Source: a virus. Taken from it: a stretch of 39,516 bases of DNA. How positions within the stretch are numbered: the first letter of the stretch is position 1; every line of letters starts with the position of its first letter. The translations under genes were made by a program, and so were the position numbers. The notes under the pieces are model-generated. The model ran no database searches and was not told where the DNA came from. It was given only the letters and a program-made list of their open reading frames with translations. Positions 1 through 39,516 of the stretch are shown in pieces. The stretch spans positions 1 to 39,516 of the IMG/VR virus record IMGVR_UViG_3300027741_000135. The stretch is one strand, 5' to 3'.

Positions 1-49
1 GATCCTCGACGACAGCGGCGGGGTCGATCGCCGGCTGGGCCGACGTCAT
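1..49 (-). CDS. Start of a leftward gene, cut by the window edge
   Basis: Only the first 16 codons are visible (MTSAQPAIDPAAVVED) before the left edge. The ATG reads leftward at 49-47, with a GAGGA purine run about 12 bases upstream that could be a ribosome binding site. It would be divergent from the rightward small-gene operon. The product cannot be identified from so few residues. A chance open frame is possible. Confidence 0.4.
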   Translation of the reverse strand, partial: MTSAQPAIDPAAVVED

Positions 50-75
50 GCTCAGAGCGTGATCCTCGAGCAGCA

Positions 76-139
76 CCCCCGACCGTGGAAAACCGAAGCC
101 CCCGACCGTGGAAACGAGCACGACCCCCGACCGTGGAAA
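76..139 (+). repeat. Three exact copies of a 16-base leader repeat
   Basis: The 16-mer CCCCCGACCGTGGAAA occurs at 76-91, 99-114 and 124-139, with start-to-start spacings of 23 and 25 bases. Degenerate versions of the same element precede most rightward genes up to 4.05 kb. No gene overlaps these copies and they lie upstream of the promoter at 223-250. They could be a protein-binding array, part of an upstream transcript leader, or the remains of duplicated gene leaders. Confidence 0.9.
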
Positions 140-222
140 CCCGAAAATTCTCACGCTACCAACTGTCCACCGATCCCCCGATCGTAACAATTCACGCGAA
201 AACCGCAGAAATTGTTTTATAC

Positions 223-250
223 TTGACTCACGCCGTGCCGATGCTATCCT
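223..250 (+). promoter_or_regulatory. Sigma70-like promoter of the left operon
   Basis: TTGACT at 223-228 and TATCCT at 245-250 are separated by 16 bases, behind an AT-rich stretch (about 208-222). The spacer shares GCCGTGCCGATGC with the promoter at 1336-1364, where the matching stretch reads ACCGTGCCGATGC. The two promoters therefore look like duplicated units. It would drive the gene starting at 312. Confidence 0.65.
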
Positions 251-268
251 TCAGACGTGGCCGGCAGA

Positions 269-305
269 CCCCGGCCGTGGAAACGATAACCCCGAACGAG
301 GAAAC
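269..305 (+). promoter_or_regulatory. Paired leader elements before the first small gene
   Basis: Two variants of the leader repeat lie in tandem: CCCCGGCCGTGGAAAC at 269-284 and CCCCGAACGAGGAAAC at 290-305. The second contains the GAGG Shine-Dalgarno core for the ATG at 312. Similar pairs or single copies precede the starts at 711, 1149, 1447, 2131, 2496, 2891, 3085 and 3722. Each unit has a GGA or GAAAC core. Confidence 0.75.
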
Positions 306-311
306 GAGATT

Positions 312-629
312 ATGAAAAACCCAGCGACGATCCCCGCCATCGTCATGCGTGAGATCAAAAGCCGCATGGATCGACTGGCCGATCTCCAGCAAACCCGCCG
401 CCACGTCATGCGGCACCACGGCCGGCAAGATTGGGCCTGGTATCTCGCGAACCCCTTCAACAGTGCTGCTGGCGAGCGGGTACAGGCGGCGCGGTCGATC
501 CTCGAGGCTCGCAGGATCATTCGCGAAAACGGCTTCGACGTCGCGACGGTCTGCGCGATCGCTCGCGATCCGGGCGCATTCGCGTTCTGCGATGGCGGCG
601 GCGCCACTCCTGAAAACATCGACCAGTAG
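312..629 (+). CDS. Hypothetical small protein, first gene of left operon
   Basis: This 105-residue protein is basic and helix-rich in its first half (MREIKSRMDRLADLQQTRRH), with tryptophans in RQDWAWYLANP and an Asp/Gly/Glu-rich end. I recognise no family. The ATG at 312 is chosen because GAGGAAACGAG lies just upstream; in-frame codons further upstream run through the repeat leader and promoter. The stop codon TAG at 627-629 is part of a TAGGCTAC motif that may belong to the next promoter. Its position in an operon of tiny genes suggests an early or accessory phage role, but nothing shows its function. Confidence 0.75.
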   Translation: MKNPATIPAIVMREIKSRMDRLADLQQTRRHVMRHHGRQDWAWYLANPFNSAAGERVQAARSILEARRIIRENGFDVATVCAIARDPGAFAFCDGGGATPENIDQ

Positions 630-647
630 GCTACACAAGACGATATT
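619..647 (+). promoter_or_regulatory. Weak promoter-like element containing TAGGCTAC
   Basis: TCGACC at 619-624 and GATATT at 642-647 are spaced by 17 bases. The spacer carries TAGGCTAC at 627-634, one base short of the AGGCTACC motif found at other promoters in the window. It could drive the gene at 711. The -35 match is poor, so this is tentative. Confidence 0.35.
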
Positions 648-710
648 CCGGTCGGTGGCACGTTGCCCCCGACCGGCGGAACGACGACCCCTAGAACGAG
701 GAAACGAGCG

Positions 711-1046
711 ATGAAACAGGAATGCGTGACGATCGGAATGCAGGCTCGCGTGAAGATCGGCCAACGGCTGGCCGAGGTGACGGTGCTCCGGCGGCTTGAG
801 GGCCGCGGGCGAGCGAGGTTCGAGTGTCGCACGAGCGACACGGGCCGCCTCGTGAAGGCCACCGCGGCCCGGCTCCGGCCGGTGCCGCCCCCGGCGGTGC
901 GGGCGATGGTTGGCCGGATGGTGGCCGCCGCGGCGGCTCGCGACGAGATCGTGCTCGGCGGCATCGACGCCTCGGCACTGTCGATCGAACCGGACGTGCC
1001 GCGCGAGCTTGCCGCCTGGGCCGCGGAGCCTGTCGGTGCCTGGTGA
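711..1046 (+). CDS. Hypothetical protein, 111 residues
   Basis: The ATG at 711 follows CTAGAACGAGGAAACGAG, which supplies the ribosome binding site. The N-terminal 55 residues are rich in short beta-type segments and Arg/Lys (ARVKIGQRLAEVTVLRRLEG), suggesting a small beta-barrel that might bind nucleic acid; this is only an impression. The C-terminal half is Ala-rich and helical. No family is recognised. It sits between other small genes that have the same leader, so it is probably co-expressed with them. Confidence 0.75.
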   Translation: MKQECVTIGMQARVKIGQRLAEVTVLRRLEGRGRARFECRTSDTGRLVKATAARLRPVPPPAVRAMVGRMVAAAAARDEIVLGGIDASALSIEPDVPRELAAWAAEPVGAW

Positions 1047-1148
1047 TCGGCCCCCGGCACAGCCCCGTCGCCCTCGGGCGGGGTTGGGCCGGCGGCCGGC
1101 GATCGACGCCTGACCCGTGGATGGAAACCCCGAAGGAGGAAACGAGAG

Positions 1149-1361
1149 ATGAAACCGAAGACCTTTTTGCCGTGGTGGAACTGCGCTGCCCTGGTGCTCG
1201 AGGGTGGCGACGAAATCGACCTGGACATCGACGTTCGGGCCGAAACCGCCGGTCAGGCCGAAGACATCGCGAGAGCTGAGTGGGCAGACCACGGCTACAG
1301 CCCCGACCGAGTGAACGTGCGGAAAGATTCAAGCATTGACTCTGACCGTGCCGATGCCTAG
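1149..1361 (+). CDS. Hypothetical acidic protein, 70 residues
   Basis: The start at 1149 follows CCCCGAAGGAGGAAACGAGAG, a leader element with a strong AGGAGG. The protein is acidic in the middle (EGGDEIDLDIDVRAETAG), followed by a helix (AEDIARAEWADHGYSPDRV). This pattern is seen in small phage proteins that carry an amphipathic two-strand and helix unit. The last codons overlap the next promoter, whose -35 box TTGACT is at 1336 and whose -10 box begins at the TAG stop. Function unknown. Confidence 0.72.
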   Translation: MKPKTFLPWWNCAALVLEGGDEIDLDIDVRAETAGQAEDIARAEWADHGYSPDRVNVRKDSSIDSDRADA

Positions 1362-1364
1362 TAT
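1336..1364 (+). promoter_or_regulatory. Sigma70-like promoter inside the left operon
   Basis: TTGACT at 1336-1341 and TAGTAT at 1359-1364 have the ideal 17-base spacing. It is followed at once by GCTACC, a partial match to AGGCTACC. The spacer resembles that of the promoter at 223. It would give extra transcription of the gene at 1447 onward. Confidence 0.65.
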
Positions 1365-1399
1365 GCTACCAGACGCGACAACGGCAGGGGCCGCGTTGG

Positions 1400-1440
1400 C
1401 CCCGAACGTGGAAACGAGAATTACCCTAGAACGAGGAAAC
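1400..1440 (+). promoter_or_regulatory. Paired leader elements before the gene at 1447
   Basis: CCCCGAACGTGGAAAC at 1400-1415 and CCCTAGAACGAGGAAAC at 1424-1440 repeat the arrangement seen before 312 and 711: a GTGGAAAC copy, a short gap, then a GAGGAAAC copy that doubles as the Shine-Dalgarno sequence. The two GGA triplets are 25 bases apart. Confidence 0.7.
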
Positions 1441-1446
1441 GAGATC

Positions 1447-1725
1447 ATGGCTGCGATGAAACGGTTTTACGAGGATTGTGCGGTGGCGGGCCGGTGCCCG
1501 ATCAGTCCGCGGACGTTCAACTACCTGGACGACCTGGAGTCGATCGACGCCACGATCGACTGGATCGGCTACTGCGAGCACGACCTGTTCGACGCCTCCG
1601 GCCGCATGATCGGCTACGAGGACTGCATCACGATGGAGTCGGCTCGCCGGCTCGTCGCGATCGGCCTGGCGAACGCGGAGATCGGTTCGTTCGTGGATAA
1701 CTTCGGAGACTACTGCCCGGCCTGA
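1447..1725 (+). CDS. Hypothetical acidic protein, 92 residues
   Basis: The ATG at 1447 follows ACGAGGAAACGAGATC. The protein is strongly acidic and aromatic (FNYLDDLESIDATIDWIGYC), with five cysteines spread along it and a C-terminal NFGDYCPA. Small acidic early phage proteins sometimes mimic DNA or inhibit host enzymes, but that is only a possibility here. The gene has its own promoter at 1336-1364, suggesting higher or separate expression. Confidence 0.75.
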   Translation: MAAMKRFYEDCAVAGRCPISPRTFNYLDDLESIDATIDWIGYCEHDLFDASGRMIGYEDCITMESARRLVAIGLANAEIGSFVDNFGDYCPA

Positions 1726-1809
1726 CCGGCCGCCGCCCCGGCTCGTTGCCTGGGCGGTTCGATGATGGGATGATTTAACCAGACCCCCGGACGGGGGAAG
1801 GAGAGGACG

Positions 1810-2025
1810 ATGAGCGCGACGGATGACAAGGTGAAAATCGTAGGCGGCGACACTCTTGAGGTTGGTGAATGCGGTGGCCCCGTCTGGATCAAGGTCGGCG
1901 GGTTGACGCTCCAGATCACCGAAACAGAGAGCGGCGCGATCGTGGACGCCTGGCGGAAGGATGACGAACCGATGGCCGAGCCTTGGACGGTTGAGTTTGA
2001 CGGCAAGACGATGGACGTTCGATAA
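1810..2025 (+). CDS. Hypothetical acidic beta-rich protein, 71 residues
   Basis: The start at 1810 follows GGGGGAAGGAGAGGACG, a strong ribosome binding site in a diverged leader (CCCCCGGACGGGGGAAGG). Alternating hydrophobic residues (VKIVGGDTLEVGECG, IKVGGLTLQITETE) suggest an all-beta fold. No family is recognised. A 105-base gap follows, which holds only leader-like repeats. Confidence 0.72.
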   Translation: MSATDDKVKIVGGDTLEVGECGGPVWIKVGGLTLQITETESGAIVDAWRKDDEPMAEPWTVEFDGKTMDVR

Positions 2026-2130
2026 ACCGACCCGCCCGCAACCCCCGGCCGGCGAAACGCTGACGGGGGCGACGGGCGGGCCGACGTGGCCCGGAGCGCG
2101 AGAACCTAAACCCTAGAAATGAGGAGAGCG

Positions 2131-2427
2131 ATGATGCGACCCTACGAAGAGATGACGCTGGCCGACTATGCCAGCAGCCGCGATGCTGTCTGCGTGTTTT
2201 TCGCGGGCATCGGCACCCCCGCTGGAGACTATCTGCCGCTGGGCGTTCCCGATGTCGTTGACGAGTTCGCTGAGCGACTATTGGGCCTGCGCGGCTACGT
2301 TGACGAGCACGGTGATTGGGCCTGGGACGGCAACGGCGACCCGCGGGATTGCCGCGGCAACACCGTCACGAAAGTGCAGGCGTATCAAAATCGCGAAACG
2401 TGGGCCGATATGGCGGCTGGCGAGTGA
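2131..2427 (+). CDS. Hypothetical acidic protein, 98 residues
   Basis: Two ATGs stand in tandem at 2131 and 2134 behind GAGGAGAGCG; an in-frame ATG at 2119 overlaps the ribosome binding site and is unlikely. The sequence has a helix-rich N-terminus (YEEMTLADYASSRDAVCVFF), a glycine/proline loop, and an acidic Trp-containing stretch (DEHGDWAWDGNGDPRD). Function unknown. It belongs to the left small-gene cluster. Confidence 0.72.
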   Translation: MMRPYEEMTLADYASSRDAVCVFFAGIGTPAGDYLPLGVPDVVDEFAERLLGLRGYVDEHGDWAWDGNGDPRDCRGNTVTKVQAYQNRETWADMAAGE

Positions 2428-2495
2428 CTCCCGAACGACGAAACAACAGACCCTAACCCTGCCGCCCCGTGCGGCGAAACCAGAGGAGAGAGACG

Positions 2496-2816
2496 ATGAA
2501 ACTGACGATGAACGGTGAGGATCGAAGCGAGTCAACTGTCGAATCAGCGGCGCAGGCATTGGTGCGAATTCAGCCAAAGCAAGCCGAGGTGAACGGGATC
2601 GTGATCGACCGGCCTGAGCGGTGGACGGTCGAAGCTGCCTCCGAGGAGGTCGCGGTGGCCTTGTCGGCCGGAGACTGGTATTGGCTTGACGGGTCGGCGT
2701 ACTGCCCAGCCTGCGTGGAGTGCGACTCTCCAGCGATTGACGCGGGCGATCCCCGCGTGCAGCGAGGTGGCGCCGTCAGCGTGTGCTCGTGCTGCAAGAC
2801 CGACTACGCCGCTTGA
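2496..2816 (+). CDS. Hypothetical protein with four-cysteine zinc-ribbon-like end
   Basis: The start at 2496 follows CAGAGGAGAGAGACG. The C-terminal third has CPACVEC at about residues 78-84 and CSCCKTD near the end, a spacing that fits a zinc ribbon or knuckle, with the connecting loop rich in Asp, Gly and Arg. The N-terminal part shows no familiar motif. Zinc ribbons commonly mediate nucleic-acid or protein contacts, so a regulatory or inhibitory role is possible but not shown. Confidence 0.72.
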   Translation: MKLTMNGEDRSESTVESAAQALVRIQPKQAEVNGIVIDRPERWTVEAASEEVAVALSAGDWYWLDGSAYCPACVECDSPAIDAGDPRVQRGGAVSVCSCCKTDYAA

Positions 2817-2890
2817 ACTATCTCGCGCCCCGGCGGCCCGCCGCCACCCCGGAGCGTAGAAACCCCGTGCGGCGAAACCAGAGGAGAGCG

Positions 2891-3088
2891 ATGATGCTGT
2901 TCAACCTTGTCGAGAAGACCGCCGGCCCATGGCATGGCAAGGTCTGGCGATCCGAGGAAATGACTGTTGAGGATGCCGCGAGCCGAAACGGCAAGATCGA
3001 AGTGATGAAGTGGGAGCCGGCCGAGCTGATGGAGAACGAGGACGAAGCCAGCCGCCCCGTGCGGCGAAACATGAGGAGAGGACGATGA
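2891..3088 (+). CDS. Hypothetical protein whose end is encoded by the next leader
   Basis: ATGATG at 2891 follows CAGAGGAGAGCG. The 65-residue product has a small beta-rich N-terminus (LFNLVEKTAGPWHGKVWR). Its last dozen residues (SRPVRRNMRRGR) come from the leader element CCCCGTGCGGCGAAAC and ribosome binding site of the next gene. Its stop overlaps the next start as ATGA at 3085-3088. The basic tail may thus be an accident of lost stop codon rather than a selected part. Function unknown. Confidence 0.65.
   Translation: MMLFNLVEKTAGPWHGKVWRSEEMTVEDAASRNGKIEVMKWEPAELMENEDEASRPVRRNMRRGR
3051..3080 (+). promoter_or_regulatory. Leader element with small hairpin inside coding sequence
   Basis: GCCGCCCCGTGCGGCGAAAC can fold with GCCGC pairing to GCGGC around a CCCGT loop, followed by ATGAGGAGAG, the ribosome binding site for the start at 3085. 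The same CCCCGTGCGGCGAAAC 16-mer is found at 2465-2480 (also with the hairpin) and 2865-2880 (without the left arm). Confidence 0.55.
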
Positions 3089-3432
3089 TCTACTGGATTC
3101 TGACCGACGTCGCTGGAAAGCATGGCCGGCGGCACGATGGCGACTGGGAGCCGCTCGAGCGGCGATCTCCCGCGAGCGACGAGGTGGAGCGGTTCCACCG
3201 ATACCGCGATGCGGTGGCGAAGGCGAAGAAGCTCAAGGCGAAGGACTGCCACTGCAAGCCGCTGAAGCAGGAGGGCATCGTGCTCTTCTGGCGGTTGCCG
3301 GAGCGGGCTGGCGAGAACGACCTGGCCGAGGTGGTCGAATTCAGGTCGAAGCGGCAGGCGGCGGCTTGGCGGAAGCAGGCCGAGGCCGAGGGCTGCGAGG
3401 TGATCGAGTGCCTGGGAACGGCGAAACGATAG
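3085..3432 (+). CDS. Hypothetical basic protein, 115 residues
   Basis: The ATG at 3085 overlaps the preceding stop (ATGA) and has GAGGAGAGG upstream. The protein begins with a hydrophobic strand (MIYWILTDV) and continues with a charged helix (RYRDAVAKAKKLKAKDCHC). Its second half (LFWRLPERAG, VVEFRSKRQAAAWRKQAEAE) looks like a small alpha/beta domain ending in a helix. No family is recognised. Translation is probably coupled to the gene at 2891. Confidence 0.72.
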   Translation: MIYWILTDVAGKHGRRHDGDWEPLERRSPASDEVERFHRYRDAVAKAKKLKAKDCHCKPLKQEGIVLFWRLPERAGENDLAEVVEFRSKRQAAAWRKQAEAEGCEVIECLGTAKR

Positions 3433-3442
3433 GAGGCCGACC

Positions 3443-3625
3443 GTGAAAAACAGAGTGACCCCTTACGAGGCCGGCTGGCTGACAATGCTGGTCAAGACCG
3501 GGATCGCCAGCGAGCAGGATGCTCGAGCGGCGATGGATCGGGTGGCCCAGGCCGCCATCGATGAGCTGGTTGCCCGGAGGCGGGCGAAGCGGCGCGAGAA
3601 ACGCCGGCGAAAGAGTGACGATTGA
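3443..3625 (+). CDS. Hypothetical very basic protein, 60 residues
   Basis: A GTG start at 3443 has AGGAGG ten bases upstream. The first 40 residues suggest two helices (EAGWLTMLVKTGIASEQDA), and the C-terminus is an Arg/Lys run (RRRAKRREKRRRKSDD), typical of nucleic-acid contact. Function unknown. The gene ends just before the promoter at 3622. Confidence 0.65.
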   Translation: MKNRVTPYEAGWLTMLVKTGIASEQDARAAMDRVAQAAIDELVARRRAKRREKRRRKSDD

Positions 3626-3662
3626 CAAGGCTACCGGACGATAGATAAATAAGGCTACCGGA
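3622..3662 (+). promoter_or_regulatory. Strong promoter flanked by two operator repeats
   Basis: TTGACA at 3622-3627, a 17-base spacer and ATAAAT at 3645-3650 make the best sigma70-type match in the window. The 12-mer AAGGCTACCGGA occurs twice, at 3627-3638 inside the spacer and at 3651-3662 just past the -10 box, 24 bases apart. A protein bound there would block transcription of the genes from 3722 onward. The same 12-mer recurs once more at 16824-16835 in reverse. Confidence 0.75.
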
Positions 3663-3721
3663 GCAGCGTCAGGCGTGTGGCCTGCCGCCCCGGTGCATGG
3701 AAACCCAAGGAGGAAGCGAAG

Positions 3722-4030
3722 ATGATTCTTCACAACGGAGAGACGATCTACTTGTCATTCACCTCGGCCGGCAATTTGGCCGATGCCCCGAAGGCATGGG
3801 TCACGGAGGCGGTCGTGGTCGATGCCGAGCACCGGATCGTCCGCGAGCCGGAGTACGGTCGCGTGCGGGTGCTCTCGTCGGTCGAGGGCATCCACCAGTC
3901 CGCGACGGACGCCTGGGCGCGGTGCTCGACGGAGCTGGCTGCGTTCGCGACGGCCATCCGCCTGCGGGCCGACGAGTGCGCCCGGAAGGCGGCGCAGTTG
4001 GCGATCGTCCGCGAGGAGGCCGCAACGTGA
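3722..4030 (+). CDS. Hypothetical protein, 102 residues
   Basis: The ATG at 3722 has CAAGGAGGAAGCGAAG upstream. The N-terminal half looks beta-rich (GETIYLSFTSAGNL, VTEAVVVDAEHRIV) and the C-terminal 45 residues form a long Ala/Arg-rich helix (ELAAFATAIRLRADECARKA). It is the first gene after the strong promoter at 3622 and its paired repeats. Its stop overlaps the next start as GTGA. Function unknown. Confidence 0.72.
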   Translation: MILHNGETIYLSFTSAGNLADAPKAWVTEAVVVDAEHRIVREPEYGRVRVLSSVEGIHQSATDAWARCSTELAAFATAIRLRADECARKAAQLAIVREEAAT

Positions 4031-4161
4031 CCCCCGACCGTTGGAACCAGTGGCTGCGCTGGCTGCTGCTCGTCCGTCTCGGGCAAGAGCTGGGGACGGA
4101 CGGGCCGCTGGCCCAAGCGATTCACGATTTACTGGATGCTTTTCTTAGGGTTGTCCGATAG
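4027..4161 (+). CDS. Possible 44-residue protein coupled to the gene before
   Basis: A GTG at 4027 overlaps the previous stop (GTGA) and opens a 44-codon frame rich in Trp and Leu (RWNQWLRWLLLVRLGQEL) that could form an amphipathic or membrane-associated helix. There is no other support. The start region also resembles the leader element (CCCCCGACCGTTGGAAC), so this may be leader rather than coding sequence. Confidence 0.4.
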   Translation: MTPDRWNQWLRWLLLVRLGQELGTDGPLAQAIHDLLDAFLRVVR

Positions 4162-4189
4162 AATGCCACCGCTAGACCGGAGAGAAACC

Positions 4190-4534
4190 ATGACCACCAT
4201 CGACCCGAAAGAATATTTGACCCTCATCCAAGCGGCGGCGAAAGTCGGTTGCCCGCGGCGGTCGCTCTACCGGATCATCGACAGGCTTGGCGTCAACAAC
4301 ATCGTCACGATGGCGTTCGGCAAGCGGCTGATTCACAAGTCGAAGCTGCCGGCGATCAGGGCCGAGCACGCCCCCCTGGGGTCGAAGCGGCGGCACGAGA
4401 TCGCCGTGGCGTCCGGCAGCAAGGGCGGCGCGCAGAAGGGCGTCAATTACGCGCGTGCCGCTTTGAATGGCACGAGCGATGCACCAGCCGCAGATTCTGG
4501 AGGGCGTCGGAGCCGCCGCGCGCCTTCTCAATGA
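4190..4534 (+). CDS. Excisionase or MerR-type helix-turn-helix protein
   Basis: The ATG at 4190 follows CGGAGAGAAACC. Residues about 8-50 read as a compact HTH of the excisionase type: YLTLIQAAAKVGC, RRSLYRIIDRLG, then a strand and KSKLPAIRAEH, matching the usual pattern of a tyrosine, AA-helix, recognition helix and wing. The basic tail (KRRHEIAVASGSKGGAQKG) may contact DNA. A TAGAAT hexamer at 4159-4164 could be a -10 box. Candidates are a recombination directionality factor or a repressor. The last 92 bases overlap, antisense, the end of the HNH gene on the other strand. Confidence 0.65.
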   Translation: MTTIDPKEYLTLIQAAAKVGCPRRSLYRIIDRLGVNNIVTMAFGKRLIHKSKLPAIRAEHAPLGSKRRHEIAVASGSKGGAQKGVNYARAALNGTSDAPAADSGGRRSRRAPSQ

Positions 4535-4733
4535 TGTGGTCGATATGCGCCTCGCCGTTCTCGCCGCGGACGAGCTGCCCGCAGAGCTGGCAGATGCCGG
4601 CGTCACGGGCGATCACCGCGAGCCTGGTGCGCTGCCACTGAGGTGTGCAGTAGCCCCTGGCGGCGGCGTTCGGGCGCGGCTCCCGCTTGCGGGCCAGCCA
4701 CGGGGGCCGGAACGTGGGAACGCGACGGGGCAT
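4443..4733 (-). CDS. HNH endonuclease, 96 residues
   Basis: The C-terminal half carries the HNH signature: CQLCGQLVRG, EAHIDHIIEKARGG, NLRLVHRSCHSKRH. The CxxC and CHSKRH segments probably bind a structural zinc and HIDH supplies the catalytic histidine pair. Family members are metal-dependent nucleases, in phages either homing endonucleases or packaging-linked nicking enzymes; this one is far from any visible terminase. The start at 4733 overlaps the previous stop as ATGA; a longer frame upstream overlaps that gene and is rejected. It converges with the HTH gene, sharing 92 bases. Confidence 0.85.
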   Translation of the reverse strand: MPRRVPTFRPPWLARKREPRPNAAARGYCTPQWQRTRLAVIARDAGICQLCGQLVRGENGEAHIDHIIEKARGGSDALQNLRLVHRSCHSKRHARN

Positions 4734-5059
4734 CACTCGCTCCCGGCAGACCGCTGCCACCCGTACATGAGAACCTTGTGCGAGTGGTTCTTCCTCCACC
4801 ACTCCACGATTAGCTGCGACAAGAGATTGACGATCACGCCGATCAAGATCATGCCCATTATCGACCCGTACTGCTTCCGGCACCGCTGCTTCAGGCGGGC
4901 CGCGAGCACTTCGACCATGCGGTCTTCGGGGGCGTCGTAGGGGAACTCGGCGACCGCAAGCTCGACCAGTTGATCGCGCAGCCCCCCGTGCATGGCAAGA
5001 CGCAGACCGCCTTTGCGGGCGACGAAGTCTTTCAGCGAGCGGTACTTGGAGTCAAGCAT
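4733..5059 (-). CDS. Small protein with one C-terminal membrane helix
   Basis: This 108-residue protein has a soluble, charged N-terminal two thirds (LKDFVARKGGLRLAMHGGL, EDRMVEVLAARLKQRCRK) and then a hydrophobic helix at about residues 66-87 (GSIMGMILIGVIVNLLSQLI) followed by Trp-Trp-Arg-Lys. It lies at the end of a run of membrane and exported proteins, so a holin-like or membrane-anchored accessory role is possible. No family is recognised. It overlaps the lipoprotein gene by 28 bases. Confidence 0.7.
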   Translation of the reverse strand: MLDSKYRSLKDFVARKGGLRLAMHGGLRDQLVELAVAEFPYDAPEDRMVEVLAARLKQRCRKQYGSIMGMILIGVIVNLLSQLIVEWWRKNHSHKVLMYGWQRSAGSE

Positions 5060-5310
5060 TTTCCGCCCTCACATGGCACGAGCACGCTGACCGGCGTCTT
5101 CCCAGTTCCGTTGCACGCTTGGCACGTCATCATCACTCTTCCGTCACCTACGACGCCGCGGCCGGAGCAGGCGCGGCAGACACCCGGCTTCTCCGGGGCT
5201 GGGGCGAGCGTTGAGTAGTGGCCGGTCACGGCGACGAACGGCTGGAGGTCATCGGTGGTCACCGATGACGAGCACCCCGCCGCGAGTACGAGCACAAAGA
5301 GCCAGCGCAT
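5032..5310 (-). CDS. Lipoprotein with two DnaJ-type CXXCXGXG motifs
   Basis: The start at 5310 overlaps the previous stop (ATGA) and gives a lipoprotein signal: a short basic N-terminus, hydrophobic core WLFVLVLAAG and lipobox Cys13. The mature part has CRACSGRG and CQACNGTG, half of the four-repeat zinc-binding region of DnaJ, then a third Cys pair (VPCEGGKCL). No J domain is present. It is probably anchored in a membrane after export. It might bind zinc or a partner in the host envelope. A small outer-membrane lipoprotein near lysis genes could also act like an o-spanin, but no partner is proven. Confidence 0.75.
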   Translation of the reverse strand: MRWLFVLVLAAGCSSSVTTDDLQPFVAVTGHYSTLAPAPEKPGVCRACSGRGVVGDGRVMMTCQACNGTGKTPVSVLVPCEGGKCLTPSTAR

Positions 5311-6311
5311 CAGACGTTCCCCGTGGCGCCGAAGGTCGTGTGCTTCCGCCGGGGCCAGCCGGCCACCGACGAGAGCGCGATGCAAGTGCAGCGGTCAATC
5401 GTGTCGGCCAACGCCCAGTACGCGCCCTCGGGGATGTCGATGCTCGTCCCCATGATCCGGCGCGGGCCGCGGTTCCACGTCGCCCAGGAGTTCAACCAAA
5501 GCACGAGAGCCTGCCCGTACCGCTTCACCGTCTCGGGGCGATCGTCATATCCGAGCCAAAGTTGCGCATGCTGCCACGTTCGATCCTGCTTGCTAACGCC
5601 ATTCTCGTCACGAACCGACGAGAAGCCGAGCGACGAGGTGTTGAAAACGCCGAAACCGGCCGCGAGAAAATCGCGCACCTGCTCGCGGCCCTTCAAGAAC
5701 GTGGCCGTGCGGGCGACGTGCTGCTTCGACTCGGCGAGCCACTTGTCCGACGGCGGCCGGGAGCCGCCCAGGTTCGTGTTCTCCTCGGTGTAGTGCGTCA
5801 GGTCGATCTTCAGATCGGGGTAGGGCTTTCGCAGCAGGAAGCCGCGCTCGCTCGCTACCTTCGCAGACTCCGACCCGATCCACCCGTCGCCGTCGTACCC
5901 GCGCCACGCCCACAAGCTTTCGCTCGAGACGACCCCTTCGATGACTCCTTCCGACGGCAGGTCCGGCGCGCCTTCGATGACCTTCGTCACCTCGTCCGGC
6001 ACGCGGTTGTAAATTTCCATTCCGAGCGACGTGAGAACGCAGTTCCCCGTAGCTCTTGAAACGCAGTCACCGCGAACCTGAGCGGAGCCGGGGTAGCAGC
6101 CTGGGAACACCTGCTCGACCGCGGGGAAGAGGAGCGTCAGCTTCCCTTCGCCGGCCCCCGCGAACTCCCACTCGTGGGCGACCTCCTCGCCGATGGGGTT
6201 GCCGCCGCGGCGCAGAATGTAGTCGGCGAACACCTCGTCGGAGCGAGGGTCTTGCACCGCGCCGACCAGCCCGAGGTCGTAGGCTTTCTTGGGGTCGAAG
6301 CTACTCGCCAT
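5310..6311 (-). CDS. Papain-like cysteine peptidase, possible lysin
   Basis: The 333-residue protein shows the C1 peptidase pattern in order: GDCVSRA with candidate nucleophile Cys83 (Gln78 nearby), WQHAQLWLGY with His248, and LWLNSWATWN with Asn274 in the classical NSW context. These are visible in sequence; the activity is inferred. No signal peptide is seen. The start at 6311 (MASSF) overlaps the upstream gene by 11 bases; longer starts run into that gene. Its neighbours are small membrane proteins and a lipoprotein, so cleavage of peptidoglycan peptides during lysis is one hypothesis. A virion maturation or host-protein protease is another. Confidence 0.75.
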   Translation of the reverse strand: MASSFDPKKAYDLGLVGAVQDPRSDEVFADYILRRGGNPIGEEVAHEWEFAGAGEGKLTLLFPAVEQVFPGCYPGSAQVRGDCVSRATGNCVLTSLGMEIYNRVPDEVTKVIEGAPDLPSEGVIEGVVSSESLWAWRGYDGDGWIGSESAKVASERGFLLRKPYPDLKIDLTHYTEENTNLGGSRPPSDKWLAESKQHVARTATFLKGREQVRDFLAAGFGVFNTSSLGFSSVRDENGVSKQDRTWQHAQLWLGYDDRPETVKRYGQALVLWLNSWATWNRGPRRIMGTSIDIPEGAYWALADTIDRCTCIALSSVAGWPRRKHTTFGATGNV

Positions 6312-6780
6312 TGATCGTGAACGCCCACGCCAGCACGCCGCAGGCGGCGACCAGGCGAGCACGCTTCTCCTTGTCGAGCGGGGCCGTCTCCGGCCCGACG
6401 GCACTCAGAAAGACTTGATCGATAGCGGCGCCGAGGTCGCCGTACTTGCCGACGTCCTTCCTATCGACGGCCAACCGCAAACTACCGCCGTGGAACGCCT
6501 CGAACTTGTCGGTGTCGGTGATGATCGGCTTGTCCCGATCCCCGTCCCGCAGAAGCACGAACGCCAGCGCGTCGTAGAAATGAGCGAGATACCGCCGATC
6601 GTGCGGCGTCATCTTGGGCAGGTAGTCGCGAACCGGAGCGGCCCACTCGAGCATCGCCTTGTCGGGCTGCGGTGCGACGATCTTCTCGATCGGTGCCGGC
6701 GGCCACTCCCAACGCAGCGCCGACCCCCGCCATGCAAAAAACAGGATGACCGCTGCCACGATGTACCTCGCCTTGATCAC
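6301..6780 (-). CDS. Membrane-anchored hypothetical protein, 159 residues
   Basis: A GTG start at 6780 overlaps the preceding stop (GTGA). Residues about 3-19 (KARYIVAAVILFFAWRG) form a single N-terminal membrane helix or uncleaved signal anchor, followed by a soluble domain with RRYLAHFYDALAFVLLRDGD and KYGDLGAAIDQVF. No enzymatic motif is evident. I have an impression of relatives in planctomycete-associated phages but no name. It sits between another small hydrophobic protein and the papain-like peptidase, suggesting a shared envelope role. Confidence 0.75.
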   Translation of the reverse strand: MIKARYIVAAVILFFAWRGSALRWEWPPAPIEKIVAPQPDKAMLEWAAPVRDYLPKMTPHDRRYLAHFYDALAFVLLRDGDRDKPIITDTDKFEAFHGGSLRLAVDRKDVGKYGDLGAAIDQVFLSAVGPETAPLDKEKRARLVAACGVLAWAFTINGE

Positions 6781-7034
6781 TTTTCGCTGCCCTCGACCAA
6801 GTCGTGCGTGATCGCCTCGATCGCCTTCGCCGCCTCGGCCGACACGCCGCCGGTTGCCGACAACCGCGCTCGCACGCGGGCCAGCGCCAGCATGGCGTCC
6901 TGATAGGTGACCACTGCCGGAGCCGGCTTGATCGGCGACGGGATCGACCGCAGGAGCGATGCCGCCTTGGGCAGGGCCGCCACCGCGATGGCCGCCGCCG
7001 TTCCCAGCACGCCAACGGCGATGTCCAGGCTCAT
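6777..7034 (-). CDS. Small membrane protein, 85 residues
   Basis: The ATG at 7034 overlaps the preceding stop (ATGA). Residues 4-22 (DIAVGVLGTAAAIAVAALP) form one membrane segment, followed by a helix-rich charged tail (DAMLALARVRARL, AEAAKAIEAITHDL). Size and topology fit a one-helix holin or membrane accessory protein, though that is only inference. It ends in a GTGA overlap with the next membrane-anchored protein. Confidence 0.72.
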   Translation of the reverse strand: MSLDIAVGVLGTAAAIAVAALPKAASLLRSIPSPIKPAPAVVTYQDAMLALARVRARLSATGGVSAEAAKAIEAITHDLVEGSEK

Positions 7035-7312
7035 GCGACACCCCCGACGATCTTGACCACCCAATCGAACGCGGCCTGACCCTCGGGGGTCTTCAGCACC
7101 TGCTCGACGTGATCCAGCGCCTCGTCGTCCAGGCTGGTCGAAGTTTTGCCGGCCGCCCACTTGAGCGCCTCGCAGATCGCGACCGCCTGGTCGTGCGGAG
7201 TCTTGGCGTCCATGACCACCTGAAGCCGGCCGATCAGCGGCGCCCACTCGGCGAACAGCTTGAGCTTGTCAAGCAGCGGCATCGACGCCCCGTAGAGTTC
7301 CTCATTTTCCAT
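7031..7312 (-). CDS. Hypothetical helical protein, 93 residues
   Basis: The ATG at 7312 has an AGGAGGTTCGCG ribosome binding site. The protein appears wholly helical (LLDKLKLFAEWAPLIGRLQ, QAVAICEALKWAAG, ALDHVEQVLKTPEG) and ends in a hydrophobic FDWVVKIVGGVA. No known domain is recognised. It opens the run of coupled genes leading to the papain-like peptidase. Confidence 0.75.
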   Translation of the reverse strand: MENEELYGASMPLLDKLKLFAEWAPLIGRLQVVMDAKTPHDQAVAICEALKWAAGKTSTSLDDEALDHVEQVLKTPEGQAAFDWVVKIVGGVA

Positions 7313-7490
7313 CGCGAACCTCCTTGTGCCTATTCACGAATCGCTGGTACATCTCGCTTGCGGTTCTGCCGACGCTGGTGATCGTGCCGCGGCGGTACGG
7401 TTCGTCGCGAACCTTGTGGAACAACGGCGGCGTGTCATCGCCAGTGCGACGATCCAAGTCCGACCGTTCGATGTCTGCGTCTTCAATCAT
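7302..7490 (-). CDS. Hypothetical protein, 62 residues
   Basis: The frame starts at 7490, overlapping the upstream gene by 8 bases, and ends 11 bases inside the next gene, consistent with the tight packing here. The sequence is polar with many Arg and Asp (DADIERSDLDRRTGDDT). Function unknown. Confidence 0.6.
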   Translation of the reverse strand: MIEDADIERSDLDRRTGDDTPPLFHKVRDEPYRRGTITSVGRTASEMYQRFVNRHKEVRDGK

Positions 7491-7677
7491 CGCCGTGAAC
7501 GACGTGCTGCATCATGTCGTAAAGGTCGTCGAACGCCGTGGTCACCAAGGCGCGTGCCTCTTCTCTGGCAAGAGGTGCCGAATACTTCCACACTTCGTCC
7601 TCAACAACGTCGTCACCGTGCCGGACGAGCAGTCTCGCCTCCTTCGCAGCCACGACGAGACGCACCTCCGCCAGCAT
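7483..7677 (-). CDS. Hypothetical acidic protein, 64 residues
   Basis: The ATG at 7677 has CCGGAGGCGACACAA upstream, a good ribosome binding site lying inside the overlapping gene 7613-7966. The product is a mixed helix (MLAEVRLVVAAKEARLLVRH, EEARALVTTAFDDLYDMMQH) with a His/Asp tail. It overlaps the HTH gene by 65 bases in another frame, more than most junctions here. Function unknown. Confidence 0.6.
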   Translation of the reverse strand: MLAEVRLVVAAKEARLLVRHGDDVVEDEVWKYSAPLAREEARALVTTAFDDLYDMMQHVVHGDD

Positions 7678-7966
7678 TTGTGTCGCCTCCGGTAGCGTTA
7701 TTCAGTCTACCAGACCACGCAGACGCGAGGCGGGCTTCCCGCTCTGCCTGCGACCACTCCGAACGGATCATTGCCGCCGCCATCCGTATCTCTTCTCGCG
7801 ACGGCAGGTACGTCTCTGGATCGACCCGCTGCGGCAGGCCCATCGACTTGGCGACCGCCTCCAACTGCTCGACCGAGAACTCCATCTCCTCGGCGATCTC
7901 GGTGAACGTCAGCTCGCCCTTCCAGAGGTGCCGGAGGGCGCGCTTCTGGTTGGGCGTCAGTTTCAT
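7613..7966 (-). CDS. Helix-turn-helix protein, GcrA-like, 117 residues
   Basis: The ATG at 7966 overlaps the glycosyltransferase stop (ATGA). The N-terminal 45 residues hold an HTH (KRALRHLWKGELTFTEIAEE, FSVEQLEAVAKSMGLPQR), followed by a conserved IRSEWSQAEREARLA segment also present in the protein at 9719-10042. A Gly/Arg-rich tail follows. The pair look like paralogues. The family resembles small HTH proteins of the GcrA or sigma-region-4 type. A role in phage gene control is inferred. Confidence 0.65.
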   Translation of the reverse strand: MKLTPNQKRALRHLWKGELTFTEIAEEMEFSVEQLEAVAKSMGLPQRVDPETYLPSREEIRMAAAMIRSEWSQAEREARLASAWSGRLNNATGGDTNAGGGASRRGCEGGETARPAR

Positions 7967-8820
7967 GGCAGGATCGCGATGTACCTCGAGCCGGGGTTTA
8001 AGAACATCTGGTAGCCGGCCTTGCTCAGTTCATGGTGAAACGCGACGTGCTCGCAGTCCGGCGTGCCGTCCACGCCCGTGCCGGAGTATCGGCCCGCCAG
8101 ATACGCCTCGCGGGTGTAGACCGCCAAGCCTCCGAAGACGCTGTTGAACCGGATCGGCGGCGAGGCCGGGGGCGGCAGGAGCAGATGGAACCACTGCGGA
8201 TTCTTCCGATCCTCCCACCAGTTCAAACGCGCCGCCCAGGAGTCGTACTGGGCCATCCCCAGCACGCCGCTCTCGTCCTGCCGCAGAAAGAGCGAGTAGC
8301 TCGCCATGCCGCCGGGGTACAGCGGGCCGCACGCCTGCTCAGACTTCTCCAGCAGCCATCCGATGGAGTTGCAGACCCCGTCCACCGAGAACCCGCCCTG
8401 CGGATCGACGTCCAGCACGCAGACGTAGTCCGCGTCTGGTGCGTTCGCCTCCACCCAGTCGCGGCAGCGGTTGCGATACTCGGCCAACCGCACCGTCCGC
8501 TCCGGCTCGAACCCCCGGTAGTCCTCGCGGTCTAGCGTGGCGTGCTCGACGGTCACCCACTGCCGGATCGCGAAATCGTCCAGCACCTCGGCGGTGTTGT
8601 CGGCCGAGTCGTTCTCGTAGACGTACATCACGGCCTGCCGAAACCTGCCGGCCAGCTCGTCCACAAGCGTGAGCGTGTTCTTCAGGTACGGCATCGCCGT
8701 CCGCGCGATCGCCACGATGGCGAGCTTCGACCTGGCGGCCTCGAGCACGCCGGCCCGCGTCCGCTTGTCGAAAGACTCGCGATACTTCGGCTCGATATGC
8801 CAAATGTCTTCAGGTCGCAC
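7963..8820 (-). CDS. Glycosyltransferase, GT-A type
   Basis: This 285-residue protein starts with GTG at 8820. It has a Rossmann-like opening (KLAIVAIARTAMPYL) and VYENDSADNTAEVLDD, typical of nucleotide-sugar binding. The acidic motif is VCVLDVDPQGG, the DxD that binds metal and the sugar nucleotide. A later segment, FGGLAVYTREAY, fits an acceptor region. The sugar and acceptor cannot be told. The neighbouring FkbM methyltransferase overlaps by 11 bases, so the two probably act on the same glycan: host surface polysaccharide, a virion protein or modified DNA. Confidence 0.8.
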   Translation of the reverse strand: MRPEDIWHIEPKYRESFDKRTRAGVLEAARSKLAIVAIARTAMPYLKNTLTLVDELAGRFRQAVMYVYENDSADNTAEVLDDFAIRQWVTVEHATLDREDYRGFEPERTVRLAEYRNRCRDWVEANAPDADYVCVLDVDPQGGFSVDGVCNSIGWLLEKSEQACGPLYPGGMASYSLFLRQDESGVLGMAQYDSWAARLNWWEDRKNPQWFHLLLPPPASPPIRFNSVFGGLAVYTREAYLAGRYSGTGVDGTPDCEHVAFHHELSKAGYQMFLNPGSRYIAILP

Positions 8821-9430
8821 GAGAGAAAACCCAAAAGTGGCCTGGATGGGCGTTGGCGGCAGGGTGCGGCATGATCTCGATGTCCTCGCGGCCCAACCGC
8901 CGCAACTGCTCGCCGACGGCGGTCTGAGTGTCGTGAACCTCGATGAGCCACCGCGTCTCCGCGAACGCCTCCGGCGTGGCGCCGGCCAGCACCGCGGCCT
9001 CCGACCCCTCGACGTCGATCTTCACGAAATCGATGTCTTGGCACCCGAAGCGGTCCCGCGCCACGAACCGCAGGAAGTCCAGCGTCACCGTCGTGACGCC
9101 GATCGTCTGAACAACGGGGGCTTCGGCTTGGTCGCCGGCCCCAATCGGATGCTCCAGAAGTGTCGATGACTGCGTCGATTCTGGCCGCAGGTGAAACTCA
9201 GCCACGCCGTGCTTCTCGCCGGCAGCGACCTCCATGAGATGGACGTTGGGCGGGAGCGACTGCCGCAGCTCGGCCAGTGCTCTGGGGTCAGGCTCGACGG
9301 CGATCACATGATCGAACCTGGCGGCCAGCCACCGCGTCCACTCGCCGACGTTTGCGCCGATGTCGATCGCCACGCGGCAGGGGCCGGCAACGGCGGCCTC
9401 GCGGAACTCTTCCAACCACTCTTCACTCAT
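8810..9430 (-). CDS. FkbM-family SAM-dependent methyltransferase
   Basis: The 206-residue protein shows the SAM-binding motif AIDIGANVGEWTRWLA, then VIAVEPDPRAL for the ribose-binding acidic residue, and the family-typical DFVKIDVEGSEAAVLAG. FkbM enzymes usually methylate sugar hydroxyls, often on surface glycans. The start at 9430 overlaps the VRR-NUC gene by 8 bases. Pairing with a glycosyltransferase suggests a glycan-decorating unit. Cytoplasmic; no membrane segment. Confidence 0.9.
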   Translation of the reverse strand: MSEEWLEEFREAAVAGPCRVAIDIGANVGEWTRWLAARFDHVIAVEPDPRALAELRQSLPPNVHLMEVAAGEKHGVAEFHLRPESTQSSTLLEHPIGAGDQAEAPVVQTIGVTTVTLDFLRFVARDRFGCQDIDFVKIDVEGSEAAVLAGATPEAFAETRWLIEVHDTQTAVGEQLRRLGREDIEIMPHPAANAHPGHFWVFSRAT

Positions 9431-9722
9431 GCTTCGCCTCGCACTGTAGGAGGAAATCCCGAACCTCGGACGGCGAACAGCACACCGTCACGTCGCAGCC
9501 GGCGAGGGCCAGTTCCCGCATCCGGTGCTGTTGAATTTTCGTCGGCTCGCAGCCTGGGCGCTTGAACTCCATCCACGCCGCCCGACCGCCCTTGATCGCC
9601 AGCACGTCGGGCAGGCCGGAGAGCTGGAACGGGCCGCCGTGAATCTTGACCACCCACCACCCAAGCTGCTTCGCCACCGCCAGCCCCTTGGCGACGATGG
9701 TCTTCTCGAGCGGCGGCCTCAC
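9423..9722 (-). CDS. VRR-NUC domain nuclease, 99 residues
   Basis: A GTG start at 9722 overlaps the preceding stop (GTGA). The protein has the compact VRR-NUC (PD-(D/E)XK) pattern: GWWVVKIHGGPFQ, GLPDVLAIKGGRAAWMEFKR with the catalytic Asp and the ExK pair, then Gln-rich helix KIQQHRMRELALAG and DVTVCC. Phage members cut branched or single-strand DNA and act as resolvases or repair nucleases. It follows a small HTH gene in one unit with a promoter at 10068-10096. Confidence 0.9.
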   Translation of the reverse strand: MRPPLEKTIVAKGLAVAKQLGWWVVKIHGGPFQLSGLPDVLAIKGGRAAWMEFKRPGCEPTKIQQHRMRELALAGCDVTVCCSPSEVRDFLLQCEAKHE

Positions 9723-10042
9723 CGCTCCACGAGCACCCCGTCGTGATTGAACGCGAACTGGGGGATCGTCCACCGACGCCGACCCGGCCCGACAATCCGC
9801 TTCTCGCGTTCTTCCCTTGACCACCCGCGGCGAATTTCCGCCGCCTTTGCTTCCAGCTCTTCGGGGGTGGGGTCGGTCACACGATCCGGCGACCGCTTCA
9901 CAAGCGCCGTCCTCCGCGGCAGGGCATACCGTCTCGCAACGCTGTAGAGCGCCGACGTCGTGATCCCCAGCTCCGACGAGATTTCGGCGGTGGTCTTCTC
10001 GGTCTGCCACAGTGCGAAAAGCTTCTTCACGTCAACCTTCAT
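9719..10042 (-). CDS. Helix-turn-helix regulator, GcrA-like, 107 residues
   Basis: The ATG at 10042 has AAGGAAGGAGCACCGCC upstream. Residues 5-40 form an HTH (KKLFALWQTEKTTAEISSEL, TTSALYSVARRYALP). A second segment, EELEAKAAEIRRGWSREERE, parallels the protein at 7613-7966. It ends with an Arg-rich stretch and WTIPQFAFNHDG. The gene is first in its operon, behind a promoter carrying an AGGCTAC site, so it is a reasonable candidate for an operon regulator. Whether it binds that site is unknown. Confidence 0.7.
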   Translation of the reverse strand: MKVDVKKLFALWQTEKTTAEISSELGITTSALYSVARRYALPRRTALVKRSPDRVTDPTPEELEAKAAEIRRGWSREEREKRIVGPGRRRWTIPQFAFNHDGVLVER

Positions 10043-10067
10043 GGCGGTGCTCCTTCCTTGAGTGCGT

Positions 10068-10096
10068 AATGTGAGGTCTAGTAGCCTAGCGGTCAA
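10068..10096 (-). promoter_or_regulatory. Promoter with AGGCTAC in the spacer
   Basis: Reading leftward, TTGACC (10096-10091), a 17-base spacer and CACATT (10073-10068) form a sigma70-like promoter in a 98-base gap. The spacer includes CTAGGCTACTAG (10089-10078), a near-palindrome around the recurrent operator core. It faces the HTH gene starting at 10042. Confidence 0.65.
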
Positions 10097-10140
10097 TAGT
10101 GATTGTTGTCTATTTATTTCGCGCAAGCCGGTCGCCGGCG

Positions 10141-10365
10141 TCACTGGATACGGGACAGCAGCGCGCGTAGCGTGTGAATGTGGTGGTAGTCCTTGGGATA
10201 CCACCGGCCCTCGTCGCAAGCCTCGCTGATCGCCTCCCGCTCCGCGTCGGTCAGGCGAAGCCGGGAGATTTGCTCCTCCAAGTCCTCGATCTCCGCGTGC
10301 ATCCGCCGCTCCCCTGGCGTGCAGTCGCAGTTCATCGGCTTCTGGTCGCAGATCGGGCAACTCAC
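10141..10365 (-). CDS. Small cysteine-rich protein with LTDAEREAI domain
   Basis: The 74-residue protein begins with CPICDQKPMNCDC, a probable zinc knuckle, then a coiled helix (MHAEIEDLEEQISRLRL) and the segment LTDAEREAISEA followed by TLRALLSRI. The LTDAEREAI and TLRxLL pieces are shared with the gene just upstream, so this is a duplicated C-terminal domain. The start overlaps the upstream stop (ATGA at 10362-10365). Function unknown. Confidence 0.72.
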   Translation of the reverse strand: MSCPICDQKPMNCDCTPGERRMHAEIEDLEEQISRLRLTDAEREAISEACDEGRWYPKDYHHIHTLRALLSRIQ

Positions 10366-10679
10366 TTTGTATCCCCCAGCCGCTCAAGCAGCGAGCGAAG
10401 CGTGTCGGAATTGGCGTAACTCTTCGCATCAATGAAATCTGCTGCCACCTCAATCGCCTCCCGCTCCGCGTCGGTGAGCGTGGCGTCCATCGTCACCGTC
10501 ACGCTTCCGCCTCGCACAGAGAGCGTGGCATCTTGATCCGCGAGTCGGCGGATGGCAAGCCGCAGACTTTCGATCGCGGCCTTTGCGTCACGCAAACAGC
10601 GGCACACCTCAAACTCTTCAATCTCGGCCGGTGGCGTGTTTGCCAAAAGTGCGTCAATGCGTTCCACGATGTCACTCAT
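10362..10679 (-). CDS. Hypothetical protein with LTDAEREAI domain, 105 residues
   Basis: The N-terminal 45 residues are helical (IVERIDALLANTPPAEIEEF, RDAKAAIESLRLAIRRLADQ). A short beta stretch (ATLSVRGGSVTVTMDATL) then leads to LTDAEREAIEVAADFIDA and DTLRSLLERL, matching the downstream neighbour. A start ATG at 10679 is the first in the frame. Function unknown. I associate this domain with planctomycete sequences from memory only. Confidence 0.7.
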   Translation of the reverse strand: MSDIVERIDALLANTPPAEIEEFEVCRCLRDAKAAIESLRLAIRRLADQDATLSVRGGSVTVTMDATLTDAEREAIEVAADFIDAKSYANSDTLRSLLERLGDTK

Positions 10680-10734
10680 CGTTGCTTTTTCCCGGTTGCT
10701 GGCGTTGCTTTTTCACCGCCGCCGATCCTCTCGC

Positions 10735-10896
10735 CTACTTCTTCCGCGCCTTCGCACGGGCTTTCTGAGCGATGTCCAGCGCGATGGCAACCGCCTGAGG
10801 CTGCGGATAGCCGTCCTTGTTCACGAGTTGTTTAATGTTCGCGGCCACGTTGGCCTTGATCGTGGCGGCGGTCTTACCGCCCTTCTTCAGTGGCAT
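10735..10896 (-). CDS. DUF6496-like small basic phage protein
   Basis: The ATG at 10896 has GAGGAGATCGAAG upstream. The 53-residue product (start MPLKKGGKTAATIKANVAAN, later QPQAVAIALDIAQKARAK) fits the small Lys-rich family often found in phages with pattern KKG-K...I..NI..L...G.PQ.QAVAIAL. Its role is unknown; the charge suggests nucleic-acid association. It overlaps the end of the preceding gene by 23 bases. Confidence 0.75.
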   Translation of the reverse strand: MPLKKGGKTAATIKANVAANIKQLVNKDGYPQPQAVAIALDIAQKARAKARKK

Positions 10897-11104
10897 CTTC
10901 GATCTCCTCAGTGACAAACTTGGTCAACGCCCGAGAATACTCGCTGACGCTCTCCGACAAGTGAAACGTCGCGAACGCCAGCGACGTCGCCCCGTATTCC
11001 TTGGCTACCTCGGCCGAGGCGTTCAGGCTCTCCACCAAGGTGCGGAGGGTGACGTTCATCGCCATCATCCGCAGCACGATGTCAGTTCTCTCGTCGGGCG
11101 TCAT
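10874..11104 (-). CDS. Hypothetical helical protein, 76 residues
   Basis: The ATG at 11104 overlaps the GNAT stop (ATGA), favoured over an in-frame ATG at 11116. The protein is helical throughout (TDIVLRMMAMNVTLRTLVES, FATFHLSESVSEYSRAL) with an acidic end (EEIEDATEEG). No family recognised. Confidence 0.7.
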   Translation of the reverse strand: MTPDERTDIVLRMMAMNVTLRTLVESLNASAEVAKEYGATSLAFATFHLSESVSEYSRALTKFVTEEIEDATEEGR

Positions 11105-11547
11105 TGACGAACCCATTGATCGCCTTCCCTTGCAAAGAGGATGGGATGCAGCCCGACGCGGCGGGCGAGCAAGAGCATCGACGGCCGAAAAACGGCGACC
11201 GTCGTCTGCTTGCCGTTTGAGTCCAGTGCCGGCAACGCCCCCGAGGCCACGAGGAGCGAGGCGGCCAGGGCGGCAACGCCGCGGCGGCGCCATTCGGGCG
11301 GCACGAAAGCCTCGAGCGTGTCCCACGCCCGATTCGGCACCCACACTTCGGTCCTCGCCCACCCGACCAGCTCTCTGCCGACCTCAACGACCGCGATAGA
11401 GCCGTCGTCCGGCGAAGGCTGCTTGCCACGAAGGTATCGGTGCAGTTTCCACTGGTAGTCGCTTCCGGGCCGCGTAAAGCGCATGACCCTCTTGAGCGTC
11501 GGCGCGTCGGCGGCAAGGGCGTCGGCGGTGAGGAGGCGGCAGATCAT
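11101..11547 (-). CDS. GNAT-like acetyltransferase, 148 residues
   Basis: The 148-residue protein has VVEVGRELVGWARTEVW, then the likely acetyl-CoA motif in VPPEWRRRGVAALAASLLV (RRxGxA type), as in GNAT enzymes, with further strands at TTVAVFRPSMLLLARRVG. Substrate unknown. The start at 11547 overlaps the C5-methyltransferase stop (ATGA). Two AGGCTACC sites and a promoter-like sequence lie immediately upstream, inside the methyltransferase gene. DNA or protein acetylation is possible, but the family is broad. Confidence 0.65.
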   Translation of the reverse strand: MICRLLTADALAADAPTLKRVMRFTRPGSDYQWKLHRYLRGKQPSPDDGSIAVVEVGRELVGWARTEVWVPNRAWDTLEAFVPPEWRRRGVAALAASLLVASGALPALDSNGKQTTVAVFRPSMLLLARRVGLHPILFAREGDQWVRQ

Positions 11548-12581
11548 TGTTGGGTAGCCTTGGCGATGCGGTAGCCTAGCCAATACATACACGGCACGGC
11601 CATTGAATTGCCGAGGGCGCGGTAGCGAGGGCCGTCAGCGGCTGGCTTTTTGCGGAACGTGATCGCGGTGTAGTTGTCGGGGAAGCCCATCAGTCTCTCT
11701 GCTTCAGTCGGTGTGATGTATCGCAGCAGGCACGGGTCATACGGGCTAGAATCCTTGTCGGCCCACTCTTCTATCGACCCGCACGAGCACTCGTAGGCGT
11801 GACACCCATGCACCTGGCAGACGTAATCTTCGCAGCACTCGCACTTGATCCACGCCGGCGCAAGTACCGCTGGGAACCTATTTTTTTCCGGCAGGCATTG
11901 TTTCTTGTAGAGCACCGCATCAAGCGTTTGGCTTACTCCTGACCCGTCCCACCAGACTGAAGAATCGGCATGAGCGAGATCGCTTTTTCGACCGTCTTGA
12001 TCGATATCTTCTTGGTCCGAAGCCTCCTCGTAATCCCCCCCCCCGCCCTCGCCGTCAAAAAGTACGGAGCGAGGTGCATCCCAGTCTCCAGCACATCCGA
12101 CAACGAAGACGCGGCGACGTCGCTGGGGTACTCCAAAGAATTGTGCGTCCAGAATCCGGTAGGCGACCCCGAACCCGAGTTCGACCAGCGCCCCAATGAT
12201 GGAACCAAAATCCCGTCCTCCATTCGTTCGCAAGACACCGGGGACGTTTTCCCACACGACCCATTTCGGACGCAACGCTTCGGCGAGCTGGACGAATCGC
12301 AGGGCAAGGTTTCCCCTTGGGTCTTCGAGTCCGCGCTGGAGTCCTCCGCGGCTGAATGACTGGCATGGCGTTCCTCCGACCAAAAGCTCAACTGATCCAT
12401 GCTCATCGAGCATCTCCTTCGTGATCTTTGTCATATCGCCAAGGTTCTTGAATCCGTGGCGGCACTCAACGACCGCTGCTGGGAACGGCTCAATCTCGCT
12501 CGTCCAGGCGCACTCCCAGCCCAAAGGCTCCCAGGCCACATGAACCGCCCCGATGCCGTCGCAAACGGAGGCATACCTCAT
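11544..12581 (-). CDS. C5-cytosine DNA methyltransferase
   Basis: All hallmark motifs appear in order in 345 residues: motif I CDGIGAVHVAWEPLG, motif IV GGTPCQSFS with catalytic Cys73, motif VI ENVPG, motif VIII QFFGVPQRRRRVF, and motifs IX-X RYITPTEAERLMGFP and GNSMAV. The target-recognition region contains a Cys/His-rich stretch (CECCEDYVCQVHGCH) that may bind zinc, and a run of ten G (12044-12035) near residue 180 encoding GGGG. The start at 12581 overlaps the preceding methyltransferase (ATGA). No cognate restriction enzyme is next to it, so self-protection against host restriction is likely. Confidence 0.95.
   Translation of the reverse strand: MRYASVCDGIGAVHVAWEPLGWECAWTSEIEPFPAAVVECRHGFKNLGDMTKITKEMLDEHGSVELLVGGTPCQSFSRGGLQRGLEDPRGNLALRFVQLAEALRPKWVVWENVPGVLRTNGGRDFGSIIGALVELGFGVAYRILDAQFFGVPQRRRRVFVVGCAGDWDAPRSVLFDGEGGGGDYEEASDQEDIDQDGRKSDLAHADSSVWWDGSGVSQTLDAVLYKKQCLPEKNRFPAVLAPAWIKCECCEDYVCQVHGCHAYECSCGSIEEWADKDSSPYDPCLLRYITPTEAERLMGFPDNYTAITFRKKPAADGPRYRALGNSMAVPCMYWLGYRIAKATQQ
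11553..11583 (-). promoter_or_regulatory. Two operator repeats in a promoter-like sequence
   Basis: AGGCTACC occurs twice reading leftward, at 11577-11570 and 11560-11553, 17 bases apart. TTGGCT (11583-11578) overlaps the first and would be a -35 box; the second would cover a weak -10. All lie in the last codons of the C5-methyltransferase gene. A predicted transcript would begin almost at the GNAT start codon at 11547. The promoter is weak, the duplicate sites are clear. Confidence 0.5.
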
Positions 12582-13714
12582 GCCAGCAGCCCCTCTTTCT
12601 CGACGGCCGCCGCAATCCGCTCCTCCGCCAACTTGACGTAGTCTGGGTTCAGCTCGCACCCGATGCCGCTGCGGCCAAGCCGCGCGGCAACCGCCAGCGT
12701 CGTGCCGGAGCCTGCGAAGGGGTCAAGGATCGTGCATGGGGCCGGATGATGCTCTGGACACTTACATGACGGGCGCCATCCCTTCGTCTCTACGGCCACG
12801 CCGGCAACGTCGTTGGCGCAAGAGTTTCCTGTTCCATCTTCACCGTGTCTCTTTGTGTAAGCGTTTGGCCGATCGCGGAGAAGTTTCTTTCGTTCCGTGA
12901 TCCTCTCCCACGGCGATCCGCACCGCGGGCAGCAGCCTTCTTCGCTGGTGCCGGCAAGAACGCACGGCTCGACTAGGTCTGGCGGCATGGTTGCGAAGTG
13001 CGCGCCTTTGTACGGCTTTGTTGTGACCGTCCAGACGGAGCGGCGATTGCGTTTTTCTGCCGCACCTATGTCGTGAAGGTTGGCAGAAAGCCGAAGCTTT
13101 TCGCCGCCAGCGCGGCCTGCTTTCGTAGGCTTCTTGTTTCCAGGCGACCTGCCGCTGGCCTGCTCGCTTATTGCGCACGAATCGAAGTAGTACCGCTCGC
13201 TCTTCGTTAGCAGGAAAACGTATTCGTGAGCCTTCGTGCAGCGATCCCGCACGCTCTCGGGCATTGGGTTGGGCTTATGCCAGATGATGTCCTGCCGCAG
13301 CCACCAACCGTCAGCCTGGAGGGCGAAGGCGACACGCCACGGGATGCCGACGAGGTCTTTTGGCTTGAGGCCGTTGATGGGCAACCTGTTCGGGCTTGTC
13401 GCGGCCCCTTTCCATCGAGCGCCCTGTGCGCCTCCACCGGGGCAGTTGCCGACCAGTCCAGCGCCAGTTGCGTAAGAATCGCCAAGATTCAGCCACAACG
13501 TCCCGTCCTCACGCAGCACCCTCCTCACCTCGCGGAACACTTCCACCATGCGAGCGACGTAGGCTTCCGGCGTGGACTCCAGGCCGATCTGCCCGTCGCA
13601 GTTGTAATCGCGCAAGCCCCAATACGGAGGACTTGTGCAGCAACAGTGAACGCTGGCGTCGGGGAGCGTCCGCAGCCCTTCGATGCAGTCGCCATGAATG
13701 ATGCGGTGAGTCAT
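12578..13714 (-). CDS. DNA amino-methyltransferase, beta-type (N4-C or N6-A)
   Basis: This 378-residue protein starts IIHGDCIEGLRTLPD and has the catalytic motif IV TSPPYWGLRDY at residues 27-37. The SAM motif I lies near the C-terminus in ILDPFAGSGTTLAVAARLG, the beta arrangement. SPPY often marks N4-cytosine enzymes, but N6-adenine is not excluded. The middle holds CCPRCGSPWERI and CKCPEHH, probably a zinc-binding insertion. The start at 13714 overlaps the protease stop (ATGA). With the C5 enzyme it could give the phage two different modifications. Confidence 0.93.
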   Translation of the reverse strand: MTHRIIHGDCIEGLRTLPDASVHCCCTSPPYWGLRDYNCDGQIGLESTPEAYVARMVEVFREVRRVLREDGTLWLNLGDSYATGAGLVGNCPGGGAQGARWKGAATSPNRLPINGLKPKDLVGIPWRVAFALQADGWWLRQDIIWHKPNPMPESVRDRCTKAHEYVFLLTKSERYYFDSCAISEQASGRSPGNKKPTKAGRAGGEKLRLSANLHDIGAAEKRNRRSVWTVTTKPYKGAHFATMPPDLVEPCVLAGTSEEGCCPRCGSPWERITERKKLLRDRPNAYTKRHGEDGTGNSCANDVAGVAVETKGWRPSCKCPEHHPAPCTILDPFAGSGTTLAVAARLGRSGIGCELNPDYVKLAEERIAAAVEKEGLLA

Positions 13715-14436
13715 CACTCCCCCACCTCCATCACAGTGCCGATCCACTCCCGATAGAGGCTCACCCGCGTGTGGCCGCTCTCCTCGCCGGCACGGCTGCG
13801 GAGCGGTCCCTTATCGGCCATCGTGAAACTGTTGATCCCCGTCAGTGCGCCATTGCAGAAGAGCGGGCCGCCGGAGTCGCCGGGGCTAATGCAAAGCTCG
13901 AGCGGGCTTGTCATGCGGCCGGCGTGGCAGACGATGATCATCCGCTCAAAACGGGCGATCGTGTTCGTGCCGGCCCGCAGCCGGCCGTCCGATTCGGTGT
14001 GGCCGACCGACAGCCGGCCGTGAACGCCGTAGCCGGCAATGCTCACAGTCTGCCCAACTGATTCGCGTCCAGTAGCCAATGGCGGGTAGAAGCTCCGCCC
14101 AAACGGCTGCGAGGACTCGAGCATCGCGATGTCGTTCCACCCAACTCGGTCATCATCGAAGTCGGGGTGGATGTAGACCCGCAGAACAGGAACGTCATCG
14201 ACCTCAAAGTTCGTCGCCCCGTGGACGACGTGGGCCGCCGTCAACGCCCAGGTGTCGGCAATCAGAGTGGCCGACGCTTGAATCGCCCGCCCCGACGAGT
14301 CCTTGGCCGTCAGCTTCGCGGTGTACGGGGCGAAGCCCTCCCCGTAACTCAGATAGGCCGAGTCGGGGTGGTGATCGTCCGTCGTGCCGGCGATGGCGAC
14401 CGTTGAGAAGGCGAGGATGGCGATGAGTGTCTTCAT
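13714..14436 (-). CDS. Secreted trypsin-like serine protease (S1)
   Basis: The start at 14436 overlaps the GIY-YIG stop (ATGA) and yields a clear signal peptide (MKTLIAILAFSTVAIAG, cleavage likely after AIAG). The catalytic triad is present: TAAH for His, WNDIAML for Asp, and SPGDSGGPLF for Ser. With 240 residues it is a single S1 domain with no PDZ, unlike HtrA. An exported S1 protease is rare in phage genomes. It could degrade host periplasmic proteins, aid lysis, or be a host-derived moron gene. Its position between a GIY-YIG gene and a DNA methyltransferase does not explain its role. Confidence 0.9.
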   Translation of the reverse strand: MKTLIAILAFSTVAIAGTTDDHHPDSAYLSYGEGFAPYTAKLTAKDSSGRAIQASATLIADTWALTAAHVVHGATNFEVDDVPVLRVYIHPDFDDDRVGWNDIAMLESSQPFGRSFYPPLATGRESVGQTVSIAGYGVHGRLSVGHTESDGRLRAGTNTIARFERMIIVCHAGRMTSPLELCISPGDSGGPLFCNGALTGINSFTMADKGPLRSRAGEESGHTRVSLYREWIGTVMEVGE

Positions 14437-15362
14437 GTGTCGCGTCCAGTAGCCATCGACTTCTGCTTCCGGGGACGCGCCGGTCGGCCGCTGCTGACGT
14501 TCTCCATCGCCAAGACCTCGCCGTTTAGCCGCGGCTGGTATTTCCAGATGTAGTACGGCTCCGCGACCCAGGTCACGCCGGCGTCCATCTTCACGACGCT
14601 GATGTAGTCGCCGGCTTGCGCCTTGTGGTGGCTCGCAAGTCTCGTAGCAATGCAATTCGCACGCCCGACGTAGGCAATCTCTCCACACCTCCAGACGAAA
14701 TACACTCCACTGACGCCGGAGTAAACCGTCTTTGCCGCCAGGATAGAAATCGTCTTTGCCGGCGGATCGGGGAATTGCTGCCCGCGGCCTGTAAGATTTC
14801 TTACAGCCACAGATGACTTTTGCTGCATGAATTCCTTGGTGTACGGCTGGCTCAACGAAGACTGAAGGCTCTTGATCTTTTCCTTCAACACGCGAAGCTC
14901 GCCGCGATAGGCGCACACTCTGTCGATGACGATGTCGCGTAGCCTAGCGGCTTCCGCAGTTTTCTTGTCGGCCTCTAAAGAAGCACACCCTTTCGCCGCC
15001 GCCGCCTCGTAGCACTCCATCGCGAACAGAATCCCTTCAAGAAAAGCAAACGGCACGCGAAGGCGTTCTATGGTGTAGATGGGACTGTCCCACACCTGCG
15101 GAAAATCTTCGGCAGACCCGCTCACGCACCACCGCTCCGGCGATCGGCTGAAGTGCAGAAAAGAGTCTCCGGCGAGCTTGATGCAAAAACCGCATGAAGT
15201 CTTCTTCAATGATTCGACATCGTCCGTGTCGAACGTCTCAAAAGGCGTGTTCTCGTACCCCATTCGCCTGAAGAAGTTCTCTGCTATCGCGCACACGGCC
15301 TCGTGGTTTTTCGACGCCATCGCACGGCGTATATCCGCGGCCCAGATGTCAATCGCTGCCAT
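14433..15362 (-). CDS. GIY-YIG nuclease-domain protein with novel N-terminus
   Basis: In the last third of 309 residues, GVYFVWRCGEIAYVGRANCI matches GIY-YIG core (GVY and YVG), followed by Arg and His in ATRLASHH and the metal-binding Glu in VAEPYYIWKYQPRLN. The first two thirds (about 190 residues) have no known domain to me; they hold a Cys-containing patch (KKTSCGFCIKLAG) and a helical coil region (ELRVLKEKIKSLQSSL). It may be a homing-type or restriction-like nuclease. No signal peptide. The start at 15362 follows the tiny membrane protein gene. Confidence 0.8.
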   Translation of the reverse strand: MAAIDIWAADIRRAMASKNHEAVCAIAENFFRRMGYENTPFETFDTDDVESLKKTSCGFCIKLAGDSFLHFSRSPERWCVSGSAEDFPQVWDSPIYTIERLRVPFAFLEGILFAMECYEAAAAKGCASLEADKKTAEAARLRDIVIDRVCAYRGELRVLKEKIKSLQSSLSQPYTKEFMQQKSSVAVRNLTGRGQQFPDPPAKTISILAAKTVYSGVSGVYFVWRCGEIAYVGRANCIATRLASHHKAQAGDYISVVKMDAGVTWVAEPYYIWKYQPRLNGEVLAMENVSSGRPARPRKQKSMATGRDT

Positions 15363-15372
15363 CGAGCTGGCC

Positions 15373-15483
15373 TCACTCGTCCTTGGTCATGTACGGAATG
15401 AGCGTGAGATAAAACGCCGCCCCCGCGAACACAAGCAGGGTCGCGACGTTCAACCACTGGTGGAGTGCGGCGTCGATGATCAC
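15373..15483 (-). CDS. 36-residue single-helix membrane protein
   Basis: A GTG at 15483 overlaps the preceding stop (GTGA). The product has a polar start (MIIDAALHQWLNV), a hydrophobic core ATLLVFAGAAFYLTLIPY and a charged end (MTKDE). The coupled start and membrane-like composition support a real gene. Tiny one-helix proteins in phages include holin or inhibitor types, but function is unknown. Confidence 0.55.
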   Translation of the reverse strand: MIIDAALHQWLNVATLLVFAGAAFYLTLIPYMTKDE

Positions 15484-15692
15484 AGGATGTCTCCGCAGAG
15501 GAACTGCCACCACGTCCGCTTCTTCGGCATCGACTCGGTCGCGCTACGGACGAGCGACTCAAGCCATTCGGCGCGGCCCTCGAGCGTCTTCGTGCGGGCC
15601 AGCAGCACGGCCACGGTGCGGTTCAGCGTATCGACGTCCAACTGAACGCGCTGAAACAGTTCAGCTTCGGTATTCGGCTTTTTCTTCGCCAC
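15480..15692 (-). CDS. Coiled-coil small protein, 70 residues
   Basis: GTG at 15692 has GAGGAGGATTTC just upstream. The sequence is a heptad-like helix (ELFQRVQLDVDTLNRTVAVL, TKTLEGRAEWLESLVRSATE) with a basic, Trp-rich end (KKRTWWQFLCGDIL). It may associate with the membrane through the tail or dimerise. It is ten bases downstream of csrA, in the same operon. Function unknown. Confidence 0.65.
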   Translation of the reverse strand: MAKKKPNTEAELFQRVQLDVDTLNRTVAVLLARTKTLEGRAEWLESLVRSATESMPKKRTWWQFLCGDIL

Positions 15693-15702
15693 GAAATCCT
15701 CC

Positions 15703-15882
15703 TCAGTGTTGTGCCGGCAAACGCGGCGGGGTGGATGCGATCTCCTCGCGAACAACGCGGACGCTCCGCGGTGCCTTGATGCAGAGCCTGACGCGGCCGT
15801 CTGGAAAGATGCGGCCGACGGTGACCTCCACGTTGTCACCGATGAAAAGCCGCTGGCCGGAGCGACGAGTAATCACGAGCAT
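15703..15882 (-). CDS. csrA: CsrA-family translational regulator
   Basis: The 59-residue product aligns by eye with CsrA over its whole beta core: start MLVITRRSGQRLFIGDNVEV, then TVGRIFPDGRVRLCIKAP and SVRVVREEIAS. The RNA-contact Arg in VREEI (Arg44 of E. coli) is kept, as are the N-terminal ML and TRR. CsrA dimers bind GGA motifs in RNA hairpins and block or stabilise translation. The tail (TPPRLPAQH) is short. The gene has GGAGTTGCTTCA before the ATG and a promoter with a perfect palindromic operator 25 bases further up. It could act on host transcripts or on this phage's own GGA-rich leaders. Confidence 0.93.
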   Translation of the reverse strand: MLVITRRSGQRLFIGDNVEVTVGRIFPDGRVRLCIKAPRSVRVVREEIASTPPRLPAQH

Positions 15883-15906
15883 TGAAGCAACTCCATTTGC
15901 TGGGTC

Positions 15907-15938
15907 GGTAGCCTACGAGGCTACCGGCGAGGCGTCAA
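15907..15938 (-). promoter_or_regulatory. csrA promoter with palindromic operator
   Basis: The perfect inverted repeat GGTAGCCT-acg-AGGCTACC spans 15907-15925. Reading leftward, TTGACG (15938-15933), 17 bases and TAGGCT (15915-15910) form a promoter covered by the palindrome. The stop codon of the preceding ExoX-like gene lies within it. This is the only place where two copies of the octamer face each other closely, which suggests dimer binding. Confidence 0.75.
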
Positions 15939-16386
15939 TATGGTTTTTGCAGGCATCGCGAACAGCGGGCCGCGGGTGGTTCGCCGCCGCCCAGGTGACG
16001 TAGTCTCGCCCCCGCGGCTGCTCAAGAGCCTCGTCAATCGACAAGCCGGCGAACCGGCCGTCGCGGAAGACGAACTCGTCCTGCTTGGGCTGGAGGTGGC
16101 CGGGAATCACCGGCACCCACTGGGCGGTGTGGCAGAAGCAGCACTGGATCAGCCACTCGCCACGATCCTCGTGGATGATGTCGTGGGCGCTGCCGCGGCA
16201 GAGCGTGTCGCCGCACTCGTGAACGTGGTCGAGCCGGCCGAGGGCTTTGATCGCTCTGGTTGGCAATTCCCTTTTATAGATGGGGGCAGAATCAGTTTTT
16301 TTATGTGCAGCGACGGCGGGACGGCGAAGGCGGCTTTTCCCGCCCTTTGTCGGCTCCTCTGGCGAAATATCAAAAAGCGTGCTCAC
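15913..16386 (-). CDS. Zinc-binding protein with ExoX-like C-terminal segment
   Basis: A GTG at 16386 overlaps the helicase stop (GTGA). The middle contains ECGDTLCRG, HDIIHED and CCFCHTAQW, a likely zinc site. The C-terminal segment FVFRDGRFAGLSIDEALEQP then RDYVTWAAANHP resembles the short domain found at the C-terminus of ExoX-type exonucleases and in small phage proteins (glycine-rich turn, then Tyr-x-x-Trp). No exonuclease catalytic domain is present. It probably assists DNA transactions with the neighbouring helicase. Confidence 0.65.
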   Translation of the reverse strand: MSTLFDISPEEPTKGGKSRLRRPAVAAHKKTDSAPIYKRELPTRAIKALGRLDHVHECGDTLCRGSAHDIIHEDRGEWLIQCCFCHTAQWVPVIPGHLQPKQDEFVFRDGRFAGLSIDEALEQPRGRDYVTWAAANHPRPAVRDACKNHIDASPVAS

Positions 16387-18029
16387 AACGGTATCTCCAT
16401 CGAAAACGACTCATCGGAATCGCACACGAAAAGACGCTCTTTTGCCCGAGTTACGGCGACGTACTCAATCCGGCACTCTTCGTCGTGGCAACTTTTCGAC
16501 AGCTCCCGCTCCCGCTCAATCCTGCCGGCAGTCTCCGTAGCTAGTACGACGTCTTGGGCCTCCATCCCCTTCGCTCCGTGGATAGTCGAGAGACGCACGC
16601 ACGGATTCGTGGCAGTTTCGGCTCCGTGCCGCTTTGCCGCCGCATACCACTTGCCTGCGCCGTCAACCAAGCCGGCCCAGCGACCGTCCTTGATCATCTC
16701 CACAAGCGTCGGCGTTGCGCCGCCAAGTTGACAGACTTCATCGGGGGCAATGAAGTCGATGTGGCCGTCGTACTGTCCTCTCGCCCAAGCCGCTTTTCGG
16801 CCGCGTTCAAGGAATATCTCCTGTCCGGTAGCCTTTTGAGGAGTTAGTTCTATCGCCGCCTTCCAGTGCTCGCCAGAGATGCCCATGCCGTGCTGAAGTC
16901 GCCAGTAGGCGTTGTAGGCAGTCAGCGCCTTGGTGTCATTCTTCTCGTTGATGCTGGCGTGCGGAACCTTCCTTGCCTCCAGCAGTTGCGAGATTTTCGA
17001 CAAGGTGTGCTTGCAGCGGGCCAGGACAAGGGTCGCGCGACTGCCGTCAACCTTCGCCAATGCGTGCTCAAGGGACGCCTCGCGGTGAACGGAGCCTTCG
17101 TGCGATGCCGCGGCGATGCCGCGGTCGAAATAGCCGCTGTGCATTCTCCGCAGGCACCGCTCGCCCAATTCCATGACGGGCTTTGGGCATCTCCACGACT
17201 GCGGCATCGTCCGCTCTTTATCAACGTCCCATGACAGAAAATTGCGATAATCAGCGCCTCCGAAGCTGAAGACGGACTGAAACGGGTCTGCGGCCAAATA
17301 CGCCCACTGGACGTCCGGCCCAGTGACGAGCCGCCGGCAGACGAGGTCAACCAGCTTTGACGAGTCTTGGGCCTCGTCAAATATCCACGCCCTGACGCCC
17401 TTTGGGAGATCGCCCTTCGGCTCGACGAATTCAGGGCCGTCCAGCTCAAACCGCACGCCGGCAAACTTGCCGAGCATATCGACAAAGTCGCACTTTCCGT
17501 CCAGCCGCTTCGCGTCCTCGTACTTTCGGACAAAGTGCCTGACGGTCGAGATCGGCGGCACCTCAAGGCCAGCCATCGACCGTTCGGAGTGAACGGCCAC
17601 CAGAGGCTCAACGCGGTTCCTTGAGACATCCCAGAGGTTCAGCGAGTCCGCAGCCTCCTCGTCCCCGACGCACGCCGTAAAGCCGCTGTCTGCGATCTTG
17701 CGCCAGCCAACCTGAACCCGAAGCCTATCGGCGACCCATTTGGACGCCTTGTCATCGGCGGCAAGAATCTGGTCGCCCTTGATCTCCAGCATCCTGAAAC
17801 AGGTCGAGTGAACCGTCCTGAACCACCCAGCCTTGTCAAGCACGCTGGGGTGGCAACTGAACGCCTCGGATGCCCTAGAAACCATCTCCTCGCGTGCCGC
17901 CTTGGTGAAAGACGCGAACCCGATAGCCTCCGGCTGGTTCCCGATCTGGGCCATAACCGACTTCATAATCTGGAGGAGTTCCGTTGTTTTCCCGGTTCCG
18001 GCCCCTCCGATGAGCCTTGCGACCTTCAT
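16383..18029 (-). CDS. UvrD/Rep-like superfamily 1 helicase
   Basis: The 548-residue protein has SF1 motifs in order: Walker A GGAGTGKTT near residue 10, Ia FASFTKAAREEM, II (Walker B) AWIFDEAQDSS, III YLAADPFQSVFSFGGAD, IV QSWRCPKPV, V RLSTIHGAKGMEAQDV and VI EYVAVTRAKERLF. It would be an ATP-dependent 3'-5' DNA translocase used in replication, recombination or repair. ATG at 18029 gives motif I near the N-terminus as in the family; an upstream TTG frame is less likely. An exact copy of the 12-mer operator lies inside the gene at 16824-16835. A 147-base gap with inverted repeats precedes it. Confidence 0.92.
   Translation of the reverse strand: MKVARLIGGAGTGKTTELLQIMKSVMAQIGNQPEAIGFASFTKAAREEMVSRASEAFSCHPSVLDKAGWFRTVHSTCFRMLEIKGDQILAADDKASKWVADRLRVQVGWRKIADSGFTACVGDEEAADSLNLWDVSRNRVEPLVAVHSERSMAGLEVPPISTVRHFVRKYEDAKRLDGKCDFVDMLGKFAGVRFELDGPEFVEPKGDLPKGVRAWIFDEAQDSSKLVDLVCRRLVTGPDVQWAYLAADPFQSVFSFGGADYRNFLSWDVDKERTMPQSWRCPKPVMELGERCLRRMHSGYFDRGIAAASHEGSVHREASLEHALAKVDGSRATLVLARCKHTLSKISQLLEARKVPHASINEKNDTKALTAYNAYWRLQHGMGISGEHWKAAIELTPQKATGQEIFLERGRKAAWARGQYDGHIDFIAPDEVCQLGGATPTLVEMIKDGRWAGLVDGAGKWYAAAKRHGAETATNPCVRLSTIHGAKGMEAQDVVLATETAGRIERERELSKSCHDEECRIEYVAVTRAKERLFVCDSDESFSMEIPL
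16824..16835 (-). promoter_or_regulatory. Exact operator 12-mer inside the helicase gene
   Basis: AAGGCTACCGGA (reading leftward) is identical to both copies flanking the promoter at 3622-3650. No convincing promoter accompanies it. A dispersed repressor site in a transcribed region would fit the stoperator idea, where a bound repressor halts elongation. It could also be chance, since the codons read KATG. Confidence 0.4.
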
Positions 18030-18067
18030 TTTTGAACCGCTTTCCCTTTCTCGCTGTTTTTCGGGCC

Positions 18068-18186
18068 GGTTTGTGGGCCTCCGCAAACCTTTGCCCAGAT
18101 GGAAGTTACGTCACGCTGGCCCACAAACCCACGTTCCCGCGCTCATAATTGATTTCCAAAATCTGATTTGGCCTCCCTATATAGGG
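18068..18186. repeat. Inverted repeats and palindrome between primase and helicase
   Basis: The 12-mer GGTTTGTGGGCC at 18068-18079 is mirrored by GGCCCACAAACC at 18118-18129. Between them GCAAACCTTTGC forms a small hairpin. An AT-rich stretch with CCAAA...TTTGG and two TGATTT repeats follows, then a perfect 12-base palindrome CCCTATATAGGG at 18175-18186 over the PrimPol stop codon. There is no gene at 18030-18176. A replication origin, an operator, or an attenuator are all possible. Confidence 0.6.
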
Positions 18187-19865
18187 GCCAATTCCGATTC
18201 GATCCGGTCAGGGTGGGCAATGTTCTCGAGGTGGGTGATGTGGCCCTGCGACCACACGACGTACCTCCGTTTCACGCCGGCCTCGTTCTTGACCCGCTCG
18301 ACAACAAACTCCGACTCCCCCGTGGCCGCCAGCATCCTCCGTTTCAGGGAAACCATATCCCCCTCGTGGAGCTGAACCCTCCGGTGCTTCTGGATGTCCT
18401 CCCAGACGCGGTTCCAGGCGAAGTAGAGGTAGAACTCGCCGTCATCCTTGCGAACCCAAGACGGCCTGCCAGAGGGGTGCGGCGTTGAGTCGTCGGAGTC
18501 CTGCTCCGGCCGGACGGCACCCGACAAGGCATCCAGAAGCCAGCCGGCAACCTTTGAGTACCGCTGCTGCTCTGCTGGAGGGAACTCCTCTTCCCGCTCG
18601 TCCATCAGTTTGACCTTCAGCCCGCGAACCTTGACCGACTTCTTCTCGCCCTCCGGCTTGTACGAATATCCGTTCCAAATCTTCGCCCACTCCTTTGGAT
18701 TGGGGTCGGTGACGTCTATCGTGCCGGTGGCCTCAAGCACCTTTCTGGCGACCGATATCGGACTAGACCAGTCGGCGCTGGACAAGGAGACGAATACTCT
18801 CATGCGGTCATCCTCGTCAGCCGTGGCCCCCGGCAGTGGAACTGCAAGGCGAAATTCCCTTGGGTCGGAATGAACGACCGTCAGTCGCCACAGGCCGGGA
18901 AACCATTCGCCGCTTCTGAACTCCAGCCCGCTGGCGGCGTGCGGGCTTTTCTTCCTGGCGTCCTCGACCTTTTCGTCGGCGTCCTTGTCGGTGCTCGCAA
19001 TTTTCACGGCGCCGGCGGCCCTGGCTTTCATTCCCCAGCGGAGCTGCGACTGCCACACTTGAATGACCTCGTTGTCCTTGAGCGGCTCCTTCATCCGAGT
19101 CTGGTTGAGGGCGCGGCACACCATCAAGACATTCTGCTGCTCTTCGGGATCGTGCGGGTCGCGCATCCGCATGATCTCCGACGAAATCCAGGCGACAAGC
19201 GCGTCGTGTCGCTCGCCCTCCTGCAAAATCTTCTCGTAGATGGTGTTCTTGGTTACGTCGCCCTCGCCGCCCCGACCGCCCACCGCAGCGATGACCGCGA
19301 GAACGAGCGCCTCCGGCATCGTCGCCAGCTCAATTTCGTCGGGTGACATACCTGGCTCCCAGGTATATGTCTTTCCAGTGTGGTGAACGCTTGGCGGGAT
19401 GATCGACTGCGTCATCTTGCCGCCGCCTCCGAACCGAACCTCAAGCCCGTCGATCTTCTTGACGCCCTTGGGCAGATCGATCAGCCGCTTGTCAAGCTTC
19501 CAGAAGCGATGGCCGCCGCGGCTTGAGACGTACCCGGCAGTCGGAATCTTGAGCAATCCGAACCTTTTGGCTGTGGCAAACGACTTGTCATCATCCCACT
19601 CAGTATCGACAACGCCGCTTGAAGGGCCGAGCGGCAGGCCGATGTTCCACGGGTCGCCGTTCTCGAACCACTTCGCGATCTGCTCTTCGTCAGCGGTGGC
19701 GTGCAGCATCCAGTCCTCGTGCAGCGGGTGCTTCCCAGGCATCCCGCACGCCTTTCCAAGCCGGCACATGCACCCGCCGTCTTGACGCATCCCGTAGTTT
19801 TGCACGATCGGCCACCCAAACGTGGCCGCGTAGTGCGCCGCCGATTTAAAAATGATGTCGCTCAT
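18177..19865 (-). CDS. PrimPol: bifunctional DNA primase-polymerase
   Basis: The 562-residue protein begins AAHYAATFGWPIV and has KHPLHEDWMLHATADEEQIA, typical of the N-terminal prim-pol domain. The metal site is VVDTEWDDD (usual hDhD, here Asp-Thr-Glu), followed by VSSRGGHRFWK, the SxH-type motif. The rest, about residues 180-330, resembles a primase C-terminal helical region (HDALVAWISSEIMRMRDP), and the last 200 residues have no catalytic helicase motif that I see. The start at 19865 overlaps the CoiA-like stop (ATGA). It would make primers for phage replication, partnered with the separate helicases. Confidence 0.85.
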   Translation of the reverse strand: MSDIIFKSAAHYAATFGWPIVQNYGMRQDGGCMCRLGKACGMPGKHPLHEDWMLHATADEEQIAKWFENGDPWNIGLPLGPSSGVVDTEWDDDKSFATAKRFGLLKIPTAGYVSSRGGHRFWKLDKRLIDLPKGVKKIDGLEVRFGGGGKMTQSIIPPSVHHTGKTYTWEPGMSPDEIELATMPEALVLAVIAAVGGRGGEGDVTKNTIYEKILQEGERHDALVAWISSEIMRMRDPHDPEEQQNVLMVCRALNQTRMKEPLKDNEVIQVWQSQLRWGMKARAAGAVKIASTDKDADEKVEDARKKSPHAASGLEFRSGEWFPGLWRLTVVHSDPREFRLAVPLPGATADEDDRMRVFVSLSSADWSSPISVARKVLEATGTIDVTDPNPKEWAKIWNGYSYKPEGEKKSVKVRGLKVKLMDEREEEFPPAEQQRYSKVAGWLLDALSGAVRPEQDSDDSTPHPSGRPSWVRKDDGEFYLYFAWNRVWEDIQKHRRVQLHEGDMVSLKRRMLAATGESEFVVERVKNEAGVKRRYVVWSQGHITHLENIAHPDRIESELAPI

Positions 19866-20734
19866 CTGGACTCTCCTTTTTCCAGTTGTCTTTTGCACCA
19901 GTTGTAAGGCCCGTCATATCGAATCGCCGGCGCGTTTCCGTTCGTGCAGTACCAGTAGCCGTCCCAGTCTTCGTGGGCGCTTGGAACGCGATACAAGCCG
20001 TCCACGGGCGGCGAACACACCAACGACGATGCCCCGTACCGCGCGCAGAATGCTTCGTGGGAGATGACGCGGCCCCACCCGTGAGCGTCCCTTCGCTTCT
20101 TCACCTCAAGGAGCAAAGGCAGGTGCTTCGTTCTCTGCCACACGCCTGGGCTACGCTTGACCCCGTCCTTAAGCACAGAATCGTCCCACCACTCATTCGT
20201 TCGCAGGAACGGCTCGCCGACGTTGAGAAACGCCATGCCAAGGTCAAGGAATACGGGTGCCACGCTTTTGTCGAACGACCGCTTTCTGTGCAGCCAGCGA
20301 AATCGACAAAACTCGCGGCCGTCTTCCGGCTTTTCGTGAGTAATGCCGATCCGCTTTTGCTGAAACGTCGCATTTGCATCAAGCACCCAAATCATGTTTT
20401 CGTAGAACCGCTCGCGTTCTGCGACCTCGTCTGACGTAATTGTGCTGTGCTGAAACTCGACCACGAAGCCGGCCGGCGTGACGGCGTCTGCCCGATGCCA
20501 TGAATCGCCCTTGCGAATCGTCTTCTCGGTAACGCCGAACCGCGACTTCCACGCCGCGTGCCACTCCGTTTCAGGCTCGTGCCACTCGTCGCAGTCTTTG
20601 CAAGTCACATGCGCCCAATGCCAGACAACAGTGCTGCCGCACTTGGCAAGCACCTCAGACTCGCATGACGGACAAATTCCGCGCCGGCCCGGCGTAGCTG
20701 TTGCCACGACACCATCAGCGATTGCGTTTAGCAT
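19862..20734 (-). CDS. CoiA-like nuclease
   Basis: The 290-residue protein opens with CPSCESEVLAKCG and HWAH, the zinc and histidine features of CoiA-type proteins. It continues with TEWHAAWKSRF, then WHRADAVTPAGFVVEFQHST, the restriction-nuclease-like core with Asp and ExQ. RERFYENMIWVLDA follows, as in the family. CoiA is known for competence recombination in Firmicutes; phage and metagenomic members are probably DNA-processing nucleases. It is coupled to the primase gene. No clear promoter or ribosome binding site is visible upstream of 20734. Confidence 0.85.
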   Translation of the reverse strand: MLNAIADGVVATATPGRRGICPSCESEVLAKCGSTVVWHWAHVTCKDCDEWHEPETEWHAAWKSRFGVTEKTIRKGDSWHRADAVTPAGFVVEFQHSTITSDEVAERERFYENMIWVLDANATFQQKRIGITHEKPEDGREFCRFRWLHRKRSFDKSVAPVFLDLGMAFLNVGEPFLRTNEWWDDSVLKDGVKRSPGVWQRTKHLPLLLEVKKRRDAHGWGRVISHEAFCARYGASSLVCSPPVDGLYRVPSAHEDWDGYWYCTNGNAPAIRYDGPYNWCKRQLEKGESR

Positions 20735-20939
20735 GACTAGGCACCGCCCAAGTTTGATTGAAGAATCCCCTGCGGAGCCGGCTCATCGCCGGCCCCGCAG
20801 GGGTCGTATCTCGCCCGACGGCGTGGCGGGGAAAGGGGCCGCCAGAGGCTCGTCAGACTTCCGCAGTTACGCGCCACGAACGGCTAGGCGACCGGGCGGT
20901 TCCGATGACCGCTTACGGGCCGCCGGCCCAGCCGCTGGA
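20735..20939. other. 205-base intergenic region with terminator hairpin
   Basis: The only structure is the strong hairpin at 20767-20803 reported separately. The rest is GC-rich, with no reading frame or promoter that I can support. It separates two leftward transcription units: the SNF2 helicase group and the CoiA-primase-helicase group. Confidence 0.6.
20767..20803 (-). terminator. Rho-independent-like terminator
   Basis: CCCCTGCGG (20767-20775) pairs with CCGCAGGGG (20795-20803), and an inner CCGGC/GCCGG pair extends the stem. Reading leftward the hairpin is followed by ATTCTTCAATC, only moderately U-rich. It fits the end of the transcript carrying the genes at 23595-20940. Confidence 0.65.
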
Positions 20940-21719
20940 TCACTCCTCGTCGCTGGCGGCGGGCGTCACGGCCGCACCGCTCGGCGGCGCGTTGAACATC
21001 CGCTTCAGAGGCTCCGTGTAGGTCACGCGAGCCACCTCGGCCTGCTCCGGCGTGATCGTTCCGACGAGCCGCGGCACGAGCATGGAGTAGGGCTGGCCGC
21101 CGCTCGACTTCACCTTCGACAGCTTCAGACCCACCACGCAGGCGTAGTGGAAGTCGGGGAGCCGCTTCGTGAAGGGCAGGAAGTTGCGTAGCGACCCCGG
21201 CCCGACCGTGACCAGGATCGGCCACGTCTCGCCCTGCCGAAGGATCGCCAGCACGCGGGCCTCCTTCACCTTCTTTCCGGCCCCGCTCTTGCCGCTGCCG
21301 TAGCCGAACTCGGAGGACGCCGACAGCGCCGCCCAGTCGTACCGTCGGTCGCCGATGCGGAAACGCTCGAGAGCCTTGGGATCGATGTCACCCAGGTCAT
21401 CCGAGACGCGGTAGCCGATGAGCAGGTCGCTGCTCACGATCACGGGCCGCATCTCCGAAGGATCGTCCTTCGGCCAGAGCACGCCGCGCTTGCCGATGGC
21501 GACCAAGAGGCCGACAACCTCGTCGGTGCTCTCGACGTTCCCGTTGTTGTCGATGTTCCACGTCGTGCCGCCTCCTGCCGGCGTCGGAACCTTGATCAAG
21601 TCCTGCTCGTTCATCGGCTCGCCGTCCAGGTTGGCAAGGATGATCTGCGCCTGCCGACTGTTCGGCGAAAGGCTGGGGTAATCGACCGTCTTGACGGTCG
21701 TTGAAATCGCAGTGCTCAT
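20940..21719 (-). CDS. Conserved phage replication-module protein, 259 residues
   Basis: ATG at 21719 has AAAGGAGAAACCC upstream. The N-terminal region has PTPAGGGTTWNIDNNGN, then VVGLLVAIGKRGVLWPKDDP, a Gly-rich loop FGYGSGKSGAGKKVKEAR, and VLAILRQGETWPILVTVGPG. This layout resembles a hypothetical family I recall from phage replication modules that have GGGTTW and a cysteine cluster; here the cysteines are absent. A single-strand DNA binding or recombination accessory role is possible. It is last in the SNF2 transcription unit. Confidence 0.75.
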   Translation of the reverse strand: MSTAISTTVKTVDYPSLSPNSRQAQIILANLDGEPMNEQDLIKVPTPAGGGTTWNIDNNGNVESTDEVVGLLVAIGKRGVLWPKDDPSEMRPVIVSSDLLIGYRVSDDLGDIDPKALERFRIGDRRYDWAALSASSEFGYGSGKSGAGKKVKEARVLAILRQGETWPILVTVGPGSLRNFLPFTKRLPDFHYACVVGLKLSKVKSSGGQPYSMLVPRLVGTITPEQAEVARVTYTEPLKRMFNAPPSGAAVTPAASDEE

Positions 21720-21776
21720 GGGTTTCTCCTTTGAGCTTTCCTATCGAACCTTCGATGCGGCAACGTGCCGCACCGA

Positions 21777-22241
21777 TCACGACCGCGCGCCCGGCAGCGT
21801 CGTGTGCCGGAGGCGCGGTTGAACGAACTCGCTGACGAGGCCGGCGAACGGCGTGCCGTCAGAGAACAGGCCGCGGGCATCCTTGCCCGCGTCTTTTGCC
21901 AGCTCCTTCAGCACGCTCTTTAAGCGTGCCGTGTTGACCTGCACGAGCGCGTCCTCGCACCCGGCTTGTCTCGCGGCCTCCAAGACCGCGTCTCGCCGAT
22001 CCATCGGCACGCTCATCGAATGATCCCACTCGACGCGCCAGCTCCTCCCTGCCGCCCGGACTCCGTCCAGGCGTTGTGTGGTCATCTCCTCGCAGATCAG
22101 TCCTTCCAGGTGCGTCCTCCGCGACTTGAGCGACTTGATCTCGGCCTCCATGCCGTCGATGGTGCGGTCTATCTCCGACACCTCAGACAGCATGGGCTGA
22201 AGGCCGGTTTCCACTTGTTCTGTAGCATTGGATGACTGCAT
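21777..22241 (-). CDS. Coiled-coil protein of recombination module, 154 residues
   Basis: ATG at 22241 has GAAAGGAAGTGATCG upstream, which outweighs the 59-base overlap with the helicase gene. The first 50 residues form a coiled coil (EIDRTIDGMEAEIKSLKSRR), the middle has WRVEWDHSMSVPMDRRDAV, and the C-terminus FVQPRLRHTTLPGARS. The length and architecture resemble phage Gp157 or Gam-like proteins, but I see no certain signature. Function unknown. Confidence 0.65.
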   Translation of the reverse strand: MQSSNATEQVETGLQPMLSEVSEIDRTIDGMEAEIKSLKSRRTHLEGLICEEMTTQRLDGVRAAGRSWRVEWDHSMSVPMDRRDAVLEAARQAGCEDALVQVNTARLKSVLKELAKDAGKDARGLFSDGTPFAGLVSEFVQPRLRHTTLPGARS

Positions 22242-23595
22242 CGATCACTTCCTTTCGTTGAGATAGGGCTTCATAGACACGACCGTCCACGGTCTTACGG
22301 TTGTTTGGTAGCGTTGCCACCAAGTGATAAAAGTGCGTGGTCTTCGTCTGGCCGGGGCGGTGCAGGCGGGCGACGGCTTGGAGATACTCGCTCAACGAGT
22401 ACCCAAGGCTGTAGAAGAATCCGTACCTCGCCCGCGTCAGATCGATGCCGATGCCGCCAGACTGAATCTGCGCCACGAGGACGTTCGTGCGGCCGGCTTG
22501 CCAATCGGCAAGGGTGTTCATCCTACCCGATAGCTCACTGGTGGTGCGGCCAGTGCGGCGAGCTGCTTCAAGAACGCTATCGATGTCGGTGCGGAACCGG
22601 CAGAAGACTACGGGCTGCTCGTCGGAGGCAAGGTCCGCGAACCGCTCCTCGAGCACCGCCTGCTTGCTCGGCGTCTCTTCCAACTTCGTCGCGGCGGCGG
22701 CGTCATCGAACTTGGCGTAGCCGCCGCAAATCTGTTGCAGCCGCAGCACCGCGACCATCGCACTGGTCGTCGTGATCGTGCCGGCCTCGCACACCGCGCA
22801 GAACTCGTTCTCTACCTCCCGATAGAGGCCGGCTTCCTTCGGCCCCAGTTCGACCGGCACGTCATCGAACATCAAGGGCGGCAGGTCTAGGACGTCCTCG
22901 CTGCGGCGATGAAACGTCGTGTCGCCGATCTTCTTGGCGAAATCGACCTCGCGGTCGCGGCGAAGGCCGAGCACGGCCCCGCGAATGTGCGGGTGGGGTT
23001 GGAAGTTATTGGCCTTGAACAGGCTCCAGAGCTGCCCGAACGTCTGGCATTCCGGCGACTCGACGGCCCGCCAGGTGCCGAAGCAATCCAGTAGGCTATG
23101 GGCGATGAGCGTGCCGGAAAGGCCGATGCGCTTGGCCGACGGATTCTTCTTGCCCATCTTCGCCGCCCACTTGCTGGCGGCCCCCGACGCACTCTTGAGC
23201 CGATGTACCTCGTCCCAGATGAGGGCCGTCCACGGGGTCTTCTCCAGGGCTGGCATGCGCCAGAGCGTCTCGTAGTTGCCGACGATGATCACGGGCGTCG
23301 TATCGGCCAAGGCGGCGGCGACCTGCTTTTCCTTGTCCTTCGACGTTCCGCGATCTAGGAGCAGCACGCGGACGTCGGGGAGCCACGCGGTTGACTGCTT
23401 CGCCCAGGCGGCGATGACGGCCTTCGGGCATCCCACCAGGAAGCGGCCGTTCGGGGCCGCGGCGATCATCTGGCGAATGATCTCCAGGGCAATCCGCGTC
23501 TTGCCCGTTCCCATGCCAAGATGCAGGAGAACGTCGCGCCGGCTCATCGCGTAGGCGATAGCCTCAAGCTGGTGCTTCCAAAGCGTTGCACTCAT
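22183..23595 (-). CDS. SNF2-family helicase
   Basis: This 470-residue protein has the SF2 motifs: Q-like start LWKHQLEAIAYAM, Walker A HLGMGTGKTRIALEII, Walker B LIWDEVHRLKS, motif III GLSGTLI, motif V VLVAQIQSGGIGIDLTRA and motif VI VARLHRPGQTKTTHFYHLV. It is a phage-type short SNF2 translocase, probably remodelling replication or recombination intermediates. ATG at 23595 has GGAGGATCAG. The promoter at 23625-23652 lies just upstream. It ends overlapping the coiled-coil gene. Confidence 0.93.
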   Translation of the reverse strand: MSATLWKHQLEAIAYAMSRRDVLLHLGMGTGKTRIALEIIRQMIAAAPNGRFLVGCPKAVIAAWAKQSTAWLPDVRVLLLDRGTSKDKEKQVAAALADTTPVIIVGNYETLWRMPALEKTPWTALIWDEVHRLKSASGAASKWAAKMGKKNPSAKRIGLSGTLIAHSLLDCFGTWRAVESPECQTFGQLWSLFKANNFQPHPHIRGAVLGLRRDREVDFAKKIGDTTFHRRSEDVLDLPPLMFDDVPVELGPKEAGLYREVENEFCAVCEAGTITTTSAMVAVLRLQQICGGYAKFDDAAAATKLEETPSKQAVLEERFADLASDEQPVVFCRFRTDIDSVLEAARRTGRTTSELSGRMNTLADWQAGRTNVLVAQIQSGGIGIDLTRARYGFFYSLGYSLSEYLQAVARLHRPGQTKTTHFYHLVATLPNNRKTVDGRVYEALSQRKEVIDAVIQCYRTSGNRPSAHAV

Positions 23596-23623
23596 CTGAT
23601 CCTCCATCCGTGGCGGGGGAGGA

Positions 23624-23652
23624 TGATAGACGAGGGCAACGCTACGAGTCAA
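23624..23652 (-). promoter_or_regulatory. Promoter of the SNF2 transcription unit
   Basis: Reading leftward, TTGACT (23652-23647) and TCTATC (23630-23625, 16-base spacing) or CTATCA (17-base spacing) form a sigma70-like promoter. The spacer has CGTAGCG, not a full AGGCTACC match, so it may escape the common operator. It is close to the stop codon of the HTH gene. Confidence 0.6.
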
Positions 23653-23655
23653 TAC

Positions 23656-24177
23656 TCAAACTTTCCGCTTTCGGCCACGCTTTTTTCCAGCGGCCTCGAG
23701 TGCCGCGATCTCGCGCCGATTCGCCTCGCACGACTTTCGCGAGATGATGTAGATTCTGCCAGCCCCCGGATTGCGGGGGTTCCACGGTTGGCGGGCCACG
23801 ATCTTCTTCGTGATGACGAGCCGCTGCACCATCGTGGGGTGGACGCCGAGGATTTTTGCCGCCTCGGCCGTGCCGATCGCGTCCTCGTACATGACCGTCT
23901 GCTTTTCCGCAGCCAACCGCTTGAGCACCTTTTCTCGCAGGTGTAGGTAGGCCCGCGGGTTTTTGACGGGGCCGAACCGGCCCGCCTCAAAATCCTTCAG
24001 GTTTCGCTCGGCCGACGCGGCGGAGTAGACAACGAACTGCCGGCTCGACTCCGTCACCCAGACGGGGTCCAGGGGCCGTCCGTCAAGCTCCCCGGCGTCA
24101 AACAAGCGTTTCGGTCGCGTGAAGTGCAACCCCATGAGGCACGCGGCCTCATACGAACCCAGTGCGATGTCTTTCAT
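23656..24177 (-). CDS. HTH DNA-binding protein, repressor candidate, 173 residues
   Basis: ATG at 24177 has GGAAGGGGTTGGCAG upstream. An excisionase/MerR-like HTH lies at about residues 98-150: IGTAEAAKILGVHPTMVQRL, then VARQPWNPRNP and GRIYIISRKSCEAN, followed by a basic tail (GKKRGRKRKV). An N-terminal segment (GSYEAACLMGLHFTRPKRLF) looks like a second HTH-type helix pair. Two HTHs and position beside the integrase, under a divergent promoter, make it the best candidate for a lysogeny regulator or for the protein that reads AGGCTACC. That link is inference. Confidence 0.7.
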   Translation of the reverse strand: MKDIALGSYEAACLMGLHFTRPKRLFDAGELDGRPLDPVWVTESSRQFVVYSAASAERNLKDFEAGRFGPVKNPRAYLHLREKVLKRLAAEKQTVMYEDAIGTAEAAKILGVHPTMVQRLVITKKIVARQPWNPRNPGAGRIYIISRKSCEANRREIAALEAAGKKRGRKRKV

Positions 24178-24239
24178 CTGCCAACCCCTTCCGCTAGGCG
24201 TAACTGTCCACGGGACCGGCACAAGCCATTCCCGCAGCA

Positions 24240-24290
24240 ATAGTCGCCTATTTAACCGGAGTTGACAATTGAAGTGGAGGCGGCAACACT
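24240..24290. promoter_or_regulatory. Overlapping divergent promoters beside the integrase
   Basis: Rightward: TTGACA (24262-24267), 17 bases, AACACT (24285-24290). Leftward: TTGTCA (24268-24263), 17 bases, GACTAT (24245-24240). The two -35 boxes overlap almost fully in TTGACAA, so the promoters likely compete. The leftward spacer contains AAATAGGCGAC, one mismatch from the TAGGCTAC core. It would drive the HTH gene leftward and the small gene plus integrase rightward, a layout expected of a genetic switch. Confidence 0.65.
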
Positions 24291-24338
24291 CAAATGCCGT
24301 GGCCCGCACGATCCGCAAAAGTTAGCAGGGAGGCAGTC

Positions 24339-24548
24339 ATGGCAGCAAGAAAGCGATTCACGGTTGTGATCGATTGGACGGACGGAACGTATGAGGATTC
24401 TCACGATTTTTCGGTCTACGCGGAATCTGCCGGTGCTGCCAAGAAAGCGGCTCGTGCCAGATTTGAGAATAAGTGCGCGTGTGTGATGAAAAACGTGCGG
24501 GTTCAAACTGCATGGATTTTGACGGCTCGGCGTCTTCAAAATTGTTGA
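24339..24548 (+). CDS. Hypothetical protein, 69 residues, before integrase
   Basis: ATG at 24339 has CAGGGAGGCAGTC upstream. The product is a small alpha/beta protein (KRFTVVIDWTDGTYEDSHDF, GAAKKAARARFENKC, VRVQTAWILTARR). This pattern of strand, helix and strand is common in small phage proteins of unknown role. It lies between the divergent promoter and the integrase, probably co-transcribed with it. No HTH is seen, so it is not an obvious repressor. Confidence 0.75.
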   Translation: MAARKRFTVVIDWTDGTYEDSHDFSVYAESAGAAKKAARARFENKCACVMKNVRVQTAWILTARRLQNC

Positions 24549-24568
24549 ACCCCGCACGACGCGGGGTT
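24548..24568 (+). terminator. Perfect 8-bp hairpin between small gene and integrase
   Basis: AACCCCGC and GCGGGGTT (24548-24555 and 24561-24568) form a perfect stem around ACGAC, starting at the stop codon. There is no U-run after it in either direction, so it may be an attenuator limiting integrase expression, an RNA processing site or a protein site rather than a standard terminator. Confidence 0.4.
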
Positions 24569-24611
24569 GAATGAGCGCAAGGAGGTGGCACTTTTTGGGG
24601 AGTTCGCCACC

Positions 24612-25472
24612 ATGAATTTGCATCAATTTCTTTTCGACTACTACGCGCCCCTCAAGGGCATTTGTAGTCGGACGATTGAGTTGTACGGCCTCACGATCTC
24701 AAGCTTCGGCGAGTCGCTGGGGCGGCCGGCGATGCTGGAAGACCTTTCCGACGAGCTGGCGGTGGCCCGATTCTTGGCCCATCGGACTCGCACCCGCGAG
24801 CCGGCCACGGCCGCGAAAGATCGCAGCCAGCTTCGGGCGATGCACGAGTTCGCCGCACGGCGAAAGCTACTGGACACTTGGCCGACGTACCCGCTGATCC
24901 GAGTGCCAGAGCGGGTGCCGGAGTGCTGGCTGGTCGAGGAGTTTCAGCGGCTGCTTGATGCCGCCGCCCGCGAGCGGGTGATCCTCACCGGCATCCCCGC
25001 CAGCCTCTGGTGGCGCGCGATCCTCCTATTGTGCTTCGACACGGGGGAGCGCATCGGCTCCGTGATGGCGCTCACCTGGCAGGACGTCCGCGGGTGCGAC
25101 ATCATTTTTCGGGCCGAGAACCGCAAGGGTCGCCGGCGTGACATTTTCCGCGAGTGCAGCCTTCAGACGGCCGACGCCATGCAGGCGATCAAAGGCGACC
25201 GCGGGCCGGAAGCCCTCGTGTTCCCGTGGGATCGCAATGACAAGTACGTCTGGAAGCGGCTGGAGATCATCTTGAAGCGTGCTGGACTGCCGCACGGACG
25301 GAAGAGCAAGTTCCACCGCATTCGCAAGACCACGGCTTCCTACGCCGCCGCGGCGGGCCTTGATGCCCAGAAGCTGCTTGATCATTCCGACCCCGCCACG
25401 ACGCGGAAGTACCTAGACCCTCGGATCGTGAAGCAGCAGTCGCCCGTGAACATCTTGCCGAAGGTCAGTTAG
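24612..25472 (+). CDS. int: Tyrosine recombinase (phage integrase)
   Basis: The catalytic domain shows the expected residues: Arg in DTGERIGSVMALTWQDV, Lys in RAENRKGRRRDIF, HxxR in KFHRIRKTTAS, then His in LLDHSDPATTRKY and the nucleophile Tyr in RKYLDPR. An N-terminal SAM-like core-binding region (LHQFLFDYYAPLKGICSRTI) precedes it. The ATG at 24612 has GGGGAG nine bases upstream, giving 286 residues; an in-frame ATG at 24567 is less likely since it lies in the hairpin. It would integrate the phage genome at attB. No attP was identified. It converges with an HNH gene, with an 8-base overlap. Confidence 0.95.
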   Translation: MNLHQFLFDYYAPLKGICSRTIELYGLTISSFGESLGRPAMLEDLSDELAVARFLAHRTRTREPATAAKDRSQLRAMHEFAARRKLLDTWPTYPLIRVPERVPECWLVEEFQRLLDAAARERVILTGIPASLWWRAILLLCFDTGERIGSVMALTWQDVRGCDIIFRAENRKGRRRDIFRECSLQTADAMQAIKGDRGPEALVFPWDRNDKYVWKRLEIILKRAGLPHGRKSKFHRIRKTTASYAAAAGLDAQKLLDHSDPATTRKYLDPRIVKQQSPVNILPKVS

Positions 25473-25791
25473 CCTTGGCCCGCTCCAGGTTCTGCCGGTA
25501 TCGCCGGCAGTCCTCGAGCACGGTCGGGTTGAACCGCTTCCAGTCCATGAGATGACCGTGGACGATGTGGCACGGGTCGGCACAGAGCACGCAGATGTTC
25601 TCCAAATCCAGCTCCAACTCCGGGTGGAGATGAAACGGCCGGATGTGGTGAGCCTCAAGGTCTTTCGACCGGCCGCACGCGATGCAGTAGGGCGTCCGGC
25701 GAACCGCCTCGGCCCGCACCTTCGGCCACTTCGATGACCTGGGCGTGCCGCCGAAAAGTTCCGTTGTCTTGTTGCGTAGCCAACCGAACAT
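25465..25791 (-). CDS. HNH endonuclease, 108 residues
   Basis: The signature is clear: YCIACGRSKDLEAHHIRPFH with CxxC and HHI, then LENICVLCADPCHIVHGHLM with the second Cys pair and His. The N-terminus (MFGWLRNKTTELFGGTPRSS) is basic. The start at 25791 overlaps the previous stop (ATGA). Small phage HNH proteins can nick DNA in packaging or act as homing nucleases; this copy is at the end of the tail block. Confidence 0.88.
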   Translation of the reverse strand: MFGWLRNKTTELFGGTPRSSKWPKVRAEAVRRTPYCIACGRSKDLEAHHIRPFHLHPELELDLENICVLCADPCHIVHGHLMDWKRFNPTVLEDCRRYRQNLERAKAN

Positions 25792-26009
25792 CACGCCTCC
25801 GGCGTCACCGGCCACTCGCTCTCTGGCCGAATCACTACAGAACGGCTTGCCGCGTCCCAGTAGCCACGACCCTTGTTGAGCGCGTCGGCATCGGCGTCCG
25901 AAAGCGGGATGGCGACGAACTCCGCAGGCATCGGGTCGGCCAATACGGTGCCGAACGAATAGGATTCGCCCGTCTCGGCGTTGATGACTGCGTACCACTG
26001 GTCAGGCAT
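25791..26009 (-). CDS. Hypothetical small protein, 72 residues
   Basis: The protein starts MPDQWYAVINAETGESYSFG and has an alternating hydrophobic pattern, later ADADALNKGRGYWDAASRSV. This layout is like short chaperone or tail-associated proteins that follow fibre genes, but there is no firm match. It overlaps the preceding gene by 8 bases. Confidence 0.65.
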   Translation of the reverse strand: MPDQWYAVINAETGESYSFGTVLADPMPAEFVAIPLSDADADALNKGRGYWDAASRSVVIRPESEWPVTPEA

Positions 26010-26841
26010 ACGGAATCCCTATGATCGACACGGCATAACCAGACGTTGAAGATAGGTTGTGCTTGATAGACAGGCGTGTTCCGGCTGGGGCGAAACGGCC
26101 ATTTAGGACGCTTACGGTGTTTGATAGCGAGACATTGTTCTGGCTTGTGTTGCTTGCAATGCCAACGGAGCCAACGTCGACTTCGCTGCCAGCGGACCCG
26201 TAGGCAAGCGTCAGCGTGCCATTGAGACCGCCGTTCGTCGTGCTATTGCATGACGGAATGATTACGAATTGTTCGTAATCCTTCGCCGTCGCTGAAGTGA
26301 TTTCCGTATATGTCCCAGACGCTCCACTGAGAGCAACGCCCTTCAGCGTCGAAGTGTTGACTCCGATTGCATCAATCGAAGAAGGAAATCGCGAGTAATC
26401 AGACGTTGCGCTCGCGGCAAAATTTATGTATTGGCTATAGCTTGTTCGCAAACCCTGCACTCTCGCTGCAACACGAGAGCCAGCCGGAATGGCAATCGGG
26501 AATGACAGTGCAGAGGCGTATCCGCCTAAGGCAACATTCGACATGATTGCAGTCTCTGATCCAGACGCCCCAATGCCGATATCCAACAACATTGATCCGT
26601 CATTGCTGGCCCAGTTGGTCGTCAGGTTTGATATGTAAAGGTGCGTTATGTTTGCCGCAGTGCTCGAAAACACTTGCGCCCAAGCACCCTTTGACGAAGA
26701 CGATGACGCCGTTGCGACGTTCACAAACGACGCAAGGCCGACAAACGTATTCCCGGCGTTTGCATACCAGAGTTGCCGCCGCTGAGACCGTAGCGTCCTC
26801 TGCTGCGCCGTGTTGCTCAACGAGGCATAACGGATGCTCAT
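26002..26841 (-). CDS. Virion or tail fibre-type protein, 279 residues
   Basis: The sequence is rich in Ser, Thr, Asn and Ala with few charges, with strands typical of beta-structured virion proteins (GKG AWAQVFSSTA, NITHLYISNLTT, LNGTLTLAYGSAG). The N-terminus (RYASLSNTAQQRTLRSQRRQ) is basic. No enzymatic motif. It overlaps its upstream neighbour as ATGA and sits among other tail genes, so a tail or receptor-binding role is inferred. Confidence 0.7.
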   Translation of the reverse strand: MSIRYASLSNTAQQRTLRSQRRQLWYANAGNTFVGLASFVNVATASSSSSKGAWAQVFSSTAANITHLYISNLTTNWASNDGSMLLDIGIGASGSETAIMSNVALGGYASALSFPIAIPAGSRVAARVQGLRTSYSQYINFAASATSDYSRFPSSIDAIGVNTSTLKGVALSGASGTYTEITSATAKDYEQFVIIPSCNSTTNGGLNGTLTLAYGSAGSEVDVGSVGIASNTSQNNVSLSNTVSVLNGRFAPAGTRLSIKHNLSSTSGYAVSIIGIPYA

Positions 26842-27167
26842 GTAATCTCGCTCCCGAACAGCGAGAACGCCACATTGGCGGTGCCTGCTCGAACGGTCAC
26901 CACGTCCGTCGCGGCGAGCGATACGCCAAGCGTGAGGTGGGCAGAATCATTACCAGCGATTGGAACGTCGAAGGCGACGTAGTGCTGATTTGCAAGCGTG
27001 GCCCCAGCGGGCCGCACCGCCACTCGAAACGTCGTCGCCGTGGCCGACAGATTTGCAATCGACAGCGTCGAGGCAATTGCCTGCGTTGACGAAGGCACCG
27101 TGTAGAGCGTGGTATCGGTGTTGGCGGACGGGTTGGACTGTCCGAGAACCTTGTAAGCGTTTGCCAT
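26838..27167 (-). CDS. Small virion protein, MANAYKVLGQS type
   Basis: This 109-residue protein has the opening MANAYKVLGQSNPSANTDTT and the later TVPSSTQAIASTLSIANLSA and YVAFDVPIAGNDS, ending FSLFGSEIT. I recognise this layout from small phage structural proteins near tail fibres; their exact position in the virion is not certain. Beta-rich, no Cys. It starts right after the stop of the Mtd_N-like gene. Confidence 0.8.
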   Translation of the reverse strand: MANAYKVLGQSNPSANTDTTLYTVPSSTQAIASTLSIANLSATATTFRVAVRPAGATLANQHYVAFDVPIAGNDSAHLTLGVSLAATDVVTVRAGTANVAFSLFGSEIT

Positions 27168-27359
27168 TTACATGCCTGCCAAAAGGAATGGGTGAAAGGA
27201 TTCGCCTGACACATAGGCCAGCGACGACCACGCCGTTGTACCGTCGCCAATTTTCATTTTCCCCGTGTCGGTCTCGTAGACGATCTGCCCTGCCGCGATC
27301 ACGGGATTCGTCGCCGTCAGGGCTGCGGCGGTGCCTCGCTGCTGCTGAATGACTGCCAT
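27168..27359 (-). CDS. Tail-fibre attachment domain (Mtd_N-like), 63 residues
   Basis: It contains the familiar phage repeat: RGTAAALTATNPVIAAGQIV, then YETDTGKMKIGDGTTAWSSL. This is the N-terminal attachment motif of many tail fibres, here standing alone. ATG at 27359 overlaps the sulfotransferase stop (ATGA). It may be a short fibre component or a truncated fibre base. No reverse transcriptase or diversity-generating repeat was seen. Confidence 0.85.
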   Translation of the reverse strand: MAVIQQQRGTAAALTATNPVIAAGQIVYETDTGKMKIGDGTTAWSSLAYVSGESFHPFLLAGM

Positions 27360-27835
27360 CAAAGTGACTCCCAGAGTGTGATGTCGGCAGAGAACAGTTC
27401 GCGGACGCGCGCCTCTTGCTCTGGCGTGAGCGTGGGCTTGGTGGCTGGATCGGTGGCGTCCTCATGCAGCAGCGGCGTTGGCAGTCCGAGCCATTCGGCT
27501 GCGGCATCTAGCTCGTCCTCAAAGCGGAAGTATTTGGCGAAAATGCCTTTTGGCAGCGAGCCGTAAACCGGCTCTGCCAGATGCTCCTCAAGCGTTCGCT
27601 CGGGGCGATGAGCGCACATGCTGCGGAATCGTTCGATGGGATTGCGAACGACGATGGCAACAGGGCAATCGGGCCAGTCAATGATGACAGGCAGCGATTG
27701 AGCCGGGTGACCTTCGGGGGGGGGTGCGTCTGGATACCACGCCGTCAGCGCGGCGCGAGCGAGGGAGTGCGAAGCGCTGCGTGGCGTTAGCAGCACGCAG
27801 TTGCCGGTGACGGGAGAGACAAGAAATTCGCTCAT
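27359..27835 (-). CDS. Sulfotransferase-like protein with poly-C tract
   Basis: The 158-residue protein shows the two PAPS-binding elements of sulfotransferases: NCVLLTPRSASHSLARAA (5'-phosphosulfate loop) and VAIVVRNPIERFRSM (3'-phosphate motif, Arg and Ser). A later KYFRFEDELDAAAEWLGLPT also fits the family. It is short, so it may be a minimal domain. A run of nine C (27724-27716) near residue 31 encodes PPP. The gene sits among fibre genes, overlapping both neighbours, so it may modify a fibre or the host surface. Confidence 0.75.
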   Translation of the reverse strand: MSEFLVSPVTGNCVLLTPRSASHSLARAALTAWYPDAPPPEGHPAQSLPVIIDWPDCPVAIVVRNPIERFRSMCAHRPERTLEEHLAEPVYGSLPKGIFAKYFRFEDELDAAAEWLGLPTPLLHEDATDPATKPTLTPEQEARVRELFSADITLWESL

Positions 27836-30333
27836 GTGAAATACAGCACTACGGCCCCTCCGGTTCCAAGCGATGTGGCAAGGGTTGCGGCAGTTGTCCC
27901 GCCACGGCCTCCGCACAGGCCGGGTGTTACATTCGCAAACTTTCCTTGATACCCGCCGCTGCCAAAGGCTGCGGTACTGGCGCATGTCTCGCTCGTTGTT
28001 GCGCCAGCCAGTTGCAGGGCCGCAATCAATCCCGATACATCCGTCATTGGCCGTCGTCCGCAGGACGCTACAGATGCGCCATTGCCGCCGACAGCACCAC
28101 CGCGAGCGCCTGTAACTCCGTTGTATGTCAAGTTATTGTCAGGCGAACCGCCCGTTGCGCCACCGTCGCCGCCGCTGTAACCTCCGGCACTGGTTGCATT
28201 CCCTTGCGATCCGCCGGCGCCTGTAATGGTCGCGCCTCCATATGTCACCGTGGAATCGTAGCCGCTGCGAACTGTTGTCGGAACTTGGCCCGCAACGTAT
28301 GACACAGCCTGCCCTCCGCTCACGCTCCAAGTTTTGTACGCACATCCGCCCGCTTGGCCGCCATAAGCGTACAGGGTCGATCCGCCGCCGCCGCCAACCG
28401 CCCACGCCTTCATCGTGCTTGCACCGTTCGGCACCGTGTAACTGGTGCCGCTGGTGAGCAGAACGGCCACCGGGGTAAACGACGGGTTTACCGTGAGCGT
28501 CACAACCGACGAAAAAATCTGCGACAGGTTTGCCGTCAGTTTGCATCGATACCGATATCCGCTGCTGCCGGTCTGAAGATTGGTGAGAGATAGCGACGAT
28601 GACGTTGCGCCGCTGATGTCGCTGTATGTAGACCCTGAGTCGGTCGATAATTGCCACTGATACGAAATCGTTGCACTGGGGAGCGTTGCGGTCGCCGTCA
28701 CCGAGAACGTAGCCGATTGGCCGACTATCACGCTGGTTGACGATGGCTGCGCCGAGATCGTGATTAGCGGAAACGTCCCCAACTCATAAGGGTCTGGTGG
28801 GCTGGCCGAAACGGAAGACCATTGGCCGTCGCCGCGGAGGTAGGTAGTTGAGGAGGCCGGGCCGCTGCCGAGCCGCGCCGTCGCCACGGTGCCGCTGGTG
28901 ATGTCGCTCGCCGCGTGCGTGTGCGACGATGCCGCCGCGCCGATGTCGCTCGCCGTGAGAGCATCCGAGCCGCCGGTAGCGTGGCTTGTTTTGTGCGCCG
29001 ATGGGGCGAACGTGGAAGGCGTGCCAGTGAGCGACGAATAGGCCACGCTCGACTGCGTTGCAAGCGAGCCGAGGCCGCTCACCGCGCTTGCGGATATGGC
29101 GATGGCCGTAGACCCTGCCGCAGTCAATCGGCCATCTGCTCCAACGGTGAACGTGCCAACGGACGATGCCGAGCCGTAGGAGCCAGTCGTGACGGTAGTC
29201 GCCGGAATCCGAGCAGCCGGGAGCGTTCCGGCGGACAGATCGGAGGCCGATCCGCTGGTGGCAACGCTGGCAAGACCCGTGATGGTTGATGCTGCTTGCG
29301 TACCTGTGTGATTTGCTCTGGCCGTAGCGTCCACATTCGTGACGTTGCCCAGGCCGACATCGCTTTTCGTGAGCGTTACCGTGCCGGTGCGACCAGCCAC
29401 CGACTGCACTGGAGCAGCCGCACTTGCCCTCGCGTTCGTGTAATAAAGATTTGTCGACCCCTCGGTGACGGAATCCGTTGAGCCGGGAGACGCAGAAATC
29501 TCGATGTATGCGGAGCCGCTCCACCGATAAGTTTTGTTCGTGTCGAGCGTGACGTAAATTTTGCCCGTCTCTCCGCTGGCTGGCAGGGAGGCGAGGTTGG
29601 CGGATTCAATAACGTCATCAACGTATGACGGCAGTTGCGATGACGGCACAAGTCCGCTGACGAGCGTTGCGTAGGTGCCGCTTGCCTGCTTGCCATCAAG
29701 GGCGGTCTGCAGCCCCGTCACCTGCGACACCGCGACCGTGACAGGATCGCTGCCGCTCACCCCGTGCGTGGAAGCGTGGCTCGTCGGCGTGCGAGCGTTC
29801 GTCAATGCGGTTGTCACCGTGCTTGACAACCTCGCGTCTGGAAGCGTGCCGGTCACAAGCGCCGAGGCGTCCGTCGTGGCCGTCGCATTGCTGCCCGCTG
29901 GGCCTTGTGGGCCGGTAGCGCCCGTGGCACCTGTGGCTCCCGCAGGGATTGAAAAGTTTAAGACTGCGGCGCTCGACGTTCCGACGTTGGTGACGCTTGC
30001 GGACGAGCCTGCGGCTCCCGTGCTAACGCTGCCAACAGAGACTGTGGCCGCTGCGCCAGCCGCGCCCGTAGCGCCGGTGGCTCCAGCCTGCCCCTGCGCA
30101 CCCGTGGCCCCCGCGGGGATCGTGAAATTGAGTACGGCCGCCGATGACGAGCCGGCGTTGACCACGCTGGCCGACGTGCCTGGAGCGCCGGTGATCACTG
30201 ATCCGACGGCCACCGTGGCCGCCGACCCCGCCGTACCCTGCGGCCCAAAGCCGGCACTGACGGAGGCCGTGATCTTGTCGTCCTTGACGGTCGCAGAAAT
30301 CTGCGAGTTGGTGACGTTTGCTGAGATTGCCAT
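27832..30333 (-). CDS. Large tail fibre with collagen-like and Ig-like parts
   Basis: Of 833 residues, about 20-160 hold two tandem units each ending in Gly-X-Y repeats (GATGAQGQAGATGATGAAG; GATGATGATGPQGPAG), as in trimeric phage fibres. The centre has repeated ASDITSGTVATARL and LSAGTLPAARI blocks. An Ig-like domain follows (PLITISAQPSSTSVIVGQSA to VTLTVNPS), and the C-terminus is a Gly-rich region (GGGGGSTLYAYGGQAGGC), like the C-terminal part of glycine-rich phage adhesins. It would bind the host surface. ATG at 30333 overlaps the previous stop. Confidence 0.92.
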   Translation of the reverse strand: MAISANVTNSQISATVKDDKITASVSAGFGPQGTAGSAATVAVGSVITGAPGTSASVVNAGSSSAAVLNFTIPAGATGAQGQAGATGATGAAGAAATVSVGSVSTGAAGSSASVTNVGTSSAAVLNFSIPAGATGATGATGPQGPAGSNATATTDASALVTGTLPDARLSSTVTTALTNARTPTSHASTHGVSGSDPVTVAVSQVTGLQTALDGKQASGTYATLVSGLVPSSQLPSYVDDVIESANLASLPASGETGKIYVTLDTNKTYRWSGSAYIEISASPGSTDSVTEGSTNLYYTNARASAAAPVQSVAGRTGTVTLTKSDVGLGNVTNVDATARANHTGTQAASTITGLASVATSGSASDLSAGTLPAARIPATTVTTGSYGSASSVGTFTVGADGRLTAAGSTAIAISASAVSGLGSLATQSSVAYSSLTGTPSTFAPSAHKTSHATGGSDALTASDIGAAASSHTHAASDITSGTVATARLGSGPASSTTYLRGDGQWSSVSASPPDPYELGTFPLITISAQPSSTSVIVGQSATFSVTATATLPSATISYQWQLSTDSGSTYSDISGATSSSLSLTNLQTGSSGYRYRCKLTANLSQIFSSVVTLTVNPSFTPVAVLLTSGTSYTVPNGASTMKAWAVGGGGGSTLYAYGGQAGGCAYKTWSVSGGQAVSYVAGQVPTTVRSGYDSTVTYGGATITGAGGSQGNATSAGGYSGGDGGATGGSPDNNLTYNGVTGARGGAVGGNGASVASCGRRPMTDVSGLIAALQLAGATTSETCASTAAFGSGGYQGKFANVTPGLCGGRGGTTAATLATSLGTGGAVVLYFT

Positions 30334-30650
30334 CACGTCACCTCGGCGAAGTCTTCGTACACCGTTCGCACGGCATCGCCGGGGGCTGTCCATTGCAGGA
30401 CGAATCCATACGTTCCGGCAGCAAGGGCGGCCGTCTGGTCTTTCGTCAGAGAGATGCTCACAATCCCGTTCGCGGCGTCGGCGAGGCTCGTCGTGATCGC
30501 TTGCACGGCGTTCCCGGTCACCAGGCTCACGAGGCTCGAGGTGACGGTGTACCCGGAGAGCGACACGTCAAAGTCGATCTGCGTCGAAACGCGGTCGCCC
30601 GAGCGAAACGCGAGTCCCAGGCGTCCAGGGCGCTGGTCGTAAGTGGGCAT
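30333..30650 (-). CDS. Small virion protein, 105 residues
   Basis: Beta-rich sequence (DRVSTQIDFDVSLSGYTVTS, GIVSISLTKDQTAALAAG, YGFVLQWTAPGDAVRT). This looks like a baseplate-upper-protein or fibre-base type domain of the kind found before large fibres, but the match is by impression only. It is coupled to the large fibre by ATGA. Confidence 0.7.
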   Translation of the reverse strand: MPTYDQRPGRLGLAFRSGDRVSTQIDFDVSLSGYTVTSSLVSLVTGNAVQAITTSLADAANGIVSISLTKDQTAALAAGTYGFVLQWTAPGDAVRTVYEDFAEVT

Positions 30651-30659
30651 CGCCGGCTC

Positions 30660-30977
30660 CTAGTTCCTCGTTTCGGCGTGCTCTTTGACTCTGACTGGCA
30701 GTGCTTCCTCGAGCCGACGCTGGCCGGCGGCAATTTCTTGCAACGTCTCAGCCTGCCGATCCTGCGTTTTGCCGATCTCGTGCAGCGTCTCGGACGTTGA
30801 CTCCAAAAACTCGACGTGGCTCTTCACCACCGGCTCTAGGACCGAGTGATGGATCGCCATTGCCACTTCGCGGCCGAAATACAACAGCACGGCCAAGATG
30901 ACGCACGGCACGCCCAGCTTGTCTGCGGCGCGCAGAAGCGTGTCAACCAAGCCTTGTTTGAGGTCATCGGCCGTCAT
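30660..30977 (-). CDS. Membrane protein with coiled-coil, holin-like topology
   Basis: ATG at 30977 gives 105 residues. A membrane helix at about residues 19-35 (LGVPCVILAVLLYFG) is followed by a long coiled coil (LESTSETLHEIGKTQDRQAE, LQEIAAGQRRLEEAL). One-helix proteins with a coiled coil appear in phage lysis and membrane-docking roles; a holin or a membrane adaptor are possible. The ribosome binding site is weak. Confidence 0.65.
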   Translation of the reverse strand: MTADDLKQGLVDTLLRAADKLGVPCVILAVLLYFGREVAMAIHHSVLEPVVKSHVEFLESTSETLHEIGKTQDRQAETLQEIAAGQRRLEEALPVRVKEHAETRN

Positions 30978-30999
30978 CAAGCAGCACCATCCGTGGTAC

Positions 31000-31554
31000 T
31001 TACATTCTAACCGCGCCACATTCGCCGATGGCGGCATCTACGGCGCCCTCAAGGTCTTTGATCGTCCCGTGGTTGGTGACGTGGACGTCCACGTCTTCGT
31101 CGGGAATGCCGGCCTCGCTGGTGTGCCGCATGGCGACCCCAGCGACACACCCCGAGTGCCGCACCACCTTCCAGATCACGCCGCCTGCGGCCCGCAAGGC
31201 GGCGACCTCGTTGGGAAAGCGGACGTCGGTGACGGCGACCCCGAAATCGAATGACTTCAGCTTGTCCAGCCGGCGAAGCAGAAGATCGACCCAGATGTTT
31301 TCGCCGATCGTGTTCCGCCCCCACTCTGTCCCGAGGGTCTGAAGCAGGTACCTGGGCGACTTGCCGATGTGCTCGAGGATTTTCTCTTTCGTGCCGCGGT
31401 CTTGAAGCTGATCTGCCGTCAAACCCGTGATCAACGAAACGGCGGCGTAGATGGGGTCGGCGAACGCCAGCGACACGAAGTTGTGCCGGCGCCGCAGGAG
31501 GTCGGCTACGGTGCTCTTTCCGGCCCCGGCGGGGCCGCACAAGCCAATCAGCAT
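31000..31554 (-). CDS. Deoxynucleoside monophosphate kinase (T4 gp1 type)
   Basis: The 184-residue protein opens with the P-loop LIGLCGPAGAGKSTVADLL and has SPRYLLQTLGTEWGRNTIG and VAVTDVRFPNEVAALRAAGG, the pattern of phage dNMP kinases. It would phosphorylate dNMPs to dNDPs for DNA synthesis, and may accept modified nucleotides. ATG at 31554. It lies within the tail block, an unusual place for a metabolic enzyme. Overlaps the small upstream gene by 7 bases. Confidence 0.9.
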   Translation of the reverse strand: MLIGLCGPAGAGKSTVADLLRRRHNFVSLAFADPIYAAVSLITGLTADQLQDRGTKEKILEHIGKSPRYLLQTLGTEWGRNTIGENIWVDLLLRRLDKLKSFDFGVAVTDVRFPNEVAALRAAGGVIWKVVRHSGCVAGVAMRHTSEAGIPDEDVDVHVTNHGTIKDLEGAVDAAIGECGAVRM

Positions 31555-31742
31555 GGTCGATCGCTCCTAGTGAACCGCGAGTCGCGCTCCTCCATCACCG
31601 CCAGCCGGTACTCGAGCCGCTCGATCTGCTCAAGCGCCCGGCCGAGGGCCGCAGCGAGCGTCCCGTTCGCCGCCGTCCATGAGTTCGGCGGGCCGTATTT
31701 GTTCACCAGCGTCCAGGCGGCTTGTATTTCGTTTTGTGTCAT
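31548..31742 (-). CDS. Hypothetical helical protein, 64 residues
   Basis: ATG at 31742 overlaps the phosphoesterase stop (ATGA). The protein is a helix-turn-helix-like set (EIQAAWTLVNKYGPPNSWTA, ALGRALEQIERLEYRLAVME) without clear motif. Function unknown. Confidence 0.65.
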   Translation of the reverse strand: MTQNEIQAAWTLVNKYGPPNSWTAANGTLAAALGRALEQIERLEYRLAVMEERDSRFTRSDRPC

Positions 31743-32785
31743 TTGAGGAAGATCGGCAGCACCTTGGTGACCCGCCCATGCTCGTGGTCGATGATGATCA
31801 GGCTCTGCGACGGCGGCTGGTACTCAGCCTTGATTCGGTCGGCGAAGGCGTTGTGGCCGATCAGGCACCCGTTGGCGACAAAGCGGTACGGAAGCCACGC
31901 AAACGTGTGCCAGTGGCCCAGGATGTCCAAATCAGCGCGTTGAGCCTGGTTCCAGTTCGCGATGGCCTTGTTCATCGGGATCGTCAGGCCGCCGATTCCG
32001 CCGGCAAACCGAATCGCGTGACCGTGGTGGGCGCGAACCAGAAACCCGTCGATGTTGATGAGATTCAGGTAGCCTTTGCCAACCTGCCATTCGACGGTCT
32101 TGCGCGTTTCGGCGGCGGCCATCGTCAAATAAAGATGCTGCTCAAAATTGTGCTCGTGCTCAGTCGCCATCCGCGGGCGGCCGGTGCGGCTGTGGTTTCC
32201 GCACGCCGTCGCGACGAGGACTGGGGCGATCTCCTGCATCGCGTCGATGACGCCGGCCAGCCGCTCGCCGGCCCAGCGAATCGCCGCCAGCGGGGCCAGC
32301 GAGGTGATCTCGATCAAGTCCTCGTGAATGTGGCCCGTCACGAAGTCCCCGAGGGCCGCCACGACGATGCGGCGGATGCCCGTCAGGCTCTTCTCATGCT
32401 CAATCAGCATCGACGCCTTCTGGACGAGCTGCTTGATTCGGCGGTCGGCGATCTCGAGCGAGAACGAGTTCAGCCCCCGGCAGGTGTCGGCGTCCACAGT
32501 CTCCTCGACGTGCCAGTCGGAGAGTACGAGCACCGCGGTCGCTTCGGGTCGCCGGCCCGTCGGTCGCCGGCGGCTGAACTTCTTGGCTGAGAGGTTTGAG
32601 AGTGCCGTCAGGTTCTTGACGGCCTGCTGCTCGGCGTCCAACTGCTTCAGTGCGTGATCGTACTTCCGCCGCACCGAAGTCAGTTCGTCTCTCAGCTTCG
32701 CCGCCTCGGCGTCCCGACTGATCTCTACTTGTCGTTCGACTGCAACCAGCGATGGATTGTCGATACGCTTTTTGGCGCGGGCCAT
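31739..32785 (-). CDS. Metallophosphoesterase, calcineurin-like
   Basis: The 348-residue protein shows the five metal motifs: LVLSDWHVEE (DxH), ALGDFVTGHIHED (GD), ATACGNHSRTG (GNH), RAHHGHAIRF and ILGHWHTFAW (GHxH). The N-terminal 70 residues are a charged coiled coil (LRDELTSVRRKYDHALKQLD) with a basic start. Phage relatives are phosphodiesterases or nucleases. ATG at 32785 has AAGGAGGAGTC upstream. An AGGCTACC octamer (32075-32068) lies in this gene, with no promoter. It overlaps the upstream gene by 61 bases. Confidence 0.9.
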   Translation of the reverse strand: MARAKKRIDNPSLVAVERQVEISRDAEAAKLRDELTSVRRKYDHALKQLDAEQQAVKNLTALSNLSAKKFSRRRPTGRRPEATAVLVLSDWHVEETVDADTCRGLNSFSLEIADRRIKQLVQKASMLIEHEKSLTGIRRIVVAALGDFVTGHIHEDLIEITSLAPLAAIRWAGERLAGVIDAMQEIAPVLVATACGNHSRTGRPRMATEHEHNFEQHLYLTMAAAETRKTVEWQVGKGYLNLINIDGFLVRAHHGHAIRFAGGIGGLTIPMNKAIANWNQAQRADLDILGHWHTFAWLPYRFVANGCLIGHNAFADRIKAEYQPPSQSLIIIDHEHGRVTKVLPIFLK

Positions 32786-32994
32786 GACTCCTCCTTGCAC
32801 CGTGCTACGACACCCTTGAACACCGCCGACATAGGGACTCCTTGCAGCCGGCCACCAAGCCACTCACGCTTGATCTCCGCCATCTCTTCGCGGCAGGCGG
32901 GCGGCAGGCGATCAAACCATGACTTTGTCGCCGATGACTTCAGCGCGTCCTCGTGGGCCTTGATGACGGCGGCAATCGCGGATTTCTTGGGCAT
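32725..32994 (-). CDS. Small basic protein, possible terminase small-subunit-like
   Basis: ATG at 32994 begins an 89-residue protein with helix-rich sequence (KSAIAAVIKAHEDALKSSAT, CREEMAEIKREWLGGRLQGV, KSVSTIHRWLQSND). The end has an HTH-like set of helices. Such layout is seen in small DNA-binding phage proteins, but a terminase subunit is a guess. It overlaps the phosphoesterase start by 61 bases. Confidence 0.6.
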   Translation of the reverse strand: MPKKSAIAAVIKAHEDALKSSATKSWFDRLPPACREEMAEIKREWLGGRLQGVPMSAVFKGVVARCKEESWPAPKSVSTIHRWLQSNDK

Positions 32995-32996
32995 CG

Positions 32997-33284
32997 TCAC
33001 TCTGTCTCCCGGTAGCCCAGCGCCCACAGGACACGGGCGATGTCCCTGGCACTGTCGGTGATGTGCTCCTCGCTGACCGTCGGGTAGCAGACGTGGAGAA
33101 GTTCGTGGATGATTGTCTCCATGCGTGGCTTGTTATTCAGCCGCTCGTCCACCAAGATTTTCCGCTTCATGTGGGGGTTCTTGGCGTCGGGCAGATACGC
33201 CCAGCCGGCCGCTTGGCCCTTGAGCCGGCAGAACCGCAGGAGCCAGCGCGCCCCGGCCACGGTGAAGTGATGGTCTTCTGGCAT
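32997..33284 (-). CDS. HExxH metallopeptidase-like protein, 95 residues
   Basis: The zinc motif METIIHELLHVCYPT (HELLH) is followed by SEEHITDSARDIARVLWALG, where a third ligand Glu or His could lie. It resembles short SprT/ImmA-like peptidases. No ribosome binding site is seen before ATG 33284. The promoter predicted at 33291-33319 would start RNA at about this ATG, so translation may be leaderless. Role unknown: host protein cleavage or repressor degradation are options. Confidence 0.75.
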   Translation of the reverse strand: MPEDHHFTVAGARWLLRFCRLKGQAAGWAYLPDAKNPHMKRKILVDERLNNKPRMETIIHELLHVCYPTVSEEHITDSARDIARVLWALGYRETE

Positions 33285-33290
33285 GAGACA

Positions 33291-33319
33291 TATTGTGGGT
33301 GGGTAGCCTATTTGGTCAA
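33291..33319 (-). promoter_or_regulatory. Promoter with AGGCTACC in the spacer
   Basis: Reading leftward: TTGACC (33319-33314), 17 bases, ACAATA (33296-33291), or CAATAT with 18-base spacing offset by one. The spacer carries AGGCTACC (33309-33302). It would drive the metallopeptidase, phosphoesterase and fibre genes. The transcript start would fall at about 33284. Confidence 0.7.
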
Positions 33320-33724
33320 TGCTGAATTCTTGCGGGCGTTGTGAATTGCCCGCTTTATCAAGATTCGCGCCGCAATGTCAACGAACGGCAGGCCACGCTC
33401 TGCGGCCGACTCACGCAGGTAGCCCACGCACTCCTCGATGTTTGCCTCTACCCAGTCGCAGCCCTTGGCGTCCATGTAACGGGCGCGCTGGTTGCACTTG
33501 CAATCGGCACTGGCGACCAGGTGGAAAGGCCAGCCGGCAAGTAGTTTTTTCAATTCCGTGCCGGGGCCGGGGGCCGTCTTGGCGTGTCGCGGGTACGCCG
33601 GGTGCGTCTCGTCTACCGTGACTTGATCGCCATCCTCGCTGACGATGCACGGCTGCACATCCTCCAACGTGTAGCCTCGCTGAAGGCACCGGACAACAAG
33701 ATATTGCTTGTGGCAAGTAATCAC
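33308..33724 (-). CDS. Cys-containing phage protein, 138 residues
   Basis: GTG at 33724 overlaps the preceding stop (GTGA). The middle has SADCKCNQRARYMDAKGCDW and the end VEANIEECVGYLRESAAERG and FVDIAARILIKRAIHNARK. I recall similar DCKCNxRAxxM proteins in planctomycete-associated phages, with no known function. The Cys pairs may hold zinc. The stop is 11 bases from the -35 box of the next promoter. Confidence 0.7.
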   Translation of the reverse strand: MITCHKQYLVVRCLQRGYTLEDVQPCIVSEDGDQVTVDETHPAYPRHAKTAPGPGTELKKLLAGWPFHLVASADCKCNQRARYMDAKGCDWVEANIEECVGYLRESAAERGLPFVDIAARILIKRAIHNARKNSALTK

Positions 33725-34725
33725 GGCAGCGGGTTGTCCGCGCAGAGGTTGACCGTGCCGCAATTGCACAAGTAGTCACGCACGCCAGACAACGCAAAGT
33801 CATCCCATGCGTAGCAGCCAAGCAATTGAACGCCAGAAAGACAAACACCTGTTGTCTGCACTACATCATTCACGCACTCGCTGCAGTCAGACACAGCGCG
33901 CCATCGGTCATACCAATGACTGAACAGGTATTGTTCGCCCGGCTGAATGTCAACGATTCCTTCGCAGTTATTGCCCGTATTAGGGTTTACGATGTTTTGT
34001 CCGGGTGCCGCTGTTCCGCAATGCAACCCATCAGCGTCGATTGCTATTGTGCCGGGAGCGCCGTCGTTCACCGGAAGCGCAGGTGGGTCGGACCATTCCA
34101 CATCCCCTGTCCCAAGACTGCGCCCGGCGACCCATGTTAGGGGATGAGTGCCATGCACTCGCTCCCGGCATATGGTTTTATATGTCGTGCAACAGCGGCA
34201 GTCGTTGGTGCTGCTTTGACAAGGCTCTCCGCACACCCATGTGCCAGAACTTTCTGCGCAATCCTTGTAAGTTTTTCCCGGCTGGGGTACGCCATTTTCA
34301 CAGCAACAACCGCCACACTCTAGCTCTATCGTCGCGCTAGATAGGTCAAACGGATAGTCTTCTAACGACATTCCGCCGCACCCGCCGATTGGGGTTACGG
34401 TTATCCGCCCGCTATCACAATTTGCGCCTTCTGCGGATTGCAACCAAATGCTGTAATAACCTTGCGAAAGGCATTCCCCTGTACCGCCAAACTGCAATTG
34501 CAATAAAAATTTTAGCCTATTGTTTTCGCACGACGGCGGAGGAATAAATCGCGGCACGACAAGGTAACAACCGCCGCCCGCGACGGTGGGTGCCGAACCA
34601 AAAGGATAAGGTACATGAACTGTTTCCGCGTCTCCTTCATGAGCCAAATCTATCAGCGTGCCGTATAACTTGAAGTAGCATGGGCAAGAGCAAGAGCACG
34701 TAGAAGGCCCGCAGCAACACGCCAT
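33721..34725 (-). CDS. Cysteine-rich virion-like protein, 334 residues
   Basis: About 32 of 334 residues are Cys. The N-terminus is a Cys cluster (MACCCGPSTCSCSCPCYF) and others occur in ECGGCCCENG, DCRCCTTYKTIC and YLCNCGTVNLC. The remaining sequence is beta-rich with Gly and Pro. It lies between tail genes, so a disulfide- or metal-stabilised virion protein is likely. Exact role unknown. Base use is somewhat less GC-rich than neighbours, with runs such as AATTGCAATAAAAATTT near 34494-34510. Confidence 0.75.
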   Translation of the reverse strand: MACCCGPSTCSCSCPCYFKLYGTLIDLAHEGDAETVHVPYPFGSAPTVAGGGCYLVVPRFIPPPSCENNRLKFLLQLQFGGTGECLSQGYYSIWLQSAEGANCDSGRITVTPIGGCGGMSLEDYPFDLSSATIELECGGCCCENGVPQPGKTYKDCAESSGTWVCGEPCQSSTNDCRCCTTYKTICRERVHGTHPLTWVAGRSLGTGDVEWSDPPALPVNDGAPGTIAIDADGLHCGTAAPGQNIVNPNTGNNCEGIVDIQPGEQYLFSHWYDRWRAVSDCSECVNDVVQTTGVCLSGVQLLGCYAWDDFALSGVRDYLCNCGTVNLCADNPLP

Positions 34726-34726
34726 A

Positions 34727-35464
34727 TCATCCTCCGAATGTTACGAACGTGGCCGTGTAAGTGCTGGAAACGAAAACGCTCGTGGCGGTTCCGGTGACGA
34801 AAAGGCTTGTTGCCGTTCCGGTAACGAAAATGCTTGTGGTCGTTCCGGTAACGAAAATGCTCGTGGCGGTTCCGGTGACGAAAAGGCTTGAAGCGGTTGT
34901 CAGGGTCTTGCCAATAGCGATAGTGCAGTTGGCGGTGTCCAGTGTCGCGGACAGCGTGATGTCCGTGATTCTTGAGCTTGTGGCCGTGGACGATACGACG
35001 ATGCCTGTGGCCGTCGATGAAACGGCGATGCCTGTGGCCGTAGACGATACAAAAACCCCCGTTGCCATTGATGAAACGGCAATGCCCGACGTAGTGCTGC
35101 GTGCAAAAACGGCCGTGGCCGTCGCAAACGGAACGTCGATCAAGTACCAAGCGGTGCCGTCCTTCGCAATCGCGCAGTTCGTGCTGCTGGCCGCGGTCGA
35201 TGTTATCGGGAAAAACAAGTTCGTGACCGACACCGTGTTGGGCGTCGTTGTCACGTTCTTGAACGTGACGGACTTGGTGCCGCCGATCGCCCACGCTCCG
35301 GTGAATGTGCAGATGCGAAAAACTTTTGCCGTCGAGGCGGGGAGCGACTCGAACCTCGTCTGTATCTTCGTCGGCCCGCTGCCTTCAGGCACCCCATCGA
35401 CGCGCGCAATCGTGCGTTTGATGTCGCGATGCAGCCCGTCGCTGATGAGAAAGCCGCGTGTCAT
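34727..35464 (-). CDS. Repeat-rich virion protein with 9-residue repeats
   Basis: The 245-residue protein has an ordinary N-terminal third and then two arrays of nine-residue repeats: GIAVSSTAT-type and FVTGTATSI-type, encoded by 27-base DNA units. Such Val/Thr/Ser/Gly repeats should form a beta-solenoid. It is Thr/Ser-rich with almost no charge. Position between Cys-rich protein and another tail gene suggests a tail or fibre shaft. Function not known. Confidence 0.75.
   Translation of the reverse strand: MTRGFLISDGLHRDIKRTIARVDGVPEGSGPTKIQTRFESLPASTAKVFRICTFTGAWAIGGTKSVTFKNVTTTPNTVSVTNLFFPITSTAASSTNCAIAKDGTAWYLIDVPFATATAVFARSTTSGIAVSSMATGVFVSSTATGIAVSSTATGIVVSSTATSSRITDITLSATLDTANCTIAIGKTLTTASSLFVTGTATSIFVTGTTTSIFVTGTATSLFVTGTATSVFVSSTYTATFVTFGG
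34755..34889 (-). repeat. 27-base tandem repeats, first array
   Basis: Five units of 27 bases span 34755-34889; the unit at 34782-34808 and the one at 34863-34889 are identical, while the two between differ at a few sites. They encode FVTGTATS(I/L/V). Identical outer copies suggest recent recombination or gene conversion. Confidence 0.85.
34980..35087 (-). repeat. 27-base tandem repeats, second array
   Basis: Four 27-base units at 34980-35006, 35007-35033, 35034-35060 and 35061-35087 encode GI(A/V)VSSTAT-type peptides. The units alternate: first and third are more alike in one half, second and fourth (GATGAAACGGC) in the other, so the array may have grown by 54-base steps. Confidence 0.8.
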
Positions 35465-35467
35465 CGA

Positions 35468-36526
35468 TTAGCCGAGGCGGAGATTGAGGGTTTGAGTGAG
35501 ATTGATGTCCAACTGAGTCTGAACACGCCAGATCAGAACTTTTGGCGATGCGGTGTCTTTTCGTGGCCGTCCGTTTTCGTTCAGGGCGATCGGTTGCGCT
35601 GATGGCGCCTGACGCACCTTGCCGGTTTGGTGATCGACAACCCTCACCATCGCGCGCCCCTTTTCGCCCGAGCTGAGAGCGTTAATCCACGGTTCATAAA
35701 CTCCATCGTCACCTGCATACAATGGCTGTCCGTAAGGATCGTCGTTTGACCACGCATCGTCCCGGCCGAATGCCTTGCAATTAAAACCAGTCACTGGCAT
35801 GGCTAAGTCCCATCCGTATTTGCCTGAGTACCCAGGAGCCTCCACATTGTTCGCCTTATAGGCGAACTCATAGGAGTTCATAAAGCCGCGATACGCCACA
35901 GTGCCGAACGTCTCGACATGCGGCGTGGCCTCGACGCCACGAAACATGACCGTGTGTGGTTCGCATTGCATGTACGCCCCGAGGGTCATCGTTTCCTTGT
36001 TTATGTATCCGCAGTAGGCGGAATAAACAGTCCCAGGAAACGGAGTGAACTGCGTCACGCGAATCGTCGTGATGGCGTCCATTCGCGACACGCCGTCCAT
36101 GATGTCGCCGCACGGGTTTGTGGCTGGCTCCCAGCCAACCTGGCCGGCGCGCTTCCACAAGTACGCAGGAGCCTCATATAGGCTCGTGCTTGTCGAGAAG
36201 TTCGCCGGCCGAAGCTCCGGCATGACGAGCTTCGGGTCTTCTCCCCCGCCGCTGTCGCCGGCCGTTGTCTTGTAGGTGGCGGTGATGATCCGCACGAGCC
36301 GGCTCTCGCCGTCGGCGCGGCCCTCGACGCTCACGCACGGCACTTGATTCGATGAGCTGTACGGGTCGCCGATCTGAACGCCGATGGCGGCGAAGATGTC
36401 CAGCGACTCGTCTGCCGAGCTGAGGATGACCTTCCACACGCGAACGGCGGTGTCGGCCAGATTGCCGCCGTCTGCCGACCGACCGAACTGATTGCCCTGC
36501 GCAAGTTCAGAAACTAGCTTTGGCAT
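35468..36526 (-). CDS. Virion protein, probably tail, 352 residues
   Basis: A mixed alpha/beta sequence with many aromatic residues (NFSTSTSLYEAPAYLWKRAG, MNSYEFAYKANNVEAPGYSG, AYCGYINKETMTLGAYMQC). No catalytic motif or known domain is seen. It lies two genes after the tape measure, where distal tail or baseplate proteins usually occur. ATG at 36526. A planctomycete-phage structural protein is my best guess. Confidence 0.7.
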   Translation of the reverse strand: MPKLVSELAQGNQFGRSADGGNLADTAVRVWKVILSSADESLDIFAAIGVQIGDPYSSSNQVPCVSVEGRADGESRLVRIITATYKTTAGDSGGGEDPKLVMPELRPANFSTSTSLYEAPAYLWKRAGQVGWEPATNPCGDIMDGVSRMDAITTIRVTQFTPFPGTVYSAYCGYINKETMTLGAYMQCEPHTVMFRGVEATPHVETFGTVAYRGFMNSYEFAYKANNVEAPGYSGKYGWDLAMPVTGFNCKAFGRDDAWSNDDPYGQPLYAGDDGVYEPWINALSSGEKGRAMVRVVDHQTGKVRQAPSAQPIALNENGRPRKDTASPKVLIWRVQTQLDINLTQTLNLRLG

Positions 36527-36530
36527 TTGG

Positions 36531-36899
36531 TCACCCCTCCGTCACGTCAACGCGGAGCCGCGAGCCGGATGCTCCGATGGCGGCGTAACTCGCACCGCTG
36601 GCGAGACGAAGGACTGCCGGCTCGCCGGCCCGGAGCGTTCCGAACGGGACAAACGTCGCTCCGCTGTTGACGCCGACCGTCACGGTTGCCGCGGTGTCCG
36701 TCGATAGGTTCCGTAGAAACGCAACGCCGACCGCCGAGAGGCTCGCCGTGCTGATGTTCGTCACGTTCGTGGAGAGCGACAGCGTGACGCTGCTCATGCC
36801 TGCCTGACTCATCGTGGCGGTCACGTTGGCGACCGACACGAAGTTGCTCAAGTAGTCCTTGTCCACCTTGAGGCCGACGTTGTAACTGATGTCTGGCAT
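36531..36899 (-). CDS. Small tail-type protein, 122 residues
   Basis: Beta-rich with Ser/Thr/Val (NVTATMSQAGMSSVTLSLST, ATVTVGVNSGATFVPFGTL) and an N-terminal helix (GLKVDKDYLSNFVSVAN). It follows the tape-measure gene directly, so a distal tail or tail-tip component is likely. No named family. ATG at 36899. Confidence 0.7.
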   Translation of the reverse strand: MPDISYNVGLKVDKDYLSNFVSVANVTATMSQAGMSSVTLSLSTNVTNISTASLSAVGVAFLRNLSTDTAATVTVGVNSGATFVPFGTLRAGEPAVLRLASGASYAAIGASGSRLRVDVTEG

Positions 36900-36911
36900 T
36901 TCAAATGCTCC

Positions 36912-39516
36912 TTATGCTGCAACGCCTGCAAGCTGGGCGTTTAGGTCATCAATCCCTTGGTTGAGGTCTTGCAGTTGCTGGGTCTGCTTCTGAAGTTCCG
37001 CAAAATTTATGTCTTTCGCCGAGTCGTCGCCGCGGAGCAAGCGATTGAGTTCCTTCTGGCCCTCCATCGACGTCACATCGGATGCGTTGAGGGCCGCTCG
37101 AGACGGGCCGCCAAGAATGGCGTTCTCGCTAGCTTGTGCCATATCGAAAACCATTGGAGCGACTGACTTGCGGGCCTCTTCTATCTGCCGCTGCATTGCT
37201 TCGCGCTGCGCTTGTTCGTCAATAAGTCCGTTGCCTAGCTCGGCCTGCTCTCCGAAGAACTGACGGATCGACTCCAAGCTTTCGTTCAAATCCTTCGCCG
37301 CGCGTTGGCCTGGAGTTCTGGCAAGATCGCGACCGCGAGACGCCTGCTCTCGCTGCTCCTTGTCGCGCTCCAGCCGCCTAGTTTGCTTGTCGCGGCGACG
37401 TCGCTGGTCTTCGACTTCCGGCGATGCGGCGACTCTTGCGTCGACCCTGTTTTGCCGCTCCCGGCGTTCTTTGCGAAGTTGCTCTCTCTCCGCGACGGTT
37501 CCGCCGTTGATTCCATTGGCGCCCATTTCGTTCGCGGGTACAGCAAGCTGCTCGTCGATCTGCCGCATCCGGTCGGTGACCGACTGACCGTTTTGAAGCA
37601 TATCCTGTTCAATGCGCTCGCGAGCCGTGGCCTGCGCGTCCTTGAACTCTCTCTCGGCCTGGGTGGCTGCGCGGGCCTCTTCTTCTGCGCGATCTCGTCG
37701 GGCCGCGCTCTCAGGCGTCCCCTTCCGCAAGTCCTCCCGGCGAGCCTCTTCAGCCATCTGCTGACGACTGGCGACGTCGGAAGAGAATGACTCCGCGATG
37801 CGATTCATCTCGTCAGAGAATGAGCGAACCGCCATTGCGGCGGTCTTGAGTTCGTCGGAGTGTTGCTTCAGGGCGTCTATGTCCTGCTGGAAAGCTGCCG
37901 CCTCTTCGGGGGTCGCCGCCTCAGAGGCAGACTGTTGAAGCATGGCAAGCACCTCGGCCGTCCGATTCATCTCGGTCTCTATGGCCGAAGCGTTCCCGCC
38001 AAAGGCGTCTTCAATAATTTTCTGGCCGTCCGCAAGAGAATCCGCGATGTTCATCGCATTTCGCGTGATTCTTTCGACAACAACCTGCACCTCGGGGGCG
38101 AGCGATGCCTCAAGCCGACGAATCTTGTTAGTCAGGTCATCAATCACCTTGTCAATCTCGGTTTTTCTGGCGCCTGAAACAACAACCCGCTCTCGCTGCT
38201 TTTCTGCGTCGGACAGCGACCCCTTCAGTGCCGCCAGTCTGTCTTGGCGAGACTTCGGCGCCGCAGCCGCCCGCGCCTGGCCCAGTGCCGCTTGGCGGGC
38301 AGCCAGTTCTCTCTCAAGCGTGTTAACCTCTTCGCCCGCCGGCGCTCTGCCGCCAAGCAGCGCACGCTCCCGTGCTCTGTTGAGTCGAACTCGCGTTTGG
38401 CGGACTTGTTCTTCCGCCGCGGCAACAATCTGCGACTTTGTCTCGTCCGACGTAGGTGCCGGGACGCCTCTTGATACGGCCTGCTTTTCTAGCTGCTTGG
38501 TTCTTTCGATCTTGTTCTGAATGTTCAACCTTTTCTCAAGGTCGCCTTCTTTTTCAAGTTTTTGCTCAAGAAGCGCCCGTTGACCACGAATCCTGGCAAC
38601 CTCCGGTGACAGGTTGCCGACATTTTCTCGCTGCGCCGCCGCCGCTTTTTCGCGAATGTCCGTAATAGACTTTTCGCGATCTTGACGTTTCCTCCCGATC
38701 TCAGACGCCCCCGCTTTGGCGATTGAGTCCGCCAGAGATTCGTATGCCTTCGCAAGGTCAGAAACGGCACTCTGTTGGTTTTTTAGCGCGTCATTCAACG
38801 CCTTCGTCTTGGCCTCTGCCAGGTCTGTCTCGTAGGCCCACTTGACGAAACTGACTAAAATCTGGCCGCCGATCACCGCGCCGAGAGCAGTAAAGAGCCC
38901 CGTCGTGCCGCCGACGATAAAACCAAGCTGCGTGATGTTGTTGCTGACGGCACGGAGTTTGAATTCAAGCCCGCCGGTAGACGACATGAAGTCATCGACC
39001 GCGAAAGCGGCTTGATTCAGACCCAGCGAGAATTTGTCGATGCCGCGGCGGCTCACGTCGCCCCCCGCGCTTACTCGGCCCACGTTAACGCCAAGCTTTA
39101 CCAATGCCGACTCAAGGCGTGAAATGTCGGCGACGGCCTTTGGGATGTCGCCGGAATTTATCGAAGAGGCGACGGCGCTTACCAGCGGCTTAACAACGGA
39201 CTTGCCGGCTGAGTCCAGTTGAGTTGAAAGCGCAATAAGCTGCTGCAACCGCTGCTTTGCCTGGCCTTCGTTCTGTATTTTTCCAGAAAGCATGGAGTCA
39301 ATGTTGTCAGCGGCGGCCACGGCGGGGTCGAGAATGTTGAGGAAGCCGTTGCCAATCTTGCGAGCCAGCACCTGAGTCTGCGATTCAAGCGTGTCAGCGG
39401 CGGCCACGGCGGGGTCAAGAATGTTGAGGAAGCCGTTGCCAATCTTGCGAGCCAGCACCTGAGTCTGCGATTCAAGCGTGTCAGCGGCGGCCACGGCGGG
39501 GTCGAGAATGTTGAGG
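36912..39516 (-). CDS. Tape-measure protein, N-terminus beyond the window
   Basis: At least 868 codons are open to the right edge; the start is beyond 39516. Long charged coiled-coil stretches (TREEARAATQAEREFKDAQ-type, AARQAALGQARAAAA) dominate, with a hydrophobic segment at about 38840-38940 (LGFIVGGTTGLFTALGAVIG) as is common in tape measures. It would set tail length. Tandem 87-base repeats at 39306-39516 encode a 29-residue unit (ADTLESQTQVLARKIGNG...). The name rests on length, composition and location. Confidence 0.85.
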   Translation of the reverse strand, partial: LNILDPAVAAADTLESQTQVLARKIGNGFLNILDPAVAAADTLESQTQVLARKIGNGFLNILDPAVAAADNIDSMLSGKIQNEGQAKQRLQQLIALSTQLDSAGKSVVKPLVSAVASSINSGDIPKAVADISRLESALVKLGVNVGRVSAGGDVSRRGIDKFSLGLNQAAFAVDDFMSSTGGLEFKLRAVSNNITQLGFIVGGTTGLFTALGAVIGGQILVSFVKWAYETDLAEAKTKALNDALKNQQSAVSDLAKAYESLADSIAKAGASEIGRKRQDREKSITDIREKAAAAQRENVGNLSPEVARIRGQRALLEQKLEKEGDLEKRLNIQNKIERTKQLEKQAVSRGVPAPTSDETKSQIVAAAEEQVRQTRVRLNRARERALLGGRAPAGEEVNTLERELAARQAALGQARAAAAPKSRQDRLAALKGSLSDAEKQRERVVVSGARKTEIDKVIDDLTNKIRRLEASLAPEVQVVVERITRNAMNIADSLADGQKIIEDAFGGNASAIETEMNRTAEVLAMLQQSASEAATPEEAAAFQQDIDALKQHSDELKTAAMAVRSFSDEMNRIAESFSSDVASRQQMAEEARREDLRKGTPESAARRDRAEEEARAATQAEREFKDAQATARERIEQDMLQNGQSVTDRMRQIDEQLAVPANEMGANGINGGTVAEREQLRKERRERQNRVDARVAASPEVEDQRRRRDKQTRRLERDKEQREQASRGRDLARTPGQRAAKDLNESLESIRQFFGEQAELGNGLIDEQAQREAMQRQIEEARKSVAPMVFDMAQASENAILGGPSRAALNASDVTSMEGQKELNRLLRGDDSAKDINFAELQKQTQQLQDLNQGIDDLNAQLAGVAA
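39306..39516 (-). repeat. 87-base tandem repeats at window edge
   Basis: Units begin at 39306, 39393 and 39480, so the period is 87 bases (29 residues). The first two are identical except one base at 39417 (A for G). The third is cut by the window end. An array at a sequence edge could be larger in reality or could be misassembled. Confidence 0.9.

Follow-up and report, generated by a model that had tools for sequence, protein, structure and literature searches.

Regulators of the CsrA/RsmA family recognize RNA hairpins that present the motif ANGGAN in a hexaloop. Overlap of such a site with a Shine-Dalgarno sequence results in repression, sites 10-63 nt apart can be bridged, R44 and L4 are critical residues of the protein, and csrA of Escherichia coli regulates itself (PMC7652899). 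The family is also found on mobile elements: in Pseudomonas fluorescens the plasmid-borne RsmQ assumes control of regulation (PMC9928087), and csrA alleles were recovered from 30 of 2517 phages in a study that calls for loss-of-function tests (PMC7366521), such phage genes having been listed since at least 2020 with neither a known target nor a known role. The locus described here shares with the latter two cases the presence of csrA on a mobile element. With the autoregulatory and target systems of the cellular proteins (E. coli csrA and glgC, RsmE-hcnA; PMC7652899) it shares the protein family, the equivalent of R44 and an ANGGAN hexaloop hairpin over the Shine-Dalgarno sequence, which makes it a candidate for self-targeting. 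Unlike the E. coli csrA and RsmE systems, it features a phage-encoded core gene, a very short leader consisting of almost nothing but the hairpin, and related hairpins on other phage genes; a further difference from Csr systems is that a scan of the window against Rfam found no CsrB-like titrating RNA. Unlike the previously listed phage alleles, csrA is here universal in one phage family and accompanied by candidate target sites. These candidate sites on phage mRNA are specific and covarying, which makes the role of the phage CsrA directly testable.

The window, by which we mean the whole stretch of DNA analyzed, is a 39,516-base virus fragment recorded in IMG/VR; it belongs to a family of tailed phages that probably have Planctomycetes as hosts. 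Its general organization is as follows:

0.3-4.5 kb, plus strand: a run of small genes
minus strand: genes for PrimPol, a UvrD-type helicase, an SNF2-type helicase, two DNA methylases and a minor-tail-like protein

Searches with the PrimPol, with the leader repeat discussed below and with a conserved 259-aa protein, a core gene of the same module as PrimPol, recovered about 70 related IMG/VR records; four unrelated carriers of a shared 16-mer (G007, G012, G018 and G025) were left out, as they have no genes in common with the window. The sequence of one family record, 33,863 bases long, was binned as a contig into a Planctomycetaceae MAG, and another MAG of this group holds a further, short contig bearing the repeat element; based on this binning a planctomycete host is likely. 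A pattern scan for the element in genome contigs returned mostly coding sequence or tandem repeats; genuine arrays of the element were seen on three short contigs, all of them phage contigs that had been binned into MAGs, in two cases into Planctomycetaceae ones. Among the other genes of the window, an ORF with a trypsin-like protease domain (13714-14916, minus strand; PF00089, E 2.5e-20) lies beside the two DNA methylases, and an FkbM-type methyltransferase (8810-9430, minus strand) adjoins a glycosyltransferase-like protein (7963-8820, minus strand) that scores slightly below its Pfam cut-off.

The gene of interest and the features of its leader are:

15703..15882, minus strand: csrA, 59-aa protein of the CsrA/RsmA family, predicted from family membership to bind RNA
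15886..15901, minus strand: candidate CsrA site over csrA's own Shine-Dalgarno sequence, AGCAA[AUGGAG]UUGCU, with an ANGGAN hexaloop
15908..15938, minus strand: csrA promoter, TTGACG-N17-TAGGCT(AC), the sole match in the window (0.01 expected)

The reading of this gene in the earlier note, as a full CsrA with the key arginine kept, is borne out. The product belongs to PF02599 with 60.6 bits (E 1.4e-16; curated cut-off 27), matches PHROG 9500 ('CsrA-like regulator') and is matched by solved CsrA/RsmE chains of the PDB (best E 2.3e-7). It possesses the equivalent of E. coli R44 in the stretch VVREEI, and this arginine is kept in all 32 family CsrA copies that were aligned; the position of L4 is occupied by isoleucine rather than leucine. 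In the three record sets searched, csrA was detected in 27/44, 4/11 and 32/42 family records. Of the last set, the ten records without csrA extend no further than about 4.3 kb 3' of the core gene for the 259-aa protein, and in the window csrA is located about 5 kb 3' of that gene. The apparent absence of csrA from G027, G047 and these ten was accordingly rejected, as the records stop short of its locus. Every family record that reaches the place of csrA carries it, and since those without it stop before this position, csrA counts among the core genes of the phage family, in its replication module.

In the window the upstream sequence of csrA reads TTGACG-N17-TAGGCTACCGACCC AGCAA ATGGAG TTGCT TCA ATG. 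The Shine-Dalgarno sequence is contained in the loop ATGGAG, which stands 8 nt before the start codon as counted from the loop, and the leader thus displays the hexaloop, the stem and the Shine-Dalgarno overlap of a CsrA target site. A perfect stem of at least 3 bp around an ANGGAN hexaloop, 4-9 nt before the start, is present in 43 of 52 distinct csrA leaders of the family and one of at least 4 bp in 36 of the 52; the other nine have no perfect stem of at least 3 bp, some of them showing a bulge or a 7-nt loop. The stems themselves vary widely (GCUGA/UCAGC, AGCAA/UUGCU, UCCGA/UCGGA, AACGG/CCGUU, GAGG/CCUC, AGUGA/UCACU, AGGA/UCCU). The covariation score of these leaders is 0.631 vs 0.196 after shuffling (sd 0.031), a value that none of 500 shuffles reached, and in slid registers it is 0.199 at most. 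Across 41 distinct windows anchored solely on the GGA, 79.5% of the cells are paired vs 53.8% in shuffled sequences, the former figure being biased slightly upward, since, given a choice of two GGAs, the anchor favors the one flanked by the longer stem.

The argument for this hairpin rests on comparison because in the window it is not the minimum-energy fold: the minimum lies elsewhere, at -6.0 and -5.6 kcal/mol in two foldings, and the stem alone is weak (-2.9 kcal/mol). It is the minimum-energy fold in three of four relatives that were folded. Folding energy, with z-scores near zero, was rejected as evidence, and register and covariation were used instead. Given the promoter, the 5' UTR of csrA is predicted to be about 20-25 nt long and to be filled by the hairpin; the same promoter arrangement is seen in 34 of the 52 leaders, 33 of these with the N17 spacer. 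An inverted repeat, GGTAGCC-TCGTA-GGCTACC (15907-15925, minus strand), overlaps the -10 box of csrA and could be an operator; judging by eye, most relatives have not retained its repeat structure.

Hairpins of the same type recur at the starts of other phage genes. In a family-wide scan for ANGGAN located 4-11 nt before the ATG of ORFs of at least 60 aa, which yielded 743 distinct motifs, a perfect Watson-Crick stem of at least 4 bp occurs in the exact hexaloop register in 48, vs a mean of 2.6 and a maximum of 11 in other registers (loop shifted by 1-3 nt, or of 5, 7 or 8 nt). These 48 matches include orthologues and might represent perhaps ten independent gene families. With csrA excluded the stems are still present in 44 of 729 motifs. 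BNGGAN motifs have a stem in 10 of 1857 instances with no spike in any register, and in five unrelated phages none of 82 ANGGAN motifs has a stem in the hexaloop register. The gene families with recurrent hairpins of at least 3 bp, and one further site in the window, are:

111-aa late-looking protein, function unassigned: 19 of 26 leaders
117-118-aa late-looking protein, function unassigned: 21 of 23 leaders
53-aa gene near csrA: 6 of 6 leaders
tape measure: 9 of 20 leaders
PrimPol: 18 of 51 leaders
SNF2-type helicase: 24 of 54 leaders
94-aa protein: 15 of 37 leaders
30983..31000, minus strand: second long-stem ANGGAN hairpin, AGUACC[ACGGAU]GGUGCU, 11 nt before the start (30977)

Four of these gene families other than csrA, when pooled, gave a covariation score of 0.720 vs 0.170 (+-0.041) for shuffled sequences. 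In the two largest besides csrA, the 111-aa and 117-aa families, the stems vary little from one member to the next, and no member of either was found in the window; PHROGs supplied no name for any of four small hairpin-bearing proteins that were tested. In the window itself, complete hairpins whose loop starts with A and which stand immediately before an ATG are present only at csrA and at the gene behind 30983-31000, which encodes a 105-aa membrane-like protein. Homologues of the latter have the hairpin with different stems in four other phages, and it is found in 5 of 26 leaders overall; it is tentatively regarded as a candidate CsrA site.

For comparison, 37 csrA leaders were taken from planctomycete genomes, one of which proved to come from the phage contig; of the 36 that remain, none has a stem of at least 4 bp and seven have one of 3 bp. 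The csrA leaders of five phage records from Pseudomonas, Vibrio, Providencia and Acinetobacter either have stems of 0-2 bp or contain no ANGGAN. On host chromosomes 2 of 88 motifs have a stem in the hexaloop register, which in this small sample does not differ significantly from the phage rate (p = 0.22). In the order to which the MAG holding family member L182 belongs, csrA was found in all 58 genomes sampled, with 2-14 matches each.

The genes, the hairpins, their register and their covariation are directly observed, and from them we infer binding by CsrA, a repressive sign of the regulation and its timing along the following lines. The sigma70-like promoter of csrA would give rise to a short mRNA whose leader consists of hardly anything but the putative CsrA-binding hairpin. 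As the CsrA dimer accumulates it would bind the loop, which is its own Shine-Dalgarno sequence, and block the ribosome; the reduced initiation would in turn lower the synthesis of CsrA, with such autorepression setting a ceiling on its level. The dimer could also bind similar loops on other phage mRNAs and tune their translation, the candidate regulon comprising the 111-aa and 117-aa late-looking proteins, the tape measure, PrimPol and the small gene next to csrA. A regulon of this kind is suggested because the same hairpin recurs at the starts of these other genes. We consider it probable that the phage CsrA is autoregulated and has a phage regulon. The broader proposal, that the family runs its own Csr regulon in which CsrA acts on ANGGAN hairpins at the starts of replication and late genes and sets their translation during infection, has in our view about an even chance of being correct. 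The self-regulated switch postulated in the earlier note thus gains comparative support from the ANGGAN hairpins, mainly that of csrA itself, and not from the sites which that note had named. If this is true, phages of Planctomycetes, a little-known group, would possess a circuit of post-transcriptional control, and hosts with as many as 14 resident csrA copies would face a phage competitor.

Several other explanations of the hairpins were weighed against a phage-encoded circuit. Since all 58 sampled genomes encode CsrA, the host protein meets phage mRNA anyway, and the hairpins might be targets of host CsrA proteins with which the phage version competes or which it replaces; but the hairpin is strongest on the phage csrA and is unseen at 4 bp or more on the sampled host csrA genes, and no phage of the family has dispensed with csrA, so that we regard this alternative as distinctly unlikely. 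A somewhat better case, though still one that we judge rather unlikely, can be made for a CsrA that mostly rewires host mRNAs, such as those for motility and metabolism, in the manner of the plasmid RsmQ, with the phage hairpins merely limiting its own level. The precedent of RsmQ speaks for it and an autoregulatory site is compatible with it, but the hairpin recurs, in one and the same register, at the starts of several phage genes, which speaks against it. The hairpins could also be ordinary start-site structures, occluding the Shine-Dalgarno sequence or acting as RNA thermometers, with no link to CsrA, and indeed their stems have few base pairs and little stability, and the folding of shuffled sequences is about as favorable. 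However, the enrichment is limited to the A-first hexaloop and to one register, with no corresponding spike for BNGGAN, and an A-first hexaloop in one register is the known CsrA/RsmE signature; this explanation is scarcely probable.

A further alternative places the action of the phage CsrA in the early operons, where the dimer would bridge pairs of GGA motifs in the leaders and the three extra copies at 76-139 would serve as a titrating RNA, as the earlier note had proposed. The relevant features are:

76..144, plus strand: three tandem element copies, CCCCGACCGTGGAAAC, upstream of early promoter 1
223..250, plus strand: early promoter 1, sigma70-like, TTGACT-N16-TATCCT
268..316, plus strand: early leader 1, with GTGGAAAC at 277, GAGGAAAC at 298 and the start codon at 314
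1112..1151, plus strand: early leader with an overlapping element pair, 15-nt spacing, start codon at 1149
1336..1364, plus strand: early promoter 2, TTGACT-N17-TAGTAT
1399..1449, plus strand: early leader 2, with GTGGAAAC at 1408, GAGGAAAC at 1433 and the start codon at 1447

The pairs claimed for these leaders are present exactly in early leaders 1 and 2, with the GGA on the Shine-Dalgarno sequence and the second one 21 and 25 nt upstream, inside the known bridging range; the overlapping leader has ATGGAAAC/GAGGAAAC at about 1121/1136 instead, and the element at 698 is single and unpaired. Moreover, in all 21 records found to have both the core replication gene and the early region, the element is accompanied by csrA. 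Against this stands the pattern of conservation: a site kept for CsrA should retain the GGA foremost, but when each triplet in turn was left out of site selection, AAC proved to be retained in 86%, CCC in 76% and GGA in only 45% of the element copies, and frequent variants read GGCGAAAC and GTAGAAAC. ANGGA, the form preferred by CsrA, is rare, being present in 13 of the 148 copies next to a start and in 22 of the 344 others, and both members contain GGA in only 36 of 106 upstream/start pairs in the family. The early-operon leaders thus lack the conserved GGA, ideally as ANGGA in a loop, of a CsrA target. In addition, eight relatives forming a sister clade (G078, G079, G080, G081, G086, G087, G089 and G096, or L300-L307) have csrA and the left region, with few or no leaders bearing the dispersed element, and csrA is therefore separable from these leaders. 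On the grounds of GGA conservation and of this clade the early-operon pairs were rejected as CsrA sites, and bridging in the early leaders together with a titrating RNA is very unlikely.

The early-operon GGA pairs are instead copies of a dispersed start-associated or promoter element distinct from the CsrA sites, with the consensus [C]CCCCGA(A/C)CG(T/A)GGAAACGAGA, also written CCCCGA(A/C)CG(T/A)GGAAACGAG. A weight matrix fitted to 119.7 kb of early-region sequence from 20 related phages detected 532 copies there vs four on the reverse strand, and 138 copies in 888 kb outside such regions. One form, GAGGAAACGAG, stands directly before the ATG (148 copies), its AAAC end mostly 5-6 nt away, and the other, GTGGAAAC, is placed further upstream. 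In the window, GNGGAAAC has 16 copies vs 6.9 expected, a number reached by none of 100 shuffles, with eight on the plus strand at 108-1440; CCC-N6-9-GGAAAC occurs 20 times on the plus strand and never on the minus strand (0.8 expected), the corresponding figures in relatives going up to 54/0. In being a short asymmetric repeat in one orientation, with many copies immediately before starts, overlapping the Shine-Dalgarno sequence and often having an upstream inverted repeat, the element resembles the SAS/ESAS of cluster K mycobacteriophages (PMC3203893) and stoperators. It differs from the mycobacteriophage SAS in sequence (CCCCGANCGNGGAAAC vs GGGATAGGAGCCC, a different consensus with no homology; PMC3203893), in its larger number of copies and in its tandem arrays upstream of a promoter. 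As CCCCGANCGNGGAAACGAG the element extends over 76-4050 (plus strand) of the window and the early regions of 20 phages, with about 13-48 copies in each.

The arrangement of the element shows some additional regularities. Of 210 distinct spacers between successive copies, 180 have an odd length (15, 21, 23, 25, 31, 39, 47, 49 and so on), a count from which shared ancestry of leaders has been only partly removed, and the long spacers often contain hairpins with 5-nt loops, which would fix the parity. The early 5' UTRs of the window (268-286, 1388-1404) and of its clade relatives start with a hairpin that has the CCCC of the element in its 3' arm, as in early leader 2, where the CCCC of the first element is the 3' arm of GGGGCC-GCGTT-GGCCCC; the stems of these hairpins vary (GGCCGG/CCGGCC, GGGGCC/GGCCCC, GGGGUC/GACCCC).

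As for the three extra copies, all are present, the first of them reading GTGGAAAA. As promoter 1 is downstream of them, they lie outside its transcript; the region 76-140 folds worse than its shuffles (z +1.8), and the Rfam scan of the window gave no match. A titrating RNA at this position was rejected on promoter position and folding, although transcription that starts further upstream is conceivable. In most of the sister-clade relatives, 17-23 nt units such as ACCCGTCCGTGATAAGG are repeated in tandem, in an array that resembles the dispersed element (CCCGNCCGNNGNAAA) and lies immediately upstream of a sigma54-like promoter (e.g. TGGCACGGCAGTTGCA). Because the arrays at 76-140 and in the sister clade sit at or upstream of promoters, their position suggests a role at the level of DNA rather than as a titrating RNA. 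In the clade of the window the early promoter is conserved as TTGAC-N16/17-GATGCTANNNT and is followed by the early leaders. The sister clade has 2-6 sigma54-like early promoters per early region, and there are none in the early regions of the window's clade; these sigma54-like vs sigma70-like early promoters amount to a switch of promoter type within one phage family.
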